Shown: piece after piece, positions 1 through 64,000 of the stretch
Position numbering within the stretch: the first letter of the stretch is position 1
Layout: each line of letters opens with the position of its first letter
Assembly (NCBI GenBank): GCA_012033255.1
Contig: JAAUSF010000008.1
Location: 1-64,000, forward strand
Origin: Cyanobacteria bacterium RU_5_0
GTDB lineage: Bacteria; Cyanobacteriota; Cyanobacteriia; Elainellales; Elainellaceae
Direction: 5' to 3'
Length of the DNA stretch: 64,000 nucleotides
Position numbers and translations under genes: made by a program
The notes under the pieces: model-generated
Database searches by the model: none
What the model saw: the letters and a program-made list of their open reading frames with translations, nothing else
Told to the model about the DNA's origin: nothing

Positions 1-119
1 CTTCTGGGACGTGGCGAAACAGCCGATCGCCTCAACAACGTGCCTTAGCCGATCGCGCGATGGACGTTTCGGAAGGGGCGATCGCCTGCAACCACGAGTG
101 CAAGACCCTTTGCGGAGCC
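1..119. other. Left edge, no gene recognised
   Basis: No convincing reading frame. On the minus strand this lies beyond the first attC-like site, so it would be the leader of the next cassette. It holds two HIP1-like GCGATCGC-type words. A short plus frame ending at a TAG near 46-48 could be the tail of a gene starting outside the window, but it is too short to name. Confidence 0.4.
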
Positions 120-206
120 AGCTAACGTTCGTGGTCAGCGGCGGCAAACAGCCTTTGCCACACCACTAGCGGCTTGCAACAGTCCGCTGCACCACGGTTG
201 TTATGC
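120..206 (-). other. attC-like integron recombination site 1
   Basis: Read on the minus strand it begins with a GCATAAC box (206-200) and ends with a GTTAGCT box (126-120). Two arms, 184-196 and 130-141, are complementary except for one additional base (c190) in the arm next to the gene: CGTGGTGCAGCGG against CGTGGTCAGCGG. An unpaired extra base in that arm is the known hallmark of attC sites. The stop codon of the methyltransferase lies inside the first box, as is common in gene cassettes. The 42-base middle would be the variable terminal structure. Confidence 0.65.
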
Positions 207-887
207 CGCCGCTGACTTCTCCCAAACCATTGAATAACGCCAAAACAGGTGTTTCCTAACTTTTGCTCTCCTTAATGAACTTGTGTAAATTCGTCGTGCT
301 TGCGAAAGGGTGAGGTACTCGTCTGTGCGGAGATGCTCTCTCATCGCTGCTGCGGCTTCAGGTGATTGTTGAATATGGCTATTCTTGAGCGCCTGCAATA
401 GCCAATTTAGAGGAACAGCAATAAAATCGCTTAACTTATCTTGCAAAGTCTCATGTTCTAGCAAATCCAAAATCACCAACCTACCACCGGATTTCAAGGC
501 AGCTTTCAAATTAGGCAACAAGCTTTCAACTGGTAAATGATGAAGTGTAGCGATAGAGACAATCACATCAAATTGTTCGGCTGTTGGGTCCCACTGCGAA
601 ACATCAGCGACTTGAAAATCAATGTTTGAAAACTGTCTTGAACGCTGTTTTGCAACCTCGATCATGTTTGAGGATAAGTCGATTGCAACAACCCTTTCAA
701 CACGCTTAGCCAGAAGACGTGAAAACTCACCTGTTCCACAACCAATGTCAAGCACAGTTTTGCATTGGGCTGGTAACTGTTTGAGTAGGAAGCAGTGATA
801 GTGATTATTGTGATCCCATCCCTCTTGGTCATGTAGAGCAATGCGATCGAAATCATTCCGGATTTTTTGTGTCAGGCTCTCATGCAT
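201..887 (-). CDS. Class I SAM-dependent methyltransferase (cassette-borne)
   Basis: 228 residues. The nucleotide-binding motif DIGCGTGEFS near residues 46-55 and the following acidic VVAIDLS strand identify a small-molecule type class I methyltransferase of the Methyltransf_11/25 kind; IATLHHL sits at the expected motif IV/V position. The substrate cannot be told from the sequence. The N-terminal phrase NDFDRIALHDQEGWDHNNHY matches no named subfamily that I can be sure of. Its TAA stop lies inside attC-like site 1 and attC-like site 2 lies about 150 bases upstream of the start, so the gene forms one integron-type cassette of about 919 bp (126-1044). No promoter is obvious, and its neighbours are unrelated. 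Confidence 0.85.
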   Translation of the reverse strand: MHESLTQKIRNDFDRIALHDQEGWDHNNHYHCFLLKQLPAQCKTVLDIGCGTGEFSRLLAKRVERVVAIDLSSNMIEVAKQRSRQFSNIDFQVADVSQWDPTAEQFDVIVSIATLHHLPVESLLPNLKAALKSGGRLVILDLLEHETLQDKLSDFIAVPLNWLLQALKNSHIQQSPEAAAAMREHLRTDEYLTLSQARRIYTSSLRRAKVRKHLFWRYSMVWEKSAAA

Positions 888-1038
888 ACCAATTCATTGT
901 TCAACAGCACAATACTGAATCTAACTCAACTTCTCTCACCGTTACTCTCGAATCACCACACCACCGATAACCTCAAGGTAACCTAGCCTTGAACACCAAC
1001 AGATAATCTTCAAGAACCGTCTCCACCGAGGACTTGCG

Positions 1039-1124
1039 GCATAACGACCAAGTTGAGCCGCCGCAAATGATTTATCGTTCTCACTAATAACCTCTCGGCG
1101 GTCGGCTCCAACGACTTGTTAGCT
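1039..1124 (-). other. attC-like integron recombination site 2
   Basis: On the minus strand this runs from an AGCTAAC box (1124-1118) to a GTTATGC box (1045-1039). The inner arms pair imperfectly, with GTTGGAGCCG near the gene side against GTTGAGCCG on the other, again one extra base in the gene-proximal arm. Its last box, GTTATGC, is the exact complement of the first box of site 1 (GCATAAC), as expected if the methyltransferase cassette was once a circle with one perfect attC. It lies 29 bases beyond the VapC stop codon. Confidence 0.55.
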
Positions 1125-1153
1125 GGCTGTCGCATACCTTTTGTCAGCATTAG

Positions 1154-1543
1154 CTACCAGCGTTCCAAAGCTAGTCCATCCACATAATCAAAGTCTGTAT
1201 CATCTGTCACCAACACCCAACCATGTTCTAAGCACTGAGCGGCAATCCATACATCATTCATCGGAATTGGTCGCCCCTTGCGCTTCAATGCCAAACGGGT
1301 TCGGGCGTAGGTTGTTGCTGTTTCTCTTTCCAGTGGCATGACTACACATGCCGATATGAATTCCAGATAACGAGGCAAATTTTGTAATGGACGTGTAGAG
1401 TTTTCTGCACCAAACAATAACTCCCCCACTACGACTATCGGTAAGACTATTTCTGGTACTGCCAACACTCTTGCAGTAATCGCTGCGTCTCCATTTAAGA
1501 AACGAACCGCAACAGAATTATCTAGTGCAATCTCACCACTCAT
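1154..1543 (-). CDS. vapC: PIN-domain toxin of VapC type
   Basis: 129 residues, a full-length PIN domain. The acidic residues expected of a VapC ribonuclease are visible: ALDNSV near residue 8, VGELLFGAE near residue 41, and MNDVWIAAQ and VTDDTDF towards the C-terminus. VapC proteins cut RNA, commonly initiator tRNA or rRNA, and are held inactive by a co-expressed antitoxin. Here no intact antitoxin gene lies upstream: only a short in-frame tail (1533-1574) survives before a transposase remnant. It is followed closely by attC-like site 2 and so looks like a gene cassette. Confidence 0.85.
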   Translation of the reverse strand: MSGEIALDNSVAVRFLNGDAAITARVLAVPEIVLPIVVVGELLFGAENSTRPLQNLPRYLEFISACVVMPLERETATTYARTRLALKRKGRPIPMNDVWIAAQCLEHGWVLVTDDTDFDYVDGLALERW

Positions 1544-1574
1544 CTACATGGGAGCATCCCACTTTCGATGAAAC
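1533..1574 (-). pseudogene. Possible antitoxin C-terminal remnant
   Basis: Read on the minus strand, an open frame runs out of the transposase remnant and ends KVGCSHVDEW-stop, the stop overlapping the first codons of the VapC gene (ATGAGTGGTGA). Such a stop/start overlap is typical of antitoxin-toxin pairs. Only about 14 codons are left, so the identity is inferred from position. Confidence 0.3.
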
Positions 1575-1930
1575 AGTCAACTGGCGAGTTGCCCATTGAG
1601 GTAGGCACAGCGCAGACTCAACATCGCATTGACGGAAGCCGTATTCCAGCGAGCACCTGAGATTTGGAGGCGTCGCCCAATCTGTTTGACCGCCGACTCG
1701 ACGGCTCCTGAACCAATGGAGCAGAGTTGCTCGGCTTGGTAGAGCCCATAGTTGACAATGCGAGTTCTATGGGTGCTCAGATACGCTTCAAAGTTACGGG
1801 CTTGCTTGCGCCGACAGTCGGCAAAGAGGGCTTGGGCAGCCGCCACGTCCCCTTGCCATAGCAGTGTTTCCGCCGCTGCTAAGCGCTTGAGCGACCCACC
1901 GACTTTGTAGAGGTTTTCTTTGAGGTGATA

Positions 1931-3256
1931 CCCTTAACGGGTGACAACGTACTTACAAAGGTTGCTGCATCAGGGATAGGGCATAAAACCCTCGCTGAAA
2001 ATAGAGCCATTTATGAGGTTTAAGAGCAATCAGACGAAGCACCCAATCGTGCCACAATTCCATCCCATAGATCCATCGTTGCCCATAGAGTCCAAAACTA
2101 AAGTCACTCTGCCTGGGGGTTTTATCTTTGTGCTCATTGATACGTCCAGCGTAAATGTCTATCCCTAATTTCCTCATCTGTTGTCCGTGCAGGGTAGCCA
2201 AACTATAGGCCATTGCAATTAATAGAACTAACGCTAAAAATCGCGTGTCATTCACCTGGGTGTCCTCTAAGTGATAGCCTGCGGTTTTGCAGTCTTTGAA
2301 CAGTTGCTCGATGCCCCAGCGGCAGCGATAGACTGCCAAGGCTTGGTTCAACGTGGGGAGGTTGGTCAAGATGTACCAGGGTTCTTTTGCCCCGGCGTTG
2401 CGATATTTGCGTTTCCAATAAACAGCTAGATTAAACGGACCGATACCATCGCCTTTATTACACAAAATCCCTTGATAAAATTTGCTCATCCCAGGCTTAA
2501 ATCCCAAATTTTTGAGGACTTGATAGTCCTCCTGTTCTGCCTGCTGAAAATGGCAGTCCTTTTTCTGGCGCAGGGCAAACGATACGCCCCGCCCATCGAG
2601 CCACTCTGCGAGTTTAGGGCTATGGAACTCTCGGTCTCCTAACACCAGAACACGATAATTCTGAAACAGAGGAAGTACCACTTTCAACAGTCGCTTCTGA
2701 GTGGTTAGATCACTGTTTCCTACCGATTCTAAGACCTCCCAATACACGGGCAGCGCATGAGTGCCCCAGACTAAACTCACCATGAACACATTGCGTCCTT
2801 TCCATTGGGTGCGGTCAATCGCAATAATCCAATAGCCATACCTTTGATGCTGAAGTTTACTCAGACGACGACGTTGGTCTCGATTCAAATTTCGTCCCGT
2901 TTGCGCTTGTCGAATCCAATATTTAATCAGCGGAAACCACAAGAGTTTAACGCTCAGTTGAGGCAAAACCAAAAAGCGTTGCAAGTTGCGTTTGCGACTT
3001 TGATATTGAATCGGTTGTGGAAACACACTGGCTAAAACGGAGAGTTTAACCTGACGATGAGCCTGTAGCAATAACAACAGAAGCTGCAACGTCAGATACT
3101 GACTCTCATTCAAATGGGCACGTAGCGTTGTTTGGTAGAATGCAGGGAACATATAATTTTAGGGGAGCCGCTTGAAGGCTCCCTATTTTTTGTCCTTACT
3201 ATTCTCTCAAAGCTTTGTCCCCCATAGCTCAGAGTTACCTTGTCACCCGTTAAGGG
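1931..3256 (-). mobile_element. IS4-family insertion sequence, complete
   Basis: 1326 bp with perfect 17-bp terminal inverted repeats CCCTTAACGGGTGACAA (1931-1947 and 3240-3256), flanked by the 5-bp direct repeat TGATA (1926-1930 and 3257-3261). It carries a single intact transposase gene. The perfect ends, target duplication and intact gene argue for a recent insertion. Confidence 0.9.
1953..3152 (-). CDS. IS4-family transposase
   Basis: 399 residues. The IS4-family signature Y-x2-R-x3-E-x6-K is exact in YRCRWGIEQLFKDCK near residue 278. The other two catalytic aspartates are plausibly in IAIDRTQW (near 113) and VLGDREFHS (near 172). It cuts and rejoins DNA at the inverted repeats that bound this element. 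It is full length, with no frameshift, and so probably active. The start fits an upstream purine-rich stretch inside the element. Confidence 0.92.
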   Translation of the reverse strand: MFPAFYQTTLRAHLNESQYLTLQLLLLLLQAHRQVKLSVLASVFPQPIQYQSRKRNLQRFLVLPQLSVKLLWFPLIKYWIRQAQTGRNLNRDQRRRLSKLQHQRYGYWIIAIDRTQWKGRNVFMVSLVWGTHALPVYWEVLESVGNSDLTTQKRLLKVVLPLFQNYRVLVLGDREFHSPKLAEWLDGRGVSFALRQKKDCHFQQAEQEDYQVLKNLGFKPGMSKFYQGILCNKGDGIGPFNLAVYWKRKYRNAGAKEPWYILTNLPTLNQALAVYRCRWGIEQLFKDCKTAGYHLEDTQVNDTRFLALVLLIAMAYSLATLHGQQMRKLGIDIYAGRINEHKDKTPRQSDFSFGLYGQRWIYGMELWHDWVLRLIALKPHKWLYFQRGFYALSLMQQPL

Positions 3257-3356
3257 TGATACCAATCTAGAATCTCTAAGCGGGTCTCAACGGTGGTGAT
3301 ATCAATTGAATATGAAGCTGCGCCAAACTAACACCCCCTGAAGTCCCCCTTGGTAA

Positions 3357-4519
3357 GGGGCAGGGCTGATTTATTGAAGGAAGGAAAATAGTTGATGAAT
3401 ATCGTGAGCTACTGCTCGAAGGCCTTTGGTAATCGAAGCAAAGCCATTAAGACGAAACAGATTCACAGCAATGGTACGCACAATGGCAAAATTCGTCAGA
3501 GCATGACCCGCACACAACGGTGCTTTATCCTCGCCCAACACGACGTCTTTGACCCAATGTAGATTATTCTCCACCTGCCAGTGGTCTCGAATCCGTTGGG
3601 CGAATTCTGGGGCATCCAGCTTGAAGGAACTCAAATAAAACAGGGTTTCCTCAAATGGCTTGCCAGAACGGGTGCCTCGTCGTTCCACTTGAATGACTCG
3701 TTGTCCCCCTACCCAGGCTGGGTCAATCTTAGCGGGGGGAGCCAGCACTGTAACAGTCCGTTCGACATGACGATCCCGAGTTGGTTCGACTTCCGTTGTC
3801 ACCCTGATTGCTTCAGACTGCTCAAAGTGAAGTTGCACTGCCTTAAATAATTTGCCTTGATGGGCTTTGAGTGTCACCAGATAGTCATTGCCACTTTCAA
3901 TGATTTGCTCAAGTGTGTTTTTGGGTGTGCAGGGCATCCATCGAAAAGCACACCCCGCTCAAGTGCAAGGGGTTCACTAAGGTTTGCACGGTGGCAATCT
4001 CGCTAGTTTGACCATTTCGCATGGCGGCTAATCCCACGACCCCCCCTTGAGTGACACTGAACGCAGAAACGATGTTGACCAAGTCCTGATAGCTTTTGTC
4101 ATACTCAATCACACTGGCTTTAATGCCTTTGCCATCGGTCGCAATTTGCTCAGTGGCAAGGGTGGGAAATGTTTCTACAGCCCAAGCATTGAAAGCAGAA
4201 GCTAAGGCAGCAAAGTCAAGTCGCACCATAATGCGTCGTAGGGTTGAAAACGACGGCAGGCGCTTGTAGGGCAACTCCAGCAATTCAAGGAGCACTCGTT
4301 GATGCCGCTCGCCAAAATCTTCCAGGGCACGGTAGCCCTGACACCCACTCATCGTGCCCATGATCACCAGCAGCAGAATGACCCACAACGGGTAGCGAGG
4401 TTGGGTGCGAAAGTCAGGAATTGGCTTGAGATGGGCGATGAGACTCATGGCAGAACAATGACAATAACCACTATCCTGTCATTGTCATTTTTCTACCGTC
4501 GATAAATCAGCCCTGCCCC
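3357..4519 (-). mobile_element. ISAs1-family insertion sequence with broken transposase
   Basis: Bounded by perfect 18-bp inverted repeats GGGGCAGGGCTGATTTAT (3357-3374 and 4502-4519). The flanks are C-rich/G-rich dispersed repeats (CCCCCTGAAGTCCCCC on the left, GGGGGATTTAGGGGG on the right). No target duplication is evident. Confidence 0.8.
3371..4448 (-). pseudogene. ISAs1-family (H-repeat type) transposase, frameshifted
   Basis: Two frames together make one transposase: residues 1-179 from 4448 to 3909, then a second frame from about 3925 to 3371. The junction falls at a run of five A (plus-strand T, 3918-3922): frame one reads SMDALHTQK then stops shortly after, while the other frame continues NTLEQIIESGNDYLVTLK. 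The ISAs1 hallmarks are present: DFRTQPRYPLW at the start, DGKGIKAS, the DALHTQK segment and HWQVENNLHWVKDV near the end. Two extra bases in the A-run would restore the expected continuous reading. It is probably inactive, unless frameshifting supplies the full protein. Confidence 0.8.
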
Positions 4520-4617
4520 AGCATTGGGGGATTTAGGGGGCAATGCCGGAATGAGGACAATCACAATTCATCCCGCTATTCAGCAACGCCCATCCTGAAC
4601 GGCAAACGTTCGATCGC

Positions 4618-4752
4618 TTACTCAAACCCAAAAACACAAGTAATTGTTTTATCTCCAAGTCTTTTACAGGTGTCAAATCTTGATTGGGCGTAACCAACGA
4701 CGAAAATTACACCAACTACTAGAAACAGTATCAGAACTTGATCAGATTTCAT
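4618..4752 (-). CDS. Possible small membrane peptide
   Basis: A 44-residue frame beginning MKSDQVLILFLV, with one predicted membrane segment (about residues 5-22) and two cysteines in the short tail. The longer frame up to 4884 runs into a G-rich repeat and is not trusted. No ribosome binding site is convincing and I recognise no family. Confidence 0.25.
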   Translation of the reverse strand: MKSDQVLILFLVVGVIFVVGYAQSRFDTCKRLGDKTITCVFGFE

Positions 4753-5080
4753 GGAACAAAGCTGTTTTATCAACAACACTTTAGGACGGAGATAACCCAA
4801 CCATCCTATTCTCTTTAAATACAAATATAGCAATCCCAAATCAATTGTGAAAAAACCCAAAGGGGTTTGGGGACTTCGTCCCAAGGAGGGGGCACTGCCC
4901 CCTCCACCCCCTTCTTACAAATGATTTAGGGCTGCTATATACAGAGCCCGATTCCGGGGAACTTTGAGCTTGGTTCCCCCTAACATTGGAAGACCAGGGA
5001 GACAAATCTGGTAAGAAATAACCCTTTTAGTATCATAGGGTGGGCAATCCCCACTCCAAAATGGGTTTTCGGATAGGCGC
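4753..5080. other. Intergenic, dispersed G/C-rich repeats
   Basis: No trusted gene. It contains a repeat-like stretch around 4855-4917 (CCCAAAGGGGTTTGGGG followed by CCCCCTCCACCCCCT) of the sort scattered in cyanobacterial genomes. It lies between the end of the LuxR-type gene and the small frame above. Confidence 0.4.
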
Positions 5081-6652
5081 TTAGAACATTCTCTTAGAGC
5101 CATTGAGCATAACAGATTGATACATTGCCTGACAGCGAGTTTTGGCATTCAGCTTTGTCAGAACATTGTTGATGTGAAATTTGACTGTGCGCTCACTGAT
5201 ATGAAGACAATTAGCAATATCTCGATCGCGCAAGCCCTCGGCTAACAGGTTCATAATTTCTTGCTCCCGCTCTGACAATATTTGGGACTCTCGCTCTGGT
5301 TGCGCCGTCATCCTCCAACATTCTCCTCGTGTTGCCGCTTCCACGGCTTCTCGCAGTTGGGCAGCATGAACAGACAGGTCGATGATACCGATAGCAGTGG
5401 GAGGTGGAGATTGGGAGGAGTGAGCTAGCCACAAGACGCGATCGCTTGCAGAAGCTTGTGCCAAATCATCAGTCAGCAAGGGGATTTGCGGATCGTTCAG
5501 GCTACACAGTCTCAACTTTGCCAGATGAGCGAGGTGAGTCATTGCCATTTGCAACATCGGTGAACTCAAGTGAATTCGCAGTTGTGTGCCCAAGGTGCCT
5601 TCAGGATAGGGAAGTTGCAATACTAGTTGCACGACTTTTTGATTCGCACCTGTCGAGGTTTGCAGCGTTCCGCCTAAGCTAGTGGCAGCATATAAGAGAT
5701 CACCAAAGACAGACGTTGCCCAATTTCGCAGTTCATTGGGTGGCATGGCGGGCGGAAATACCATCGCTTCTAACAAAATCCGATCGCCTTCATAACTCAA
5801 CCGACACGCAGGACACTCCCATTCTCTCAACACTTCAGCCGTTCTCAGGAGGATACAGGTGAGTGAGGCGGTCAGCGATCGTTCCGTTCCAACTAGGGTG
5901 AGGCGCGTATGATGCAGAATTCCGGCTAACTGCTCTGACAGGGGAATAATGCCTGGATACGAGGGAGTCTGCCAGGATTGTCGTTCTTGCTGATAGTGAA
6001 GGGCATGCTCTAGAGCAATTGTGACAGTCATGCACAGCCCTTGTAACACCTCCAAAAATTCAGGAGAAAGGGGATGATAGCTGAACACAGCCAACACACC
6101 AACAACCTGATTGTTTGTCATTAGAGGATAACCTGCAAATCCGGTGATATGCTGCTCGATCGCCCAATCTCGATCTTTGACCCACGGTTCATCTGCCAGA
6201 TTATTACTCAAAAAAGGAATGCGATTTTGGGCAATTTTGCCAACTTTGAATGCGCCAACTGCAACTCTGGCAAACGAGCCATTGGTATGGGTGTATAGCC
6301 CTGAAGAGGCAACCAAGCGCAACGACATTCGATCCGATTCAACTATCCAAATGCGGGCAAACGCACAATCAAATTTTTCCACTAAACCATCTGTCGTCTG
6401 TTTGGCGATCGCGTCCGGTTCTAAGCAACCACCAAAGCTCTGCACAACCTCGCTCACTCGCTGCAAATCAACAAGTAACCGCATTGAATCTAGGAATTCG
6501 GTAGATGATTCCGAGTGCATGAGCTTCGCTGACAACGCTAAGGAATGGAGATTAAATAAATCAATAATAACGTAGCGACTTTCTCCAATGGAGGTGGGAA
6601 TTGGGAATTGGGAATCAAACTGGAGAGCCTGAATAGAGGCAGCATCACCCAT
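5081..6652 (-). CDS. GAF-domain LuxR-type transcription regulator
   Basis: 523 residues. A GAF-like domain occupies about residues 65-220 (PDAIAKQTTDGLVEKFDCAF, then HITGFAGYPL and VVGVLAVFS). The C-terminus is a LuxR/GerE helix-turn-helix: LSEREQEIMNLLAEGLRDRD, then ISERTVKFHINNVLTKLNAK. GAF domains bind small ligands or chromophores, so this probably senses a metabolite, light or redox signal and binds DNA through its tail; no conserved bilin cysteine can be assigned. It is transcribed alone. The gene across the 135-bp divergent gap is a DNA methyltransferase. The ATG at 6652 has a weak ribosome site, and a later start cannot be ruled out. Confidence 0.85.
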   Translation of the reverse strand: MGDAASIQALQFDSQFPIPTSIGESRYVIIDLFNLHSLALSAKLMHSESSTEFLDSMRLLVDLQRVSEVVQSFGGCLEPDAIAKQTTDGLVEKFDCAFARIWIVESDRMSLRLVASSGLYTHTNGSFARVAVGAFKVGKIAQNRIPFLSNNLADEPWVKDRDWAIEQHITGFAGYPLMTNNQVVGVLAVFSYHPLSPEFLEVLQGLCMTVTIALEHALHYQQERQSWQTPSYPGIIPLSEQLAGILHHTRLTLVGTERSLTASLTCILLRTAEVLREWECPACRLSYEGDRILLEAMVFPPAMPPNELRNWATSVFGDLLYAATSLGGTLQTSTGANQKVVQLVLQLPYPEGTLGTQLRIHLSSPMLQMAMTHLAHLAKLRLCSLNDPQIPLLTDDLAQASASDRVLWLAHSSQSPPPTAIGIIDLSVHAAQLREAVEAATRGECWRMTAQPERESQILSEREQEIMNLLAEGLRDRDIANCLHISERTVKFHINNVLTKLNAKTRCQAMYQSVMLNGSKRMF

Positions 6653-6787
6653 TTTTCAAAATTATGCAAAATAGAGGCACATTAGCTTATTGTTTCAGAA
6701 AGGACTCCTGCTTCATTTAGTCTGAGGGATATGACGTGAGCGCTGCAAATTTGATTCTGAACCTTTGCTCTACTCTGGTTTATCCTA

Positions 6788-9409
6788 ATGTCTTGGGAAA
6801 CTAGATTTCGTGCTGATCTGCAAGCATGGCGATTAATGTTGGCGAATGGCATCAATGCGGCTCAGCCGAATCTGAGCCTTGAGAGAATCTATGAAACGGC
6901 TCAACTGATCCTCAATCGGTTATTGTTCGTTCGGCTGTTAGAAACCATTAGCCATGAACTCCCAAATAACTTTCTTGAACAAACCTATTTCACCTGGCTG
7001 AACACTAGTTCTGATTTGTCATTTATTACACAACTCCAAATTGTTTTTCAAAATACTTGGGTCAGTTACAACACGAGCCTTTTTCAACCTACTTGGATTG
7101 ATCCGCTTCGTATTCAATCAGATTATTTAAACCCGATTATTGGTATTCCATTCACTCGTCACAAGTACACTTCATCTGTTGCAGCTAAAATTAAATGTCG
7201 ATCGCTCTATCACTATAATTTTGAGAACTTAAACCAAGACAGTTTAGGAATAGCATATGAGCAATTTCTAGCGCATCATTTGATTTGTGAGAATCATGTC
7301 ATCAAACTTTTGGAAAATCCCTCTTCTCGAAAGCAAAAAGGAGCATTTTATACACCCAATTACATTATTCAACAGATTATACATCAAACCCTACAGCCAC
7401 TCGTCAAACCCAAAATTGATCAAGCAATTCACCAATTAGAGCAGGGATATTTTAAAGATGCCTACGAAATGGCTATCTCGGTTTTAGATCTGACTGTGCT
7501 TGATCCAGCGTGTGGTTCAGGATTGTTTCTCATCGGTGCATTTCATTACCTCCGAAATGAATTAAAACGATATAATGATGCTTGCAATAGTGTTATATGT
7601 CAGGAAAGCAGTGAATCTCTTAGTCGCAAGCAACCGCAGTTAGTTCAACAAATAGAAGTCCAGATCGTAATCAAAATGCTGTATGGAGTCGATCGCGATC
7701 CGCAAGCTGTTCTGCTGACTCAATTATCACTCTGGCTTCAGTTCATTCAAAGTCAAGCAAGTAAACCCAATCAGGTTTTATATTCTTGTTTCCCAGATCT
7801 AAACTTAAATATCCGAGTCGGTGATAGTTTGATTCATGCGCCTGTCGATCGAATAGCATTTATCTCGTTATTAACATCATTGCCGATCGTGGCTGATTTA
7901 GCACAAACTGTTAGAGACATAAGCCATCAAGAAGTCGATCGAAGTCAGGCGATCAAGCGTCTAAATTGTATCGTTTCGGCTCTTAATCAACAAGCGAATT
8001 CTAATTTGACTAGTTTTTTTGCAAACGATGTTGTTAGCAAACGCCCATTTAACTGGCAAATTGAATTTCCTCACATTTTTGATCCGCGTTTACCCGCAGA
8101 ACAACAAGGGTTTGGAGTGGCGATCGGCAATCCGCCCTACTTCAATGTAGATGCCACTTTTGGGAAAGGAGCCTTGGAATTACAGTGGCTAAAGTTTGCT
8201 TATCCAGACATTTACACTGACAAAACAGATATCTTATTCTATTTTCTACGACGGAGTTTTGAGTTATTAAAATATCAAGGTTATGCTACATTCATCCTTT
8301 CTCGTGCCTTCATTCAAGGTAGTAAGTCTCAAAACCTACGAAAATTTTTCAAAGAGAAAACTACACTCATTAGCCTTTTTGATTTCTTGAGTCATCCAGT
8401 ATTTAAGGCTGGAATCGCAACCTGCATTCTTCAGTTTCAGAAGAAGTTACCTGACACCGATCACAGTTTCACGACAGCTTATGCTTTGAATTCTAATAAA
8501 GACAATGAAACTTCAGAAAAATTAAGTAAAGAAATTGTCAGAGTTAGTATTTGTCAAAATAATTTAATTGATGAGCGATGGAACCTTTCACCCTACAACT
8601 CCATCTTTGAGCAAATTGATCAACACACTATGAAATTGAAACATTCTCCATACGGAATGTTGATGAAAGGAATTGATACAGGATTAGATGCCGTTTTTGA
8701 AGGACAATTTTTAGGGCGATTTCCCCATGAATTTTTGCGATCGAGAGTTGCCACTTCATCCATTCGTGCATTTGGCTTTCACCCACCAGAAACTCAACTG
8801 ATTTATTACACTCATCAAACCAAATGGGAGTCATTACCAGGTATTCTCCAAGATTATTTAGCGGAACATCAAGATGCGTTAAAAAATCGATCGGTCTATC
8901 AATCAAGTCACTATGATTGGTTTCATCTTCACCGTCCACGAGTAGGATTATTTGAAGCAAAAATCTTTTTTCCACGTCGAGCGAATTCTAATCGATTTGT
9001 AGTTGATGAGATAGGCTCAATTGGTTTCAAGAGTGATGTAGCGGCTTTTGTACGGTATTCAACAGTGAATGTCGATGCGCTTTATTACCTTTGTTCATTG
9101 CTCAACTCTAAAGTATTAGAATTTCGCTATCGGGCGATCGGTGGAATGGGTAAACTCACAGGCAGGCAAATGTTTGAATATTTTGAACATCAGGTCGGCG
9201 ATTTACCCATTCCTGTGATTAAAAATCTTGACTCTCATCCTGACTATCAAGCACTTGTGCAACTTGGTCGAGAAGCTCATCAAATACAGAAAAGCGGCAA
9301 TCAAACACTCACAAAAATTCAGGCTCAGATTGACCAGATCGCCTATCGTCTTTATGACGTTACACAGTACATTGATGTGATTGAACAAGCGTTAAGAATG
9401 GTATTTTGA
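6788..9409 (+). CDS. Type II/IIG-like N6-adenine DNA methyltransferase
   Basis: 873 residues. The SAM-binding motif LDPACGSGLFLIGAF begins near residue 239 and the catalytic NPPY is at 448-451 (IGNPPYFN), which places it with Eco57I/BREX-like adenine methyltransferases. An N-terminal helical region (1-190) and a C-terminal target-recognition half (TaqI-type, about 560-860) flank the core. Many type IIG enzymes carry a PD-ExK nuclease domain in front; here the protein starts directly in the helical domain, and no nuclease gene is seen next door. It therefore looks like an orphan or a methylation-only enzyme. AT content is higher than in the flanking genes, hinting at transfer. Confidence 0.88.
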   Translation: MSWETRFRADLQAWRLMLANGINAAQPNLSLERIYETAQLILNRLLFVRLLETISHELPNNFLEQTYFTWLNTSSDLSFITQLQIVFQNTWVSYNTSLFQPTWIDPLRIQSDYLNPIIGIPFTRHKYTSSVAAKIKCRSLYHYNFENLNQDSLGIAYEQFLAHHLICENHVIKLLENPSSRKQKGAFYTPNYIIQQIIHQTLQPLVKPKIDQAIHQLEQGYFKDAYEMAISVLDLTVLDPACGSGLFLIGAFHYLRNELKRYNDACNSVICQESSESLSRKQPQLVQQIEVQIVIKMLYGVDRDPQAVLLTQLSLWLQFIQSQASKPNQVLYSCFPDLNLNIRVGDSLIHAPVDRIAFISLLTSLPIVADLAQTVRDISHQEVDRSQAIKRLNCIVSALNQQANSNLTSFFANDVVSKRPFNWQIEFPHIFDPRLPAEQQGFGVAIGNPPYFNVDATFGKGALELQWLKFAYPDIYTDKTDILFYFLRRSFELLKYQGYATFILSRAFIQGSKSQNLRKFFKEKTTLISLFDFLSHPVFKAGIATCILQFQKKLPDTDHSFTTAYALNSNKDNETSEKLSKEIVRVSICQNNLIDERWNLSPYNSIFEQIDQHTMKLKHSPYGMLMKGIDTGLDAVFEGQFLGRFPHEFLRSRVATSSIRAFGFHPPETQLIYYTHQTKWESLPGILQDYLAEHQDALKNRSVYQSSHYDWFHLHRPRVGLFEAKIFFPRRANSNRFVVDEIGSIGFKSDVAAFVRYSTVNVDALYYLCSLLNSKVLEFRYRAIGGMGKLTGRQMFEYFEHQVGDLPIPVIKNLDSHPDYQALVQLGREAHQIQKSGNQTLTKIQAQIDQIAYRLYDVTQYIDVIEQALRMVF

Positions 9410-10107
9410 TCGGAGTAACGATAAACCGCAGCACTACAAAAAATTGATTTTTCTTTAGCCATGAGAATACTCTTAAAATCCTATGAGAATTTTCTCATGA
9501 AAAGGCTTTTATCGATTTGATACAGCTATGCTATTAACTAAGGATACCTGATTGACTAATAACTCTCGTTCCCAGGCTTTGCTTGGAATGCCCCTTCGGA
9601 GGCGAAGCCTCCCGTAATTAGTGGCAGAGCCACGTCAGCGGCTATTCCCAGATAGAACCTGGGCGCGAGTGCAGGTCACGAAACTATTGGGTTTCAGGAC
9701 TTTTGTCAGCCAGCAAGGATATTTGAGAAGTATCCAAGGGTCTGCATTTTCCCCTAAACCCTCCCATTCTGGGGGTTTAGTTCGATTCCCCCCAAGTTGG
9801 GGTGCTAGGGGGCGAATCCGGTAGTTACTTTGCGCCATGTGCAAGTTCTTTCTCTGATGCCGATTCCCAAAGATCGGCTGTGTAAGTTGCGGTTATTCAA
9901 CATTACTGTATCAGGTGAATTGTTGCTCCTACCGATTGTCAGTGCCTGAATGAAAGAAGCTCAATACAGGGTAGTTAGTATAGTTGAGTGCTGAGTGCTG
10001 AGTGCTGAGTGCTGAGTGCAATCAACATAAGCCTTTCAGGAATCAGGGATGTCCTAACTCATGTCGATACTGCTATATAATTCTTACAGTGAACGCGGTT
10101 TGCTCAG
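9410..10107. other. Intergenic with repeats
   Basis: No gene supported. A dispersed repeat lies at about 9566-9655 (CGTTCCCAGGCTTTGC, then GGAGGCGAAGCCTCC), of the same family as about 11775-11865 and 59784-59830. A G/C-rich repeat lies at about 9755-9820 (CCCCTAAACCCTCC type). A heptamer tandem repeat follows at 9985-10019. Confidence 0.5.
9985..10019. repeat. Heptamer tandem repeat (TGAGTGC)5
   Basis: Five perfect, contiguous copies of TGAGTGC. It belongs to the short tandemly repeated repetitive (STRR) sequences well known between cyanobacterial genes. Confidence 0.95.
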
Positions 10108-11700
10108 ATGCCTGTTTTCTTTAGAAGAAAGACTAAAAATCTTAATCAGCAGGAAAGCCACAGCGCTTCTAGAGTTAATGTGGTGGCTGCAAAACCGCAC
10201 AGTTCTGCTGACTTGAGTGTCACTAATTCATCCAATTCTCAGCATCAGCCCAAGTGGTGTTGCGTTTTTGCAGAAGCGCGCACTCAAATTCTGCTGTGCT
10301 ACATCGGCTTGATGGCGCTTTTCGTTGGATTATCGATTCCCGTTATTTATCATGCCTTGTCTCAGCGAGTTATTTACCGGGTTCGTGAAGAGGTTAGCGG
10401 TGAGGTAATTGAATTTGTTGAGGATGCTGCTCAACAGAATCTCGATCGCCCCGATCAACTCAAACTATTCATGATCCACTATCTTGAAAACGAGCGGGTG
10501 GAATCGGGACTCTATCTCATCACCATTTTAGATCATCAGTTTTTTCAGTCTAGTCCTGAAAAATTGCCCGAACCCATGTTACCCAATTCGGAATTGATGC
10601 ACTATTGGGAAACTGTTGAGCAGCCGATCAAGGGAGACCAATCAACTCCTAATTCATCGGTCGGGCGCATTTTTTATCAGGCTGAACCAATTCAAATTCA
10701 GGGGCGAACCGAGGGAGTGTTCATTGTCGCTTATACAGAGGCCGAAGAGTGGGAAGAAGTGGCGGAAGCCATGAAAATAGTGATCAGTGTGATGCTGATC
10801 ATTTTGCTGTTTGCCTCGTTGCTGGCTTGGGTCATTTCGGGTAGGATTCTGCGATCGCTCCGCTTAATGTCGGCAACTGCCCGAAACATCAGCGAGTCTG
10901 ATTTATCTCAACGAATTCATGTGACCGGCAGTGGCGAGATGGCAGAGGTGGCAAAAACATTTAACGAGATGATGGATCGCTTGCAATCAGCATTTGTGAG
11001 CCAAAGAAACTTCATCAACGATGCGGGTCACGAGTTGCGAACTCCAATTACCATTATTCAAGGTCATTTGGAACTGATGGGAGATGATCCAGATGAGCAA
11101 CAGGAAGTGTTAGCGCTGGTTCGTGATGAACTTAAACGGATAAAGCGATTTGTCAGTGACTTGTTGCTATTGGCAAAGGCAGAACAACCTGATTTTCTAC
11201 GACCAGAACCCGTGGAGTTAGATTTGTTGACTGAGGAACTGTTCGCGAAAGCGAGGGTTTTAACTCAGTGTGATTGTCAACTGGAATCTGTGGCGATCGG
11301 CTATGTTTACCTCGATCGCCAACGCCTGACGCAAGCCGTTATGAACCTCGTAGAGAACGCCGCTCAGCATACGCCTGATGATGGGTTAATTGTCCTCGGA
11401 TCTGCGATTGAGAATCAAGTTATACGGTTCTGGGTGCGAGATACTGGAGAAGGCATTGCGACTTATGAGCAAACGCGCATTTTTGAACGGTTTGCACGGG
11501 CGAAAAATAACTATCGCCGATCGGAGGGTGCAGGCTTAGGGCTGGCGATCGTTCAGGCAATTGTAACTGCTTGCGGTGGATATATTGAGCTTGAAAGCCA
11601 ATTGGGTCAAGGATCAATGTTTACCCTGTTATTACCGCTTCAATCCAACTCAATTGATACTTTTTTGAATAGACCCATCCCTCGTTCAAAGCATGGATGA
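10108..11700 (+). CDS. Membrane sensor histidine kinase (HAMP)
   Basis: 530 residues. Two membrane segments (about 60-82 and 222-245) enclose an extracytoplasmic sensor region of about 140 residues. Then come HAMP (about 246-297), HisKA with the phosphoacceptor His308 in DAGHELRTPIT, and a HATPase domain with N-box NLVENAAQH, DTGEGI and GAGLGLAIV. It autophosphorylates and passes the phosphate to a response regulator, but no regulator gene adjoins it, so it is an orphan kinase. The first 55 residues are a cytoplasmic Ser/Asn-rich extension. A later start is possible, but no better internal start was seen. Confidence 0.9.
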   Translation: MPVFFRRKTKNLNQQESHSASRVNVVAAKPHSSADLSVTNSSNSQHQPKWCCVFAEARTQILLCYIGLMALFVGLSIPVIYHALSQRVIYRVREEVSGEVIEFVEDAAQQNLDRPDQLKLFMIHYLENERVESGLYLITILDHQFFQSSPEKLPEPMLPNSELMHYWETVEQPIKGDQSTPNSSVGRIFYQAEPIQIQGRTEGVFIVAYTEAEEWEEVAEAMKIVISVMLIILLFASLLAWVISGRILRSLRLMSATARNISESDLSQRIHVTGSGEMAEVAKTFNEMMDRLQSAFVSQRNFINDAGHELRTPITIIQGHLELMGDDPDEQQEVLALVRDELKRIKRFVSDLLLLAKAEQPDFLRPEPVELDLLTEELFAKARVLTQCDCQLESVAIGYVYLDRQRLTQAVMNLVENAAQHTPDDGLIVLGSAIENQVIRFWVRDTGEGIATYEQTRIFERFARAKNNYRRSEGAGLGLAIVQAIVTACGGYIELESQLGQGSMFTLLLPLQSNSIDTFLNRPIPRSKHG

Positions 11701-12220
11701 AGACAATTCAAGAGACCCCTCCCCGATGCGGAGAGCTATCGTGTATGCACAAGTCTTAAAACCCCTATCTTCTGGGTTCTCAGACTTTGCCTGGGAACGA
11801 GGTTTGGGAGAGGCTCTCTGCCTCCGGGTGTCTCTAGCGGCAGAGCCGCCATCGGAGAGCATTCCAATTGAGTAGCCTATTCAGGATATTCGGGTTGTAC
11901 AAGGGTGTTGACATTAGCAGAGGAATATGTGATCAGGGATTTTTGGGCGAGAAGACTCCAAGAAAGTTTTACAGCGATCGCTCAAACCTTTGTCTAACGT
12001 CAAATTTGGAATTGCTGATTCACCCTTGAATTCGGTACTCTGTAGGGGGCAGTGTCTTCGTACCTGCTCTGTTACTCGATCAGGCAATTTTTGGGAGATT
12101 GCAGCCATATCTCGTTGACTAGGATGTTTTGTAGATAACATCAATCGGTGCAATTTCCATTCCGAGTGATTTCACTCCGTGCTGTCTTCCCGATGTTGCC
12201 CCATTTTAGGACAATTAATC
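11701..12220. other. Intergenic with dispersed repeat
   Basis: About 11775-11865 holds an inverted copy of the repeat seen near 9566 (CTGGGAACGAGG, AGAGGCTCTCTGCC, GGCAGAGCCGCC). A 79-codon minus frame at 11914-12153 shows no family features and is not called. The AGGA at 12208-12211 is the ribosome site of the next gene. Confidence 0.45.
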
Positions 12221-14134
12221 ATGACGACTACAACCGATCGCTTTCCCATCGACCTTGGCGCTTATAAATCCTTCGCACTCAACCCAGCTAATCCGACGCT
12301 AACTCGTGAGCAATTAGAGACGCTGAAAGCAAATATTCAACTTTGCCGCGATGCGATCGTCTTTTTCACTGCCACAGGAGCCGCTAGAGGCGTTGGTGGA
12401 CATACGGGTGGACCTTACGATACCGTACCAGAGGTGATGATTCTTGATGCTTTCTTTCGAGGCGCGCCAGATCAGTTTGTGCCAATTTTCTTCGATGAGG
12501 CAGGGCATCGCGTCGCGACTCAATACTTGATGGCAGTCTTGCATGGCGAACTCCCGGTCGAACACCTGCTGCACTATCGGGCTGCCCACGCCCGACTCCC
12601 CGGACACCCAGAATTGGGACTGACTCCCGGCGTGAAGTTCAGTTCGGGCCGATTAGGGCATATGTGGCCCTATGTCAACGGGGTGGCGATGGCACATCCA
12701 GGGAAGGCCGTCTTCTGCTTAGGATCGGATGGGTCACAGCAGGAAGGGAATGATGCGGAGGCGGCTCGGTTAGCTGTGGCTCAACATCTCAATGTGAAGC
12801 TGATCATTGATGACAATGATGTGACGATCGCCGGACACCCGTCCAAGTATCTCCCAGGCTTTAGCGTCGCCAAAACCTTGACAGGTCACGGAGTCAAGAT
12901 CTTAGAGGGAGACGGTGAAGATTTTGATGGGTTGTATAGTCGATTGTGTGAAGCGGTGAATACGCCAGGACCGATCGCCGTCATCAACAAACGCCCCATG
13001 TGCCCCGGCATTGAAGGACTGGAAGGCTCCAACCACGGTCATGACGTAATTTCAGTCGATTTAGCCATCAAATATCTCGAAGCGCATGGACATGCGGCGG
13101 CAGTAGATTTTCTGAAGACCATTCAAAAACCCAAACAAACCTACACGTTCATTGGGTCTGGTGACAAGTGGGGGTCTAATCGCAATGTCTTTGGTGACGC
13201 TGTCGTTGGCATCTTGGGCAGCATGAGCGAAGCAGAGCGCAAGTCAACCGTCATGGTCATCGACAGTGATCTGGAAGGGTCTTGCGGTCTAAAGAAAATT
13301 CATGATGCTCACCCAGAAATTTTTGTCCCTTCTGGGATCATGGAGCGCAGCAACTTATCCGCCGCCGCCGGGTTTGGTATGGAAAAAGGTAAACAGGGCA
13401 TCTTCGCCACATTTGCCGCTTTCTTGGAAATGTGCATCTCCGAAATCACGATGGCACGGCTCAACTATTCCAACTTGCTCTGCCATTTCTCCCACTCCGG
13501 GATTGATGACATGGCAGATAATACTTGCCACTTTGGGCTAAATAACTTTTTCGCGGACAACGGACTTGATGACGGGTACGATACCAAGCTCTATTTCCCC
13601 GCCGACGCTGCCCAGATGACGGCGTGTGTCAAAGCGGTATTCTTCGAGCCAGGACTGCGATTCATCTTCTCTACCCGCTCCAAAACGCCGAACATTCTGG
13701 ATGCAAAGGGCAACGATTTACACGGGAATGACTACCTGTTTGTCCCTGGTAAAGATGAAGTGGTACGAGAAGGCAAAGCTGGCTATATTGTTGCGTTTGG
13801 CGATGCGCTCTATCGCGCCGTGGATGCTGTCGATCGGCTGAAACAAGACGGGATTGATGTGGGCTTGGTTAATAAACCCACGTTAAACGTAGTGGATGAG
13901 GAGACGATCGCCAAGATCGGTTCCACGCCATTCGTCCTCGTGGTCGAACCCTTCAATCGCAAGACTGGATTGGGTAGTCGCTTCGGAACCTGGCTTCTAG
14001 AGCGAGGTCTGACACCCAAATATGCTTACCTCGGCACCCATGAAGAAGGCTGCGGTGGTCTATGGGAACAATACCCACACCAAGGCCTTGATCCGGTTGA
14101 TATCATCAAGAAGGTGAAAGAACTGGTTGGTTAG
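12221..14134 (+). CDS. Divergent transketolase-like enzyme
   Basis: 637 residues from the ATG at 12221, preceded by AGGA with about 9-base spacing; an upstream in-frame start at 12179 lacks support. The N-terminal thiamine-diphosphate half is clear (GHTGGPYDT, GSDGSQQEGN with LIIDDND, the ThDP motif), as are the pyrimidine-binding middle and the C-terminal transketolase domain. The canonical phrase after GHPE is replaced by KFSSGRLGHMWPYVNG, so this is a paralogue and probably not the Calvin-cycle enzyme. Likely chemistry is two-carbon ketol transfer between sugar phosphates, but the substrate is uncertain. It stands alone, between a histidine kinase and a redox-signalling pair. Confidence 0.82.
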   Translation: MTTTTDRFPIDLGAYKSFALNPANPTLTREQLETLKANIQLCRDAIVFFTATGAARGVGGHTGGPYDTVPEVMILDAFFRGAPDQFVPIFFDEAGHRVATQYLMAVLHGELPVEHLLHYRAAHARLPGHPELGLTPGVKFSSGRLGHMWPYVNGVAMAHPGKAVFCLGSDGSQQEGNDAEAARLAVAQHLNVKLIIDDNDVTIAGHPSKYLPGFSVAKTLTGHGVKILEGDGEDFDGLYSRLCEAVNTPGPIAVINKRPMCPGIEGLEGSNHGHDVISVDLAIKYLEAHGHAAAVDFLKTIQKPKQTYTFIGSGDKWGSNRNVFGDAVVGILGSMSEAERKSTVMVIDSDLEGSCGLKKIHDAHPEIFVPSGIMERSNLSAAAGFGMEKGKQGIFATFAAFLEMCISEITMARLNYSNLLCHFSHSGIDDMADNTCHFGLNNFFADNGLDDGYDTKLYFPADAAQMTACVKAVFFEPGLRFIFSTRSKTPNILDAKGNDLHGNDYLFVPGKDEVVREGKAGYIVAFGDALYRAVDAVDRLKQDGIDVGLVNKPTLNVVDEETIAKIGSTPFVLVVEPFNRKTGLGSRFGTWLLERGLTPKYAYLGTHEEGCGGLWEQYPHQGLDPVDIIKKVKELVG

Positions 14135-14140
14135 ATCATT

Positions 14141-14222
14141 CCTATAGCGTTTTCAATGGCGTTCAATCCCTTTGTCTGGGCACGGCGTGCCGTGCCCCTT
14201 CGCGTATCGCATACCTGAAAAC
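14141..14222 (-). repeat. REP-like palindromic repeat, family B, copy 1
   Basis: It reads on the minus strand as a match to 38761-38839: GCGATACGCGAAGGGGCACG, a GGCACGCCGTGCCC palindrome, then GGGATTGAACGCCATTGAAA. A degenerate relative lies near 61300-61350. It sits directly before MITE-like copy 1 and could act as a terminator for the transketolase-like gene. Confidence 0.7.
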
Positions 14223-14225
14223 ATC

Positions 14226-14447
14226 CCATCTGTAAATTTTCTGTTGATGAATGGCGTGTTGTTGGGGCAATCCCGGCGTGGTTGCCCAGAGCAATCCCGG
14301 TGTGTTGTTGGGGCAATCCCGGTGTGGTTGCCCAGAGCAATCCCGGTGTGGGGTTGGGGCAATCCCGGCGTGGTTGCCCTGGATTAGCGGGCAGACACGT
14401 CGGTCTGCCCCTACCGATGGCAAAATCAACAAAAAATTTACAGGTGG
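14226..14447. repeat. MITE-like element, copy 1
   Basis: Terminal inverted repeats CCATCTGTAAATTTTCTG at the left and the complement of CCACCTGTAAATTTTTTG at the right, continuing to TTGAT in both (about 23 bp). The interior is a run of roughly 21- to 23-base words (GCAATCCCGGYGTG with GTTGCCCAGA) in alternating phase, then a GGGCAGACACG palindrome. No coding capacity. The flanks show no convincing target duplication. Confidence 0.75.
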
Positions 14448-14509
14448 CGTATTTTTAACTTTTACGTTTTAGCGGCGACCACTATAGAGCAATTAGCAAT
14501 TCTAGACCT

Positions 14510-16171
14510 ATGGCAAAACCAATCATCCTGACGGTGGACGATGATCCGGAAGTCTTACAGGCAGTCGCACGGGATTTGCGACACCAGTATGGCGATCGTT
14601 TCCGCATTGTCCGAGCAGATTCCGGCGTATCCGCCCTAGAAACGGTGCAACAGTTGAAACTCCGGAACGAAGTGGTGGCGCTGTTTATTGTGGATCAACG
14701 GATGCCACAGATGAGCGGTGTGGAGTTTTTGGAACAGGCGATCGAACTTGTTCCAGATGCGAAGCGGGCACTGCTAACAGCTTATGCAGACACCGAAGCT
14801 GCCATTCGAGCGATTAACAATGCCAGGTTAGATTACTATCTGCTCAAACCCTGGGACCCGCCGGAAGAAAAGCTTTACCCTGTCTTGGATGATCTCTTGG
14901 ATGACTGGCAAGCTTCATTCCGTCCACTGTTTGAAGGAATTCGCGTGATCGGCAATCGTTGGTCGCCTTACTCACATCAGGCAAAAGATTTTCTGGCACG
15001 GAATCAGATTCCCTATCAATGGCTTGATATTGAATTGGAAGAAGCCCAACAACTCACGGCGCTGGCTGAAATCAATTGCGCTCAGCAGTTACCGTTGGTA
15101 CTGTTCCCGGATGGCTCTAGGCTGGTTCGACCGACAAATCTGGAAATCGCGACCAAGATCGGACTAACCACCCAAGCTCGAAATCCGTTTTACGATTTGG
15201 TGATTGTTGGGGGAGGTCCTGCGGGTCTGGCGGCGGCGGTGTATGGCGCATCAGAGGGTTTAAGTACGGTGATGATCGAACGGGAGGCTCCGGGAGGGCA
15301 GGCAGGCTCCAGTTCTCGGATTGAGAATTACCTCGGCTTTCCAGTGGGGCTGAGCGGTGGAGATTTGGCACGTCGAGCCGTCACGCAAGCCCGACGCTTT
15401 GGGGTAGAAATCTTGACACCCCAGGAAGCCATCGGGGTTAAAATCTCTGACCCCTACCGGATTGTTCAATTAGCCGATGGCAGTGAGATTAGTTGTCACG
15501 TTTTGTTAGTTGCTACGGGCGTTTCTTATCGCAAATTGGATGTTCCTGGCATGAATAGACTCTTTGGAGCCGGGGTTTATTATGGCGCAGCCATGACAGA
15601 AGCGATCATGTGTCAGGGTGAAATCGTTTATGTGGTCGGTGGTGCAAATTCTGCCGGACAAGCGGCGATGCATTTCTCCAAATATGCCCAGAATGTTGTC
15701 ATGCTGGTTCGATCGGATTCGCTGACCAAGAGTATGTCTCAATACTTAATTGATCAAATTCAAGCGACTGGAAATATCATAGTACGCACCCGATCAACCG
15801 TAACCGAAGTGAAAGGTGAGAATAGTTTGGAAGCGATCGTGATTGAGAACTTGGATACAGGTGAATCAGAAACTGTCAACGCTTCTTCGTTGTTTATTTT
15901 CATCGGTGCGATGCCCAAAACCGATTGGCTAGACAGCATTGTTGAACGCGATGAACGCGGCTTTCTCTTAACTGGATCTGATACGCTCCGAAACGGTAAG
16001 CGTCCGAAAGGTTGGACACTCGATCGCGATCCATTCTTGCTGGAAACGAGTGTTCCTGGTATCTTCGCTGCCGGAGATGTTCGTTATGGTTCCGTGAAGC
16101 GGGTTGCCTCTGGTGTCGGTGAGGGATCAATCTCGGTTCAGTTCATTCACCAATATCTCAGCAAGTTATAA
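14510..16171 (+). CDS. Response regulator / glutaredoxin-like / TrxR-like fusion
   Basis: 553 residues in three parts. Residues 1-125 are a receiver domain with acidic DDD at 10-12, phosphoacceptor Asp62 and Lys113. Residues about 142-215 resemble glutaredoxin, but the CPYC site is WSPYSHQ. From about 228 onward the protein is thioredoxin-reductase-like, with the FAD motif VGGGPAGLAAA and the NAD(P) motif VVGGANSAGQAA. The segment where the reductase carries CATC reads YYGAAMTEA, so both disulfide centres are lost. It ends 3 bases before a cNMP-binding histidine kinase, its evident partner. It probably performs a flavin-dependent, non-disulfide reaction or acts as a phosphorylation-gated NAD(P)H sensor. 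Related fusions occur in many bacteria, but to my knowledge their function is open. Confidence 0.88.
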   Translation: MAKPIILTVDDDPEVLQAVARDLRHQYGDRFRIVRADSGVSALETVQQLKLRNEVVALFIVDQRMPQMSGVEFLEQAIELVPDAKRALLTAYADTEAAIRAINNARLDYYLLKPWDPPEEKLYPVLDDLLDDWQASFRPLFEGIRVIGNRWSPYSHQAKDFLARNQIPYQWLDIELEEAQQLTALAEINCAQQLPLVLFPDGSRLVRPTNLEIATKIGLTTQARNPFYDLVIVGGGPAGLAAAVYGASEGLSTVMIEREAPGGQAGSSSRIENYLGFPVGLSGGDLARRAVTQARRFGVEILTPQEAIGVKISDPYRIVQLADGSEISCHVLLVATGVSYRKLDVPGMNRLFGAGVYYGAAMTEAIMCQGEIVYVVGGANSAGQAAMHFSKYAQNVVMLVRSDSLTKSMSQYLIDQIQATGNIIVRTRSTVTEVKGENSLEAIVIENLDTGESETVNASSLFIFIGAMPKTDWLDSIVERDERGFLLTGSDTLRNGKRPKGWTLDRDPFLLETSVPGIFAAGDVRYGSVKRVASGVGEGSISVQFIHQYLSKL

Positions 16172-16174
16172 CTT

Positions 16175-17599
16175 ATGCTTCATGATCCAAATCAGCAAGC
16201 AGAATTGTTTCCTACGCTGTCAGACGATGAGTTGGAGCGACTGAAACAACACGGCTGTGAAATCCAACTCGCTCCGGGCGAAGTGATCTTTAAAGAAGGC
16301 GACCCGACCTATCATTTTTATGTATTGCTAGAAGGGCAAATCCAGGTCACTAAGCAAGTGGGTGGTGAAGAGCGGGTGGTTACGGTACACCAACCAGGCG
16401 AGTTCACAGGCGAGATTTCGATGGTCACGGGTGAAACCGCAAAAGCAACGGGACGATCGCTTGGCGCTAGTCGTGTCCTCAAAATTGAGCCAGAGGCATT
16501 CAAACAAGTGCTAGCGGAGTGTTCTCAAGGAGCTGCCGTGATCTTGGCTGCAATGGCGAGACGATCGCATGATCTCGAAGCGCAAATGCGTCATCAAGAG
16601 AAATTGGCAGCATTAGGCAGGCTTTCAGCCGGATTAGCGCATGAGCTAAACAATCCAGCTGCCGCCGGACGCCGAGCCGCCCAACAACTACACGCTGCCA
16701 TTTCTACTGTCCAGTCTCGTTTGTTGCACCTCTGTGAGGAATTGTTTCCAGATGCAGAACGCCAATTGCTCATCGATCTTCAACAAGAGGCGATCGCCTA
16801 CCTTGCCAAAGCGCCTCGACTTGATCCATTAACGCAGAGCGATCGAGAAGACGCTTTAACCGACTGGCTTGATGATCATGACGTTACAGATAGCTGGAAA
16901 CTGTCTCCTATCCTAGTTTCTGCTGGTATAAGTGAAGATCGATTGACAGAGGTAGCGTCTCAGTTTAGTGCAGAATCATTGGCTGAAGGATTGAAATGGC
17001 TGACAGAAACACTGTCACTGATTGGTCTCGTGAACGAAGTTGAACAAAGCACCTCTCGGATTTCTCAACTGGTCAAAGCGATCAAATCTTACACCTACAT
17101 GGATCAAGCTCCCTTACAGGAAGTCGATATCCATGAAGGGCTGGATAACACGCTAACCATTTTGCATCACAAACTCAAGTATGGAATCACGGTTAATCGT
17201 CAATATACTGCTGATTTACCGCGAGTCTGCGTTCATGGCAGCGAACTGAATCAAGTCTGGACGAACCTGATCGACAATGCCGTTTATGCCATGAACGGCA
17301 AGGGCAAGATCACCATTCGTACCTCTTACGCGAACGACAGGATACAGATAGAAATCAGCGATAACGGCCCTGGTATCCCCCCTGAAATCCAATCTCGCAT
17401 CTTTGAACCCTTCTTCACTACAAAAGGCGTCGGAGAAGGTTCTGGCTTAGGTCTAGATATTGTTCACCGGATTATAGTAAAACGACACAAGGGTGAGATT
17501 CGCGTTACTTCCAAACCCGGTGAAACCTGCTTCCAAATCTGTTTACCCATCGATCGCTCCTGTACTCAACCCTGCGCTGAATCGCATCCTGAAGCCTAA
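16175..17599 (+). CDS. cNMP-binding-domain histidine kinase
   Basis: 474 residues. Residues 13-125 form a cyclic-nucleotide-binding beta-barrel ([34 protein letters not shown]). A HisKA region follows with His156 in [13 protein letters not shown], then a HATPase domain with [17 protein letters not shown] and GSGLGLDIV. There is no membrane segment, so it is a soluble cytoplasmic kinase. It lies 3 bases after the receiver/reductase fusion, and the two probably form a two-component pair in which ligand binding controls phosphorylation of the flavoprotein. Confidence 0.92.
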
Positions 17600-17998
17600 A
17601 TTCATCGATCACCTGATTGCCCCTTCTCATTGGCATAAGCCATACCCCAAATGTACGGGCAAACGGCGGTTCGCCCCTTGAGTTTGTCTCGCCCCCTGAA
17701 TCCCCCAATTTTGGGGGACTTTGAAAATGGGTTTGAGTCTTGATTGAAATCAATGACTCGTGATAACAATTGCTCTAGAATGAGCTACGGCATGAAAAAA
17801 TTCCTGGTTCCACTCAAGTTTGTGTTTAATTGGTTTCCCTGTGCCTCGACCATTCAAGGAGGAGGCAATCAGGAAATTGCGTAACCAGTTGTCGTGATAA
17901 CGAAAGCCGTTGAGGTCTGCTTCGCACGGCTTTCAGCCTACAAACGGAGACATCGAATCGGGTTCTATTGCTTGGACTTTACGTGTGTAGGGATGAAA
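17600..17998. other. Intergenic with hairpins and repeats
   Basis: No gene. A C-rich repeat CCCCCTGAATCCCCC with its complement lies around 17691-17721. A perfect 9-bp hairpin GAAAGCCGT/ACGGCTTTC is at 17902-17910 and 17926-17934, with no T-run. The segment ends where a transposase remnant starts. Confidence 0.45.
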
Positions 17999-18334
17999 GG
18001 GCAAGACTCACCCCTAAAAACCAGCCAACAGCGGCGGTAACGGTAATATAGACTCGTTCTCCCCACCACCAACTATGCTTTTCATCGGCAACCAGTTGAG
18101 GGGGGAATGGCATCCGGGTCTTTCACCGTTGTTCCTACGATTGAGGCGCACTGGATCTCGATAGATGCCTTTGGCTGCAATCTGGTTGCCTCGTCGTCTC
18201 TCTATCGCTGAGAGACCCATCACCCGTAGTGCAGCAGTCACAGGGCGTTGAGCTGGACTCAAAATTGCTCCAACCAGCAGCAGCTGGGCATGCTGCCAAA
18301 CCCGAAGCGAAAGTAACTGAAGTCTAATGCTCAA
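17999..18334 (-). pseudogene. Mosaic of two transposase remnants
   Basis: Minus strand. 18150-18334 encodes an internally deleted IS701-like fragment: LRVWQHAQLLLVGAILSP, VTAALRVMGL, then abruptly AAKGIYRDPVR. At 18149/18150 it joins a different transposase piece (17999-18149) that reads QLVADEKHSWWWGERVYITV and GWFLGVSLA in another frame. That 151-bp piece is identical to 36277-36427. Neither part can encode a functional enzyme. Confidence 0.65.
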
Positions 18335-18408
18335 AATGGCTAAAGTCGAGCTTAACGATTGTTACAAATTTCCCCATAATTCTTTAACGCACAGCCCAGT
18401 CTCCTCTT

Positions 18409-19071
18409 TTACAAAGTACTATTACTGCTTGCGAGTACATCCGACAGTTCAGGTAATTCTGCACTGGCAATTCCCAAAGCTTTCGTGACACCGGGGTCCA
18501 TTAAATGCACATAAATAGCTGCCATCTGTTGGGCGGAGTAAGGTCTATTGTTGTTTAGCCACCAAATAACCGAGCCGAGAAATGCTCCTGCTACATAATG
18601 GGCTACCAGATTGGTGGAAACACGAGTTTGAGGCTGCTTAGCTGACACTGACTTTGAAATCACATCTTGCCCAGCAATTTGCTCAGCAATCTGGCTAATA
18701 ATTTCAAGGAGTCGAGGGAAGACCATCGCTGCTCCCTTTTCAGTGAGAAGGACTCGATACAATCCGTGATGATCAGCAAAATGCTGGAATAACAAGCGTG
18801 TCGCAGTGCTATGGTGTTCCTCCCCCAGTGCCTCAGAGAGCGGATCGATCAAATCTTCCAGTTGAGAAAACATTTCCTCCAGACTTTCAACTAATAATTG
18901 CTCTTTGTCTTCATAGTGCAAATAGAACGTCGCCCGTCCTACATTTGCCTGTTCAGTAATATCATTCACCGTCAGCGAGTCGTAGCCGCGCTCCTCAATC
19001 AGCTTGAGTAGAGCAGTACTAAGCAACTGGCGTGTCCGCTGAATCCGTCGGTCTTCTTTGGGTTGAACCAT
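18409..19071 (-). CDS. TetR/AcrR-family transcription repressor
   Basis: 220 residues. The N-terminal helix-turn-helix is typical: IQRTRQLLSTALLKLIEERG, then ITEQANVGRATFYLHYEDKE (about 10-55). The C-terminal ligand domain is variable. It is divergent from an RND-pump gene set, a common arrangement in which the repressor controls both itself and the pump and is released by a pump substrate. Two TAGAC-N5-GTC(T/C)A palindromes between them are likely operators. Confidence 0.92.
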   Translation of the reverse strand: MVQPKEDRRIQRTRQLLSTALLKLIEERGYDSLTVNDITEQANVGRATFYLHYEDKEQLLVESLEEMFSQLEDLIDPLSEALGEEHHSTATRLLFQHFADHHGLYRVLLTEKGAAMVFPRLLEIISQIAEQIAGQDVISKSVSAKQPQTRVSTNLVAHYVAGAFLGSVIWWLNNNRPYSAQQMAAIYVHLMDPGVTKALGIASAELPELSDVLASSNSTL

Positions 19072-19088
19072 CTTAAATACCTATTTTT

Positions 19089-19103
19089 TAGACATCAAGT
19101 CTA
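19089..19103. promoter_or_regulatory. Operator-like palindrome 1
   Basis: TAGACATCAAGTCTA, a perfect 5-bp inverted repeat with a 5-bp spacer, 17 bases upstream of the TetR start codon. It fits a dimeric TetR site. Confidence 0.5.
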
Positions 19104-19161
19104 CTACTGAATATAGTAACCAAAAATGGCTTGACAGTCTAGTGAATAGGAGGTACATTTA

Positions 19162-19176
19162 TAGACATAGAGTCCA
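19162..19176. promoter_or_regulatory. Operator-like palindrome 2
   Basis: TAGACATAGAGTCCA, the same TAGAC-N5-GTC design with one mismatch, 73 bp from the first. It lies in the divergent control region before the pump genes. A further half-site GTCTA lies near 19137-19141. Confidence 0.45.
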
Positions 19177-19405
19177 ATAAAAGAGAAACCGTCTATCACT
19201 ACACCGTTGCTTATCTTCTGGCTATCTCTATTTAGAAAGTCTGTAAGAGTAACTTGGGAAGATGCCTGAAAGAAGCTTTTGAGAGAAGCTGATTCGCAGC
19301 AGGTATCCCAGCATGAATTTGACCGATTTATTTTTACAGGCTGTCTGACGGTTTGTGTTTCTGACTCCGTACGCTATCTACCTCATGCATGAAGTGGAGG
19401 TAACT

Positions 19406-19546
19406 ATGCCGGTTCTTAAACTCAAGGTTTCGTATCTTTTGCTCGCCTGTTTGATCGTTGGACTGCTTGCTAACACTGCTTTACCCCGCTCTACCACCTC
19501 TACCACTTCTACTGGAACAGGTGCAGGATTTTGCACAAGATCTTAA
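19406..19546 (+). CDS. Small single-membrane-segment peptide
   Basis: 46 residues from the ATG at 19406, which has a strong GGAGG at 19396-19400; an in-frame ATG further upstream lacks one. A hydrophobic segment SYLLLACLIVGLLANTA (about 9-25) is followed by a Ser/Thr-rich tail with one Cys. It could be a signal-anchored peptide. It lies just after the divergent TetR control region and so may lead the pump transcript. No family recognised. Confidence 0.45.
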   Translation: MPVLKLKVSYLLLACLIVGLLANTALPRSTTSTTSTGTGAGFCTRS

Positions 19547-19583
19547 ATAGGTTCGTAACCCTTTATCCAACTCTCTAAAAGCT

Positions 19584-19769
19584 ATGAACACCAACATCTG
19601 GAAAAAGCTGTGGGCTTTTCTCTATCAGCCTCTACCTGAAGATTTAGCAAACATACAACTGCTAGAACGCTGCTGGAATACGTTCTACATTCAAGATGCT
19701 GAACCTGATTTACAACTGCTGGAACGCTGCTGGAATATGACCTGCGTCCAATCAAAATACGATCGCTAA
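19584..19769 (+). CDS. Small protein with a duplicated QLLERCWN motif
   Basis: 61 residues. The phrase LQLLERCWN or IQLLERCWN occurs twice, 20 residues apart, and the DNA is also duplicated (CTGCTRGAACGCTGCTGGAA). It starts MNTNIWKKLWAFLYQPLPED. The ribosome site is weak. It lies 37 bases after the preceding small gene and well before the RND adaptor. I recognise no family; it may be a small regulatory peptide, or a chance frame over a duplicated sequence. Confidence 0.4.
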   Translation: MNTNIWKKLWAFLYQPLPEDLANIQLLERCWNTFYIQDAEPDLQLLERCWNMTCVQSKYDR

Positions 19770-20132
19770 CTGGTTAGTATTAGCAACAAATGATGAGGGC
19801 AAGTTTTCAAAAAATAATTCCCCGCTACTCATTTCGCGCATCAGCCTCTAATCTTCACAAGTTCCTCAAATTGTTGTCATAACCTAGAATCGATACCACT
19901 TTCTAATGCCATTGCCTCATCCCCATCGCAAATGAGCATGAGCATTATCTCAGGCTTGAAAGCCTTACTCCACAAAGATTCTAATAGGGACAACAGCCCC
20001 TGCGCTTCAGAATTGCTTGGTATCAGTATCTTGTCGAAGCTTTGGAACGGTTACATGCTCAGGCACCTAGTGCATCTTCCATAACTGACATTTTGGAATG
20101 GTTCTACTGTACTGTTTTGTAGGTAATTGGCA
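19770..20132. other. Leader region before the pump genes
   Basis: About 360 bases with no supported gene and no clear palindrome. AGG at 20121-20123 serves as the ribosome site for the adaptor. Confidence 0.4.
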
Positions 20133-21527
20133 ATGAAAATTCCATCTATCCATATACCGCTTCCCTCTCCAAAAGGGAAACCATTGAAACCAAAGTTGAT
20201 CACCACAGGCATCCTCCTCCTCAGTATGGGTTGTGCGGGAGCAGGTTGGTGGCTTTGGCAGCAGCATATCACCGAAACTGAAACTTACTCTGCTGACTCT
20301 GCTGAAACGCTGCCGCTGACTGTGCAAACGGTGGTTGTTCATCAGCAATCCGTACCGGCAGATCGGAGGCTGACTGGAACCGTGGAAGCGATCGATGTCA
20401 CAACGCTGACCTCTCGCGTGACTGGACGGGTTGAACAACTCCTAGTACAGGAAGGAACACAGGTTGAAAAAGGACAGGTGATCGCTATTATTGATGTCTC
20501 TGATATTCAGGCAAAACAACAGCAAGCGGAAGCCCAAATCATAGAAGCAGAGGCAGCTGTTTTAACTGCCCAAGCCAACCGTCGTAGTGCGCTAACCCAG
20601 GTGTATACGGCACAGGAAAAACTCAGTGAGGCAAAAGCATCATTGCTGGAAGCGCAGGCAGAACTGGCAGATGCTCAATTGAACCAACGACGGATGTCTC
20701 GACTTTATCCGGAAGGAGCCGTTCCAGAAGTGGATCTGGATACCGCAAATACGCGAGTTGATGTATTGCAGGCAAGGATTCGCCAGATCGAAGCGACGAT
20801 CGCTCAGTCCGCGTCAACGATCAAAAGTGCGGAAGCTGCTGTTGAAGAAGCGACTGCCAGTGTAGGACAGGCACAGGCACGAGTTGCCCAGGCAGAAGCC
20901 ACGGCGCGGGAGGTTACCGCTAACTTAGACTATGGGGTGGTGCGAGCGCCGTTTGCTGGCGTGATCACCAAGAAACAGGTGGAGATTGGCGCGATCGCAG
21001 GGGTCAACCAGCCTTTGGTGACATTGGAAAGTCGGGATCGTCTACGGTTGAGTGTGGCAGTTCCAGAGTCACTCATCGATCGCGTGCAATTAGGGCAATC
21101 GGTGACGGTACACATTGATGCGTTGAACCGTCAGATTGCTGGACAAGTCAGCCAGATTGTTCCATCTGCCGATCCCCAGGCACGCAATTTTACGGTCAAA
21201 GTTGCACTGCCTCCTACAACCAATTTGATCTCTGGGATGTTCGGTCGGTTGCAGTTAGAAAACACCGAGCGCACTGCTTTGGTCATTCCCAGCAATACGC
21301 TGGTTGAGCGGCTGGGTGTCTCCGGTGTATTTAAGGTGGTCGATGGCAAAGCCCAGTTTCAAACTGTCACGGTGCATCCCATCAATGACGATGCAGTAGA
21401 GGTGTTTGCCGGAGTGAATGAGGGCGATCGCTTGATTCTCAATCCAGACCCAGGCTTGCGCGAAAACACTGAAGTTAGTGAATCAAATTATCAGCAATAT
21501 ACCAAAGGAGCGCCCTATGTCGAATGA
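20133..21527 (+). CDS. RND efflux periplasmic adaptor (membrane fusion protein)
   Basis: 464 residues from the ATG at 20133; a TTG two codons upstream is less likely. A membrane anchor lies near 26-44 (ITTGILLLSMGCAGAG...), then the barrel-lipoyl start GTVEAIDVTTLTSRVTGRVE, a long Ala/Gln-rich coiled coil (about 125-260), and the second lipoyl half YGVVRAPFAGVITKKQVEIG. The end overlaps the pump gene by 11 bases (ATGTCGAATGA), so the two are translationally coupled. It bridges the inner-membrane pump to an outer-membrane channel; no channel gene lies nearby. Confidence 0.93.
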   Translation: MKIPSIHIPLPSPKGKPLKPKLITTGILLLSMGCAGAGWWLWQQHITETETYSADSAETLPLTVQTVVVHQQSVPADRRLTGTVEAIDVTTLTSRVTGRVEQLLVQEGTQVEKGQVIAIIDVSDIQAKQQQAEAQIIEAEAAVLTAQANRRSALTQVYTAQEKLSEAKASLLEAQAELADAQLNQRRMSRLYPEGAVPEVDLDTANTRVDVLQARIRQIEATIAQSASTIKSAEAAVEEATASVGQAQARVAQAEATAREVTANLDYGVVRAPFAGVITKKQVEIGAIAGVNQPLVTLESRDRLRLSVAVPESLIDRVQLGQSVTVHIDALNRQIAGQVSQIVPSADPQARNFTVKVALPPTTNLISGMFGRLQLENTERTALVIPSNTLVERLGVSGVFKVVDGKAQFQTVTVHPINDDAVEVFAGVNEGDRLILNPDPGLRENTEVSESNYQQYTKGAPYVE

Positions 21528-24500
21528 CTCTGGTGCCAAATCTCGTGGGCTGGTCGGTCACATCACAGCCTATTTCATCAATTCGCAACTGACAATTCTA
21601 CTGGTTATCGCACTCGCCGTGTTCAGCATTGGGACAGTCATACTGGTGCCGAAGGAAGAGAATCCCCAGATTAATGTGCCGGGTGCGGCAGTGACGTTTA
21701 CCTATCCGGGTGCACCTGCCGAGGTAGTGGAAAAGAGCGTCACAACCATTATGGAATCGCGCATCCGGGAATTGGAAGGCATTGACCATATCTATTCTAC
21801 TTCGGTCAATTCAGGCAGTGAAATTGATGTTCAATTCTTAGTCGGACGCGACTGGGAAAAATCGATCTTTAATTTGCAGAATCAATTATTTGCCAGTCGA
21901 GACCTGTTACCGCCCGGTGTCACCTATGAAGTTCATTCCAGCCGCACGGATGATGTGCCAATTGTCACCCTAACATTAACGGGAAAAGACTACAGCGATA
22001 ATCAACTGCATCGCGTCGGCGAACGCATCTTGGAGGAATTACGCAAGATTCCGGATACAGGAGTCCTGACCATCAACGGTGGACAGCCCCGCATGATCGC
22101 AGTAGACCTGGACCCAGACAAGCTGGCCAGTTATCAGCTATCCCCCAGCATGATTGCCCAACCCCTTGAGGCTGCGAATACCGAACTGCCTGCGGGAGAT
22201 GTGTCCGCTGGGCAAAATCGCTTATATATTCAAGGCGGCTCTCTCTTTCAGTCTGCTGACGATGTCGCTCAAATCATTGTTGGATTTAGCAGTGATCAGT
22301 CTCCCATTTATCTAGGCGATGTTGCCACGATTCGAGATGACTTTCGCGATCGCACCTCCTACTCGCGCATTCACTTCCGTCCCGATTACGAGTTGAGTTC
22401 GCCCCATCCGCATATTAAGGACAGACCTGCCGCCGCCTTTGTCAGTCAGCCCGCCATTAGCATCGGCATCGCCAAGAAGAAAGGTACGAATGCCGTGGTC
22501 GTTGCCGAGGAAGTCTTCCATCGCTTAGAAGAACTAGAGCCTCAGTTGCCTGCTGGTGTGGAAATGGCAGTCACCCGCAATGACGGTTACTCGGCAGAAT
22601 CCACCGTCGAAAACCTGTTCCATGAACTGATGATAGCGACGATTGTAGTGGTTGTGATGATGATGTTGTTTCTGGGGTGGCGAGATTCTCTGATTGTTGG
22701 GGTGGTGATTCCCCTCACCTTAGGCACCACGATCGGCATTGGCTATCTGACGGGTCACACCATTAACAAAGTCGCGATGTTTGCGCTGATCATCTCGATT
22801 GGGATTCTGGTTGATGATGGCGTGGTGGTGGTTGAAAATATCCATCGTCGGTTTGAACTGAAACCCCACTTAACCTTCAAAGAAAAACTGGAAGAGGCGA
22901 TCGACGCGGTCAGTGAAATTGGGGCACCAACGGTTCTAGCAACCTTGACGGTAGTGCTGGCATTTTATCCCCTGCGCTACATCACCGGATTAATCGGTCC
23001 TTATCTGGCTCCCCTGTCATTCAATGTGCCGATCGCCATGATTTTAAGTTTACTTCTGGCAATCACGGTCACGCCCTACATGGCAGTTCGGATGATCAAG
23101 CTGTCTCACTCGAATGAGCCACAGGATTTGCACCAGACGCGCATTTACCGCTGGTATTCTGCGATCATGCAGCCGTTAATGGACTCTCGCCGCCGTCGCC
23201 GATTTGTCATTCTGGCTGTTTCGGGGTTACTGGCAATTACGCTTACCTTTCCATTGACCCAAGCGGTGAAAGTGCGCGTGCTGCCCAAGGGCAACGATTC
23301 TAACTTTCTGGTGCAGATTGATGCCCCTTCAGGAACCGGGTTAGAGGAGACGAATCAGATTGTGCAGGAAGTCGAAGCCGTTTTGCAACAACAGCCTGAA
23401 ATCATCAACTTTGAAACCTATGTCGGAACCTATGCTCCGGTGGATTTCGCTGCCATGTTCAGAGGCACGTCTAACCGAGGGGAAAAGCATAATGCTGAGA
23501 TCCGGGTGCATATCACCGATCACGCGGCGCGCTCCATCACCACCGAAAATCTGGTGATTCAGTTGCGTCCCTCGATCGAAGAAGGAGCGACCCGGCACCA
23601 AGCGGTGGTCAAGTTCCTGGAAAAGCCACCTGGGCCTCCGCAGCGAGCGACCACCCTGGCAGAAATTTATGGTCCCGATTACACGCAGCTTCGGGAACTG
23701 TCAAAACAGGTGCGACAGGTCTTTATTGATACAAACGAAATCGTGGATATTGACGACTCGACCCGCAACCAAATTCCGCAAATGCAGTTAACGGTTGATC
23801 AAGATAAGGCAATGCGAGCCGGGATCACTCGCACAGACGTTGCCCAAACCTTGAATGTGCTGTTGACGGGATCGGATGTTTCGACCCTGAAAATTCCCGG
23901 TGAAATTCTCCCAGTCGGGATTCAACTGCGCTTTGCGGAAGAATTTCGCCGCAATTTGGATGACCTGGATCGAATTCAATTGCCAACATCCACTGGGTCG
24001 CTGGTGCCGTTGACCGAGTTAGTCAACCAACAACCCACCATTGTAGACCAGCCAATCTTTCATAAAGACCAGCAACTCGTGTCCTATGTCACTGGAGAAA
24101 TGGGAAACCGTTCCTCTATCTACGCGGTCTTCGATCAACTGTTCTACTTCATGCGCCATCCTCTGCCCGCTGGCTACTGGATCAAGTGGGACGGGGAATG
24201 GAAAACGACGGTAGACCTATTCCGCGATATCGCTCTGGCTCTGACTGCTGCCACAGCTATGATTTACATGCTGCTGGTTGGACAATTCCGCAGCTTCAAA
24301 GTCCCCGTGATCATCCTGGGTAGTATTCCCCTGTCGCTGATTGGAATCTTAACCGCCTTTGCTCTGAATGGCGCTTACTTCAGTGCCTTATCCCTAATTG
24401 GCGTCATTGCCCTGGCAGGGATGGTGATCCGAAATTCGATCGTCCTACTGGAATTTATGCAAGAACGATTGCGGGAGGGAGCCGATTTACAACACGCCAT

Positions 24501-24768
24501 CCTGGAAGCGGGAGCCGTGCGATTTCGTCCGATTTTGCTCACCAGTTTGGCGGCAATTCTGGGCAATGCTCCAATTCTACTCGACCCCATCTGGGCAGGT
24601 CTGGGATGGACGATTATCACTGGCATGATGGCATCTTCAGCCCTGACGATGGTGGTGATTCCACTGGTCTACTATGGCGATCGCCTGAAGCGTTCGCAGC
24701 CTGCAAGTGAATCGCAGGACAGCGATCCCACTCAAGACGACACGGGAGGTGCAAGTTATGCCTCGTAA
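21517..24768 (+). CDS. RND family multidrug/metabolite efflux pump
   Basis: 1083 residues from the ATG at 21517 with AGGAG just upstream; the frame is open further upstream but without a ribosome site. It is a full-length AcrB/HAE-type transporter. TM1 is LTILLVIALAVFSIGTVILV, two large periplasmic loops follow TM1 and TM7, and the TM4 segment ALIISIGILVDDGVVVVENI carries the paired aspartates that drive proton relay. Export is powered by the proton gradient. It forms an operon with the adaptor upstream (11-bp overlap) and the PcxA-like gene downstream (11-bp overlap), under likely TetR control. The substrate is unknown. Confidence 0.94.
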   Translation: MSNDSGAKSRGLVGHITAYFINSQLTILLVIALAVFSIGTVILVPKEENPQINVPGAAVTFTYPGAPAEVVEKSVTTIMESRIRELEGIDHIYSTSVNSGSEIDVQFLVGRDWEKSIFNLQNQLFASRDLLPPGVTYEVHSSRTDDVPIVTLTLTGKDYSDNQLHRVGERILEELRKIPDTGVLTINGGQPRMIAVDLDPDKLASYQLSPSMIAQPLEAANTELPAGDVSAGQNRLYIQGGSLFQSADDVAQIIVGFSSDQSPIYLGDVATIRDDFRDRTSYSRIHFRPDYELSSPHPHIKDRPAAAFVSQPAISIGIAKKKGTNAVVVAEEVFHRLEELEPQLPAGVEMAVTRNDGYSAESTVENLFHELMIATIVVVVMMMLFLGWRDSLIVGVVIPLTLGTTIGIGYLTGHTINKVAMFALIISIGILVDDGVVVVENIHRRFELKPHLTFKEKLEEAIDAVSEIGAPTVLATLTVVLAFYPLRYITGLIGPYLAPLSFNVPIAMILSLLLAITVTPYMAVRMIKLSHSNEPQDLHQTRIYRWYSAIMQPLMDSRRRRRFVILAVSGLLAITLTFPLTQAVKVRVLPKGNDSNFLVQIDAPSGTGLEETNQIVQEVEAVLQQQPEIINFETYVGTYAPVDFAAMFRGTSNRGEKHNAEIRVHITDHAARSITTENLVIQLRPSIEEGATRHQAVVKFLEKPPGPPQRATTLAEIYGPDYTQLRELSKQVRQVFIDTNEIVDIDDSTRNQIPQMQLTVDQDKAMRAGITRTDVAQTLNVLLTGSDVSTLKIPGEILPVGIQLRFAEEFRRNLDDLDRIQLPTSTGSLVPLTELVNQQPTIVDQPIFHKDQQLVSYVTGEMGNRSSIYAVFDQLFYFMRHPLPAGYWIKWDGEWKTTVDLFRDIALALTAATAMIYMLLVGQFRSFKVPVIILGSIPLSLIGILTAFALNGAYFSALSLIGVIALAGMVIRNSIVLLEFMQERLREGADLQHAILEAGAVRFRPILLTSLAAILGNAPILLDPIWAGLGWTIITGMMASSALTMVVIPLVYYGDRLKRSQPASESQDSDPTQDDTGGASYAS

Positions 24769-26005
24769 GGTTTTGAATCAGATCAACCAATGGATTGTCA
24801 AAACGCCCCTGCGATCGCTCTCTGAGGCATACAATGCAGCTTTGGCAATTCAAGCGATTGAAGAGAAGCATTTTGCAGGTCAGGCGATTGCCAAAGATTC
24901 AAATCATACGGATGCTGCATTCAGTTACTTCCGGGACAAACGAGATTCCTATCTGCAAGTCATCCGATTACGACTGGCTGAGTTTAGAACCAGTGGCCTC
25001 CTTTCAAACCTGCTTCATGCCTCGCCTGACAAACGCTTGTCTGGAGAGATGAGCCAGGACAGCGACGAGAGCACGATTCTGGAGAAATTGAACTTGATTG
25101 AATCCGTTTTAGCTAGATACGCAATCCAACGGCAATTAGAAGCGACCGTTTTTTCCCAGAAGCAAGACCAGGAGGTCAATCTGCCCTTCGATGAGACCCT
25201 GCCTAACTTTGATGAAACAGGTTCACTTCAAAGAATTCGATCGGGGTCCGTTTTTGATACGGCAAATCAAATCAAGAAAGAACTGACCCCCGAATATGAA
25301 CGGGAAGTTCTACACGAACTGCGTACTGCCCGTAAGCGAACCTGGAGAGCAATTCGGTTTTTGATTTTGCTCATTCTCATTCCATTGATGGTTCAATTTG
25401 CAGGGAAAACGCTCCTGATTGAGCCATTAATCCATCAGTTCAATCATTCTCCCCAAATCGTGCTGACCGGTGAAGCTAAAGAACGGGCATTGCACGATCT
25501 CGCCCAATTTAGAGAGAGCCTGGAATTTGACACATTGGTGAATGACAGTCATCAAAGTCCGGATTCAGAGCCATTGCTTAAAGCCGAAGCTAACCGTTTA
25601 TTGGAGCGTTACAGCGAGGAAAATACGGAAGGCATCAAAAATCTAATTGCAGACGGGTTAGCATTCGTGACCTTCGTCGCACTGATCTATTTCGGTCGGC
25701 AGCAAATGATCACGCTTAAATCTCTAATTGACCGGGTTTTCTTTGGATTGAACGATGCAACCAAAGTGTTTTTGATCATTCTCTTCACCGATATGTTTGT
25801 TGGTTATCATTCGTCTCATGGTTGGGAAATTTTACTGGAAGGCATTGCAGAGCATTTTGGGTTTCCAAGCGATCGCAATACCATCTTCCTGTTTATCGCA
25901 ACCGTTCCTGTGATGATGGATGCAACATTGAAATACTGGATCTTCAACTATCTCACCCGAAAATCACCTTCAGCCGTTGCCGTTTACAGAACCATGAATG
26001 AGTAA
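24758..26005 (+). CDS. pcxA: PcxA/CemA-like proton extrusion protein
   Basis: 415 residues from the ATG at 24758, with GGGAGGTG upstream. The C-terminal half has four membrane segments (about 205-225, 305-325, 340-360 and 380-405), with the family phrases ITLKSLIDRVFFGLNDATKV, DMFVGYHSSHGWE and MMDATLKYWIFNYLTR. In cyanobacteria, PcxA (CotA/CemA) is needed for light-induced proton extrusion and affects CO2 uptake. Here its start overlaps the RND pump by 11 bases, an unusual partner, which suggests proton balance coupled to efflux. The N-terminal soluble part is family-typical but divergent. Confidence 0.88.
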   Translation: MPRKVLNQINQWIVKTPLRSLSEAYNAALAIQAIEEKHFAGQAIAKDSNHTDAAFSYFRDKRDSYLQVIRLRLAEFRTSGLLSNLLHASPDKRLSGEMSQDSDESTILEKLNLIESVLARYAIQRQLEATVFSQKQDQEVNLPFDETLPNFDETGSLQRIRSGSVFDTANQIKKELTPEYEREVLHELRTARKRTWRAIRFLILLILIPLMVQFAGKTLLIEPLIHQFNHSPQIVLTGEAKERALHDLAQFRESLEFDTLVNDSHQSPDSEPLLKAEANRLLERYSEENTEGIKNLIADGLAFVTFVALIYFGRQQMITLKSLIDRVFFGLNDATKVFLIILFTDMFVGYHSSHGWEILLEGIAEHFGFPSDRNTIFLFIATVPVMMDATLKYWIFNYLTRKSPSAVAVYRTMNE

Positions 26006-26030
26006 TGAACATTTCAAGGAGGCAATCATC

Positions 26031-26267
26031 ATGGAAGTTGAACATTTCTCTACTGAAGAACTTTCACCAGAAGAAATCAAACAATTGGAAGAATTGAAGC
26101 GGATCATTGAGGCGGCAGTCTCAGATGGCATACTCTCTCACTCCGAACTGGAACATATCAAGAATGTCGCTTTCGCACACAAAAAGATACTTCCAGCAGA
26201 ATTACAACTGTACTCGAAACTTGTACTTGAAAAAATCGAGCGAGGAGAACTGGAGTATGGGTGGTGA
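26031..26267 (+). CDS. Small acidic helical protein, TerB-like in flavour
   Basis: 78 residues from the ATG at 26031, chosen for its strong AAGGAGG at 26016-26022; an ATG at 25998 overlapping pcxA is also in frame. The composition is Glu/Lys-rich and helical: SDGILSHSELEHIKNVAF resembles the repeated helix pattern of TerB-like proteins, which is only an inference. A deleted copy of the gene lies at 32014-32097. No membrane segment or cysteine. It probably belongs to the pump/PcxA transcript. Confidence 0.65.
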   Translation: MEVEHFSTEELSPEEIKQLEELKRIIEAAVSDGILSHSELEHIKNVAFAHKKILPAELQLYSKLVLEKIERGELEYGW

Positions 26268-26359
26268 GCGTTGGATCAGTGTAGCAGACAACCTGCGAAT
26301 GTCCGTTGTGTTGAAACTACCTTAAATAGAAGAGGAAATACAAGGAGAGGCAAAAGCCA

Positions 26360-29269
26360 ATGAATACAACGATTGCTCCCAACTCACACTTAATTTATCA
26401 AGATTGGATTCTAACAGAAACCCAGTTTAATCCGGATCAACTCAACTACAAGGAAACAGTTTTTACAATTGGGAATGGCTATCTCAGTAGTCGGGGAAGC
26501 TTTGAGGAGGGACACCCTAGTGAAATTCCAGCAACATTCATTAATGGAGTCTACGATGATATTCCTCTTTTCTACACAGAACTTGTCAATTGTCCAGATT
26601 GGTTATCTCTACGCATAACCATCGATGGAGAAGAATTTTGCCTCAATCAGGGAGATGTTTTGAGCTACAAGCGCCAGCTCGACTTAAGGCGAGGTTTTCT
26701 CAGTCGTAATGTGCGTTGGCGTAGTCCAAGTGGCAAAACGATCGATCTTTTCTTCGAGCAATTTGCCAGCCTCTCGAACCTGCATTTACTGGCTTTACGT
26801 TGTCAATTAACGCCTGTTGATTTCGATGGTAGGATTCAAATCCAAGTCGGTCTCAATAGTTATGCAGAGAATCAGGGATTTGGGCACTGGATTCGACTCA
26901 ACCAGGGACAATCCGATACAAACCTCTGGTTGCAGGTTCGCACTAAATCATCCCAAATTCAGCTAGGAATGGCAGCTAAGGTGACGCTGTCAGGGGCGAA
27001 GGGAACGACCGAAGATGATAGTGTTCCAGGCTATCCTGCCGTCAAACTTATTTTCCAAGCTTTCGCTGGACAAACGGTTTCTCTGGAGAAGCTTGTCAGT
27101 GTCTTTACCTCACGGGAAGCCGATGAACCTGCTCAAGCCGCACGCACGCAGTTGAGTTCAGTGTCTGGATACGACGACCTGCTCAAGCAACAAGAACAAG
27201 CCTGGAATGCGGTTTGGCAAAGAAGTGATATTTTGATCGAAGGAGACAGCAAAGCGCAGCTGATTGTCCGCTACAACCTGTTTCAACTCCTCATTAGTGC
27301 GCCTTGGAACGACGATCGGGTCAGCATTCCTGCTAAAACGCTTTCTGGATTGGGTTATCGTGGGCATATCTTTTGGGATACTGAATTTTTCATCCTTCCC
27401 TTTTTCATCCATACCCAACCTGAAGTGGCTCGTAACCTGCTCACCTATCGCTACCACACCTTGGAGGGGGCAAGGCGTAAAGCCGCTCATTACGGCTATC
27501 GAGGCGCGATGTATGCCTGGGAAAGCGCTGATACGGGAGATGAAGTGACGCCTCGTTGGGGCACGCCCGATGATCCTTACGGGGAGGATATTCGGATTTG
27601 GTGCCGCGATCGCGAAGTTCACATCAGCTCCGATATTGCGGCGGCTGTTTGGTGGTATTGGTACGCTACCCAGGATCATGAGTGGATGCGAGACTACGGC
27701 GCTGAGATCGTTCTCGATACTGCTCTGTTTTGGAGTAGCCGCGTTGAGTATAACGTCAAGCGCGAATGTTGGGAGATTCGCGGGGTGATTGGTCCAGACG
27801 AATATCACGAAAATGTGGACAACAATGCGTTCACCAATCGCCTGGTGCAATGGCATTTGCAGATAGCGCTTAACGTTTACAACTGGCTGAGCATCACCTA
27901 TCCCGAAAAAGCGGCTCAACTCGAAAAGCAGTTGCAAATCACTCCACAACGACGTCAGTGCTGGCAAGATATTGTTGCGAATCTCTGGATTCCCTATGAT
28001 CCAAACACTGGATTGGTTGAACAGTTTGAGGGCTTTTTCCAGTTAGAGGACATCAATCTGGATGATTACGAACCGCGTACTCGATCGATGCAAGCCATTT
28101 TGGGAATTAAGGGAGCGAGTCAACGTCAGGTTCTCAAACAGCCTGATGTGTTGATGCTCCTCTTTGTCATGGGGAAGCTTGCAGCAACAGACTATGGTGT
28201 GGACGTTCTGAAGAAAAATTGGCACTACTACGCACGACGCACGGACGTTACCTATGGTTCATCGCTTGGGCCTGCCATACAAGGACTTGTGGCAGCGTCT
28301 GTCGGCGAAGTAGAGTTAGCCACTCAATATTTGAAGCTAGCGGCATTAGTGGATTTGGAGGATACGCGGGGCAATGCGGCTGATGGAATTCATGCGGCGT
28401 CCTGTGGCAGTATCTGGATGGCAATCATTTTAGGGATTGCTGGAATTCAAATTACCGAAGATGAACCCGTCGCAAGACCTCATCTGCCTCCCCATTGGCA
28501 ACGGCTTAAATTCAAACTTTACTGGCGCGGTGTATGGAAGGAGTTCGATCTAAAACCTGAAACTGAGCCGCTGGTGCCTGAAATTCAGGGCTTTATCTTT
28601 GACCTGGATGGAGTTCTGACGGATACTGCTGAGTTCCATTACCAGGCTTGGCAGAGACTCGCGGATGAAGAGGGATTTCCCTTCGATCGCCAAGCCAATG
28701 AGACCTTAAGAGGGCTTTCACGCCGAGAGTCACTGATGCGAATCGTGGGGAATCGACCGTATTCCGAAGACCAAATTCTGGAAATGATGGAACATAAGAA
28801 CCGTTATTATGTGGAATCCATCAAAACCATTAGTCAGAAAGATTTGCTGCCAGGTGTGATCGATTTTTTGGACGAGCTGCGATCGGCTGGCATTAAAATT
28901 GCGATCGGCTCAGCCAGCAAAAATGCCCGTCCGGTGATTGAACAACTGGGAATTGCCGATCGCATCAATGCGATCGCCGATGGTTATAGCGTTCAGCAGT
29001 CTAAACCCGCTCCTGACCTGTTTTTGTATGCCGCAAGTCAGCTAGGACTCAAACCATCCCAATGTGTTGTGGTAGAGGATGCGGCATCAGGGGTACAGGC
29101 AGCCCTAGCTGGAGGGATGCGGGCAGTAGGGCTAGGTTCAACCCAGCGAGTGGGTGCAGCCCATGTTGTACTACCCAGCTTAGAGGGGATTCACTGGAGC
29201 GACTTACAAGTGAAACTAGCCCAAGCTTCTAATGGGACTTTGAAAGATTTTAGCTCTAAAAGAGGCTGA
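26360..29269 (+). CDS. GH65 disaccharide phosphorylase fused to beta-phosphoglucomutase
   Basis: 969 residues. Residues 1-730 are a glycoside hydrolase family 65 phosphorylase with the catalytic acid Glu481 in VIGPDEYHENVDNN. Residues about 740-955 are a HAD-type beta-phosphoglucomutase with FDLDGVLTDT (Asp748, Asp750), IGSASKNA and VVEDAASGV. GH65 enzymes split maltose, trehalose, kojibiose or similar with phosphate to beta-glucose 1-phosphate, and the mutase makes glucose 6-phosphate from it, so the fusion channels its own product. The exact disaccharide cannot be told. The next gene is glycogen phosphorylase. Confidence 0.93.
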   Translation: MNTTIAPNSHLIYQDWILTETQFNPDQLNYKETVFTIGNGYLSSRGSFEEGHPSEIPATFINGVYDDIPLFYTELVNCPDWLSLRITIDGEEFCLNQGDVLSYKRQLDLRRGFLSRNVRWRSPSGKTIDLFFEQFASLSNLHLLALRCQLTPVDFDGRIQIQVGLNSYAENQGFGHWIRLNQGQSDTNLWLQVRTKSSQIQLGMAAKVTLSGAKGTTEDDSVPGYPAVKLIFQAFAGQTVSLEKLVSVFTSREADEPAQAARTQLSSVSGYDDLLKQQEQAWNAVWQRSDILIEGDSKAQLIVRYNLFQLLISAPWNDDRVSIPAKTLSGLGYRGHIFWDTEFFILPFFIHTQPEVARNLLTYRYHTLEGARRKAAHYGYRGAMYAWESADTGDEVTPRWGTPDDPYGEDIRIWCRDREVHISSDIAAAVWWYWYATQDHEWMRDYGAEIVLDTALFWSSRVEYNVKRECWEIRGVIGPDEYHENVDNNAFTNRLVQWHLQIALNVYNWLSITYPEKAAQLEKQLQITPQRRQCWQDIVANLWIPYDPNTGLVEQFEGFFQLEDINLDDYEPRTRSMQAILGIKGASQRQVLKQPDVLMLLFVMGKLAATDYGVDVLKKNWHYYARRTDVTYGSSLGPAIQGLVAASVGEVELATQYLKLAALVDLEDTRGNAADGIHAASCGSIWMAIILGIAGIQITEDEPVARPHLPPHWQRLKFKLYWRGVWKEFDLKPETEPLVPEIQGFIFDLDGVLTDTAEFHYQAWQRLADEEGFPFDRQANETLRGLSRRESLMRIVGNRPYSEDQILEMMEHKNRYYVESIKTISQKDLLPGVIDFLDELRSAGIKIAIGSASKNARPVIEQLGIADRINAIADGYSVQQSKPAPDLFLYAASQLGLKPSQCVVVEDAASGVQAALAGGMRAVGLGSTQRVGAAHVVLPSLEGIHWSDLQVKLAQASNGTLKDFSSKRG

Positions 29270-29350
29270 ACCTCAGGCAGTACAGATTCAGCAGGCAATA
29301 TGCCGGACACTCCCCATTACCTATTCCCCATCTCCAAGGAGATTAAAGCT

Positions 29351-31876
29351 ATGGTTAATATCGTTCCCAACAACATTCAGATTGAAGACGATCGCACAGG
29401 GATTAGTGTCGAAACACTGAAGCGGGCATTCCTGGATAACCTGTTCTACATTCAGGCGAAGTTTCCCAGGATTGCCACCGAGAACGATTACTACATGGCA
29501 TTGGCATATACAGTGCGCGATCGCCTCCTCAACCGCTGGCTCCATACGACCCAGACCTATATGGAGAAAGCCCCTCGTATGGTGGCTTACCTGTCTGCCG
29601 AGTTTTTGATGGGTCCTCACTTAGGCAATAACTTGATCAACCTGGGGCTGTACAACGTCGCCAAGCAGGCAATGGAGGAATTAGGGCTGAACCTGACCAA
29701 GTTGCTGGAGCAGGAAGAAGAACCCGGATTAGGCAATGGCGGTCTAGGTCGTTTAGCAGCTTGCTACATTGACTCTCTGGCCACTCTAGAAATTCCGGCG
29801 ATCGGCTATGGCATTCGCTATGAGTACGGCATTTTTGATCAGGACATTAAAGATGGCTGGCAAGTTGAAATTACTGACAAGTGGCTGCGCTATGGCAATC
29901 CCTGGGAAGTAGCACGTCCAGATGCAGAATTGGAGGTCAAACTGGGGGGACACACCGAGACTTACACCGATGAACAGGGCCGCTACCGTTCGCGCTGGAT
30001 TCCCTTCAAGATGGTCAAAGGGGTTCCCTACGACACGCCAATCCTGGGCTTCCAGACGAATACCGCTAATACCCTGCGGCTATGGAAAGCAGAGGCACCA
30101 GAATCTTTTGATTTTGAGGCATTCAACAAAGGAGACTACTTCGGCGCGGTTCATGAGAAGAGTGAATGCGAGAACATCACGAAGGTGCTTTATCCGAACG
30201 ACGAATCCTATCAGGGGAGACAACTGCGACTGGAGCAGCAGTATTTCTTTGTGTCCTGCTCGTTGCAAGACATGATTCGGCTAATGAAGATGCAAAATCT
30301 GGCACTGGAACGCTTTCATGAGCACTACGCGATTCAGTTGAATGATACCCATCCGACTGTTGCCATCGCTGAACTGATGCGGCTCTTCCTGGATGAATAT
30401 GGCTTCGATTGGGACAAAGCCTGGGATATTACCACGAAGACGTTCGCTTACACTAACCATACGCTGTTACCAGAAGCGTTAGAACGCTGGTTGCTCCCCA
30501 TGTTTGCTGGCTTGTTACCGCGTCATCTAGAAATCATCTACGAGATTAATCATCGGTTTCTGGATGCGGTTCGCATTAAGTTTCCGGATGATCTCGAACG
30601 CATTCGTCGCATGTCGATTATTGATGAGAGTGGTGAGCGGTATGTTCGGATGGCGAATCTTGCCTGTATCGGCAGTCATGCCATCAATGGTGTTGCAGAA
30701 CTGCACAGCGAACTGCTGAAACAGACGGTGTTGCACGACTTCTATGAAATGTATCCAGAGAAGTTCACCAATGTCACCAATGGCGTCACACCCCGCCGAT
30801 TCATGGTGTTGAGCAATCCCCGGTTGTCAAATTTAATCACGAACAAAATTGGGGATGGCTGGATCAAACACCTGGATGAATTACGGAAACTGGAGAGCTT
30901 TGTGGAGGATAGCGGATTCCGCCAAGAGTTCCGTCAGGTGAAGCAAGCGGTGAAACAAGAGCTGGCAGATCACATCCGATTAAATTACAACATTGAGATT
31001 GATCCCAACTCATTGTTTGATATTCAGGCGAAACGGATTCACGAATACAAACGGCAACACCTGAATGCCCTTTACATCATCACCACATACAACCGGATTA
31101 AAGCTAATCCTGACATGGATGTAACACCGCGTACCTTCCTATTTGGTGGTAAAGCGGCTCCCGGTTACTACATGGCAAAGCTGATCATCAAGTTGATTAA
31201 CTCGATCGCCGATGTGGTGAACAACGATCCAGATATGCGGGGTCGTCTCAAGGTGGTGTTTCTGAAGGATTACAACGTCAAGTTCGCTCAGCGTGTGTAC
31301 CCTGCTGCCGATTTGTCTGAACAAATTTCCACCGCTGGCAAGGAAGCCTCTGGCACGGGCAATATGAAGTTCTCCATGAACGGGGCACTGACCATTGGTA
31401 CACTCGACGGCGCGAACATCGAAATTCGGGAGGCAGTCGGCGCTGAGAACTTCTTCCTGTTTGGCTTAACTGCTGAAGAAGTGCTTGCCCAGAAAGTCTC
31501 TGGCTACAACCCCTGGGACTGCTACAATCGCAATCCAGAATTGAAACTGGTGATCGATCGCCTCTCCTCTGGCTTCTTCTCCCACGGCGATACCAATCTG
31601 TTTAAGCCGTTGCTGGATTCTCTCTTGTATCACGACGATTACCTACTGCTGGCAGACTACCAATCCTATGTGGAATGTCAGGATCGAGTCAGTCAGGCAT
31701 ACCGCAATCAAGACCGCTGGACTCGCATGTCAATCTTGAACGTGGCGCGAATGGGCAAATTCTCCAGCGATCGCTCCATTCGTGATTATCTCCAAACGAT
31801 TTGGAAGACTCCCGCTGTTCAGATAGAAGTGCCAGAGTACAGTCAACCCAACGGTGAGTTAAAGCTCACTTTCTAG
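29351..31876 (+). CDS. glgP: Glycogen/alpha-glucan phosphorylase
   Basis: 841 residues from the ATG at 29351, with AGGAG at 29336-29340; a longer frame from 29300 lacks a ribosome site. It is a typical GT35 enzyme: GNGGLGRLAACYIDS near 130, NDTHPTVAIAELMR near 330, and the pyridoxal-phosphate lysine in SGTGNMKFSMNGA near 673. It releases alpha-glucose 1-phosphate from glycogen ends. Its place after the GH65/mutase fusion and near a GH13 enzyme points to combined storage-glucan breakdown. Confidence 0.96.
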   Translation: MVNIVPNNIQIEDDRTGISVETLKRAFLDNLFYIQAKFPRIATENDYYMALAYTVRDRLLNRWLHTTQTYMEKAPRMVAYLSAEFLMGPHLGNNLINLGLYNVAKQAMEELGLNLTKLLEQEEEPGLGNGGLGRLAACYIDSLATLEIPAIGYGIRYEYGIFDQDIKDGWQVEITDKWLRYGNPWEVARPDAELEVKLGGHTETYTDEQGRYRSRWIPFKMVKGVPYDTPILGFQTNTANTLRLWKAEAPESFDFEAFNKGDYFGAVHEKSECENITKVLYPNDESYQGRQLRLEQQYFFVSCSLQDMIRLMKMQNLALERFHEHYAIQLNDTHPTVAIAELMRLFLDEYGFDWDKAWDITTKTFAYTNHTLLPEALERWLLPMFAGLLPRHLEIIYEINHRFLDAVRIKFPDDLERIRRMSIIDESGERYVRMANLACIGSHAINGVAELHSELLKQTVLHDFYEMYPEKFTNVTNGVTPRRFMVLSNPRLSNLITNKIGDGWIKHLDELRKLESFVEDSGFRQEFRQVKQAVKQELADHIRLNYNIEIDPNSLFDIQAKRIHEYKRQHLNALYIITTYNRIKANPDMDVTPRTFLFGGKAAPGYYMAKLIIKLINSIADVVNNDPDMRGRLKVVFLKDYNVKFAQRVYPAADLSEQISTAGKEASGTGNMKFSMNGALTIGTLDGANIEIREAVGAENFFLFGLTAEEVLAQKVSGYNPWDCYNRNPELKLVIDRLSSGFFSHGDTNLFKPLLDSLLYHDDYLLLADYQSYVECQDRVSQAYRNQDRWTRMSILNVARMGKFSSDRSIRDYLQTIWKTPAVQIEVPEYSQPNGELKLTF

Positions 31877-31889
31877 TCCATTGATTGTG

Positions 31890-31910
31890 GGGCAGACATT
31901 TTGTCTGCCC
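31890..31910. terminator. Hairpin after glgP
   Basis: GGGCAGACA (31890-31898) and TGTCTGCCC (31902-31910) form a perfect 9-bp stem with a 3-base loop, 14 bases after the glgP stop. The following GATTTC is only weakly T-rich, so it may be a terminator or a member of the GGGCAGACA repeat family. Confidence 0.45.
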
Positions 31911-32013
31911 GATTTCAATGCTGCCTAGTTTTAGCGGCTGAATACAAATCAATCCAGAGAGTCTATCGACCCTAAGAAGTCGCGTCTTACAGCCTCGAAA
32001 GCTGGTGTCACGT

Positions 32014-32097
32014 TTGCAAGTTGAACATTTCTCTAATGAAGAATCTTCACCGGTACTCGACAAAATCGAGCGAGGAGAACTGGAGTATGAATGGTGA
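32014..32097 (+). pseudogene. Internally deleted copy of the 78-aa gene
   Basis: TTG-started frame reading LQVEHFSNEESSP then VLDKIERGELEYEW-stop. The front matches VEHFSTEELSP and the end matches VLEKIERGELEYGW of the gene at 26031-26267; the middle 51 or so codons are gone while the frame is kept. The two copies flank the GH65 and glgP genes as direct repeats. Confidence 0.65.
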
Positions 32098-32184
32098 AGT
32101 TGTGTCGCAAAAATGACCAATGGTAGACCCAATTACGTCAGATATTGACCGATCGCCTTTACTCAGTTCTGACAATTTAAGCGA

Positions 32185-34041
32185 ATGAAACACAGATTAT
32201 CTGTACAATATCTATCTCTCCTAAGTGAACGATGTCTTTACTTTAGTTTGTTGTTGCTCCTGGCATTGAGCCTCACCCTGGCAACAAGCCAGATCGGACA
32301 TGCTCAATTCTCATTACCCGAAGGCTTTGACCAAAGTCATTCAGTTGAGCGATCGGGAAATGTAAATCGCTATGGCCATTTTGAAACGGCTCCAGTGACT
32401 TCTCCCCTTGATGGACGGACGCTGTTCACGATCGCCTCTCCCACAGTAGATTATCGGAGTACCGATGCCTCAAGCCCATCCCAGTCCGTTGAAGAACGAG
32501 CCAAAGAGGTACACGATCGCCTGTGGCTCGCCATGACCCGATTCAAAGATCCACAATCCCTGGTAGTTGATGTGTTTCGGCTGAACAATGTCACGATTGT
32601 TGGTGCGCGGGATGATAAATTCCCGCGTCCTCTGGTTCTTGTATCGGTGACCGATCTAGACGCAGACTTCAATGGCAAGCCGATTGATGAACTGGCAACA
32701 GAATGGCGCGACATTCTTAAGCAAGAAGCGCAGGCTGGAGTCGAACTGTTCTCTGGGGATACCTTGAGCAGCCACTTAGGTAGAATGGTTCCAACGGTGG
32801 TTGGGCTACTTGCAGCAACAGGCATCATTCTGTTAATTAGGCATGGTGTATCCCGACGACAAAAGATTTTACGACAACGCAAGCAAGTATTGAGCGAATC
32901 TACAGCTTCGGATGAGCGATCGGAGTTGCAATCGGATAGGACAACCGATTCTCAACAAAATACACCCCAAAGTTCTCCGAGGGAACAATTGACCCAACAG
33001 CGAACCCAGTTTTTGCAGAGGCTAAAACAAACATTCAGCTTAGAGCAACAATTGGGACTGTTAGGGCTAATGCGATGGTTTTTGCTTTGGCTACTCATCC
33101 TGCTCTGGTATTCGGGGATCATTAAAGTTGTCAGCAGTATCCCTGTGTTACTGGCATATCGAAAGTTTGTCATCGGTATTCCGATCACACTGCTGGGTAT
33201 CTGGTTTTTTATAGGTTTAACCATCCGGATTAGCCATCATCTGATTAATCTACTGCAAGTAACCTCGGAGACTCATCATTTTGTCGATTTTATCGATTTA
33301 GGCGATGCCCAGCGCCGTAAATTACGCACCTCCACCATTACTGGGGCTATCAAAGATTTAGCCACGGTGTTGATTGCTACAACGGGATTTTTGTTGGGCT
33401 TGAAAGTGTCAGGAATTTCTACAGGTTCCGTGCTGGCGATCGGCGGTTTGCTAGGATTAGCCGTATCTTTTGGTTCCCAGAGCTTGGTGAAAGACGTAGT
33501 CAATGGAATTTTGATTTTGGTTGAGGATCAGTATGCGATCGGAGATGTGATTGACTTGGGACGGGCTTCGGGAGTGGTAGAGAATCTTACCCTGCGAATC
33601 ACTCAACTCCGTAGCGCTGATGGTGAACTAATTACGATTCCCAATAGCACCATTACTGAAGTTAAAAACCTGACGCGAAGCTGGTCACGAGTAAACTTCA
33701 GAATTGATGTGGCTTATCAAACCGATCCGGAAAAGGCGCTATCGCTACTGCGAGAGGTTGTCCAAGAACTGTATGACGATCCGGAGTGGCATGACAAAAT
33801 CCCGGCTCCTCCGGAGGTGCTGGGGATCGACAGCATTTCTCATAGTGGTATGACGATCACAATCTGGATTCAGACTGTACCCCTGGAGCAGTGGTCTGTC
33901 GGCAGAGAGTTTCGCCTGCGAGTCCGTAAAGCGTTAGAAGCCAATGGCATCGAAATTGGCATGCCTCGACAAACGTATGTGCTGGAATCCTCTCAGGGTA
34001 ATCCTGTAAACAATCTACGCCAAAATCATGATCTATTTTGA
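32185..34041 (+). CDS. MscS-family mechanosensitive ion channel with signal peptide
   Basis: 618 residues. A signal sequence (LLLLLALSLTLATSQIGHAQ, about 19-38) precedes an extracytoplasmic domain of about 170 residues. Then come a membrane segment (about 205-220), a Gln/Ser-rich linker, further segments (about 293-345), and the MscS core with pore helix IGGLLGLAVSFGSQSLVKDV and the beta domain YAIGDVIDLGRASGVVENLT. It opens under membrane tension to release solutes. Its position between glgP and a GH13 enzyme suggests osmotic adjustment when glucan is turned into small sugars. Confidence 0.9.
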   Translation: MKHRLSVQYLSLLSERCLYFSLLLLLALSLTLATSQIGHAQFSLPEGFDQSHSVERSGNVNRYGHFETAPVTSPLDGRTLFTIASPTVDYRSTDASSPSQSVEERAKEVHDRLWLAMTRFKDPQSLVVDVFRLNNVTIVGARDDKFPRPLVLVSVTDLDADFNGKPIDELATEWRDILKQEAQAGVELFSGDTLSSHLGRMVPTVVGLLAATGIILLIRHGVSRRQKILRQRKQVLSESTASDERSELQSDRTTDSQQNTPQSSPREQLTQQRTQFLQRLKQTFSLEQQLGLLGLMRWFLLWLLILLWYSGIIKVVSSIPVLLAYRKFVIGIPITLLGIWFFIGLTIRISHHLINLLQVTSETHHFVDFIDLGDAQRRKLRTSTITGAIKDLATVLIATTGFLLGLKVSGISTGSVLAIGGLLGLAVSFGSQSLVKDVVNGILILVEDQYAIGDVIDLGRASGVVENLTLRITQLRSADGELITIPNSTITEVKNLTRSWSRVNFRIDVAYQTDPEKALSLLREVVQELYDDPEWHDKIPAPPEVLGIDSISHSGMTITIWIQTVPLEQWSVGREFRLRVRKALEANGIEIGMPRQTYVLESSQGNPVNNLRQNHDLF

Positions 34042-34315
34042 CGCAATCAGTCAAACAATATACGAAAAAATGTTTCAAGCGATAGATCAGCTCGTTGTAG
34101 GGCATTGGAGTTGGTATAGCCGTCCTCATTTACGAAGTGCAATTGGATTGTCCTCGATTTCCCAAGAGCCTCAATTTGTTAGCCCCTAAACTAACAGTAA
34201 TTAGCTGAAGTTGGGCGTTTTGCAGCATGTATGGACACACCTCATCATCAAGCGTGTCCTCAATTGAAAGAGTTAAGTATGTAAAGAAGAATCTTTCAAG
34301 AAGGTTTTATCAGTT

Positions 34316-36178
34316 ATGGTCACAAGTATTGAAGAATTCTGTCCCAGGACTTTATCAGAGGCAGACCTGCACCCTAGAGGGCGGGTATTTCCCAGCCCCC
34401 TGAACTGGCGCGATCAAATTTTGTATCAGCTTCTGCCCGATCGGTTTGGTGATGGTCGGGAAATGCAACGTCCGATGTTCGATCATACCCAAACCGAACA
34501 GTTCAAAGCCAGTAACAAAGCTGCGTGGATGGCAGCGGGAACCAAATTTAATGGTGGCACGCTCAAAGGCATTGAAAGCAAACTTGATTATTTGCAAAAT
34601 TTAGGCGTTACCACGCTTTGGATTAATCCACCCTGGAAGCAGCGCATTGATTTGCAAACCTATCACGGGTATGCTATCCAGAATTTTTTAGACATTGATC
34701 CCCGCTTCGGCACCCGTCAGGATTTGCGGGATCTGGTGGATGCGGCACACGATCGCGGCATGTATGTGATTCTGGATATCATTTATAACCACAGTGGCAG
34801 CAATTGGTTTTACCGAGATGAGACAGACGGCAGCCCCAAAGAAAAAATGCCCTACCGCTTTTCGCCACCCTACTCCATTCATGGTTGGCGATCGGCTCAG
34901 GGAGAAAGTATTCCCACACCCATCTCCATTGATGATGGTGTATTTCCGGTCGAGTTTCAAAATCCAGACTGGTACAACCGCGCTGGAATGATTACCCATT
35001 GGGGAGCATCCGGTTGGGAAGACCCGATGAGTCCAATGGTGGAGTTTCGGCGGGGTGACTTTTTTGAACTACGCGACTTTGACCTAGAACGGGAAGATGT
35101 GATTGCGGCGCTGGCGCGGGTCTACCAGTATTGGATCGCACTCAGTGACTGTGATGGATTTCGGGTGGATGCAATCAAGCATGTCTCTCCCCGGGCTTCG
35201 CGCAAGTTCTGCGACGCGATTCATGGGTTTGCTGCCTCGATCGGCAAAGACAACTTTTTGATGGTTGGCGAATTGACCGATGACAGTATGGTGCGTGGTT
35301 ATGTGGATATCTTTGGGCGTAATCTGGATGCGGTGCTGGACATTGCAGCAGCCCCTAATCGCCTGTCTGCTGTTGTCAAAGGCTTGGCACATCCCAATGA
35401 GTTCTTCTATTTATATGACGAAAATACGTTTGCGGGGAGTTACCGACAGTTAGGGATTTACCATGTGCAGGTTCTAGATGACCACGATATGTGTTCCCAC
35501 CCCCGCAAAGAACGAATTGCCGCCCACAGTGAATCGCTGCCCCATCGGTATGAGCAGGTGGCACATGCGATTGGAGTAATATTGACCCTACCGGGAATTC
35601 CCTCTATCTACTACGGCACCGAACAGGCATTGGATGGTTCCGAGGACTACCACGACTACAGCATCGAACCGGAACATGCCTACATCGATCGCTATATCCG
35701 CGAGTGTATGTTTGGGGGCAAGTTTGGGGCGTATGGCACAGAGGGCTGTCACTTCTTCAATCCCGATCACCCAACTTACCTGCGGATTGCCGCGATCGCC
35801 CGCATCCGCAATCGCCAGGACATCATTGGTAAAACGCTGCGACGGGGACACCACTACCAGCGAGAAACTTCGTTTTGCGATCGTCCCTTTGCGATTCCTT
35901 CAGCAGGTGAAGTCATTGCCTGGTCACAGATTCTCTATACGACAGAAGTCTTAATGGCACTCAACACGCACGGGCGGGAACACCGGGGTGCATTCATTAC
36001 CGTAGACCGATCGTTGCATCCCAAAGATTCCACGATGACAGTGCTATATCGAAGCGATTGGAGTGATGACCAACTGCGTCATTCGCCTCAAGCGGAAACG
36101 TTACCGGTGCAAGAATACCAGGGACGAACGGCAGTACGAGTTGACTTACCTCCATCTGGAATGGTGAGCCTAACTTGA
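34316..36178 (+). CDS. GH13 alpha-amylase-family enzyme
   Basis: 620 residues, cytoplasmic (no signal peptide). The four conserved GH13 regions are clear: DIIYNHSG, DGFRVDAIKH (nucleophile Asp285), MVGELTDD (acid Glu319) and VLDDHDM (Asp391). The start is supported by AAGAAGG about 10 bases upstream. It hydrolyses or transfers alpha-1,4/1,6-glucans; the subfamily (amylase, cyclomaltodextrinase or glucanotransferase) is not clear. It probably supplies maltooligosaccharides or maltose to the phosphorylases upstream. Confidence 0.9.
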   Translation: MVTSIEEFCPRTLSEADLHPRGRVFPSPLNWRDQILYQLLPDRFGDGREMQRPMFDHTQTEQFKASNKAAWMAAGTKFNGGTLKGIESKLDYLQNLGVTTLWINPPWKQRIDLQTYHGYAIQNFLDIDPRFGTRQDLRDLVDAAHDRGMYVILDIIYNHSGSNWFYRDETDGSPKEKMPYRFSPPYSIHGWRSAQGESIPTPISIDDGVFPVEFQNPDWYNRAGMITHWGASGWEDPMSPMVEFRRGDFFELRDFDLEREDVIAALARVYQYWIALSDCDGFRVDAIKHVSPRASRKFCDAIHGFAASIGKDNFLMVGELTDDSMVRGYVDIFGRNLDAVLDIAAAPNRLSAVVKGLAHPNEFFYLYDENTFAGSYRQLGIYHVQVLDDHDMCSHPRKERIAAHSESLPHRYEQVAHAIGVILTLPGIPSIYYGTEQALDGSEDYHDYSIEPEHAYIDRYIRECMFGGKFGAYGTEGCHFFNPDHPTYLRIAAIARIRNRQDIIGKTLRRGHHYQRETSFCDRPFAIPSAGEVIAWSQILYTTEVLMALNTHGREHRGAFITVDRSLHPKDSTMTVLYRSDWSDDQLRHSPQAETLPVQEYQGRTAVRVDLPPSGMVSLT

Positions 36179-36276
36179 TGGAAATAACCAAAGAAAAAAA
36201 TTAACCTTAGTAACGCTATAGCCCGCAAGCCCTGTTTTGCCGCATTGCGGGTGCTGTGAAGTTTAACTGGGTCGCT

Positions 36277-36662
36277 GGGCAAGACTCACCCCTAAAAACC
36301 AGCCAACAGCGGCGGTAACGGTAATATAGACTCGTTCTCCCCACCACCAACTATGCTTTTCATCGGCAACCAGTTGAGGGGGGAATGGCATCCGGGTCTT
36401 TCACCGTTGTTCCTACGATTGAGGCGCGTCCCATCGCTTGAGTGGCATGATACCAGTACAGGGCTGAATGTCCGAGCACATGAGCAATTCCCTCGTAGGG
36501 CACCCCATAGCGGCGCAAGTCTAACCCCTTCTCCACTTCCTCGGGTTTTGCCTTCACTGCGGTTTTGCGAATCAAAGTCATCTCACTAAACTGTTTCGCC
36601 AATTGACTGGGGTAACACCTAAGAAGTATCGAGACGCGAGTTAGAGGCTGTCTACACTCCAT
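36277..36662 (-). pseudogene. Truncated, frameshifted transposase remnant
   Basis: Minus strand. Residues such as RKTAVKAKPEEVEKGLDLRR, YGVPYEGIAHVLGHSALYWY and VGTTVKDPDAIPP run in one frame. At a run of C the reading continues in another frame as QLVADEKHSWWWGERVYITV, then stops being open at the left end. The DEKHSWWWGERVY phrase marks the first catalytic region of a DDE transposase. 36277-36427 is identical to 17999-18149. Its right end overlaps the stop of the next gene. Confidence 0.6.
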
Positions 36663-37998
36663 TCAAAATCAACGGCAATTGGACACTAAAATAGTGCTGA
36701 TAAAGTTGACACCTGACTCTGATTTGGTTCGCCTCCGATTTGATCAAGCCTAGCCCTTCTAATCGAGAAATGAGGGCGAAATCTGGGCAGATATCTCCAT
36801 CCGTATCGATAATTTGCTTGAAGACTTCTGCCAGATCAGGATTTGCTTGCAGGATCGCTAAACAACTTTGGAGGTGATGATTGTAGATTTTGGAGAGAGC
36901 CGAAGTATCCTGCACCAGTTGCTCAAGCGAAACCTCGCCACTCCAGAGATGATAGAGCGCCAGTTGCATAAGATAAGGATGCCCCCCGACCAGGCTCATC
37001 AATTGTTGTGTGGAATCAGGGCTGCTCCAGGCTAGCTCATACCTTTCTGCCAATTGTTCAACTTCGGGTACAGTCAATTCTGGAAGTTCGATCGGCAGTC
37101 CTACATTGTTGAAGGGAGATTGACTCAGCTTAAGCGGAATGCAAACATCGGTAGAATACGCCAAAACCACCCGTAGTTTTTGCAGAATTGGGACTTGCTT
37201 CGCTTCTTCATACCACGATCGCAACAACATTAGAAACTCTCGACATAGCCCTGGATGCTCCAACACCTGATCAAGCTCATTTAACACCAAAACCAAGGGA
37301 GCATCAATGCGGCGCAGCAAATAGCGGCTTAAGTAAAGAGTACAACTGACTTTGCTCCCTGTGCTCGTATCCCAGTATTGATCGATCTTGGGTTCTAGCT
37401 CTAGTTGTAAACTGATGTTGATGCACAGCCAGCGCAGAAACCCAGCTAAATCAGAGAAAACATCATCATCTGCCTGCTTAAAATCTAGACTGGCAATTCG
37501 ATAGTTAAGTGTTGCAGCATGATCAGCAATGCGAAGTAAAAACGAACTTTTGCCCATCTTCCAGGGGGCTTTGATGTGAAGTAATCCACCGAACTTGCTG
37601 ATCTCAGCGTAGGCTTTTGCCGTGATCACGGAGCGATCGACATAAAATTTTGAATGAAGCGGAACCGGACCACCCGGAAACTCTGGAATTTCTGGAGAAT
37701 CTGGCTTTTCAACAACAGTTCGCGGCTTTGCGAACATGGGCTGATCGCTGAACCGTTGCTGAATGAGAGAGCGAAAATTCTTTTTCTTGACGGGTTCCCG
37801 CAACACTTCTGAGAGCGATCGCCACAGTTGCGCCCCTGTATCCCGGATATAGCCGTAATCATAGCCAGACTCTTTTGCGATCGCAGCATACTCTTCACCC
37901 GTCCACGATCGTCGAAACACGAGCGTTTGAACAGGCGTCAATGTACCTGGAGGCAAAATTCGCTCCACAATTTCCAACGCTTCTTCAGCCGTCATCAT
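36652..37998 (-). CDS. AAA-like (STAND) ATPase with vMAP-type N-terminal domain
   Basis: 448 residues from the ATG at 37998; a TTG two codons upstream is also in frame. Residues 1-75 (TAEEALEIVERILPPGTLTP, then GEEYAAIAKESGYDYGYIRD) match the helix-turn-helix-like vMAP N-terminal module common in cyanobacteria. Residues 100-430 are an AAA_35-type ATPase with P-loop APWKMGKSSFLLRIA, Walker B LVLVLNELDQVL and a winged tail. Such proteins occur in predicted conflict or signalling networks. It neighbours the peptide-export island and a transposase remnant; a link to either is inference. Confidence 0.8.
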   Translation of the reverse strand: MMTAEEALEIVERILPPGTLTPVQTLVFRRSWTGEEYAAIAKESGYDYGYIRDTGAQLWRSLSEVLREPVKKKNFRSLIQQRFSDQPMFAKPRTVVEKPDSPEIPEFPGGPVPLHSKFYVDRSVITAKAYAEISKFGGLLHIKAPWKMGKSSFLLRIADHAATLNYRIASLDFKQADDDVFSDLAGFLRWLCINISLQLELEPKIDQYWDTSTGSKVSCTLYLSRYLLRRIDAPLVLVLNELDQVLEHPGLCREFLMLLRSWYEEAKQVPILQKLRVVLAYSTDVCIPLKLSQSPFNNVGLPIELPELTVPEVEQLAERYELAWSSPDSTQQLMSLVGGHPYLMQLALYHLWSGEVSLEQLVQDTSALSKIYNHHLQSCLAILQANPDLAEVFKQIIDTDGDICPDFALISRLEGLGLIKSEANQIRVRCQLYQHYFSVQLPLILNGV

Positions 37999-38227
37999 CC
38001 CCAATCTGACTAACTGTTTGGCAACCGAACCTATTTATCTACCTATTTATCTCACGATGATACCAGCCAAATCCCTCCGCCTTCCAGAACCTAAGGATGA
38101 GTTCAGGATAGAGGACTTGACTGCCGTTGTCTCATTGATTCTTGCCAAATGTTAGCAATCGAAACAATTCTCAGTCCAAAACTAACTGAGGATAATGCCA
38201 GATGGGGATGGTGGAATGGGGATGACG

Positions 38228-38281
38228 AAGAAAATTAACCCTCATTCTGCCGCCATAACTACAGTTGCAACAGAATGAGGG
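38228..38281 (-). terminator. Terminator of the precursor-peptide gene
   Basis: CCCTCATTCTG (38239-38249) pairs with CAGAATGAGGG (38271-38281) as a perfect 11-bp stem. On the minus strand it is followed by TTAATTTTCTT, a T-rich tail. It lies 8 bases after the precursor stop codon. Confidence 0.75.
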
Positions 38282-38289
38282 AGTGGAGA

Positions 38290-38568
38290 CTATTTATTCA
38301 GGATATCCTGACGGGATTCATCGAAATCAGGAGACAAGTTTGCTTCAGAGGGGGCTGCTTTGTTAATAATGCCTTCACGAGCATCACTAAACCGCTCACC
38401 CAATCCACCAGCAACGCCTTTCAGATCTTCCTCTGAAAGTTCACCTTCGTCGGGGGTTGCCTTGTTGATAATTCCCTGACGAGCCTCATCAAACCGCTCA
38501 CCCAATCCACCAGCAACACCTTGCAGTTGCTCCTCCGAAAGTTGCTCTTCTTTCTTTTCTTCACTCAT
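38290..38568 (-). CDS. Candidate exported precursor with two Gly-Gly leader sites
   Basis: 92 residues from the ATG at 38568, which has GGAGGA about 9 bases upstream; a longer frame to 38631 is not needed. The leader LSEEQLQGVAGG ends at Gly21. The module LGERFDEARQGIINKATP follows, then a second LSEEDLKGVAGG ends at Gly55, then LGERFSDAREGIINKAAP. A third, shortened module ends LSPDFDESRQDILNK. GG motifs after an LSxEEL-type helix are the cut sites of C39 peptidases, and a C39 exporter lies about 2.3 kb away. The cores have no Cys and few Ser/Thr, so lanthionine or azole chemistry looks unlikely. Transcription is opposite to the exporter genes. Confidence 0.8.
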   Translation of the reverse strand: MSEEKKEEQLSEEQLQGVAGGLGERFDEARQGIINKATPDEGELSEEDLKGVAGGLGERFSDAREGIINKAAPSEANLSPDFDESRQDILNK

Positions 38569-38673
38569 TGGTGTATGTCCTCCGACTAGAGAGTGGCTTG
38601 TGCAGAGCGTTTTCAAACTTAAACTAAGCACACTTCAACAGTAGCTTGGAATTTGGGCACCGTTGAAGCAACT

Positions 38674-38734
38674 ATGTCGGACAAATGTCGGGGAAATGTC
38701 GGATAAAAGTCGGATGAGTGTCGGATAGTGTCGG
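38674..38734 (-). promoter_or_regulatory. Phased direct-repeat array (GTCGG x6)
   Basis: GTCGG occurs at 38676, 38687, 38698, 38709, 38720 and 38730: five exact 11-bp steps apart from a last 10-bp step. The consensus is about AAATGTCGGAT. It is about 105 bases upstream of the precursor start codon. One helical turn per repeat is the layout used by OmpR/PhoB- and SARP-type winged-helix regulators. Confidence 0.6.
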
Positions 38735-38760
38735 ATGAGAGGTTATGGCAGTTTTCAGTT

Positions 38761-38839
38761 GAATGCGATACGCGAAGGGGCACGGCATGCTGTACCCGTC
38801 AAGTTTGAGGGATTGAATGCAATTGAAACCCGCTATAGG
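38761..38839 (+). repeat. REP-like palindromic repeat, family B, copy 2
   Basis: GCGATACGCGAAGGGGCACG, then GGCATGCTGTACCC and GGGATTGAATGCAATTGAAA, matching 14141-14222 in inverted order. The rest of the gap to 39083 has no supported gene; a 33-codon frame at 38929 has no distinguishing feature. Confidence 0.65.
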
Positions 38840-39083
38840 TAACGGTTGATGTCGTTATTGATTCAAGAGAAGAGCGAAGTAGAATAATGGTGTAGTGGTG
38901 AACCAAATATAGGCAAAGCGCCTGTGTCATGAAAAATTTTACGAATTGCATCGATCGCTACAGTAATCTCGAATCGATCATGAACACACTCCTGATTGCA
39001 AAATGGCACTACTCACGGAATGTTTAGCGAATGTTAAGCAACTATTAATCTAATTCCACTTCTAACCCTTTATATAAGTCAAT

Positions 39084-40175
39084 ATGGCTGATGTTTTACT
39101 CAAAGAACTAAGTAATAGTGATCTTGATTGGATGAGTACGGTGGGACAGCGAGAAACGATCGCTCCTGGCACCGTTCTCGTCAAACCGTGTCAAGATACT
39201 GAATCAATTTATGTGTTGCTTGATGGAACGCTGAGTGTGACGATTCCCCAAAAAGCCAACACGACTGATTCGGGTTCATCCATATCAACCCATGTGTCCG
39301 AGCAAGAAATTGTACAACTTTCACGCGGAGAAATTGTCGGAGAAACATTCCTGTTTAATTTTTGCTCAATGCCAGCCCTGATCAAAGCAACAGGCAAATC
39401 GATCGTCTTGTCTATCCCTCGGCAACAATTAATGAGCAAACTGGAACAAGACATCATATTCGCCGCACATTTCTATCGGGCGATCGCGCTGATCTTGACC
39501 GAGCGACTGCGACAAATCTTGGCATTGTCAGAACAAACTGAATTTAGGGGAACTCAACCGATTAAAGAAGCTCTGTTCATTTTCGCGGAACTGCGCGACA
39601 GTGATATTGATTGGTTGATTCAGACCGGACAGGTTGAGAAAGTTCCCCCTGGCAAAATCTTGGCTCAAGCAGGCAGACCGATTGATGCGCTTTATCTTGT
39701 CTTAGACGGTGTATTGTTGGCGTCAATTCCTGAAGAAGATTACAATCCACTGACAGCCTGCTTCAAATGCTCCCAGGATAGCGACAAACCGTTGGACGAA
39801 ATCGAGGTTGAGCGATTGTCTAGAGGGGCAACCGGTGGAATCATTTCATTTTTAGATTCTCGTCCATTTCCGATGACGCTTAGAGCTTTACAAGAAACCC
39901 TTGTGCTATCCATTCCGCGACAACAGTTAGCGGCTAAACTCCAACAAGATCTGGGATTTGCGTCTCGCTTCTATCGAATAATGGCAATCCAGCTTTCAAC
40001 CTACTTGCAGTCTGCAATGGTTCTCCTCGGCTGTGACCAGCAAACCTATCAGCAGGATCAGGCAATGGATGAGGATATTGAGTATGGCGATGAACTGTGT
40101 CTCACCTCATTGACGCAAGTATCCCAAGCCGCAGTTCGGTTTAATTGGATGTTGAAACGGTTAGGAGTTGTCTGA
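39084..40175 (+). CDS. Protein with two cNMP-binding-like domains
   Basis: 363 residues built from two cyclic-nucleotide-binding-like barrels (about 10-150 and 170-320), each with the pattern PG-x2-L then IYVLLDGTLSV or LYLVLDGVLLA, a long charged insert, LSRGE and a LSIPRQQL strand. No helix-turn-helix is visible, so it is unlikely to be a direct DNA-binding factor. Its stop overlaps the start of the next gene (TGATG), so it belongs to the NHLP exporter operon. Such domains are often linked to NHLP-type exporters in cyanobacteria; their function there is unknown. Confidence 0.8.
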   Translation: MADVLLKELSNSDLDWMSTVGQRETIAPGTVLVKPCQDTESIYVLLDGTLSVTIPQKANTTDSGSSISTHVSEQEIVQLSRGEIVGETFLFNFCSMPALIKATGKSIVLSIPRQQLMSKLEQDIIFAAHFYRAIALILTERLRQILALSEQTEFRGTQPIKEALFIFAELRDSDIDWLIQTGQVEKVPPGKILAQAGRPIDALYLVLDGVLLASIPEEDYNPLTACFKCSQDSDKPLDEIEVERLSRGATGGIISFLDSRPFPMTLRALQETLVLSIPRQQLAAKLQQDLGFASRFYRIMAIQLSTYLQSAMVLLGCDQQTYQQDQAMDEDIEYGDELCLTSLTQVSQAAVRFNWMLKRLGVV

Positions 40176-40786
40176 TGAGTGATGATTCCAAGACAAGCAT
40201 TTTCCGCAAAGAGTCTCTAGAGCGATTGTCTTCTCCAGAACAACTGGATCAACTGATGCAGATTGTCACGCCAAGCAGTTGGATTCCCTTGGCATCACTG
40301 GGGACTCTGGTGCTACTGGCGATCGCCTGGAGCATTTTTGGGCGCATTCCAATCACGACGACAGGCGAAGGCATCCTCGTTTATCCAACGGCCTCTTCTA
40401 ATCAATTAATCAACTTGACGTATTTTGACACTGGCAGCAGCGCCCTGATTCAACCTGGAATGAGAATTATCATCGTTCCTGCTATTGCCAATTCTGAACA
40501 AGCGGGCGGCATCTGGGGACGAGTGAAGAGTGTGTCTACACCGACAATCACAACGCTAAATGCTGTTCAACAGGCTGAATCCTCTGATCCCAATGCTTTG
40601 TCAGATCAGGCGATCGAAGTCATTGCTGAACTGGAATCTGATCCCTCAACGACTAGCGGCTACAAATGGACATCATTAGGCGGCAGCCAGCTAAACTTAA
40701 CACCAGGAACAGCAACGACTGTCCGTATCACCCTACAAGAAAAAGCACCGATCGCCTTTGTCTTTCCGTTTCTGGATAATCGTTAA
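40175..40786 (+). CDS. NHLP bacteriocin-system secretion protein, short form
   Basis: 203 residues from the ATG at 40175 that overlaps the previous stop. The N-terminal phrase ESLERLSSPEQLDQLMQIV and the following membrane segment (WIPLASLGTLVLLAIAWSIF, about 36-55) are the opening of the TIGR03794-type secretion protein. The usual HlyD coiled-coil hairpin is absent: the chain goes straight to a beta-rich C-terminus (QPGMRIIIVP, LTPGTATTVRITL). It probably still links the ABC exporters to the cell envelope. Confidence 0.82.
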   Translation: MSDDSKTSIFRKESLERLSSPEQLDQLMQIVTPSSWIPLASLGTLVLLAIAWSIFGRIPITTTGEGILVYPTASSNQLINLTYFDTGSSALIQPGMRIIIVPAIANSEQAGGIWGRVKSVSTPTITTLNAVQQAESSDPNALSDQAIEVIAELESDPSTTSGYKWTSLGGSQLNLTPGTATTVRITLQEKAPIAFVFPFLDNR

Positions 40787-40839
40787 ACATTTGATGTCTA
40801 ACACTTAGAACCTGTTTAATAGAGTCAATTACCTTAATA

Positions 40840-43143
40840 ATGTTTATTAACCCGTTCAAACCTATCCGCTCATCACCAAAACATCAGCGAGTCAAGACGC
40901 CAACTGTTTTGCAGATGGAAGCGGTTGAGTGTGGTGCCGCCGCCCTAGGAATTGTCTTGGGATATTACGGCAAAATTGTACCGCTAGCAGAATTGCGTCA
41001 GGCGTGTGGCGTTTCACGTGATGGTGTAACTGCCGCCAATGTGCTAAAAGCGGCTCGCCGCTATGGCATGGTCGCGAAAGGATTTAAGAAGAGTCTGGAG
41101 AGCGTAAAAAAATTACGGACTCCGTTTATTGTCTTTTGGCATTTTAATCACTTCTTGGTTGTTGAAGGATTTGGGAAAGAACGAGTTTATCTCAATGATC
41201 CGGCTTTGGGACCCAGGAAAGTCTCCAATCAAGAATTCGATGATGGATATACTGGGGTCGTTTTGGTACTGGAACCCGGTGCAGAATTTGAGAAGGGAGG
41301 GCATAAACCTAGCATTATCTCGGCGTTATCAAGTCGCTTACGGGGTTCAGTCGGAGCGTTGCTTTATTGTGTTCTAGCCGGATTTTTACTAGTCATTCCT
41401 AATTTGGTATTACCCGCATTCAGCCAAATCTTTGTCGATAATGTTTTGATGAACGGCAGACTAAATTGGCTGCCCTATCTACTGTTTGGAATGATGTTGA
41501 CCGTCATTCTGCAAGGATTATTAACGCTGCTGCAACTGCGGTATCTGCGAGGTCTGAGAATTAAATTATCCGTGGGGATGTCCAGTCGATTTGTCTGGCA
41601 TGTGTTACGCTTGCCTGTTAGCTTTTATGCTCAACGATTTGCAGGCGAAATCAGCAGCCGCGTTCAGTTGAATGATGATGTCGCCAATGTGTTGTCGGGT
41701 CGCCTTACAACAACTGTAATTAGTGCAGCGATTGTCGTATTTTATGCAGCCGCCATGCTGCAATATGATGCTATTCTGACAGTAATCGTGGTATCTTTCG
41801 CCATCACTAATGTTCTGATTTTGCAATGGGTATCCCGTCAGCGAGTGGATGCTAATTTAAGGCTGGTTCAGGAGTATGGAAAAGCGTCGGGAGTGGCGAT
41901 CGCCGGACTTCAGAGCATGGAGACTCTAAAAGCCTCTGGCTTAGAATCTGATTTTTTTGCGCGATGGTCAGGCTATTACACGAAAGCCGTCAATGCTCAA
42001 CAAGAATTGGGTTTACTCAATCGGATCGTGAGCTTGTTGCCGCCGTTGCTTTCTGCTATAGCGGCGATGGCGCTGTTGGTGATTGGCGGTTTGCGCGTCA
42101 TAAGCGGCGAGTTGAGTATTGGGATGCTTGTGGCGTTTCAGTTGTTGATGCATAGCTTTCAGCAACCCGTTAATCGACTGGTTCAATTTGGCAGCACCTT
42201 GCAGAACTTACAGGGTAATTTAGAACGACTTGATGATGTCTTGAGTAACGGCATTGATCCACAACTCGAAATGGCTGACCCATCGGCAACCAGTTCTGTG
42301 ATCACGGCAACCGGAAAAACCGATGAAACCCCGGATGCGATCGATAAAGTTGATGAGGTGTTAAGTGCCTCCGTGATCGAGTTTGCATCTGTCCCGACGT
42401 ATCGTTTGCAAGGCTATGTCGATCTAAAAAATATTACCTTTGGATATAACCCTTTAGAAGCGCCGTTAATCGCAAACTTCAATCTTTCCATTAAGCCCGG
42501 ACAACGAGTGGCGTTAGTCGGTGGAAGTGGTTCGGGCAAATCGACTGTAGCCAAAGTGATTGCCGGATTGTATGAACCGTGGTCAGGCAACATTCTGTTT
42601 GATGGGATTCCCAGAAATGAACTACCTCGATCGATTCTCACCAATTCGCTCGCGGTGGTTGAACAAGATATCTTGCTGTTTGCCGGTACGGTGCGAGAAA
42701 ATTTGACCCTGTGGGATACGACAGTTTCAGATCAAGCTCTGGAACGGGCGTGTCAGGATGCGGCGATCGAAGATGCAATTTTGTCGATTCCGTGCGGATA
42801 TGATGCTCAACTGCTGGAAGGTGCCGTGAACTTAAGCGGAGGTCAACGACAACGATTGGAGATTGCCAGAGCCTTGGTTAATAATCCTTCGATTTTGATC
42901 ATGGATGAAGCAACGAGCGCCTTAGACACAGAAACGGAGAAGGTGATCGATCGCAACTTCCGTCAACGCGGCTGCACTTGTTTGATTGTGGCGCATCGCT
43001 TGAGTACGATTCGCGATTGCGATGAAATTATTGTTTTAGAGCGAGGCAACGTTGTTCAACGGGGAACGCATGATGAGTTGTGGCATCAATCGGGTTACTA
43101 TGCCCAACTGATTCGCAGTGAAGGAGAATCGTTATCCAGTTAA
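40840..43143 (+). CDS. C39 peptidase ABC exporter (NHLP type)
   Basis: 767 residues. Residues 20-145 are a C39 peptidase with catalytic Cys31 (VECGAAALG), His104 (FNHFLVVEG) and Asp120 (LNDPALG). Six membrane segments follow (about 175-440), then an ABC ATPase with VGGSGSGKST, LSGGQRQRLEIARAL and LIMDEATSALD. It cuts precursors after Gly-Gly leaders and exports the rest, matching TIGR03796-type exporters. The two GG sites in the nearby precursor are the obvious substrates. A charged linker (about 475-520) precedes the ATPase. Confidence 0.94.
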   Translation: MFINPFKPIRSSPKHQRVKTPTVLQMEAVECGAAALGIVLGYYGKIVPLAELRQACGVSRDGVTAANVLKAARRYGMVAKGFKKSLESVKKLRTPFIVFWHFNHFLVVEGFGKERVYLNDPALGPRKVSNQEFDDGYTGVVLVLEPGAEFEKGGHKPSIISALSSRLRGSVGALLYCVLAGFLLVIPNLVLPAFSQIFVDNVLMNGRLNWLPYLLFGMMLTVILQGLLTLLQLRYLRGLRIKLSVGMSSRFVWHVLRLPVSFYAQRFAGEISSRVQLNDDVANVLSGRLTTTVISAAIVVFYAAAMLQYDAILTVIVVSFAITNVLILQWVSRQRVDANLRLVQEYGKASGVAIAGLQSMETLKASGLESDFFARWSGYYTKAVNAQQELGLLNRIVSLLPPLLSAIAAMALLVIGGLRVISGELSIGMLVAFQLLMHSFQQPVNRLVQFGSTLQNLQGNLERLDDVLSNGIDPQLEMADPSATSSVITATGKTDETPDAIDKVDEVLSASVIEFASVPTYRLQGYVDLKNITFGYNPLEAPLIANFNLSIKPGQRVALVGGSGSGKSTVAKVIAGLYEPWSGNILFDGIPRNELPRSILTNSLAVVEQDILLFAGTVRENLTLWDTTVSDQALERACQDAAIEDAILSIPCGYDAQLLEGAVNLSGGQRQRLEIARALVNNPSILIMDEATSALDTETEKVIDRNFRQRGCTCLIVAHRLSTIRDCDEIIVLERGNVVQRGTHDELWHQSGYYAQLIRSEGESLSS

Positions 43144-43154
43144 GGAATGGTTGC

Positions 43155-46115
43155 ATGGATGCAAAGCTGATTAAAGGGAATCAACCGTTGCTGCTTAATG
43201 ATCTAAAGGTCGTATGGTTACTTCAGTCGGGTTCCTTAGCATTATTCGCAACTCGAATTCGCAATGGGGAAGCAGAGGGCGATCGTCGTCATCTCTTCAA
43301 TGTTTTCCCTGGTGAAGCTCTATTTGGGATTGCGCCTGATTCTGACGATGATTGTCTCAGCGTTATTGCGGTTGCCCTTGAACCCGCCGAAGTGGTTCCA
43401 CTTGAATTTTCTTGCAACGAGATAACGCCAGAGAAAGCTGATTTCTTCGATTTCACCCCTGACTCCCAACCCCTGATCCCTAATCCCCATGCCCTTGTGG
43501 AAAATTGGATTCACAAGATTGGTCAGGTCAGTGGTTTACCTCAGCCTAAGTTGGGCGATTTGCTGCCACCTGCTCAATATCTTTCTCTCCTGAAGGGACA
43601 AATTTTTCAATCCCGCGATCAGGTGGTATGGGTGCGGATTCAGCAAGGCACAGCACATTGGATGGGGTATCCAGAATTTCCGCTCACTCCAGAAACTCCC
43701 TGTTTTCCATTGGGAACGGGAATGTGGTTAGTTGCCGATGACAACCTCGAACTCTATGCTCGTGGGACGTCGGAAGTGGAAGGAAATCACGTCATCCACA
43801 ATGGCTTAGCGCATCTCTATACCTTTTTCCTCCGGTGGATCGAATGGGTTGAAGCGCAAGAGATGCAGGCAGCGTTACGCCAATTTCAAGCGAGGCAGCA
43901 ACTCAACCGCCAAGTGACTCAGCAAACCATTCAAAATCTGGCGGCTGTGCTTAAGCCACAACCCGATGGTTTCTTGCAGGCAGACACGCCGCTTCTGATT
44001 GCCGCAGGAGCCGTGGGAAAGGCACTAGGAGTGACGATCGAGCCGCCCATGCGATCGGAAGATCTGAAGCGGGTGAAAGAACCATTAGAGGCGATCGCTC
44101 GTTCTTCTCGATTGCGTTTGAGACGAGTTTTGCTGCGAGACAAATGGTGGAAAAAAGATGCTGGTCCACTCATCGCCTATACGTGTATCCATAAACACCC
44201 AGTTGCCCTGTTGCCGGTTGCTGGAAATCGATATGAACTGTTTGACCCGGTGGAAGCTGGGTTAGTGAACGAACCGGATACGCCTGTTGAATCTACCCCA
44301 AAATTAGCATCAGGTCGGATCGCGATCGATGATCAAGTGGCATCTACTCTTGAGCCGGTAGCATTCATGTTTTATCGACCGCTACCCGATGGCGTGATGC
44401 GGTCGATCGATTTACTCAAGTTTGCGCTTTCAGGACGACAACGCGATTTAATCGCCATTTTGTTAACTGGCGTTGCAGCGACGCTGTTAGGGATGTTGGT
44501 TCCGCAAGCCACTGCCGTCTTGATTGATCAAGCCATTCCTTATGGCAATGCCGGATTATTAGCTCAACTGGGAATTGGCTTGTTAGCCGTTGCGTTTGGC
44601 GGAACCTGTTTTCAGCTAGGGCAGGCGATCGCATCCATGCGAATTGAAACGATCTCAGATGCGTCACTACAGGCAGCCGTGTGGGATCGATTGTTGAAAT
44701 TACGAACGACTTTTTTCCGACACTATTCAGTTGGGGATCTCAATTCGCGTGTCTCCGGGATCAGTGCCATTCGGCGTAAGTTAAGCGGCACCGTTCTACA
44801 GACCATCTTTTCTGGCTTCTTTGCCCTGCTGAATTTAGGATTGCTGTTTTACTACAGTGTTTCGTTAGCGGTTCTGGCGTTAGTAGTCGCGATCGTCGTC
44901 ATGACATTCACGATCGTTTCCGGTACATTGCTGATTCGCAAGAATCGTCCGTTAATTGAGATTGAAGGTGAAATTATTGGTGTCATCATTCAGTTGATCA
45001 ACGGAGTTCCTAAACTGCGAATTGCAGGGGTTGAGGAACGCGCATTCGCTTACTGGGGACAAAAGTATACTAAACAACTCCGGCTGACTCTCAGTACTCA
45101 ACGGCTGGAAGATGCGGTAGTGTTGTTCAACACCATACTGCCGACCTTAACGACCGTGGCATTGTTTTGGTTAGCAAGTACGCTCATTACTCCCAATCCA
45201 GCCAATGCTACCCAATTGACAACAGGATCATTTCTAGCATTCAGCGTTGCCTATGGCACGTTCATTGGCGGTGTGACGAGCTTAAGCAGCACGGTGATCG
45301 AAGTACTCGACATCATTCCGTTATGGCAGCGATCGAAACCCATTCTCGCGGCTGAACCGGAAGTCGATCTGAATAAAGCTGATCCGGGGCGGCTGTTGGG
45401 TGAGATTGAGGTAGATCATGTTTCCTTTCGCTATCGAGAGGATGGGCCCCTGATTCTGGATGATGTCACACTCAACATTCAACCGGGAGAATTTATTGCG
45501 ATCGTCGGTACGTCTGGAAGCGGCAAATCGACACTATTTCGCTTGCTGTTGGGCTTTGACACTCCCATCTCTGGCACGGTTTATTACGACGGTCAAGACT
45601 TAGCCGGATTAGACGTTGCAGCCGTCCGACGACAGCTCGGTGTAGTGTTACAAAACAGCCGAATTAATGCGGGTTCAATCTTTGAAAATATTGCGAGTGG
45701 TGCGCTCATCTCAATGGATGAAGCATGGATGGCAGCCGAAATGTCTGGATTAGCCGATGATGTTCGGGCTATGCCAATGGAGTTACATACTGTTATCAGC
45801 GAAGGCGGAACGAACCTTTCCGGTGGACAACGGCAGCGATTGATTATCGCCCGCGCCTTGGCATTGAAACCCCGTATTTTATTGTTAGATGAAGCAACGA
45901 GTGCATTAGATAATCAGACGCAGGCGATCGTCAGTAAGAGTCTCGATCGACTCAAAGTCGCGCGAATCGTGATCGCTCACCGTCTCAGCACTATTCGGAA
46001 TGCCGATCGGATCTATGTTCTAGATGCGGGGCGAATTGCCCAACAAGGCACATTTGACGAATTAGCCACGCAACCCGGATTGTTTGCTCAGTTGATCCGT
46101 CGGCAAGTTACATAA
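43155..46115 (+). CDS. NHLP-type ABC exporter, second subunit
   Basis: 986 residues. An N-terminal 400 or so residues contain a cNMP/cupin-like start (LQSGSLALFATRI, then NVFPGEALFG) and a long region typical of TIGR03797 proteins. Then come six membrane segments and an ATPase with VGTSGSGKST, LSGGQRQRLIIARAL and LLLDEATSALD. No peptidase cysteine. It probably pairs with the C39 exporter. A Pro-rich in-frame stretch at about residues 101-114 (TPDSQPLIPNPHAL) is made from a dispersed repeat-like sequence (43450-43497). AAGGAA precedes the start. Confidence 0.92.
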   Translation: MDAKLIKGNQPLLLNDLKVVWLLQSGSLALFATRIRNGEAEGDRRHLFNVFPGEALFGIAPDSDDDCLSVIAVALEPAEVVPLEFSCNEITPEKADFFDFTPDSQPLIPNPHALVENWIHKIGQVSGLPQPKLGDLLPPAQYLSLLKGQIFQSRDQVVWVRIQQGTAHWMGYPEFPLTPETPCFPLGTGMWLVADDNLELYARGTSEVEGNHVIHNGLAHLYTFFLRWIEWVEAQEMQAALRQFQARQQLNRQVTQQTIQNLAAVLKPQPDGFLQADTPLLIAAGAVGKALGVTIEPPMRSEDLKRVKEPLEAIARSSRLRLRRVLLRDKWWKKDAGPLIAYTCIHKHPVALLPVAGNRYELFDPVEAGLVNEPDTPVESTPKLASGRIAIDDQVASTLEPVAFMFYRPLPDGVMRSIDLLKFALSGRQRDLIAILLTGVAATLLGMLVPQATAVLIDQAIPYGNAGLLAQLGIGLLAVAFGGTCFQLGQAIASMRIETISDASLQAAVWDRLLKLRTTFFRHYSVGDLNSRVSGISAIRRKLSGTVLQTIFSGFFALLNLGLLFYYSVSLAVLALVVAIVVMTFTIVSGTLLIRKNRPLIEIEGEIIGVIIQLINGVPKLRIAGVEERAFAYWGQKYTKQLRLTLSTQRLEDAVVLFNTILPTLTTVALFWLASTLITPNPANATQLTTGSFLAFSVAYGTFIGGVTSLSSTVIEVLDIIPLWQRSKPILAAEPEVDLNKADPGRLLGEIEVDHVSFRYREDGPLILDDVTLNIQPGEFIAIVGTSGSGKSTLFRLLLGFDTPISGTVYYDGQDLAGLDVAAVRRQLGVVLQNSRINAGSIFENIASGALISMDEAWMAAEMSGLADDVRAMPMELHTVISEGGTNLSGGQRQRLIIARALALKPRILLLDEATSALDNQTQAIVSKSLDRLKVARIVIAHRLSTIRNADRIYVLDAGRIAQQGTFDELATQPGLFAQLIRRQVT

Positions 46116-46142
46116 CAATCTGCACACCACAAATTTCCAGAA

Positions 46143-46184
46143 TTCTTGTGGGATGATGGGCATCTTGCCCGTCCACTTGTGCAA
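46143..46184. repeat. Palindromic dispersed repeat, family C, copy 1
   Basis: TTCTTGTGGGATGATGGGCA then TCTTGCCCGTCCACTTGTGC. Related copies are at 49391-49427 (inverted) and 58604-58636. Confidence 0.6.
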
Positions 46185-46269
46185 AATAAATCCGGATTCG
46201 AGTCAGTTACGTAACCGCCATGTTCCGAGAGCTAAAGAAGATGCAACGCCAACCGTTTTTCGAGGGGTA

Positions 46270-47469
46270 TCAATGGGTGGGTTTGCTGACGATAATGCAG
46301 ATTCCAGCGATCAAGAGGGCAACGATACCAGCCAAGATAGCGGTCATAGGTGAAAAACGATCGGATTGATTCAGGACGCCAGCATACAAACTGTGAGCAG
46401 CATCGGCTCCTCCAAAAAAGAGTCCGACCCCTAAGCCTGTGTTCTTGGGGAAAACCAGATCTAACGTGAAGGGAAGCGTTCCGTTAATGATTAGGCTAAA
46501 AGCAATGCCCAACCCGATCGCCACAATCAGCGCGAAGGAATCACTGAAAACCAATGGCATTAACCCCAAAAACACAGCTACGGCACCTAAGCCAATCAAC
46601 ATCGTTTTGGTGTTACCCAGATAAACAGCTAATTTGCCAGCCGGAAAAGCCGCGATCGCCAATGTCAGAAACATTGCGCCAATGATCATCGGGGGATGAA
46701 TGCTATCAAGCTGAGCCGTGAGCAGTTTAGGAAAGGTTTCAATGGCGAGGCGAAATGCCAATATCACGCCCAATCCGGTGATAAAAATGAGCGCGAGATG
46801 GACGATCGAGACTTGCTGATTCGATCGATCTACATTCTCCTCCAGACTAACAATCGGCGGATTACTGACCTTCAACCAAACTGCGCTCATCACCGTCAGA
46901 ATGGCAGCAAATACAAATGTCATCGGAGCGCCTAAACTCTTGATCAGTTGATTACCGAATGGGGCAACGGCTCCAACCAAACCGAACATTAACGTCAAAA
47001 GGCTAGCCGCTTGCGGCAGTTGAGACATCGGTGCATAGCGTCGCAATAGCGCCAATGCAGGACAACGAAACAGATTTGTGGTGATCGCCCAGGCAATCAG
47101 CAGGCTCGGTATAATCCAACGCATAGAACCAACCAACGGCGCTCCAACCGGAATTGCCACAAACAGTGCCGATGACAGAATCACACCCAGTGAAATAATG
47201 GGGAAGCGAGTTCCTTTTTGCTGTTGAATCTGATCGGAAAACCACCCAGCCCAAGGTTCAATTACGATCGCGACGATCGCCTCAATCAACAACAGCACCG
47301 GAGCAAACGCTTCTGAAAATCCCGCTTGAGTCACTAAGCCAGCTAAATGAACTCGATAGATCACCCAACTCAATGTAAATGAGCCATAAACTGCCGCTAA
47401 CGCAGCAACAGATATCCACACGATCGGTTGTTGCAATTGGGAGAGCGCAATCTGATTCGTGGTTTTCAT
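46270..47469 (-). CDS. MFS transporter, SLC45-like
   Basis: 399 residues with about 12 membrane segments. The inner loop between TM2 and TM3 reads EPWAGWFSDQIQQQKGTRFP, the usual MFS D-x-x-x-x-x-G-R-R-like signature, here shaped like sugar/SLC45 carriers. It is convergent with the NHLP exporter. Upstream (47601-47640) lies a direct-repeat array like that before the precursor peptide gene, so it may be co-regulated as an export or uptake partner. The substrate is unknown. Confidence 0.85.
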   Translation of the reverse strand: MKTTNQIALSQLQQPIVWISVAALAAVYGSFTLSWVIYRVHLAGLVTQAGFSEAFAPVLLLIEAIVAIVIEPWAGWFSDQIQQQKGTRFPIISLGVILSSALFVAIPVGAPLVGSMRWIIPSLLIAWAITTNLFRCPALALLRRYAPMSQLPQAASLLTLMFGLVGAVAPFGNQLIKSLGAPMTFVFAAILTVMSAVWLKVSNPPIVSLEENVDRSNQQVSIVHLALIFITGLGVILAFRLAIETFPKLLTAQLDSIHPPMIIGAMFLTLAIAAFPAGKLAVYLGNTKTMLIGLGAVAVFLGLMPLVFSDSFALIVAIGLGIAFSLIINGTLPFTLDLVFPKNTGLGVGLFFGGADAAHSLYAGVLNQSDRFSPMTAILAGIVALLIAGICIIVSKPTH

Positions 47470-47600
47470 GACGTTTCTTGGAATTCGTTTGGAATGGGTT
47501 TCAAGATCCTACCAAACCCAATTGGCAATGAGGTTGATAGTCAAAATTCTACAGAAAGATACCAGGTCAAACAGGCTCAAATCGGGCAGTTTCTTAAACT

Positions 47601-47640
47601 TCTGACTAAATCTGACTTTCTCCGACTTTTTCCGACATTT
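47601..47640 (-). promoter_or_regulatory. Phased direct-repeat array (GTCGG/GTCAG x4)
   Basis: Four decamers TCTGACTAAA, TCTGACTTTC, TCCGACTTTT, TCCGACATTT; on the minus strand, AAATGTCGGA then AAAAGTCGGA and two GTCAGA variants. 10-bp period, about 130 bases upstream of the MFS start. The first two units nearly equal the centre of the array at 38694-38714. Confidence 0.5.
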
Positions 47641-47797
47641 CCAATTTAACTCAACGCAACGATGAAAAAAATACCTGACTTTTTCTGGCTGACAAACTAA
47701 TGCAATTCTCTTAATTTGATACTTAAGGTTACTTAAACCCTCGAAACCCCAAGTGGAGTGTGTAATGCTTTTGAATCTAAACCATTTGGGATCGAGA

Positions 47798-47839
47798 AGA
47801 TGGAATCCGTTCCCGGATAGCCCCCTCCATCTTTTTTTC
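47798..47839 (+). terminator. Strong intrinsic terminator of an unidentified transcript
   Basis: Outer stem AGATGGA (47798-47804) with TCCATCT (47826-47832), inner stem ATCCG with CGGAT, then seven T. No plus-strand gene lies just upstream, so a short non-coding RNA beginning around 47700-47760 is possible. The rest of 47641-48060 holds no supported gene. Confidence 0.55.
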
Positions 47840-48060
47840 TAATTCAGCGCTCAGATTAGTAGAAACAACTGGCTTCAATTACGACCCTAACTTTGCCCAA
47901 CTTCCACAACGCTATAATAGGGTGGATAATCTCCTAAACTGCCCAGTTAATTGCTACCTACAGCATCAGTCAAAATCAAGTGGCGATCGCATAAAGTTTC
48001 ATCTGCGAATATGAATTGATGGGTGAATGAGATTGGACACAATAGTTATGTTTGGAGAGT

Positions 48061-48960
48061 ATGTTTGGAGCAGAGATAGTACTGAGCAGCATTACATCTG
48101 TGAGTAATATGCTGCATCAGCATAATGGATGGATACAGCTTAATCGTGACAGTAAAGAGGTGATATATCTTGATCACTCTGCTGGAATACAGAATCAATT
48201 TCCTCAAATTGCTCAATTCATTCTCGATCAATGTAACCTTGAATCATTTGAGAATGCTACTCCGATCGATGTTTTGTTTGATGGACAACCAATTCAGTTA
48301 ATTAATGATACAAGCGATGGAATTGTTGCCAGGAGACTTGGCTATTTCTTTACGCTTGATCCCTATTTACGTAACGCTTTTGAAGAGGCATTTACAGCAG
48401 GAATAGTCAGCAATCTTGATATAGAAATTGTCAGCCAACAAGGGCTTTACCGAGTGCAAGCAGAGGCTCAAAATATTTTTGATGCTGCCACGAAAAATGC
48501 GATCGTCCGTCTTTCAGATTGGTATGTCCTTGGGGACTATGAGACGCTTTGCACTGTATCACTAACCGGAATTGAAAACGAATTTAGTGAAGTTCTCTTG
48601 CGGGCGCAATACTATGCCACTTACGGTCAAGCTCTACAACCTTCCGTGTTTCAAGAGTCAGCAACTTTAGCGTTAAGTAGCTTAATCAGTCTTCGGCTGC
48701 AAGGAGAACCATTTCAATCCGCAGAGGAAGTCAGAGTGTTTCTACAAGATACACTCGCTCGATCGCGAAGACGCTATGACAGAGCAACCGATTTACCGCT
48801 CAGTTCCCCTGATCAAGACTCTGCATTTATTGCCGCCTGGTTAAATGAAAGACTCAATCATTTCTTCCCGACACCATTTCCAGATGGACAAGTGGAGTTT
48901 ACGGTTGACACTTCGGCCGGAATGGGAAATATCATTAGACCCGTGGTTGTTATGAACTGA
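48061..48960 (+). CDS. Hypothetical protein upstream of the rbc operon end
   Basis: 299 residues from the ATG at 48061; the start is uncertain because GGAGAG lies too close, and an in-frame ATG at 48109 is possible. No membrane segment, signal or nucleotide-binding motif. The chain is acidic and mixed alpha/beta, with phrases YLDHSAGIQNQFPQIAQFIL and DWYVLGDYETLCTVSLTG. The final third contains FLQDTLARSRRRYDRATDLP. I recognise no family. It is convergent with rbcS. Confidence 0.7.
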   Translation: MFGAEIVLSSITSVSNMLHQHNGWIQLNRDSKEVIYLDHSAGIQNQFPQIAQFILDQCNLESFENATPIDVLFDGQPIQLINDTSDGIVARRLGYFFTLDPYLRNAFEEAFTAGIVSNLDIEIVSQQGLYRVQAEAQNIFDAATKNAIVRLSDWYVLGDYETLCTVSLTGIENEFSEVLLRAQYYATYGQALQPSVFQESATLALSSLISLRLQGEPFQSAEEVRVFLQDTLARSRRRYDRATDLPLSSPDQDSAFIAAWLNERLNHFFPTPFPDGQVEFTVDTSAGMGNIIRPVVVMN

Positions 48961-49121
48961 ATCTTAGCCCACAGAGTGGACAGACATCCCTCAGAACAAC
49001 CGTGACATATTATTACCTATCCAAAAACCCATTTTGTAGGGCAAGCATTGCCCACCCTACCTGTGATAAATCAAATGCGATCGAGGTGTTCGGATAGACT
49101 CTAAGCTGTTCCACATTTATT
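48961..49121. other. Intergenic with a hairpin repeat
   Basis: GTAGGG...CCCTAC around GGCAAGCATTGCCCA (about 49036-49061) is a palindromic repeat after the hypothetical gene and may terminate it. The 8-bp CATTTATT at 49114-49121 is the left target duplication of the next element. Confidence 0.45.
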
Positions 49122-49380
49122 CCACCTGTAAATCTTTGTTGATTTTGCGATCGGTCGGGGCAGACCTACGTGTCTGCCCTCTAATCCAGGGCGACGTGTC
49201 TGCCCTCTAATCCAAGGCGACGTGTCTGTCCTCTAATCCAGGGCGACGTGTCTGTCCTCTAATCCAAGGCGACGTGTCTCCCTCTAATCCAGGACGACGT
49301 GTCTGCCTCCCTCAGCCAGGGCGACCACGCCGGGATCGCCCCTACACCCCGCCCTGTATCAACAGAAAATTTACAGGTGG
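49122..49380. repeat. MITE-like element, copy 2, with internal tandem array
   Basis: TIRs CCACCTGTAAATCTTTGTTG (left) and the complement of CCACCTGTAAATTTTCTG (right). It is flanked by a perfect 8-bp target duplication CATTTATT (49114-49121 and 49381-49388). Inside, about six units of some 26 bp (GACGTGTCTGCCCTCTAATC with AAGGC or AGGGC) lie from about 49167 to 49315. No coding capacity. Confidence 0.8.
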
Positions 49381-49390
49381 CATTTATTTT

Positions 49391-49427
49391 GCACAAGTGG
49401 ACGGGCATTTTGCCCGTCCCACAAGAA
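49391..49427. repeat. Palindromic dispersed repeat, family C, copy 2
   Basis: GCACAAGTGGACGGGCATTT then TGCCCGTCCCACAAGAA, the inverted form of 46143-46184. It lies next to the MITE-like copy, just downstream of rbcS. Confidence 0.6.
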
Positions 49428-49468
49428 CTTTACTCAATCTGTGAGGTGCAGATTGAATAGGATTCAGC

Positions 49469-49810
49469 TTAGTATCTGTAGCCACTCGTACCAGGCTTAT
49501 GAACGATAAAGCTCATCACCTGACACTGCTTGATGTTGTCAAACGCCACTACGCGAATGTAGCTGTTAGAGAACTCAGAACGGCACTGTTGCACTTCAGC
49601 CAACACCTCTTGAGGCGATCGCGCATTAAACAGAGGCAGCTTCCACATTGTCCAGTAATACATGTCAGCCGCCGAGTCTTCATTGAACTCGACGCAGGGA
49701 ATATATCCTTGGTCGATCGTATATTGAATCTGCCGTGCAATCTGAGCATCGCTGAGCGGAGGCAGATAGGAAAAAGTTTCGTAACGACGCTCTTTGGGTA
49801 AAGTTTTCAT
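49469..49810 (-). CDS. rbcS: RuBisCO small subunit
   Basis: 113 residues from the ATG at 49810 ([20 protein letters not shown]); the longer frame to 49867 includes repeat sequence. Family phrases [23 protein letters not shown] and [20 protein letters not shown] are intact. It forms the L8S8 holoenzyme with RbcL. It is the last gene of the rbcL-rbcX-rbcS operon. Confidence 0.98.
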
Positions 49811-49863
49811 GGTTTTCTCAAACGTTAGTGAGTGGATTGTTGTCCTCTGCCCTTTGTCCTTTG

Positions 49864-49884
49864 CCAATGACCAATGACCAATGA
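49864..49884. repeat. Heptamer tandem repeat (CCAATGA)3
   Basis: Three perfect units abutting the rbcX stop codon, in the rbcX-rbcS gap. STRR-type sequence. Confidence 0.85.
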
Positions 49885-50283
49885 CTAAGAACTTTCTGAT
49901 TCTGAACCTGTAGACTGTTCAGGATTTGAGTTTGAAGCCGATGGATCGAATTGCGTCATGCGTTCGAGTTGCTGGCGACGATGCTGCATATTGGCTTGCT
50001 GAATCCCCGATCGCACCATCTCTGGCAAGAAATCACAGATTTCATTTGACAGATGCTCTCTGACCGTCAAAATCCGGAATGCCAAATCTTGCCTTTCCTG
50101 AAAGAGAGCCTGGACATAAGCTTCACCATCCTGGATACGCTCCTTTGTGGAAAAGCCTTGCAACCAAAATGCTCTCGGTGGATCAGTTTCATTGAGTTGA
50201 GCAATCACCGTTCGCACAGCTTGATACGTCAGGTAGCTGATTAGTACCTTGCTCGTATCGTTGGCAATCTGCTTTAGATCCAT
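49885..50283 (-). CDS. rbcX: RuBisCO assembly chaperone RbcX
   Basis: 132 residues. The all-helical chaperone is recognised by [40 protein letters not shown] and [20 protein letters not shown]. It binds the C-terminal tail of RbcL (EIKFEFEAV here) to help build the L8 core. A Ser/Asn-rich tail follows. Its place between rbcL and rbcS is the standard cyanobacterial order. Confidence 0.97.
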
Positions 50284-50371
50284 AAGTGGAAAGATGAATT
50301 AGGAAGGATGAAGAATAAATGACTTGATTTTTAACCGCCCGAAGAATAGAAAGAGGTTAGTGAAAAACACT

Positions 50372-50405
50372 TTCATCCTTCATCCTTCATCCTTCATCCT
50401 TCATC
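50372..50405. repeat. Heptamer tandem repeat (TTCATCC)4-5
   Basis: Four full units and one partial, running into the rbcL stop codon (50404-50406). Second STRR of the rbc operon, in the rbcL-rbcX gap. Confidence 0.9.
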
Positions 50406-51834
50406 AGACGGTATCAACAGCTTCAAATTCAAACTTGATTTCCTTCCACAGTTCGCAAGCTGCCGCCAACTCAGGACTCCAGCGAGTCGCTTCACGAATG
50501 ATGTCACCCCCTTCGCGCATGAGGTCACGCCCTTCGTTCCGCGCCTGAACACAAGCTTCCAGAGCTACTCGGTTAGCCGTTGCACCAGGAGCATTTCCCC
50601 ACGGGTGTCCTAGTGTACCACCACCAAACTGAAGTACAGAATCGTCACCGAAGATCTCGACCAGCGCAGGCATATGCCAAACGTGGATACCACCGGATGC
50701 TACTGCCATTACCCCAGGCATCGAAGCCCAATCTTGGGTGAAGAAAATTCCGCGAGAGCGATCTTGCTCAATATAGTTTTCGCGCAGCAGATCGATGAAA
50801 CCAAGGGTGATTGCCTTATCCCCTTCGAGTTTACCCACAACGGTTCCAGTGTGGATGTGGTCGCCGCCTGACATTCGCAAGCACTTCGCCAATACCCGGA
50901 AGTGCATCCCGTGGTTCTTCTGGCGATCGATTACCGCATGCATCGCTCGGTGGATGTGCAGCAAAATCCCATTGTCACGACACCACTTTGAGAGGGTAGT
51001 GTTAGCGGTGAAGCCTGCGGTTAAATAATCATGCATGATGATGGGCATTTTGAGTTCTTTCGCATACTCTGCCCGTTTCAGCATCTCTTCGCAGGTGGGA
51101 GCAGTACAGTTAAGGTAGTGCCCTTTGATTTCACCCGTTTCAGCTTGGGATTTGTGAATCGCTTCAGCCACGAAAGTGAAACGATCGCGCCAGCGTTGGA
51201 ACGGCTGAGAGTTGATATTTTCGTCGTCCTTGGTGAAGTCTAGACCGCCGCGCAAACACTCATACACAGCACGACCATAGTTCTTCGCAGACAGACCAAG
51301 CTTGGGCTTAATAGTGCAACCCAACAATGGACGACCATACTTATTAATCTTGTCGCGCTCAACCTGAATTCCGTGCGGCGGACCTTGGAACGTCTTCAAG
51401 TAGGCAACAGGAATCCGCAAATCTTCCAGACGGAGAGCTTTCAGAGCCTTAAACCCAAACACGTTACCTACGATCGAGGTCAGCATGTTGGTGACAGAGC
51501 CTTCCTCAAACAAATCCAGAGGATAAGCAATGTAAGCGATGAACTGATTGTCTTCACCGGAAACGGGTTCGATGTCATAACAACGACCCTTGTAGCGATC
51601 CAAATCGGTGAGTAGGTCAGTCCACACGGTTGTCCAGGTTCCGGTGGAAGATTCAGCCGCAACAGCCGCACCAGCTTCTTCAAAAGGCACTCCAGGCTGC
51701 GGAGTCACCCGGAAAGCTGCCAAAATGTCAGTATCTTTGGGTGTGTAATCTGGCGTGTAGTAGGTCAGACGGTAATCCTTAACCCCAGCCTGATACCCAG
51801 CTTTGGTCTGGGTTTTCGTTTGCGAGTATGACAT
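50404..51834 (-). CDS. rbcL: RuBisCO large subunit, form IB
   Basis: 476 residues. Calvin-cycle carboxylase fixing CO2 to ribulose bisphosphate; it works in carboxysomes. The carbamylated lysine and its acidic partners lie in [13 protein letters not shown] (about 196-208), the catalytic segment [11 protein letters not shown] is near 172, and loop 6 is in [10 protein letters not shown] (about 330-340). The start has AGGAAGGGAGATC immediately upstream. The terminal EFEAVDTV is the RbcX-binding tail. First gene of its operon. Confidence 0.99.
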
Positions 51835-52218
51835 GATCTCCCTTCCTGTGAATCACTTTCGATCCGAACATAGGAACCCTTGCCTGCGCGTCCCAAATGG
51901 GGTGTGCAAGCGTGAGCCTCAGACAGCGACTTTTCCCGAAAATCTCAGTCGGTGTAAGCCAGAGCAGCTAGCAACTAACTTCAACTTATCTTTAGGTTGT
52001 TGCCCTGGGTGGGTTCAATCAAAACTATATCAGGAATGTAATAAGCGCAACTTTGAATCTTCTTAGCACATTGATAATTGTTATTTATCTTATTAACGCT
52101 TGGTAACGGTGTATCTACAGGTGCAAAGTCCTGTTTTTCTTTTTAAGCATTTCTAAATAAATTGATATAAGAGATGAAGTGTTTACTCTTGTATCAGGCG
52201 ATCGCAATCCAAAAATTT
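51835..52218. other. rbcL upstream control region
   Basis: About 380 bases with no gene, AT-rich towards 52070-52180. It should contain the rbc promoter, but no motif stands out enough to call. The boundary at 52219 is the MITE-like element. Confidence 0.4.
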
Positions 52219-52348
52219 CCATCTGTAAATTTTTTGTTGATGATGCGATCGGTCGGGGCAGACACATAGGTCTGCCCTCTACTCCAGGGCAACCACGCCG
52301 GGATTGCCCCTACACCCCGCCCTGTATCAACAGAAAATTTACAGGTGG
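52219..52348. repeat. MITE-like element, copy 3 (short form)
   Basis: 130 bp. TIRs CCATCTGTAAATTTTTTG (left) and the complement of CCACCTGTAAATTTTCTG (right). The interior has the GGGGCAGACAC palindrome and one AGGGCAACCACGCCGGGATT unit. A 5-bp AATTT flanks both sides, which could be chance. It resembles copy 2 without the internal expansion. Confidence 0.8.
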
Positions 52349-52416
52349 AATTTTTGCTTGGCGGCTCGTTGTTCAAGGGAAATTGGCTCTTATTCGAGAG
52401 GGATTGGATAAATCCT

Positions 52417-52452
52417 CCAAAACAAAAATCCTCAAGCCGATCGCTTGAGGAT
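52417..52452 (-). terminator. Terminator for the minus-strand gene 52586-52978
   Basis: Perfect 9-bp stem ATCCTCAAG (52428-52436) / CTTGAGGAT (52444-52452). On the minus strand it is followed by TTTTGTTTTGG. Confidence 0.75.
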
Positions 52453-52585
52453 AAAGCTTTGAGTTGCCCGCTTCTCTAAGAATCTGTTTAAAAAGCCAGA
52501 ATTTGGGATGAAACAGTGTTGAGGACTGAGTTTAAGCGATTTCCCAGCCCTCAGTCCCCAGTCCTCAGCACTTTTCAAATCGGTT

Positions 52586-52978
52586 CTAAGCTGCACGATC
52601 GCCAGAACTTGCAGGATTATTCGTCGATTTGGGTTGAGGAGCAGTCACTCGTTTTGCCTGTTCAATTTTTCGCAAGGCTTCAATCATCTCAGCTTTCTTA
52701 AGATGCTTGTTCTTGCCGTGGGCGTGTCTCCACTTAATGCCTGCCTCTTGGCACTGTTGACGTAGAAGTTCAACCGGAGTCGGTTTACGCTTAGAACCCG
52801 TCCTTGCTTCCGGAGCATCCTCCTCTAGGGTGTCCTCTTCTGAAGTGAAGGCATTACATGACTTCCATTTTGAAGGCTGATTGAGGCGTTGATGAGCATA
52901 GGTTGCAAATGAACTTGCGACATAACCAACCCCGAATAATTCAACAACCATCGTTGCTTGTGTGAAGAATATTTCCAT
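52586..52978 (-). CDS. Hypothetical protein with a SAP/Rho-N-like C-terminal motif
   Basis: 130 residues from the ATG at 52978 (MEIFFTQATMVVELFGVGYV), with AAGGAG about 9 bases upstream; the longer frame to 53074 lacks one. A hydrophobic N-terminus (about 2-24) may be a membrane anchor. An acidic linker (SEEDTLEEDAPEA) follows, then a basic segment ELLRQQCQEAGIKWRHAHGK with KKAEMIEALRKIE that resembles SAP or Rho-N nucleic-acid-binding helices. Inferred: a membrane-anchored nucleic-acid or protein-binding factor. Confidence 0.55.
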   Translation of the reverse strand: MEIFFTQATMVVELFGVGYVASSFATYAHQRLNQPSKWKSCNAFTSEEDTLEEDAPEARTGSKRKPTPVELLRQQCQEAGIKWRHAHGKNKHLKKAEMIEALRKIEQAKRVTAPQPKSTNNPASSGDRAA

Positions 52979-53162
52979 CAACAAAAACTCCTTGAAGACA
53001 TTAAGAATTGTCCCATCTGCCCCAGCTTGGAGAAGGGATGTAGCGAGTGCTGGGAAGTGATTCCGATCGTGCAAAATACATAAGATCCGGAAAGAATGGT
53101 TGAGGTAATTTTAGAAAATTTTTAGCACCTTGGAACAAAAACTTTCGTTATTCAATAAAAAA

Positions 53163-53197
53163 CAATAAAAAAAACCTGATCTGATTATCAGATCAGG
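53163..53197 (-). terminator. Terminator of apcE
   Basis: CCTGATCTGATTATCAGATC hairpin with a closing AGG (53175-53197): perfect 10-bp arms CCTGATCTGA/TCAGATCAGG, followed on the minus strand by eight T (53167-53174). Confidence 0.95.
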
Positions 53198-53262
53198 GAA
53201 ATCGTTTAGCTTGTCTAAGCGACAAAGACAGATCGAGGACGATCGATCGACCCTTCCCAGAA

Positions 53263-57146
<3,884 letters not shown>

Positions 57147-57350
57147 TTCACCTATACTAGGTGCAATGTCTTTGCATTCCGATTGCAAGCAGACGGCACC
57201 TATGAGCAGGTCGAAGAGTCGATCGCCCTCTTGGGTCTCCCGATCGCCCTTTTAGAGGAAGCCCTGGGACAGCTAAGCGAAGGAACGAATATTAATGTTG
57301 CCCTTTGGTTTTCTCAGCAGATCGCCAACCTTGAAACGGCACAAAGTTAG
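57147..57350 (+). pseudogene. C-terminal remnant, possibly Uma2 family
   Basis: 68-codon open frame without a good start: FAFRLQADGTYEQVEESIAL, LGLPIALLEEALGQLSEGTN, ALWFSQQIAN. The order (short beta strand, YEQVEES, a helical ALWF end) resembles the tail of Uma2/DUF820 proteins. The start half is missing. Confidence 0.3.
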
Positions 57351-57445
57351 ATGACGGCAACAGAATTGTGTAGCTGAAATTTTCTTAACAAATCTCAATC
57401 ATTGATTAGAATTAACTAAGACGAATTAGGAATTCGCTTTATTTC

Positions 57446-58540
57446 ATGCAGTTAAAGCTTACCGAATCCAGGGTTCCGTTTACATCCCTCCTGTTGATTG
57501 CACCCTTCTTCCTTTGGGGAACGGCAATGGTGGCAATGAAGGGAACGATCTCTAGCACAACACCGTTGTTTATGGCAGGAGTGCGGCTCTTTCCAGCAGG
57601 CATACTGGTTCTAATCGCTGCTATGTTCATGAGTAGACCACACCCGCAAGGCTGGAAAGCATGGCTGTGGATTGCCCTATTTGGATTGGTAGATGGAACA
57701 TTATTCCAGGGCTTTTTGGCGGAAGGCTTAGTCCGGACTGGAGCGGGCTTAGGATCGGTGATGATTGACTCTCAGCCGCTTGCTGTGGCACTGATGGCAC
57801 GGTTCCTATTTGGCGAACGTGTGGGATTGTGGGGTTGGCTAGGGTTAGGCTTTGGCGTAGCTGGAATTAGCTTGCTAGGATTACCGCAGGAATGGGTTTT
57901 AGGGTTGGTTCATGGAGAAGCGGCGATCGAAATCGGTGAAGATATTCTTCAACAGGTTCTGCAAAACGGTCAGTGGTTGATGTTAATGGCGGCGCTGTCG
58001 ATGGCAGTCGGAACGGTGATGGTGCGCTATGTTTGCCAGTATGCTGATCCTGTGACGGCTACTGGTTGGCACATGATTCTGGGCGGCATCCCCTTGTTCA
58101 TTGGTTCGGCTTTCGCAGAATCGCAGCAGTGGGTGAATCTGCACGGAGCAGACTGGCTAGCGTTGACCTATTCAACTGTGTTTGGCAGCGCGATCGCCTA
58201 CGGTCTGTTTTTCTACTTCGCCTCTAGCGGCAACCTCACTAGCCTCAGTTCCCTCACCTTCCTGACCCCTGTATTCGCGCTACTGTTTGGAAATCTCTTT
58301 TTGGGTGAAGTCCTTAGCCCGATGCAGTGGATTGGAGTCAGTTTGACGCTAGTTAGTATCTACCTGATCAATCAACGCGATCAATTGTTGCAAAAATTCA
58401 AGATTGGGCGATCGATCGAGTGGGAGACAGATAGTTCAATGGATAGTTCAATGGATAGTTCAATGGTCGCGGCTGCCAATGGTTCTCAGCCATCCTTGCC
58501 TACAGCGATCGAGGTTGAGTCCGAATTATCATCTAGATAA
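57446..58540 (+). CDS. EamA/DMT-family transporter
   Basis: 364 residues with ten membrane segments in two EamA repeats: LLLIAPFFLWGTAMVAMKGT at the start and FYFASSGNLTSLSSLTFLTP in the second. The substrate is unknown. Near the C-terminus DSSM is repeated three times (58430-58465), encoded by a 12-bp tandem repeat (GATAGTTCAATG), suggesting replication slippage in a tolerant cytoplasmic tail. Confidence 0.9.
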   Translation: MQLKLTESRVPFTSLLLIAPFFLWGTAMVAMKGTISSTTPLFMAGVRLFPAGILVLIAAMFMSRPHPQGWKAWLWIALFGLVDGTLFQGFLAEGLVRTGAGLGSVMIDSQPLAVALMARFLFGERVGLWGWLGLGFGVAGISLLGLPQEWVLGLVHGEAAIEIGEDILQQVLQNGQWLMLMAALSMAVGTVMVRYVCQYADPVTATGWHMILGGIPLFIGSAFAESQQWVNLHGADWLALTYSTVFGSAIAYGLFFYFASSGNLTSLSSLTFLTPVFALLFGNLFLGEVLSPMQWIGVSLTLVSIYLINQRDQLLQKFKIGRSIEWETDSSMDSSMDSSMVAAANGSQPSLPTAIEVESELSSR

Positions 58541-58603
58541 ACCTTGTAGGTAAACCTTAATGCAGATGCATCTTGATTGAGGAATAGCCATTAAATGAAC
58601 TGC

Positions 58604-58636
58604 AATTCTTGTGGGATGGGCATCTTGCCCGTCCGA
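58604..58636. repeat. Palindromic dispersed repeat, family C, copy 3
   Basis: AATTCTTGTGGGATGGGCAT then CTTGCCCGTCC. Same family as 46143-46184. Confidence 0.55.
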
Positions 58637-58771
58637 GCGGGTGAGAATACCCACTCCATAATTTATTTAATTCATGATCCTTGGCGGGTTTATTAGGATC
58701 GGGTCAATATAATGGCGGTGGGATGGGTAGAAAGCCTATTCCCGTTCTTATTGCTGGGCAACTCCTCCATC

Positions 58772-59737
58772 ATGTCTCATTGCTCCAGGCTATTTTTGAT
58801 TATCTGTATTGCCTATCTCAGCCTGACCTCCGATCGAGCAGCTGCCACTGTGAGGTCGAAGACAGATTTGGCAACCGATCGCCCTACTTCCGAACAGATT
58901 ACTCCGTTCTATCTCCAAGCCCAAGCTCAATCTCCTACTCCTCAGCCCTCTGTCTCTCCCTCAGCCGCAAATTCAAATTCTATCCCGTGGAAAGAATGGG
59001 CATGGTGGGGAGCGATCGCCCTACTCCCGATTGGGGTCATTGGTGGCATTCTCTTCAGCCTGAGACGGACGACCGTTCCGAAGAAATCGAGGCGCAAGCT
59101 GTTAGCCCGCCCATCTGGAGGAACCGCGTCTCAAAATAATCGATCGGATTACAACTCAACGCTTTCACCGGAGGCAACGGAGCAAACTCAGGAATCGACC
59201 TTTTCAAAAACAACTCGCCTATCCAAGGTCGATATCATCGGAGAACTAATCACAGATTTGCAGAGTCCTGATCCTAGCCGACGACGGAAGGCAGTCTGGG
59301 AACTGGGGCAACGAGGCGATTCACGAGCCATTCAACCATTAGTAGATTTATTGGTTGATTCTGATTCAAATCAACGTAGCCTTATTCTGGCAGCAATCTC
59401 TGAGATTAGTATCCGGACGCTGAAACCAATGAATCGAGCGTTAATGATGTCGCTTCAGGATGACAGTTCAGACGTTCGTAAAAACGCCATTCGAGACGTA
59501 ACGCGCATTTACGATTTAATCGCCCAAATTAGTCAACTGCTGCACTACGCTACCAGCGATGCGGATAATGAAGTCCGAGATACTGCCCAATGGGCACTCA
59601 CCCAACTTAACCGAATTCGACCCAGTGAGGAAGTGCCTAACCCAGTGAACGGAGTCAATTCAAACACCACCCATTTTCCTCATCCCCCTCGTTCCCAGTT
59701 TTCACCTGAGAATGTAGAGCCTGAGAATGAAGAATAG
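58772..59737 (+). CDS. Membrane-anchored HEAT-repeat protein
   Basis: 321 residues from the ATG at 58772 (MSHCSRLFLIICIAYLSLTS), which gives a clean signal peptide; a frame from 58712 is also open. A Pro/Ser/Gln-rich segment leads to a membrane segment (WWGAIALLPIGVIGGILF, about 79-96), then a basic stretch. The C-terminal half has HEAT/PBS-lyase-type repeats (SRRRKAVWELGQRGDSRAIQ, SDVRKNAIRDVTRIYDLIAQ, NEVRDTAQWALTQL). Probably a scaffold at the membrane; some HEAT proteins attach to phycobilisome lyases, but no such link is seen here. Confidence 0.8.
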   Translation: MSHCSRLFLIICIAYLSLTSDRAAATVRSKTDLATDRPTSEQITPFYLQAQAQSPTPQPSVSPSAANSNSIPWKEWAWWGAIALLPIGVIGGILFSLRRTTVPKKSRRKLLARPSGGTASQNNRSDYNSTLSPEATEQTQESTFSKTTRLSKVDIIGELITDLQSPDPSRRRKAVWELGQRGDSRAIQPLVDLLVDSDSNQRSLILAAISEISIRTLKPMNRALMMSLQDDSSDVRKNAIRDVTRIYDLIAQISQLLHYATSDADNEVRDTAQWALTQLNRIRPSEEVPNPVNGVNSNTTHFPHPPRSQFSPENVEPENEE

Positions 59738-60219
59738 GGGCTGGCTACCCAAGTTACACAAATTCATTGCTAGCGACAAAGCCGCCATTGGCAGGCATTC
59801 CAAGCCAGAGACTTGGAACGAGTCTCAGCAAGTCCAACAAAGAATTTGAAGCTAAAGCGGGTATTAGCAGCCACCTGTCTTGAAACGATGGAATTACCTT
59901 GCTTCTGAGCGATCGTTTACCACTCCTCATTGGATACCACCTCCGCCTGAACCGCTTTCTGATTTAAGGCTCTAGCGTTCCAGTAACCCATAACTCAGAA
60001 GCCCGACACTTCCATCCCCAATTCCGATCGCGCCAAACACCCGCCGCTTCATCACTCCTCATCCCCTCACTCGGATGCCTATCTTTAGAGATGGCATTTT
60101 ACGATTAAAAGTTTCTGGATGGATCGAGTTTAGTGGATAGGTAGGTTTATTTGCAGCTCAGCGCTGCAACAGCATACAAACTGCCGCAAAATAAATCTGG
60201 TTTGATACAGGCTATTATT
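59738..60219. other. Intergenic with dispersed repeat
   Basis: About 480 bases, no gene. The stretch 59784-59830 (GGCAGGCATTCCAAGCC, GACTTGGAACGAG) is a partial copy of the repeat seen near 9566 and 11775. Nothing else identified. Confidence 0.4.
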
Positions 60220-60510
60220 TTATGCTCCGCTCATCTGTTGACGTGCTTGCTTCACCATGTCAATCAATGTATGATGAGCATCCTCAGCATCGTGAAGTTC
60301 GTGATCAAACGAGATTCGCATGGGGTGAGTCATGCCATTCATCTGTACGTGCAAATCCATTCCGTGAGCATCAATTTTAATCATCTTTGCGGCTGCAACA
60401 TCCGTTGCTTCACCAAATACCTTGGCATAAAGGGCGATCGCATCTGCATGGTCTTCGTTCATATGTTTGCAGATACGTTCACTAATCTCAGGAGTAAATG
60501 CGTCAATCAT
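60220..60510 (-). CDS. DUF2470-domain protein
   Basis: 96 residues from the ATG at 60510, which has a perfect GAGGAGG about 6 bases upstream (the TTG codon further up is an artefact). The conserved segment ICKHMNEDHADAIALYAKVF and KMIKIDAHGMDLHV are typical of DUF2470, the small domain also found at the end of haem-utilisation HugZ/HutZ-like proteins. The free-standing form has no assigned function that I know of; haem or flavin-related binding is inferred. Confidence 0.85.
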   Translation of the reverse strand: MIDAFTPEISERICKHMNEDHADAIALYAKVFGEATDVAAAKMIKIDAHGMDLHVQMNGMTHPMRISFDHELHDAEDAHHTLIDMVKQARQQMSGA

Positions 60511-60726
60511 GAATTCCTCCTCTGTCAAGGTGTTTGAGCATTGTGTAAGAAAAATACGGCCAGCCGAAATAGACTGTTGGCAATAAACGTGATCAGCACA
60601 ATGCTAATCAAAACATTAACAATATCCCGTAGCGTTTTCATTCCTAAATTTCAACTCTCGTTTCCAAACAAACTTCCTCACTTTACCAGGATTATCCCCG
60701 GTTCTCTATCCCTTATTCCCTGTCCC

Positions 60727-61068
60727 CTATTCCCTATTCTCTAAAGCCGACGATTCAGGCTTAGAAACCATGAAAGAAATCGATCGCCCTGAAGGAGTCA
60801 AATTAGGCAGTTGTACTCCAGGATAATGTTGAGGTGTAGCAGTTGCTGATGGAATGGCTGGAATAACGGGAGCCTGAGAGGGCAATTCTTGAACAGATGA
60901 TATAGATGATGACAACGTTGGGTTTGTCCACTTGTCTGAGTTTGAGGCGATCGCTAACAATGCTCCAGCGATCACAAGTACAGGCAATGGTAACGATATT
61001 CCTTGTAACCACTGATACAATTCAGCCGCGCCAAAGAATACTACAAAACAAACGACCCAAACTTGCAT
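60727..61068 (-). CDS. Small conserved membrane protein
   Basis: 113 residues. Two membrane segments (VWVVCFVVFFGAAELYQWL, about 3-21, and LPVLVIAGALLAIAS, about 28-42) come first, then a long Pro/Ser-rich hydrophilic tail. The N-terminal pattern looks like a short family in cyanobacteria, but I cannot name it. No obvious ribosome site beyond a purine run. Confidence 0.55.
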   Translation of the reverse strand: MQVWVVCFVVFFGAAELYQWLQGISLPLPVLVIAGALLAIASNSDKWTNPTLSSSISSVQELPSQAPVIPAIPSATATPQHYPGVQLPNLTPSGRSISFMVSKPESSALENRE

Positions 61069-61699
61069 CTAATTACTCCACCACATAGCAAACCCCTATT
61101 AGGATAACGGTTTTACAGAAAGAGAGTGTAAAGTGCAATATGATTTACCTCTCGTAACAACTACTATTTATAGCGGTTTTCAATCGCATTTACAGCCAGT
61201 TTCACTTGCATAAGCCACACGCATACCCATCCACTCATCTACCCACCCACACACAACTGTGGCTCACTCATCTGAAAACCGCTGTAATACATTCCATTTG
61301 GTACGGGTGACGGCATGCTTTGCCCCTTCGCAGATCGCATCTAACTGAAACCGGCTTTTTACGGAAACTAATATATGTTTCCTACAAGGCTTTTTCAGTC
61401 TAAGGACAGAGTGTTACGAGTAATGAATCTGCTAAGTTCAGAGCAACAGGATTTAGATTGAAGTAGCTTGAGTTTCTTATAGTAGTAGCCAGCGTGGTTA
61501 GGACATTGCCAAAGGCTGAAAGGCAAACGGTCAATCCATCCTGACTCAGCACTCAGTCCTCAGCGCTTAGCTACATCATTATGTTCTTCATGAGAAAACT
61601 ACGTTAAAGTTCGCCTATGATTCTGGATTTTTACACTCAACGTTGGAAGTAGAAACTATAGCCCCCCTATTTAAGCGTTGAAATCTGGAGATACTTCAA
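61069..61699. other. Intergenic with degenerate REP copy
   Basis: About 630 bases without a supported gene. Around 61170-61340 are pieces of the REP-like family B repeat (AGCGGTTTTCAATCGCAT, ACGGCATGCTTTGCCCCTTC). A TGGCGTGG-type and heptamer-like stretch near 61540 is too degenerate to call. Confidence 0.45.
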
Positions 61700-62746
61700 A
61701 TGCTTGCAGCTTCTCGAATTTCTGAATCCCTCCAGCACACGAGTATTACATCCGAGCAGGTTAAAACTCTCATTAGCCCTCCTATTTATGTTGCTTCGGC
61801 ACCGATGTTTGTTTACCCATCTCGGCTGATCAGTGCTTGGGAACCCCGTACTATACAGGTTGATCTACCAAAAGAGACGAAACAAGGTGTTGAAGTAAAA
61901 GTTGCGATTCGTCGCGGTTCAACGCAGTCTTTAGGAATCGATTCCAGGAATATTCTTAAGCAATTTTATAAGCAATTCACTGCTCCGATCGACCTTGGAG
62001 AAGAGTACATCCACGATTATCGCTACGAAACGGATGGAAACATTGCTCACTTACTGACGATCGCGGCGGCAAGAGTCCTATTCATTCAGAAAACATTCCC
62101 AAACATCGACAGGGTGACAGTTGTGTTGCGGGAAAATGCGTCCACTATGGCGAAGAAGGTTTTTGGCTTACTAGGAATTCCGGTTTTGTGTACCGATCGC
62201 GATGTTAAAGGAAATTTAGTTACGTTCAAAGAAACCACTTCAGGATCACTCGAAGGATTTTACACAGAATTTTTTGGAAACTTGGCATTTGATGGATATA
62301 TCCAAGACACGCCAGAACGAGTGTTTATTTCGCGCAAAGGCAAACGCTCTTTGATCAATGAAGTAGACGTGGAAGCGGTTCTGAAAGAGTATGGCTTTGT
62401 CAAGTATTATTATGAAGACATTCCAATTAGCCAGCAGTGGTCAATTTCTCGAAATGCCAAAGTGATTGTAGCTATGCATGGTGCCGCATTGGCGAGTCTG
62501 GCGTTCAATCCTAATCACGTTAAAGTATTAGAATTTTTCCATCCGGGGTATGTGGTTGATATGTACCGCAATACGGTGGGTGCGATCGATGGAACCTGGT
62601 GTGGTGCGATCGGACGAATTGAGCCGGATGTCATTAAATACCTTGACTACAAGAAGCAAGCAAGACATTTTGCGCTTTCGCGTACCCAGATTGATCTCGA
62701 TTGCCTACGGATGGGATTGGAGCATTTAGGGATAGAAAAAAGCTAA
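61700..62746 (+). CDS. GT61-type (DUF563) glycosyltransferase-like protein
   Basis: 348 residues. The C-terminal half has the GT61/DUF563 signature: VIVAMHGAALASLAFNPNHV and VLEFFHPGYVVDMYRNTV, with RVFISRKGKRSLINEVDVEA before it. Such enzymes transfer sugars to glycans or proteins; the donor is unknown. There is no membrane segment or signal, so it is cytoplasmic. It stands alone between intergenic repeats and a Uma2 gene. Confidence 0.78.
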   Translation: MLAASRISESLQHTSITSEQVKTLISPPIYVASAPMFVYPSRLISAWEPRTIQVDLPKETKQGVEVKVAIRRGSTQSLGIDSRNILKQFYKQFTAPIDLGEEYIHDYRYETDGNIAHLLTIAAARVLFIQKTFPNIDRVTVVLRENASTMAKKVFGLLGIPVLCTDRDVKGNLVTFKETTSGSLEGFYTEFFGNLAFDGYIQDTPERVFISRKGKRSLINEVDVEAVLKEYGFVKYYYEDIPISQQWSISRNAKVIVAMHGAALASLAFNPNHVKVLEFFHPGYVVDMYRNTVGAIDGTWCGAIGRIEPDVIKYLDYKKQARHFALSRTQIDLDCLRMGLEHLGIEKS

Positions 62747-62792
62747 GCGATTCAATATCAGGCAATGTAAGTACGCTGGTGGATGCAATACA

Positions 62793-63350
62793 TTAAGCGA
62801 GTAATTCATCCACCGAAATATTGAATCCTTGCAAAATGTTTTGAGTGCTAATCACTTCTCCAGAAACAAAAATTTGTCTGGTATTTTGCGTGATTGCCAT
62901 AATCCAACCGACTTCAGGATAAACCAGCCATACCTCCTCAGCACCCGATTGCAAATACTCCTGAGCCTTTGAAATCATCTCCTCCGCTAAATCAGTTGGA
63001 GAAATTACCTCGGCAATCAACGGAAAACTCTGAGGAAGCGCTTTAGCATTCCCATGCTGAGCCACTAGCTGAGGCGTGAGATAGGCAACATCCGGAGAAC
63101 GTCCTTGCTTATTCGTGCGACAAGGAACTTCCGTGTAAACTTCCCCACCTAATCCATTAAAGTCGATATAGTTTGCCCAGGAACGACCGATCTTAAATTG
63201 TGCTCGACTATGTTTCAGTGTCATACCATTTTTCTCTACCAGTTCTCCATCGACCCACTCCGTGCGATCGGGCGGATTTTGCAACCAGTCTTCTAATGAG
63301 ATGGGTGTGCCAGTCAGGGGAACTTGGGAGGGAATTGGGGATACGACCAT
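62793..63350 (-). CDS. Uma2/DUF820 PD-ExK-like protein
   Basis: 185 residues from the ATG at 63350; the longer frame to 63419 is a Pro/Ser repeat region without a ribosome site. The family order is clear: ISLEDWLQNPPDRTEWVDGE, YTEVPCRTNKQGRSPDVAYL, SFPLIAEVISPTDLAEEMIS, LQSGAEEVWLVYPE. The D-x(n)-E-x-x core of the restriction-endonuclease-like fold is present (SPDVAYL, AEVISP). These proteins are very common in cyanobacteria and their biological role is unsettled. Confidence 0.88.
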   Translation of the reverse strand: MVVSPIPSQVPLTGTPISLEDWLQNPPDRTEWVDGELVEKNGMTLKHSRAQFKIGRSWANYIDFNGLGGEVYTEVPCRTNKQGRSPDVAYLTPQLVAQHGNAKALPQSFPLIAEVISPTDLAEEMISKAQEYLQSGAEEVWLVYPEVGWIMAITQNTRQIFVSGEVISTQNILQGFNISVDELLA

Positions 63351-63731
63351 GATGAGCGATTGTCCTGGGGATGGGGGAGATGGGGAGATGGGGGGAATTG
63401 AGTAAATTAAGATACCCATGTCTGCTTTATAAACTGTTTTACAAACAGAGCGATATTATTTGGAATATCTGTGGGAATAGTAATGATAAATGTGATCAAA
63501 GGCGGTGATCCCTCAAGCTGAGCCAAGCTGTTCCATACTCAAACGCTACACTAGTCTATGCTGGCAAAGGTAGCCCTGCTGGGATTTGCTTCTCCAGTTG
63601 AGGATTTGCTGGCATCTTTGTTGTATCTTCACAACTCACTTAAAATCAGGGCTGAAAAGCCTTCAGCATTCAATACCCAACCCCTTTCACATTGTCTTGT
63701 TTCTACAAGCACCACTATTTAGGAGTTCACC
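63351..63731. other. Intergenic, nothing identified
   Basis: About 380 bases, AT-rich in the middle. AGGAG at 63721-63725 is the ribosome site of the next gene. Confidence 0.4.
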
Positions 63732-64000
63732 GTGGCAAGTCACAAAATCCTGGTTATTGACGATAGCAGGGTCATCCGGAACATGGTAAAAGACATGTTG
63801 CCCAAAGGCAACTTCCAAGTATTGGAAGCCAAGGATGGTGTTGAAGGACTCAATTGCATTCGCCAGGAACGCCCTAACTTAATCATGTTAGATTTTCTGC
63901 TTCCCCGTATGAGTGGATGGGAAGTGTTTCAACATATTCAAAGACAGACAGATTTACAAACGATCCCGCTAGTCTTGATGTCGGGGCGACGGGAGGAAGT
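63732..64000 (+). CDS. Response regulator, receiver domain (truncated by window end)
   Basis: Starts at GTG 63732 with AGGAG at 63721-63725. It reads ASHKILVIDDSRVIRNMVKD (acidic pair at about 9-10) and LIMLDFLLPRMSGWEVF with the phosphoacceptor Asp, then PLVLMSGRREE at the edge. It is a CheY/PatA-type receiver; the output domain lies beyond the window. Confidence 0.9.
   Translation, partial: MASHKILVIDDSRVIRNMVKDMLPKGNFQVLEAKDGVEGLNCIRQERPNLIMLDFLLPRMSGWEVFQHIQRQTDLQTIPLVLMSGRREE

Follow-up and report, generated by a model that had tools for sequence, protein, structure and literature searches.

What does a cyanobacterium export when a single small precursor carries two double-glycine (GG) leaders, each in front of nearly the same core, and what might the exported peptide do? 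This question is raised by a gene in the window, a stretch of 64,000 nucleotides from Cyanobacteria bacterium RU_5_0, whose genome is available as 5.9 Mb in 269 contigs and is 89% complete; a further ORF of the window (50404-51834) was read as the RuBisCO large subunit. GG-peptide clusters are common in cyanobacteria, and most of them are without known function. For the locus described here, matching sequence units suggest a previously undescribed pairing of two secreted partners, in which the core of the GG peptide recurs as the repeat of proteins with a Sec signal peptide.

The precursor contains three copies of a 15-residue unit and reads MSEEKKEEQLSEEQLQGVAGG / LGERFDEARQGIINK / ATPDEGE / LSEEDLKGVAGG / LGERFSDAREGIINK / AAPSEAN / LSPDFDESRQDILNK (Table 1). 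Its ATG start at 38568 follows a GGAGG ribosome-binding site, which is also found in relatives. After the first GG, the self-similarity of the chain lies 17 SD above that of shuffled sequences, and 0 of 200 shuffles reach it. A previous sequence-only reading of this DNA quoted the leaders LSEEQLQGVAGG and LSEEDLKGVAGG and the Cys-free cores LGERFDEARQGIINK and LGERFSDAREGIINK; both modules are present exactly as quoted, and the cores indeed lack Cys. That reading further described a third module that has lost its GG. By comparison with relatives, the third unit is instead a bare core, since one homolog (G012) also has such a core (LNERFEKSQKDNLDS) and the Sec-exported relatives described below are made only of such cores. 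Cleavage at both GGs would not release equal copies but two unlike peptides, one of 34 aa, in which core 1 is followed by leader 2 at the C-terminus, and one of 37 aa with cores 2 and 3.

Table 1. Features of the precursor locus (positions refer to the window)
Feature	Position	Strand	Basis
AAA_35 protein downstream of the precursor	36652..38004	-	PF14516; conserved beside the precursor in some clade members
GG-leader precursor, 92 aa: two leader-core modules and a leaderless third core	38290..38568	-	ORF, RBS, seven family f1 homologues with two modules
Core 3, LSPDFDESRQDILNK, without leader	38293..38337	-	G012 also has a bare third core
Core 2, LGERFSDAREGIINK	38359..38403	-	Protein 80% identical to core 1
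Leader 2, LSEEDLKGVAGG	38404..38439	-	Six invariant positions identical to those of leader 1
Core 1, LGERFDEARQGIINK	38461..38505	-	Sequence; R, F and final K conserved; low-confidence helix (AlphaFold model)
Leader 1, MSEEKKEEQLSEEQLQGVAGG	38506..38568	-	C39-type pattern: GG at -1/-2, V-4, L-7, L-12; invariant in 8 sequences
Six tandem GTCGG units, 11 (once 10) bp spacing, in the divergent promoter region; putative operator	38676..38735	+	Shuffle test
CAP2, two cyclic-nucleotide-binding domains, bacteriocin-type transport-associated protein	39084..40175	+	TIGR03896, 256.6 bits (cut-off 161)
Short HlyD-like adaptor without middle region	40175..40786	+	TIGR03794, 156.7 bits (cut-off 156.2); model middle unmatched
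PCAT, C39 peptidase / ABC exporter	40840..43143	+	TIGR03796, 1144.9 bits
Second ABC exporter subunit (ABC2), without peptidase	43155..46115	+	TIGR03797, 990.2 bits

Divergently to the precursor, an export cassette is encoded, in which the start of hlyD overlaps the stop of the CAP2 gene (TGATG). CAP2, PCAT and ABC2 clearly belong to their respective families, and HlyD exceeds its cut-off by half a bit. The C39 exporter on which the sequence-only reading relied adjoins the precursor, and the C39 motifs of the PCAT with the catalytic Cys, His and Asp are intact (QMEAVECG, HFLV and DPA). With both leaders and this adjacent PCAT, the precursor has the sequence features of a GG-leader substrate of a C39 exporter. 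It scores below the cut-offs of the known precursor families, namely CTB family bacteriocins (NF038167, 26.3 bits, cut-off 32), NHLP leader RiPP precursors (TIGR03793, 17.9 bits, cut-off 50.9) and Nif11-like leader RiPP precursors (TIGR03798, 17.7 bits, cut-off 32.3). The expectation of an unmodified product is supported in the neighbourhoods covered: no modification enzyme, the mark of a RiPP cluster, was found among the neighbours examined in the window, where part of the flanking ORFs was scanned, or among ten proteins that flank short-HlyD loci elsewhere.

The HlyD of the window lacks the middle (hairpin) region of the full-length TIGR03794 adaptor. Its AlphaFold model, which is of modest confidence (pLDDT 66), contains a transmembrane helix and beta strands and no coiled coil, and the best Foldseek matches are weak (BesA, PDB 4kkt/4kku, E ~1e-3, the HlyD of an HlyB/D complex, EmrA and MacA). 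Sequence searches of the PDB with the precursor or the short HlyD gave nothing informative. BesA is an adaptor without alpha-hairpin and belongs to a drug efflux pump, whereas the short HlyD is encoded with a C39 peptide exporter. The absent hairpin raises the question of whether such exporters reach the outer membrane; delivery to the periplasm was considered and is not claimed, because BesA suggests that hairpin-less adaptors can still serve outer-membrane channels.

Homologs of the precursor, with two GG leaders in all cases, are found in seven genomes of the same family (48-61% identity). Oculatella sp. LEGE 06141, a culturable relative, has the locus. In all seven, the precursor lies head to head with CAP2, followed by the short HlyD, PCAT and ABC2 as far as the contigs reach; the L056 contig stops at HlyD and that of L052 inside ABC2. 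Both leaders of the eight aligned precursors have the same unvarying residues, L-12, S-11, L-7, V-4, G-2 and G-1, as would be expected if both leaders are recognised. Leaders 1 and 2 additionally keep distinct residues across genera, which argues that the window-type leader pair is old. Comparison of the close pair L052 and L054 gave a dN of 0.088 and a dS of 0.71 (dN/dS ~0.12), a ratio indicating that the precursor is under purifying selection.

The divergent promoter region of the window contains a run of six GTCGG units, compared to at most two in 2000 shuffles. Runs of three to five are present in L052-L056 and fewer units in L057 and L058. The pattern occurs in only two other places of the genome and was not convincing as a regulon marker. 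The AAA_35 protein, whose N-terminal part may be a regulatory domain, adjoins the precursor in L052, L054, L056 and L058 with 51-58% identity and is partial in L055. In L052 and L053 (G021 and G020), two ORFs of 135 and 224 aa with one domain each take the place of CAP2, which is a single 363-aa gene in the window. Further neighbours were seen at individual loci: genes for MscS-type channels lie near two Nostocaceae cassettes (L059:3516-5468 and L063:10796-12736), possibly by chance, and two cassettes belonging to the EDGGF/HDSGQYS half of the clade described in the following have genes for FIST-domain proteins nearby (L110:1465-2724 and L112:2982-4151).

Apart from a few fragments or intermediate frames, HlyD matches in 242 genomes comprise a short class of 184-252 aa and a long class, whose members mostly measure 377-559 aa and have the N-terminal half set apart from the C-terminal one. 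Phylogenetic analysis of 51 PCAT proteins placed the 30 short-HlyD cassettes, without exception, on one side of a branch with an SH-aLRT support of 100; since these NHLM cassettes were picked by similarity to the HlyD of the window, short forms at a greater distance may have escaped. The search for related repeated precursors near NHLP exporters, which the sequence-only reading had proposed, was successful and revealed chains with up to four GG modules. Repetitive cores, defined by at most 1 of 200 shuffles being as self-similar, were found in 28 of 33 precursor candidates of short-HlyD cassettes and, by the same test, in 1 of 24 candidates of long-HlyD cassettes. Most Nostocaceae precursors carry one GG leader and two cores per chain; two leaders are present in the window family, G217, G329 and G033, three in G005, G007 and G010, and four in G011 and G028. 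Two modules of the G005 precursor are identical over 72 nt, indicating that some module arrays are recent. The closest plasmid cassettes (66-67% PCAT identity) belong to the long-HlyD class, and one of them, on a Nostoc plasmid, adjoins TOMM enzymes.

Additional GG precursors were observed in the genome of the window itself. A second tandem-leader precursor is encoded on contig C81 (G000 C81:32540-32722; L002, L069) and reads LTEEQLTQVSAG-SDGGFRRKHDEL..., LSDADLSQVSAG-ADGGFNR; it is a relative of the EDGGF type seen in other genomes, and no export cassette was found within the 18 kb examined around it. Contig C263 (G000 C263:16673-18059; L004, L006, L008) carries an array of three more GG precursors that are weakly CTB-like (LTAEQAAIVEGG and similar); one of them is apparently short or broken.

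In the half of the short-HlyD clade that includes the window, the unit forming the GG core recurs as the repeat of proteins with a Sec signal peptide, encoded elsewhere in the same genome. Sec export of these proteins is a prediction from sequence. They were first encountered in relatives and then in the genome of the window, where contig C63 encodes a Sec repeat protein of the form MKRLTLTTLSVLALITVAAPAMA-LTDRFDDSRQEMINK-LSDRFDDSRQEMINK and contig C222 a second one with three units. A profile built from such Sec proteins (A2) has matches in 32 of the 242 genomes and reciprocally recovers the precursor of the window at 2.7e-9. The Sec unit varies by lineage and tracks the GG core: the window family has the RF type, Nostocaceae have FDELRRENLDKDA and G038 has LTGRSAQEFTDGLGNK. 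Five core types have a Sec partner in the same genome, and two of them, RLEHLDNQTK and RPPSGDSNPSDL, were predicted before the search. For cores of the RLEHLDNQTK type, eight genomes were tested, and these encode several Sec proteins with the RLEHLDNQTK unit; a single-core RPPSGDSNPSDLNNPTVD peptide is accompanied by Sec repeat proteins of the RPPSGDSNPSDLNNPTVD unit in G015 and G018. In the RF type, the unit opens with a Leu that comes immediately after a signal-peptidase-like AxA in the Sec proteins and immediately after the GG in the precursor; in the other core types, both sites lie within a few residues of the unit start. In G029, an apparent cassette remnant with the short GG precursor LSDRFQGARDQTINRLSYG and a truncated HlyD match (L035 / L089) was observed; the Sec partner of this genome, with ARDQVINRL units, is intact. 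Searches of Pfam and PHROGs assigned neither the core nor the Sec proteins to a family, and the ORFs most widely shared around the Sec genes are the repeat proteins themselves.

Cores resemble the Sec repeats of their own genome more than expected from permuted pairings, with p=1e-5 (the limit) for 17 genomes, p=5e-5 within the window family (f1), p=2.8e-4 with one genome per genus and p=0.05 within the ENLDK type alone. Shared ancestry accounts for part of this match, and the permutation does not remove all of it. Gene conversion as the cause is disfavoured by the codons in most pairs: in G205, 13 of 14 residues but only 2 of 13 codons match between core and Sec repeat, and in G027 the values are 14 of 17 and 3 of 14. 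The codons of G205, G027, G022 and G229 do not follow the residue match, which makes recent gene conversion improbable in these genomes. The case is less clear for G015 and G038, in which codon matches are higher (13/20 and 8/12) and some sequence exchange may have occurred. Control cores of long-HlyD cassettes (five genomes, searched in seven) gave 17 matches, all of them at cassettes, and no Sec partner. EDGGF and HDSGQYS cores, which make up the other half of the short-HlyD clade, had no matching Sec proteins in the genomes tested, and the pairing is therefore no rule for the whole clade. Searches with the RF-type profile A2, which is weak for their core type, gave no Sec match in G211 and G194, two genomes with clade-A cassettes.

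How could these observations be explained? We propose, at a probability of roughly 45%, that the exported peptide is a short, separately regulated partner of the Sec repeat proteins and that the two bind each other or a common target. The gene would encode an unmodified double-glycine precursor with two leader-core modules and an extra core, which would be cut and exported by the divergent CAP2 / short HlyD / PCAT / ABC2 cassette. The GG peptide and the Sec repeat proteins would both arrive beyond the inner membrane, where binding to each other, or to one common target, could keep the repeats matched within a lineage; the peptide might act, for instance, as a nucleator, cap or competitor of repeat-protein assembly. 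A further reading, put forward tentatively at somewhat below even odds, is a two-route system of matched repeats: one unit would leave the cytoplasm as a C39-cut GG peptide, through a PCAT cassette with a shortened HlyD, and also within long Sec repeat proteins, and the two partners would co-diversify by lineage because recognition of each other, or of a common target, is required. The sequences show the anatomy, conservation, cassette, clade and matched Sec partners, whereas we infer that C39 would cut one GG or both, that the product would be exported, where it would arrive and that it would act as a partner.

It is also conceivable, although unlikely, that both gene products are multi-copy signalling pro-peptides, from which the same short signal is released by proteolysis between the units, with the PCAT as the regulated and Sec as the general route. 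Tandem near-identical units, many of them ending in K or R, and a dedicated divergent promoter with an 11-bp repeat array would fit such a function, and heterocyst differentiation in Nostoc depends on HetC, a C39 exporter that carries a nucleotide-binding domain (PMC10986499). However, A or S is the last residue of many Sec units (G012, G009), so that no single protease site recurs, and the spacers differ; no receptor gene was recognised near the cassette, and up to 29 matching stretches per genome would be unusual for a signal. Somewhat less probable is a biofilm or matrix peptide that acts alone, the Sec proteins being unrelated and sharing a low-complexity helical repeat by descent or convergence. 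In Synechococcus elongatus, the GG peptides cleaved by PteB, a C39 exporter, are proteins of the matrix (PMC4997328, PMC9981879), but the within-genome match of five core types, including the proline-rich RPPSGDSNPSDL, and the advance prediction of two of them speak against unrelated Sec proteins. Least probable is a class II-like bacteriocin with the Sec repeat proteins as resembling immunity or decoy proteins: the names of the cassette families refer to bacteriocin export, GG clusters of cyanobacteria are as a rule interpreted as bacteriocins (PMC3140520), and a match between toxin and decoy would be expected, but no recognisable immunity gene adjoins the precursor, G013 has Sec families for which no matching GG precursor was found, and the acidic, hydrophilic cores, together with the numerous Sec partners and the EbfG precedent (PMC4997328, PMC9981879), lead us to favour co-assembly or competition.

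Through the proposed partnership with Sec repeat proteins, all five core types gain a candidate partner, and with candidate partners named, the function of these peptides becomes accessible to binding and double-deletion tests, beyond antimicrobial screening alone. Furthermore, tandem GG leaders, up to four per chain, would offer natural substrates with which to study how a C39 exporter handles several cut sites.

The open-licence literature searched yielded no description of the core strings, of tandem GG leaders, of the short-HlyD clade or of matched Sec partners; individual traits are shared with several described systems, of which three were available in part, and the statements on them refer to the accessible text. 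Multi-core microviridin precursors likewise contain several cores per chain (PMC5934393); their cores are processed by a peptide cyclase, whereas here the leader is repeated and no modification enzyme was found among the neighbours examined. With the NHLP and Nif11 precursors and the TIGR03794/03796/03797 set (Haft 2010, PMC2887384), the locus has the three export families in common; it differs in a precursor that stays under the cut-offs, the absent HlyD middle and the lack of a TOMM or lanthipeptide enzyme among the neighbours examined. EbfG1-4 of S. elongatus are likewise small GG peptides processed by a C39 exporter, PteB, with no modification enzyme mentioned (PMC4997328, PMC9981879). However, EbfG proteins contain one GG motif each, their sequences differ from the precursor of the window, and EbfG1-3 form amyloid, whereas the window core is modelled as a helix with low confidence. 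Neither tandem GG leaders and repeated cores nor a short HlyD or Sec partners appear in the accessible text on group V cyanobacterial bacteriocin clusters (Wang, Fewer and Sivonen 2011, PMC3140520). The export families themselves are known, and the cluster resembles group V as described there: both combine a bimodular CAP_ED protein (here CAP2), an HlyD, which is shortened in the window, a short-type C39 ABC exporter, a second ABC exporter, here without peptidase, and small GG precursors.
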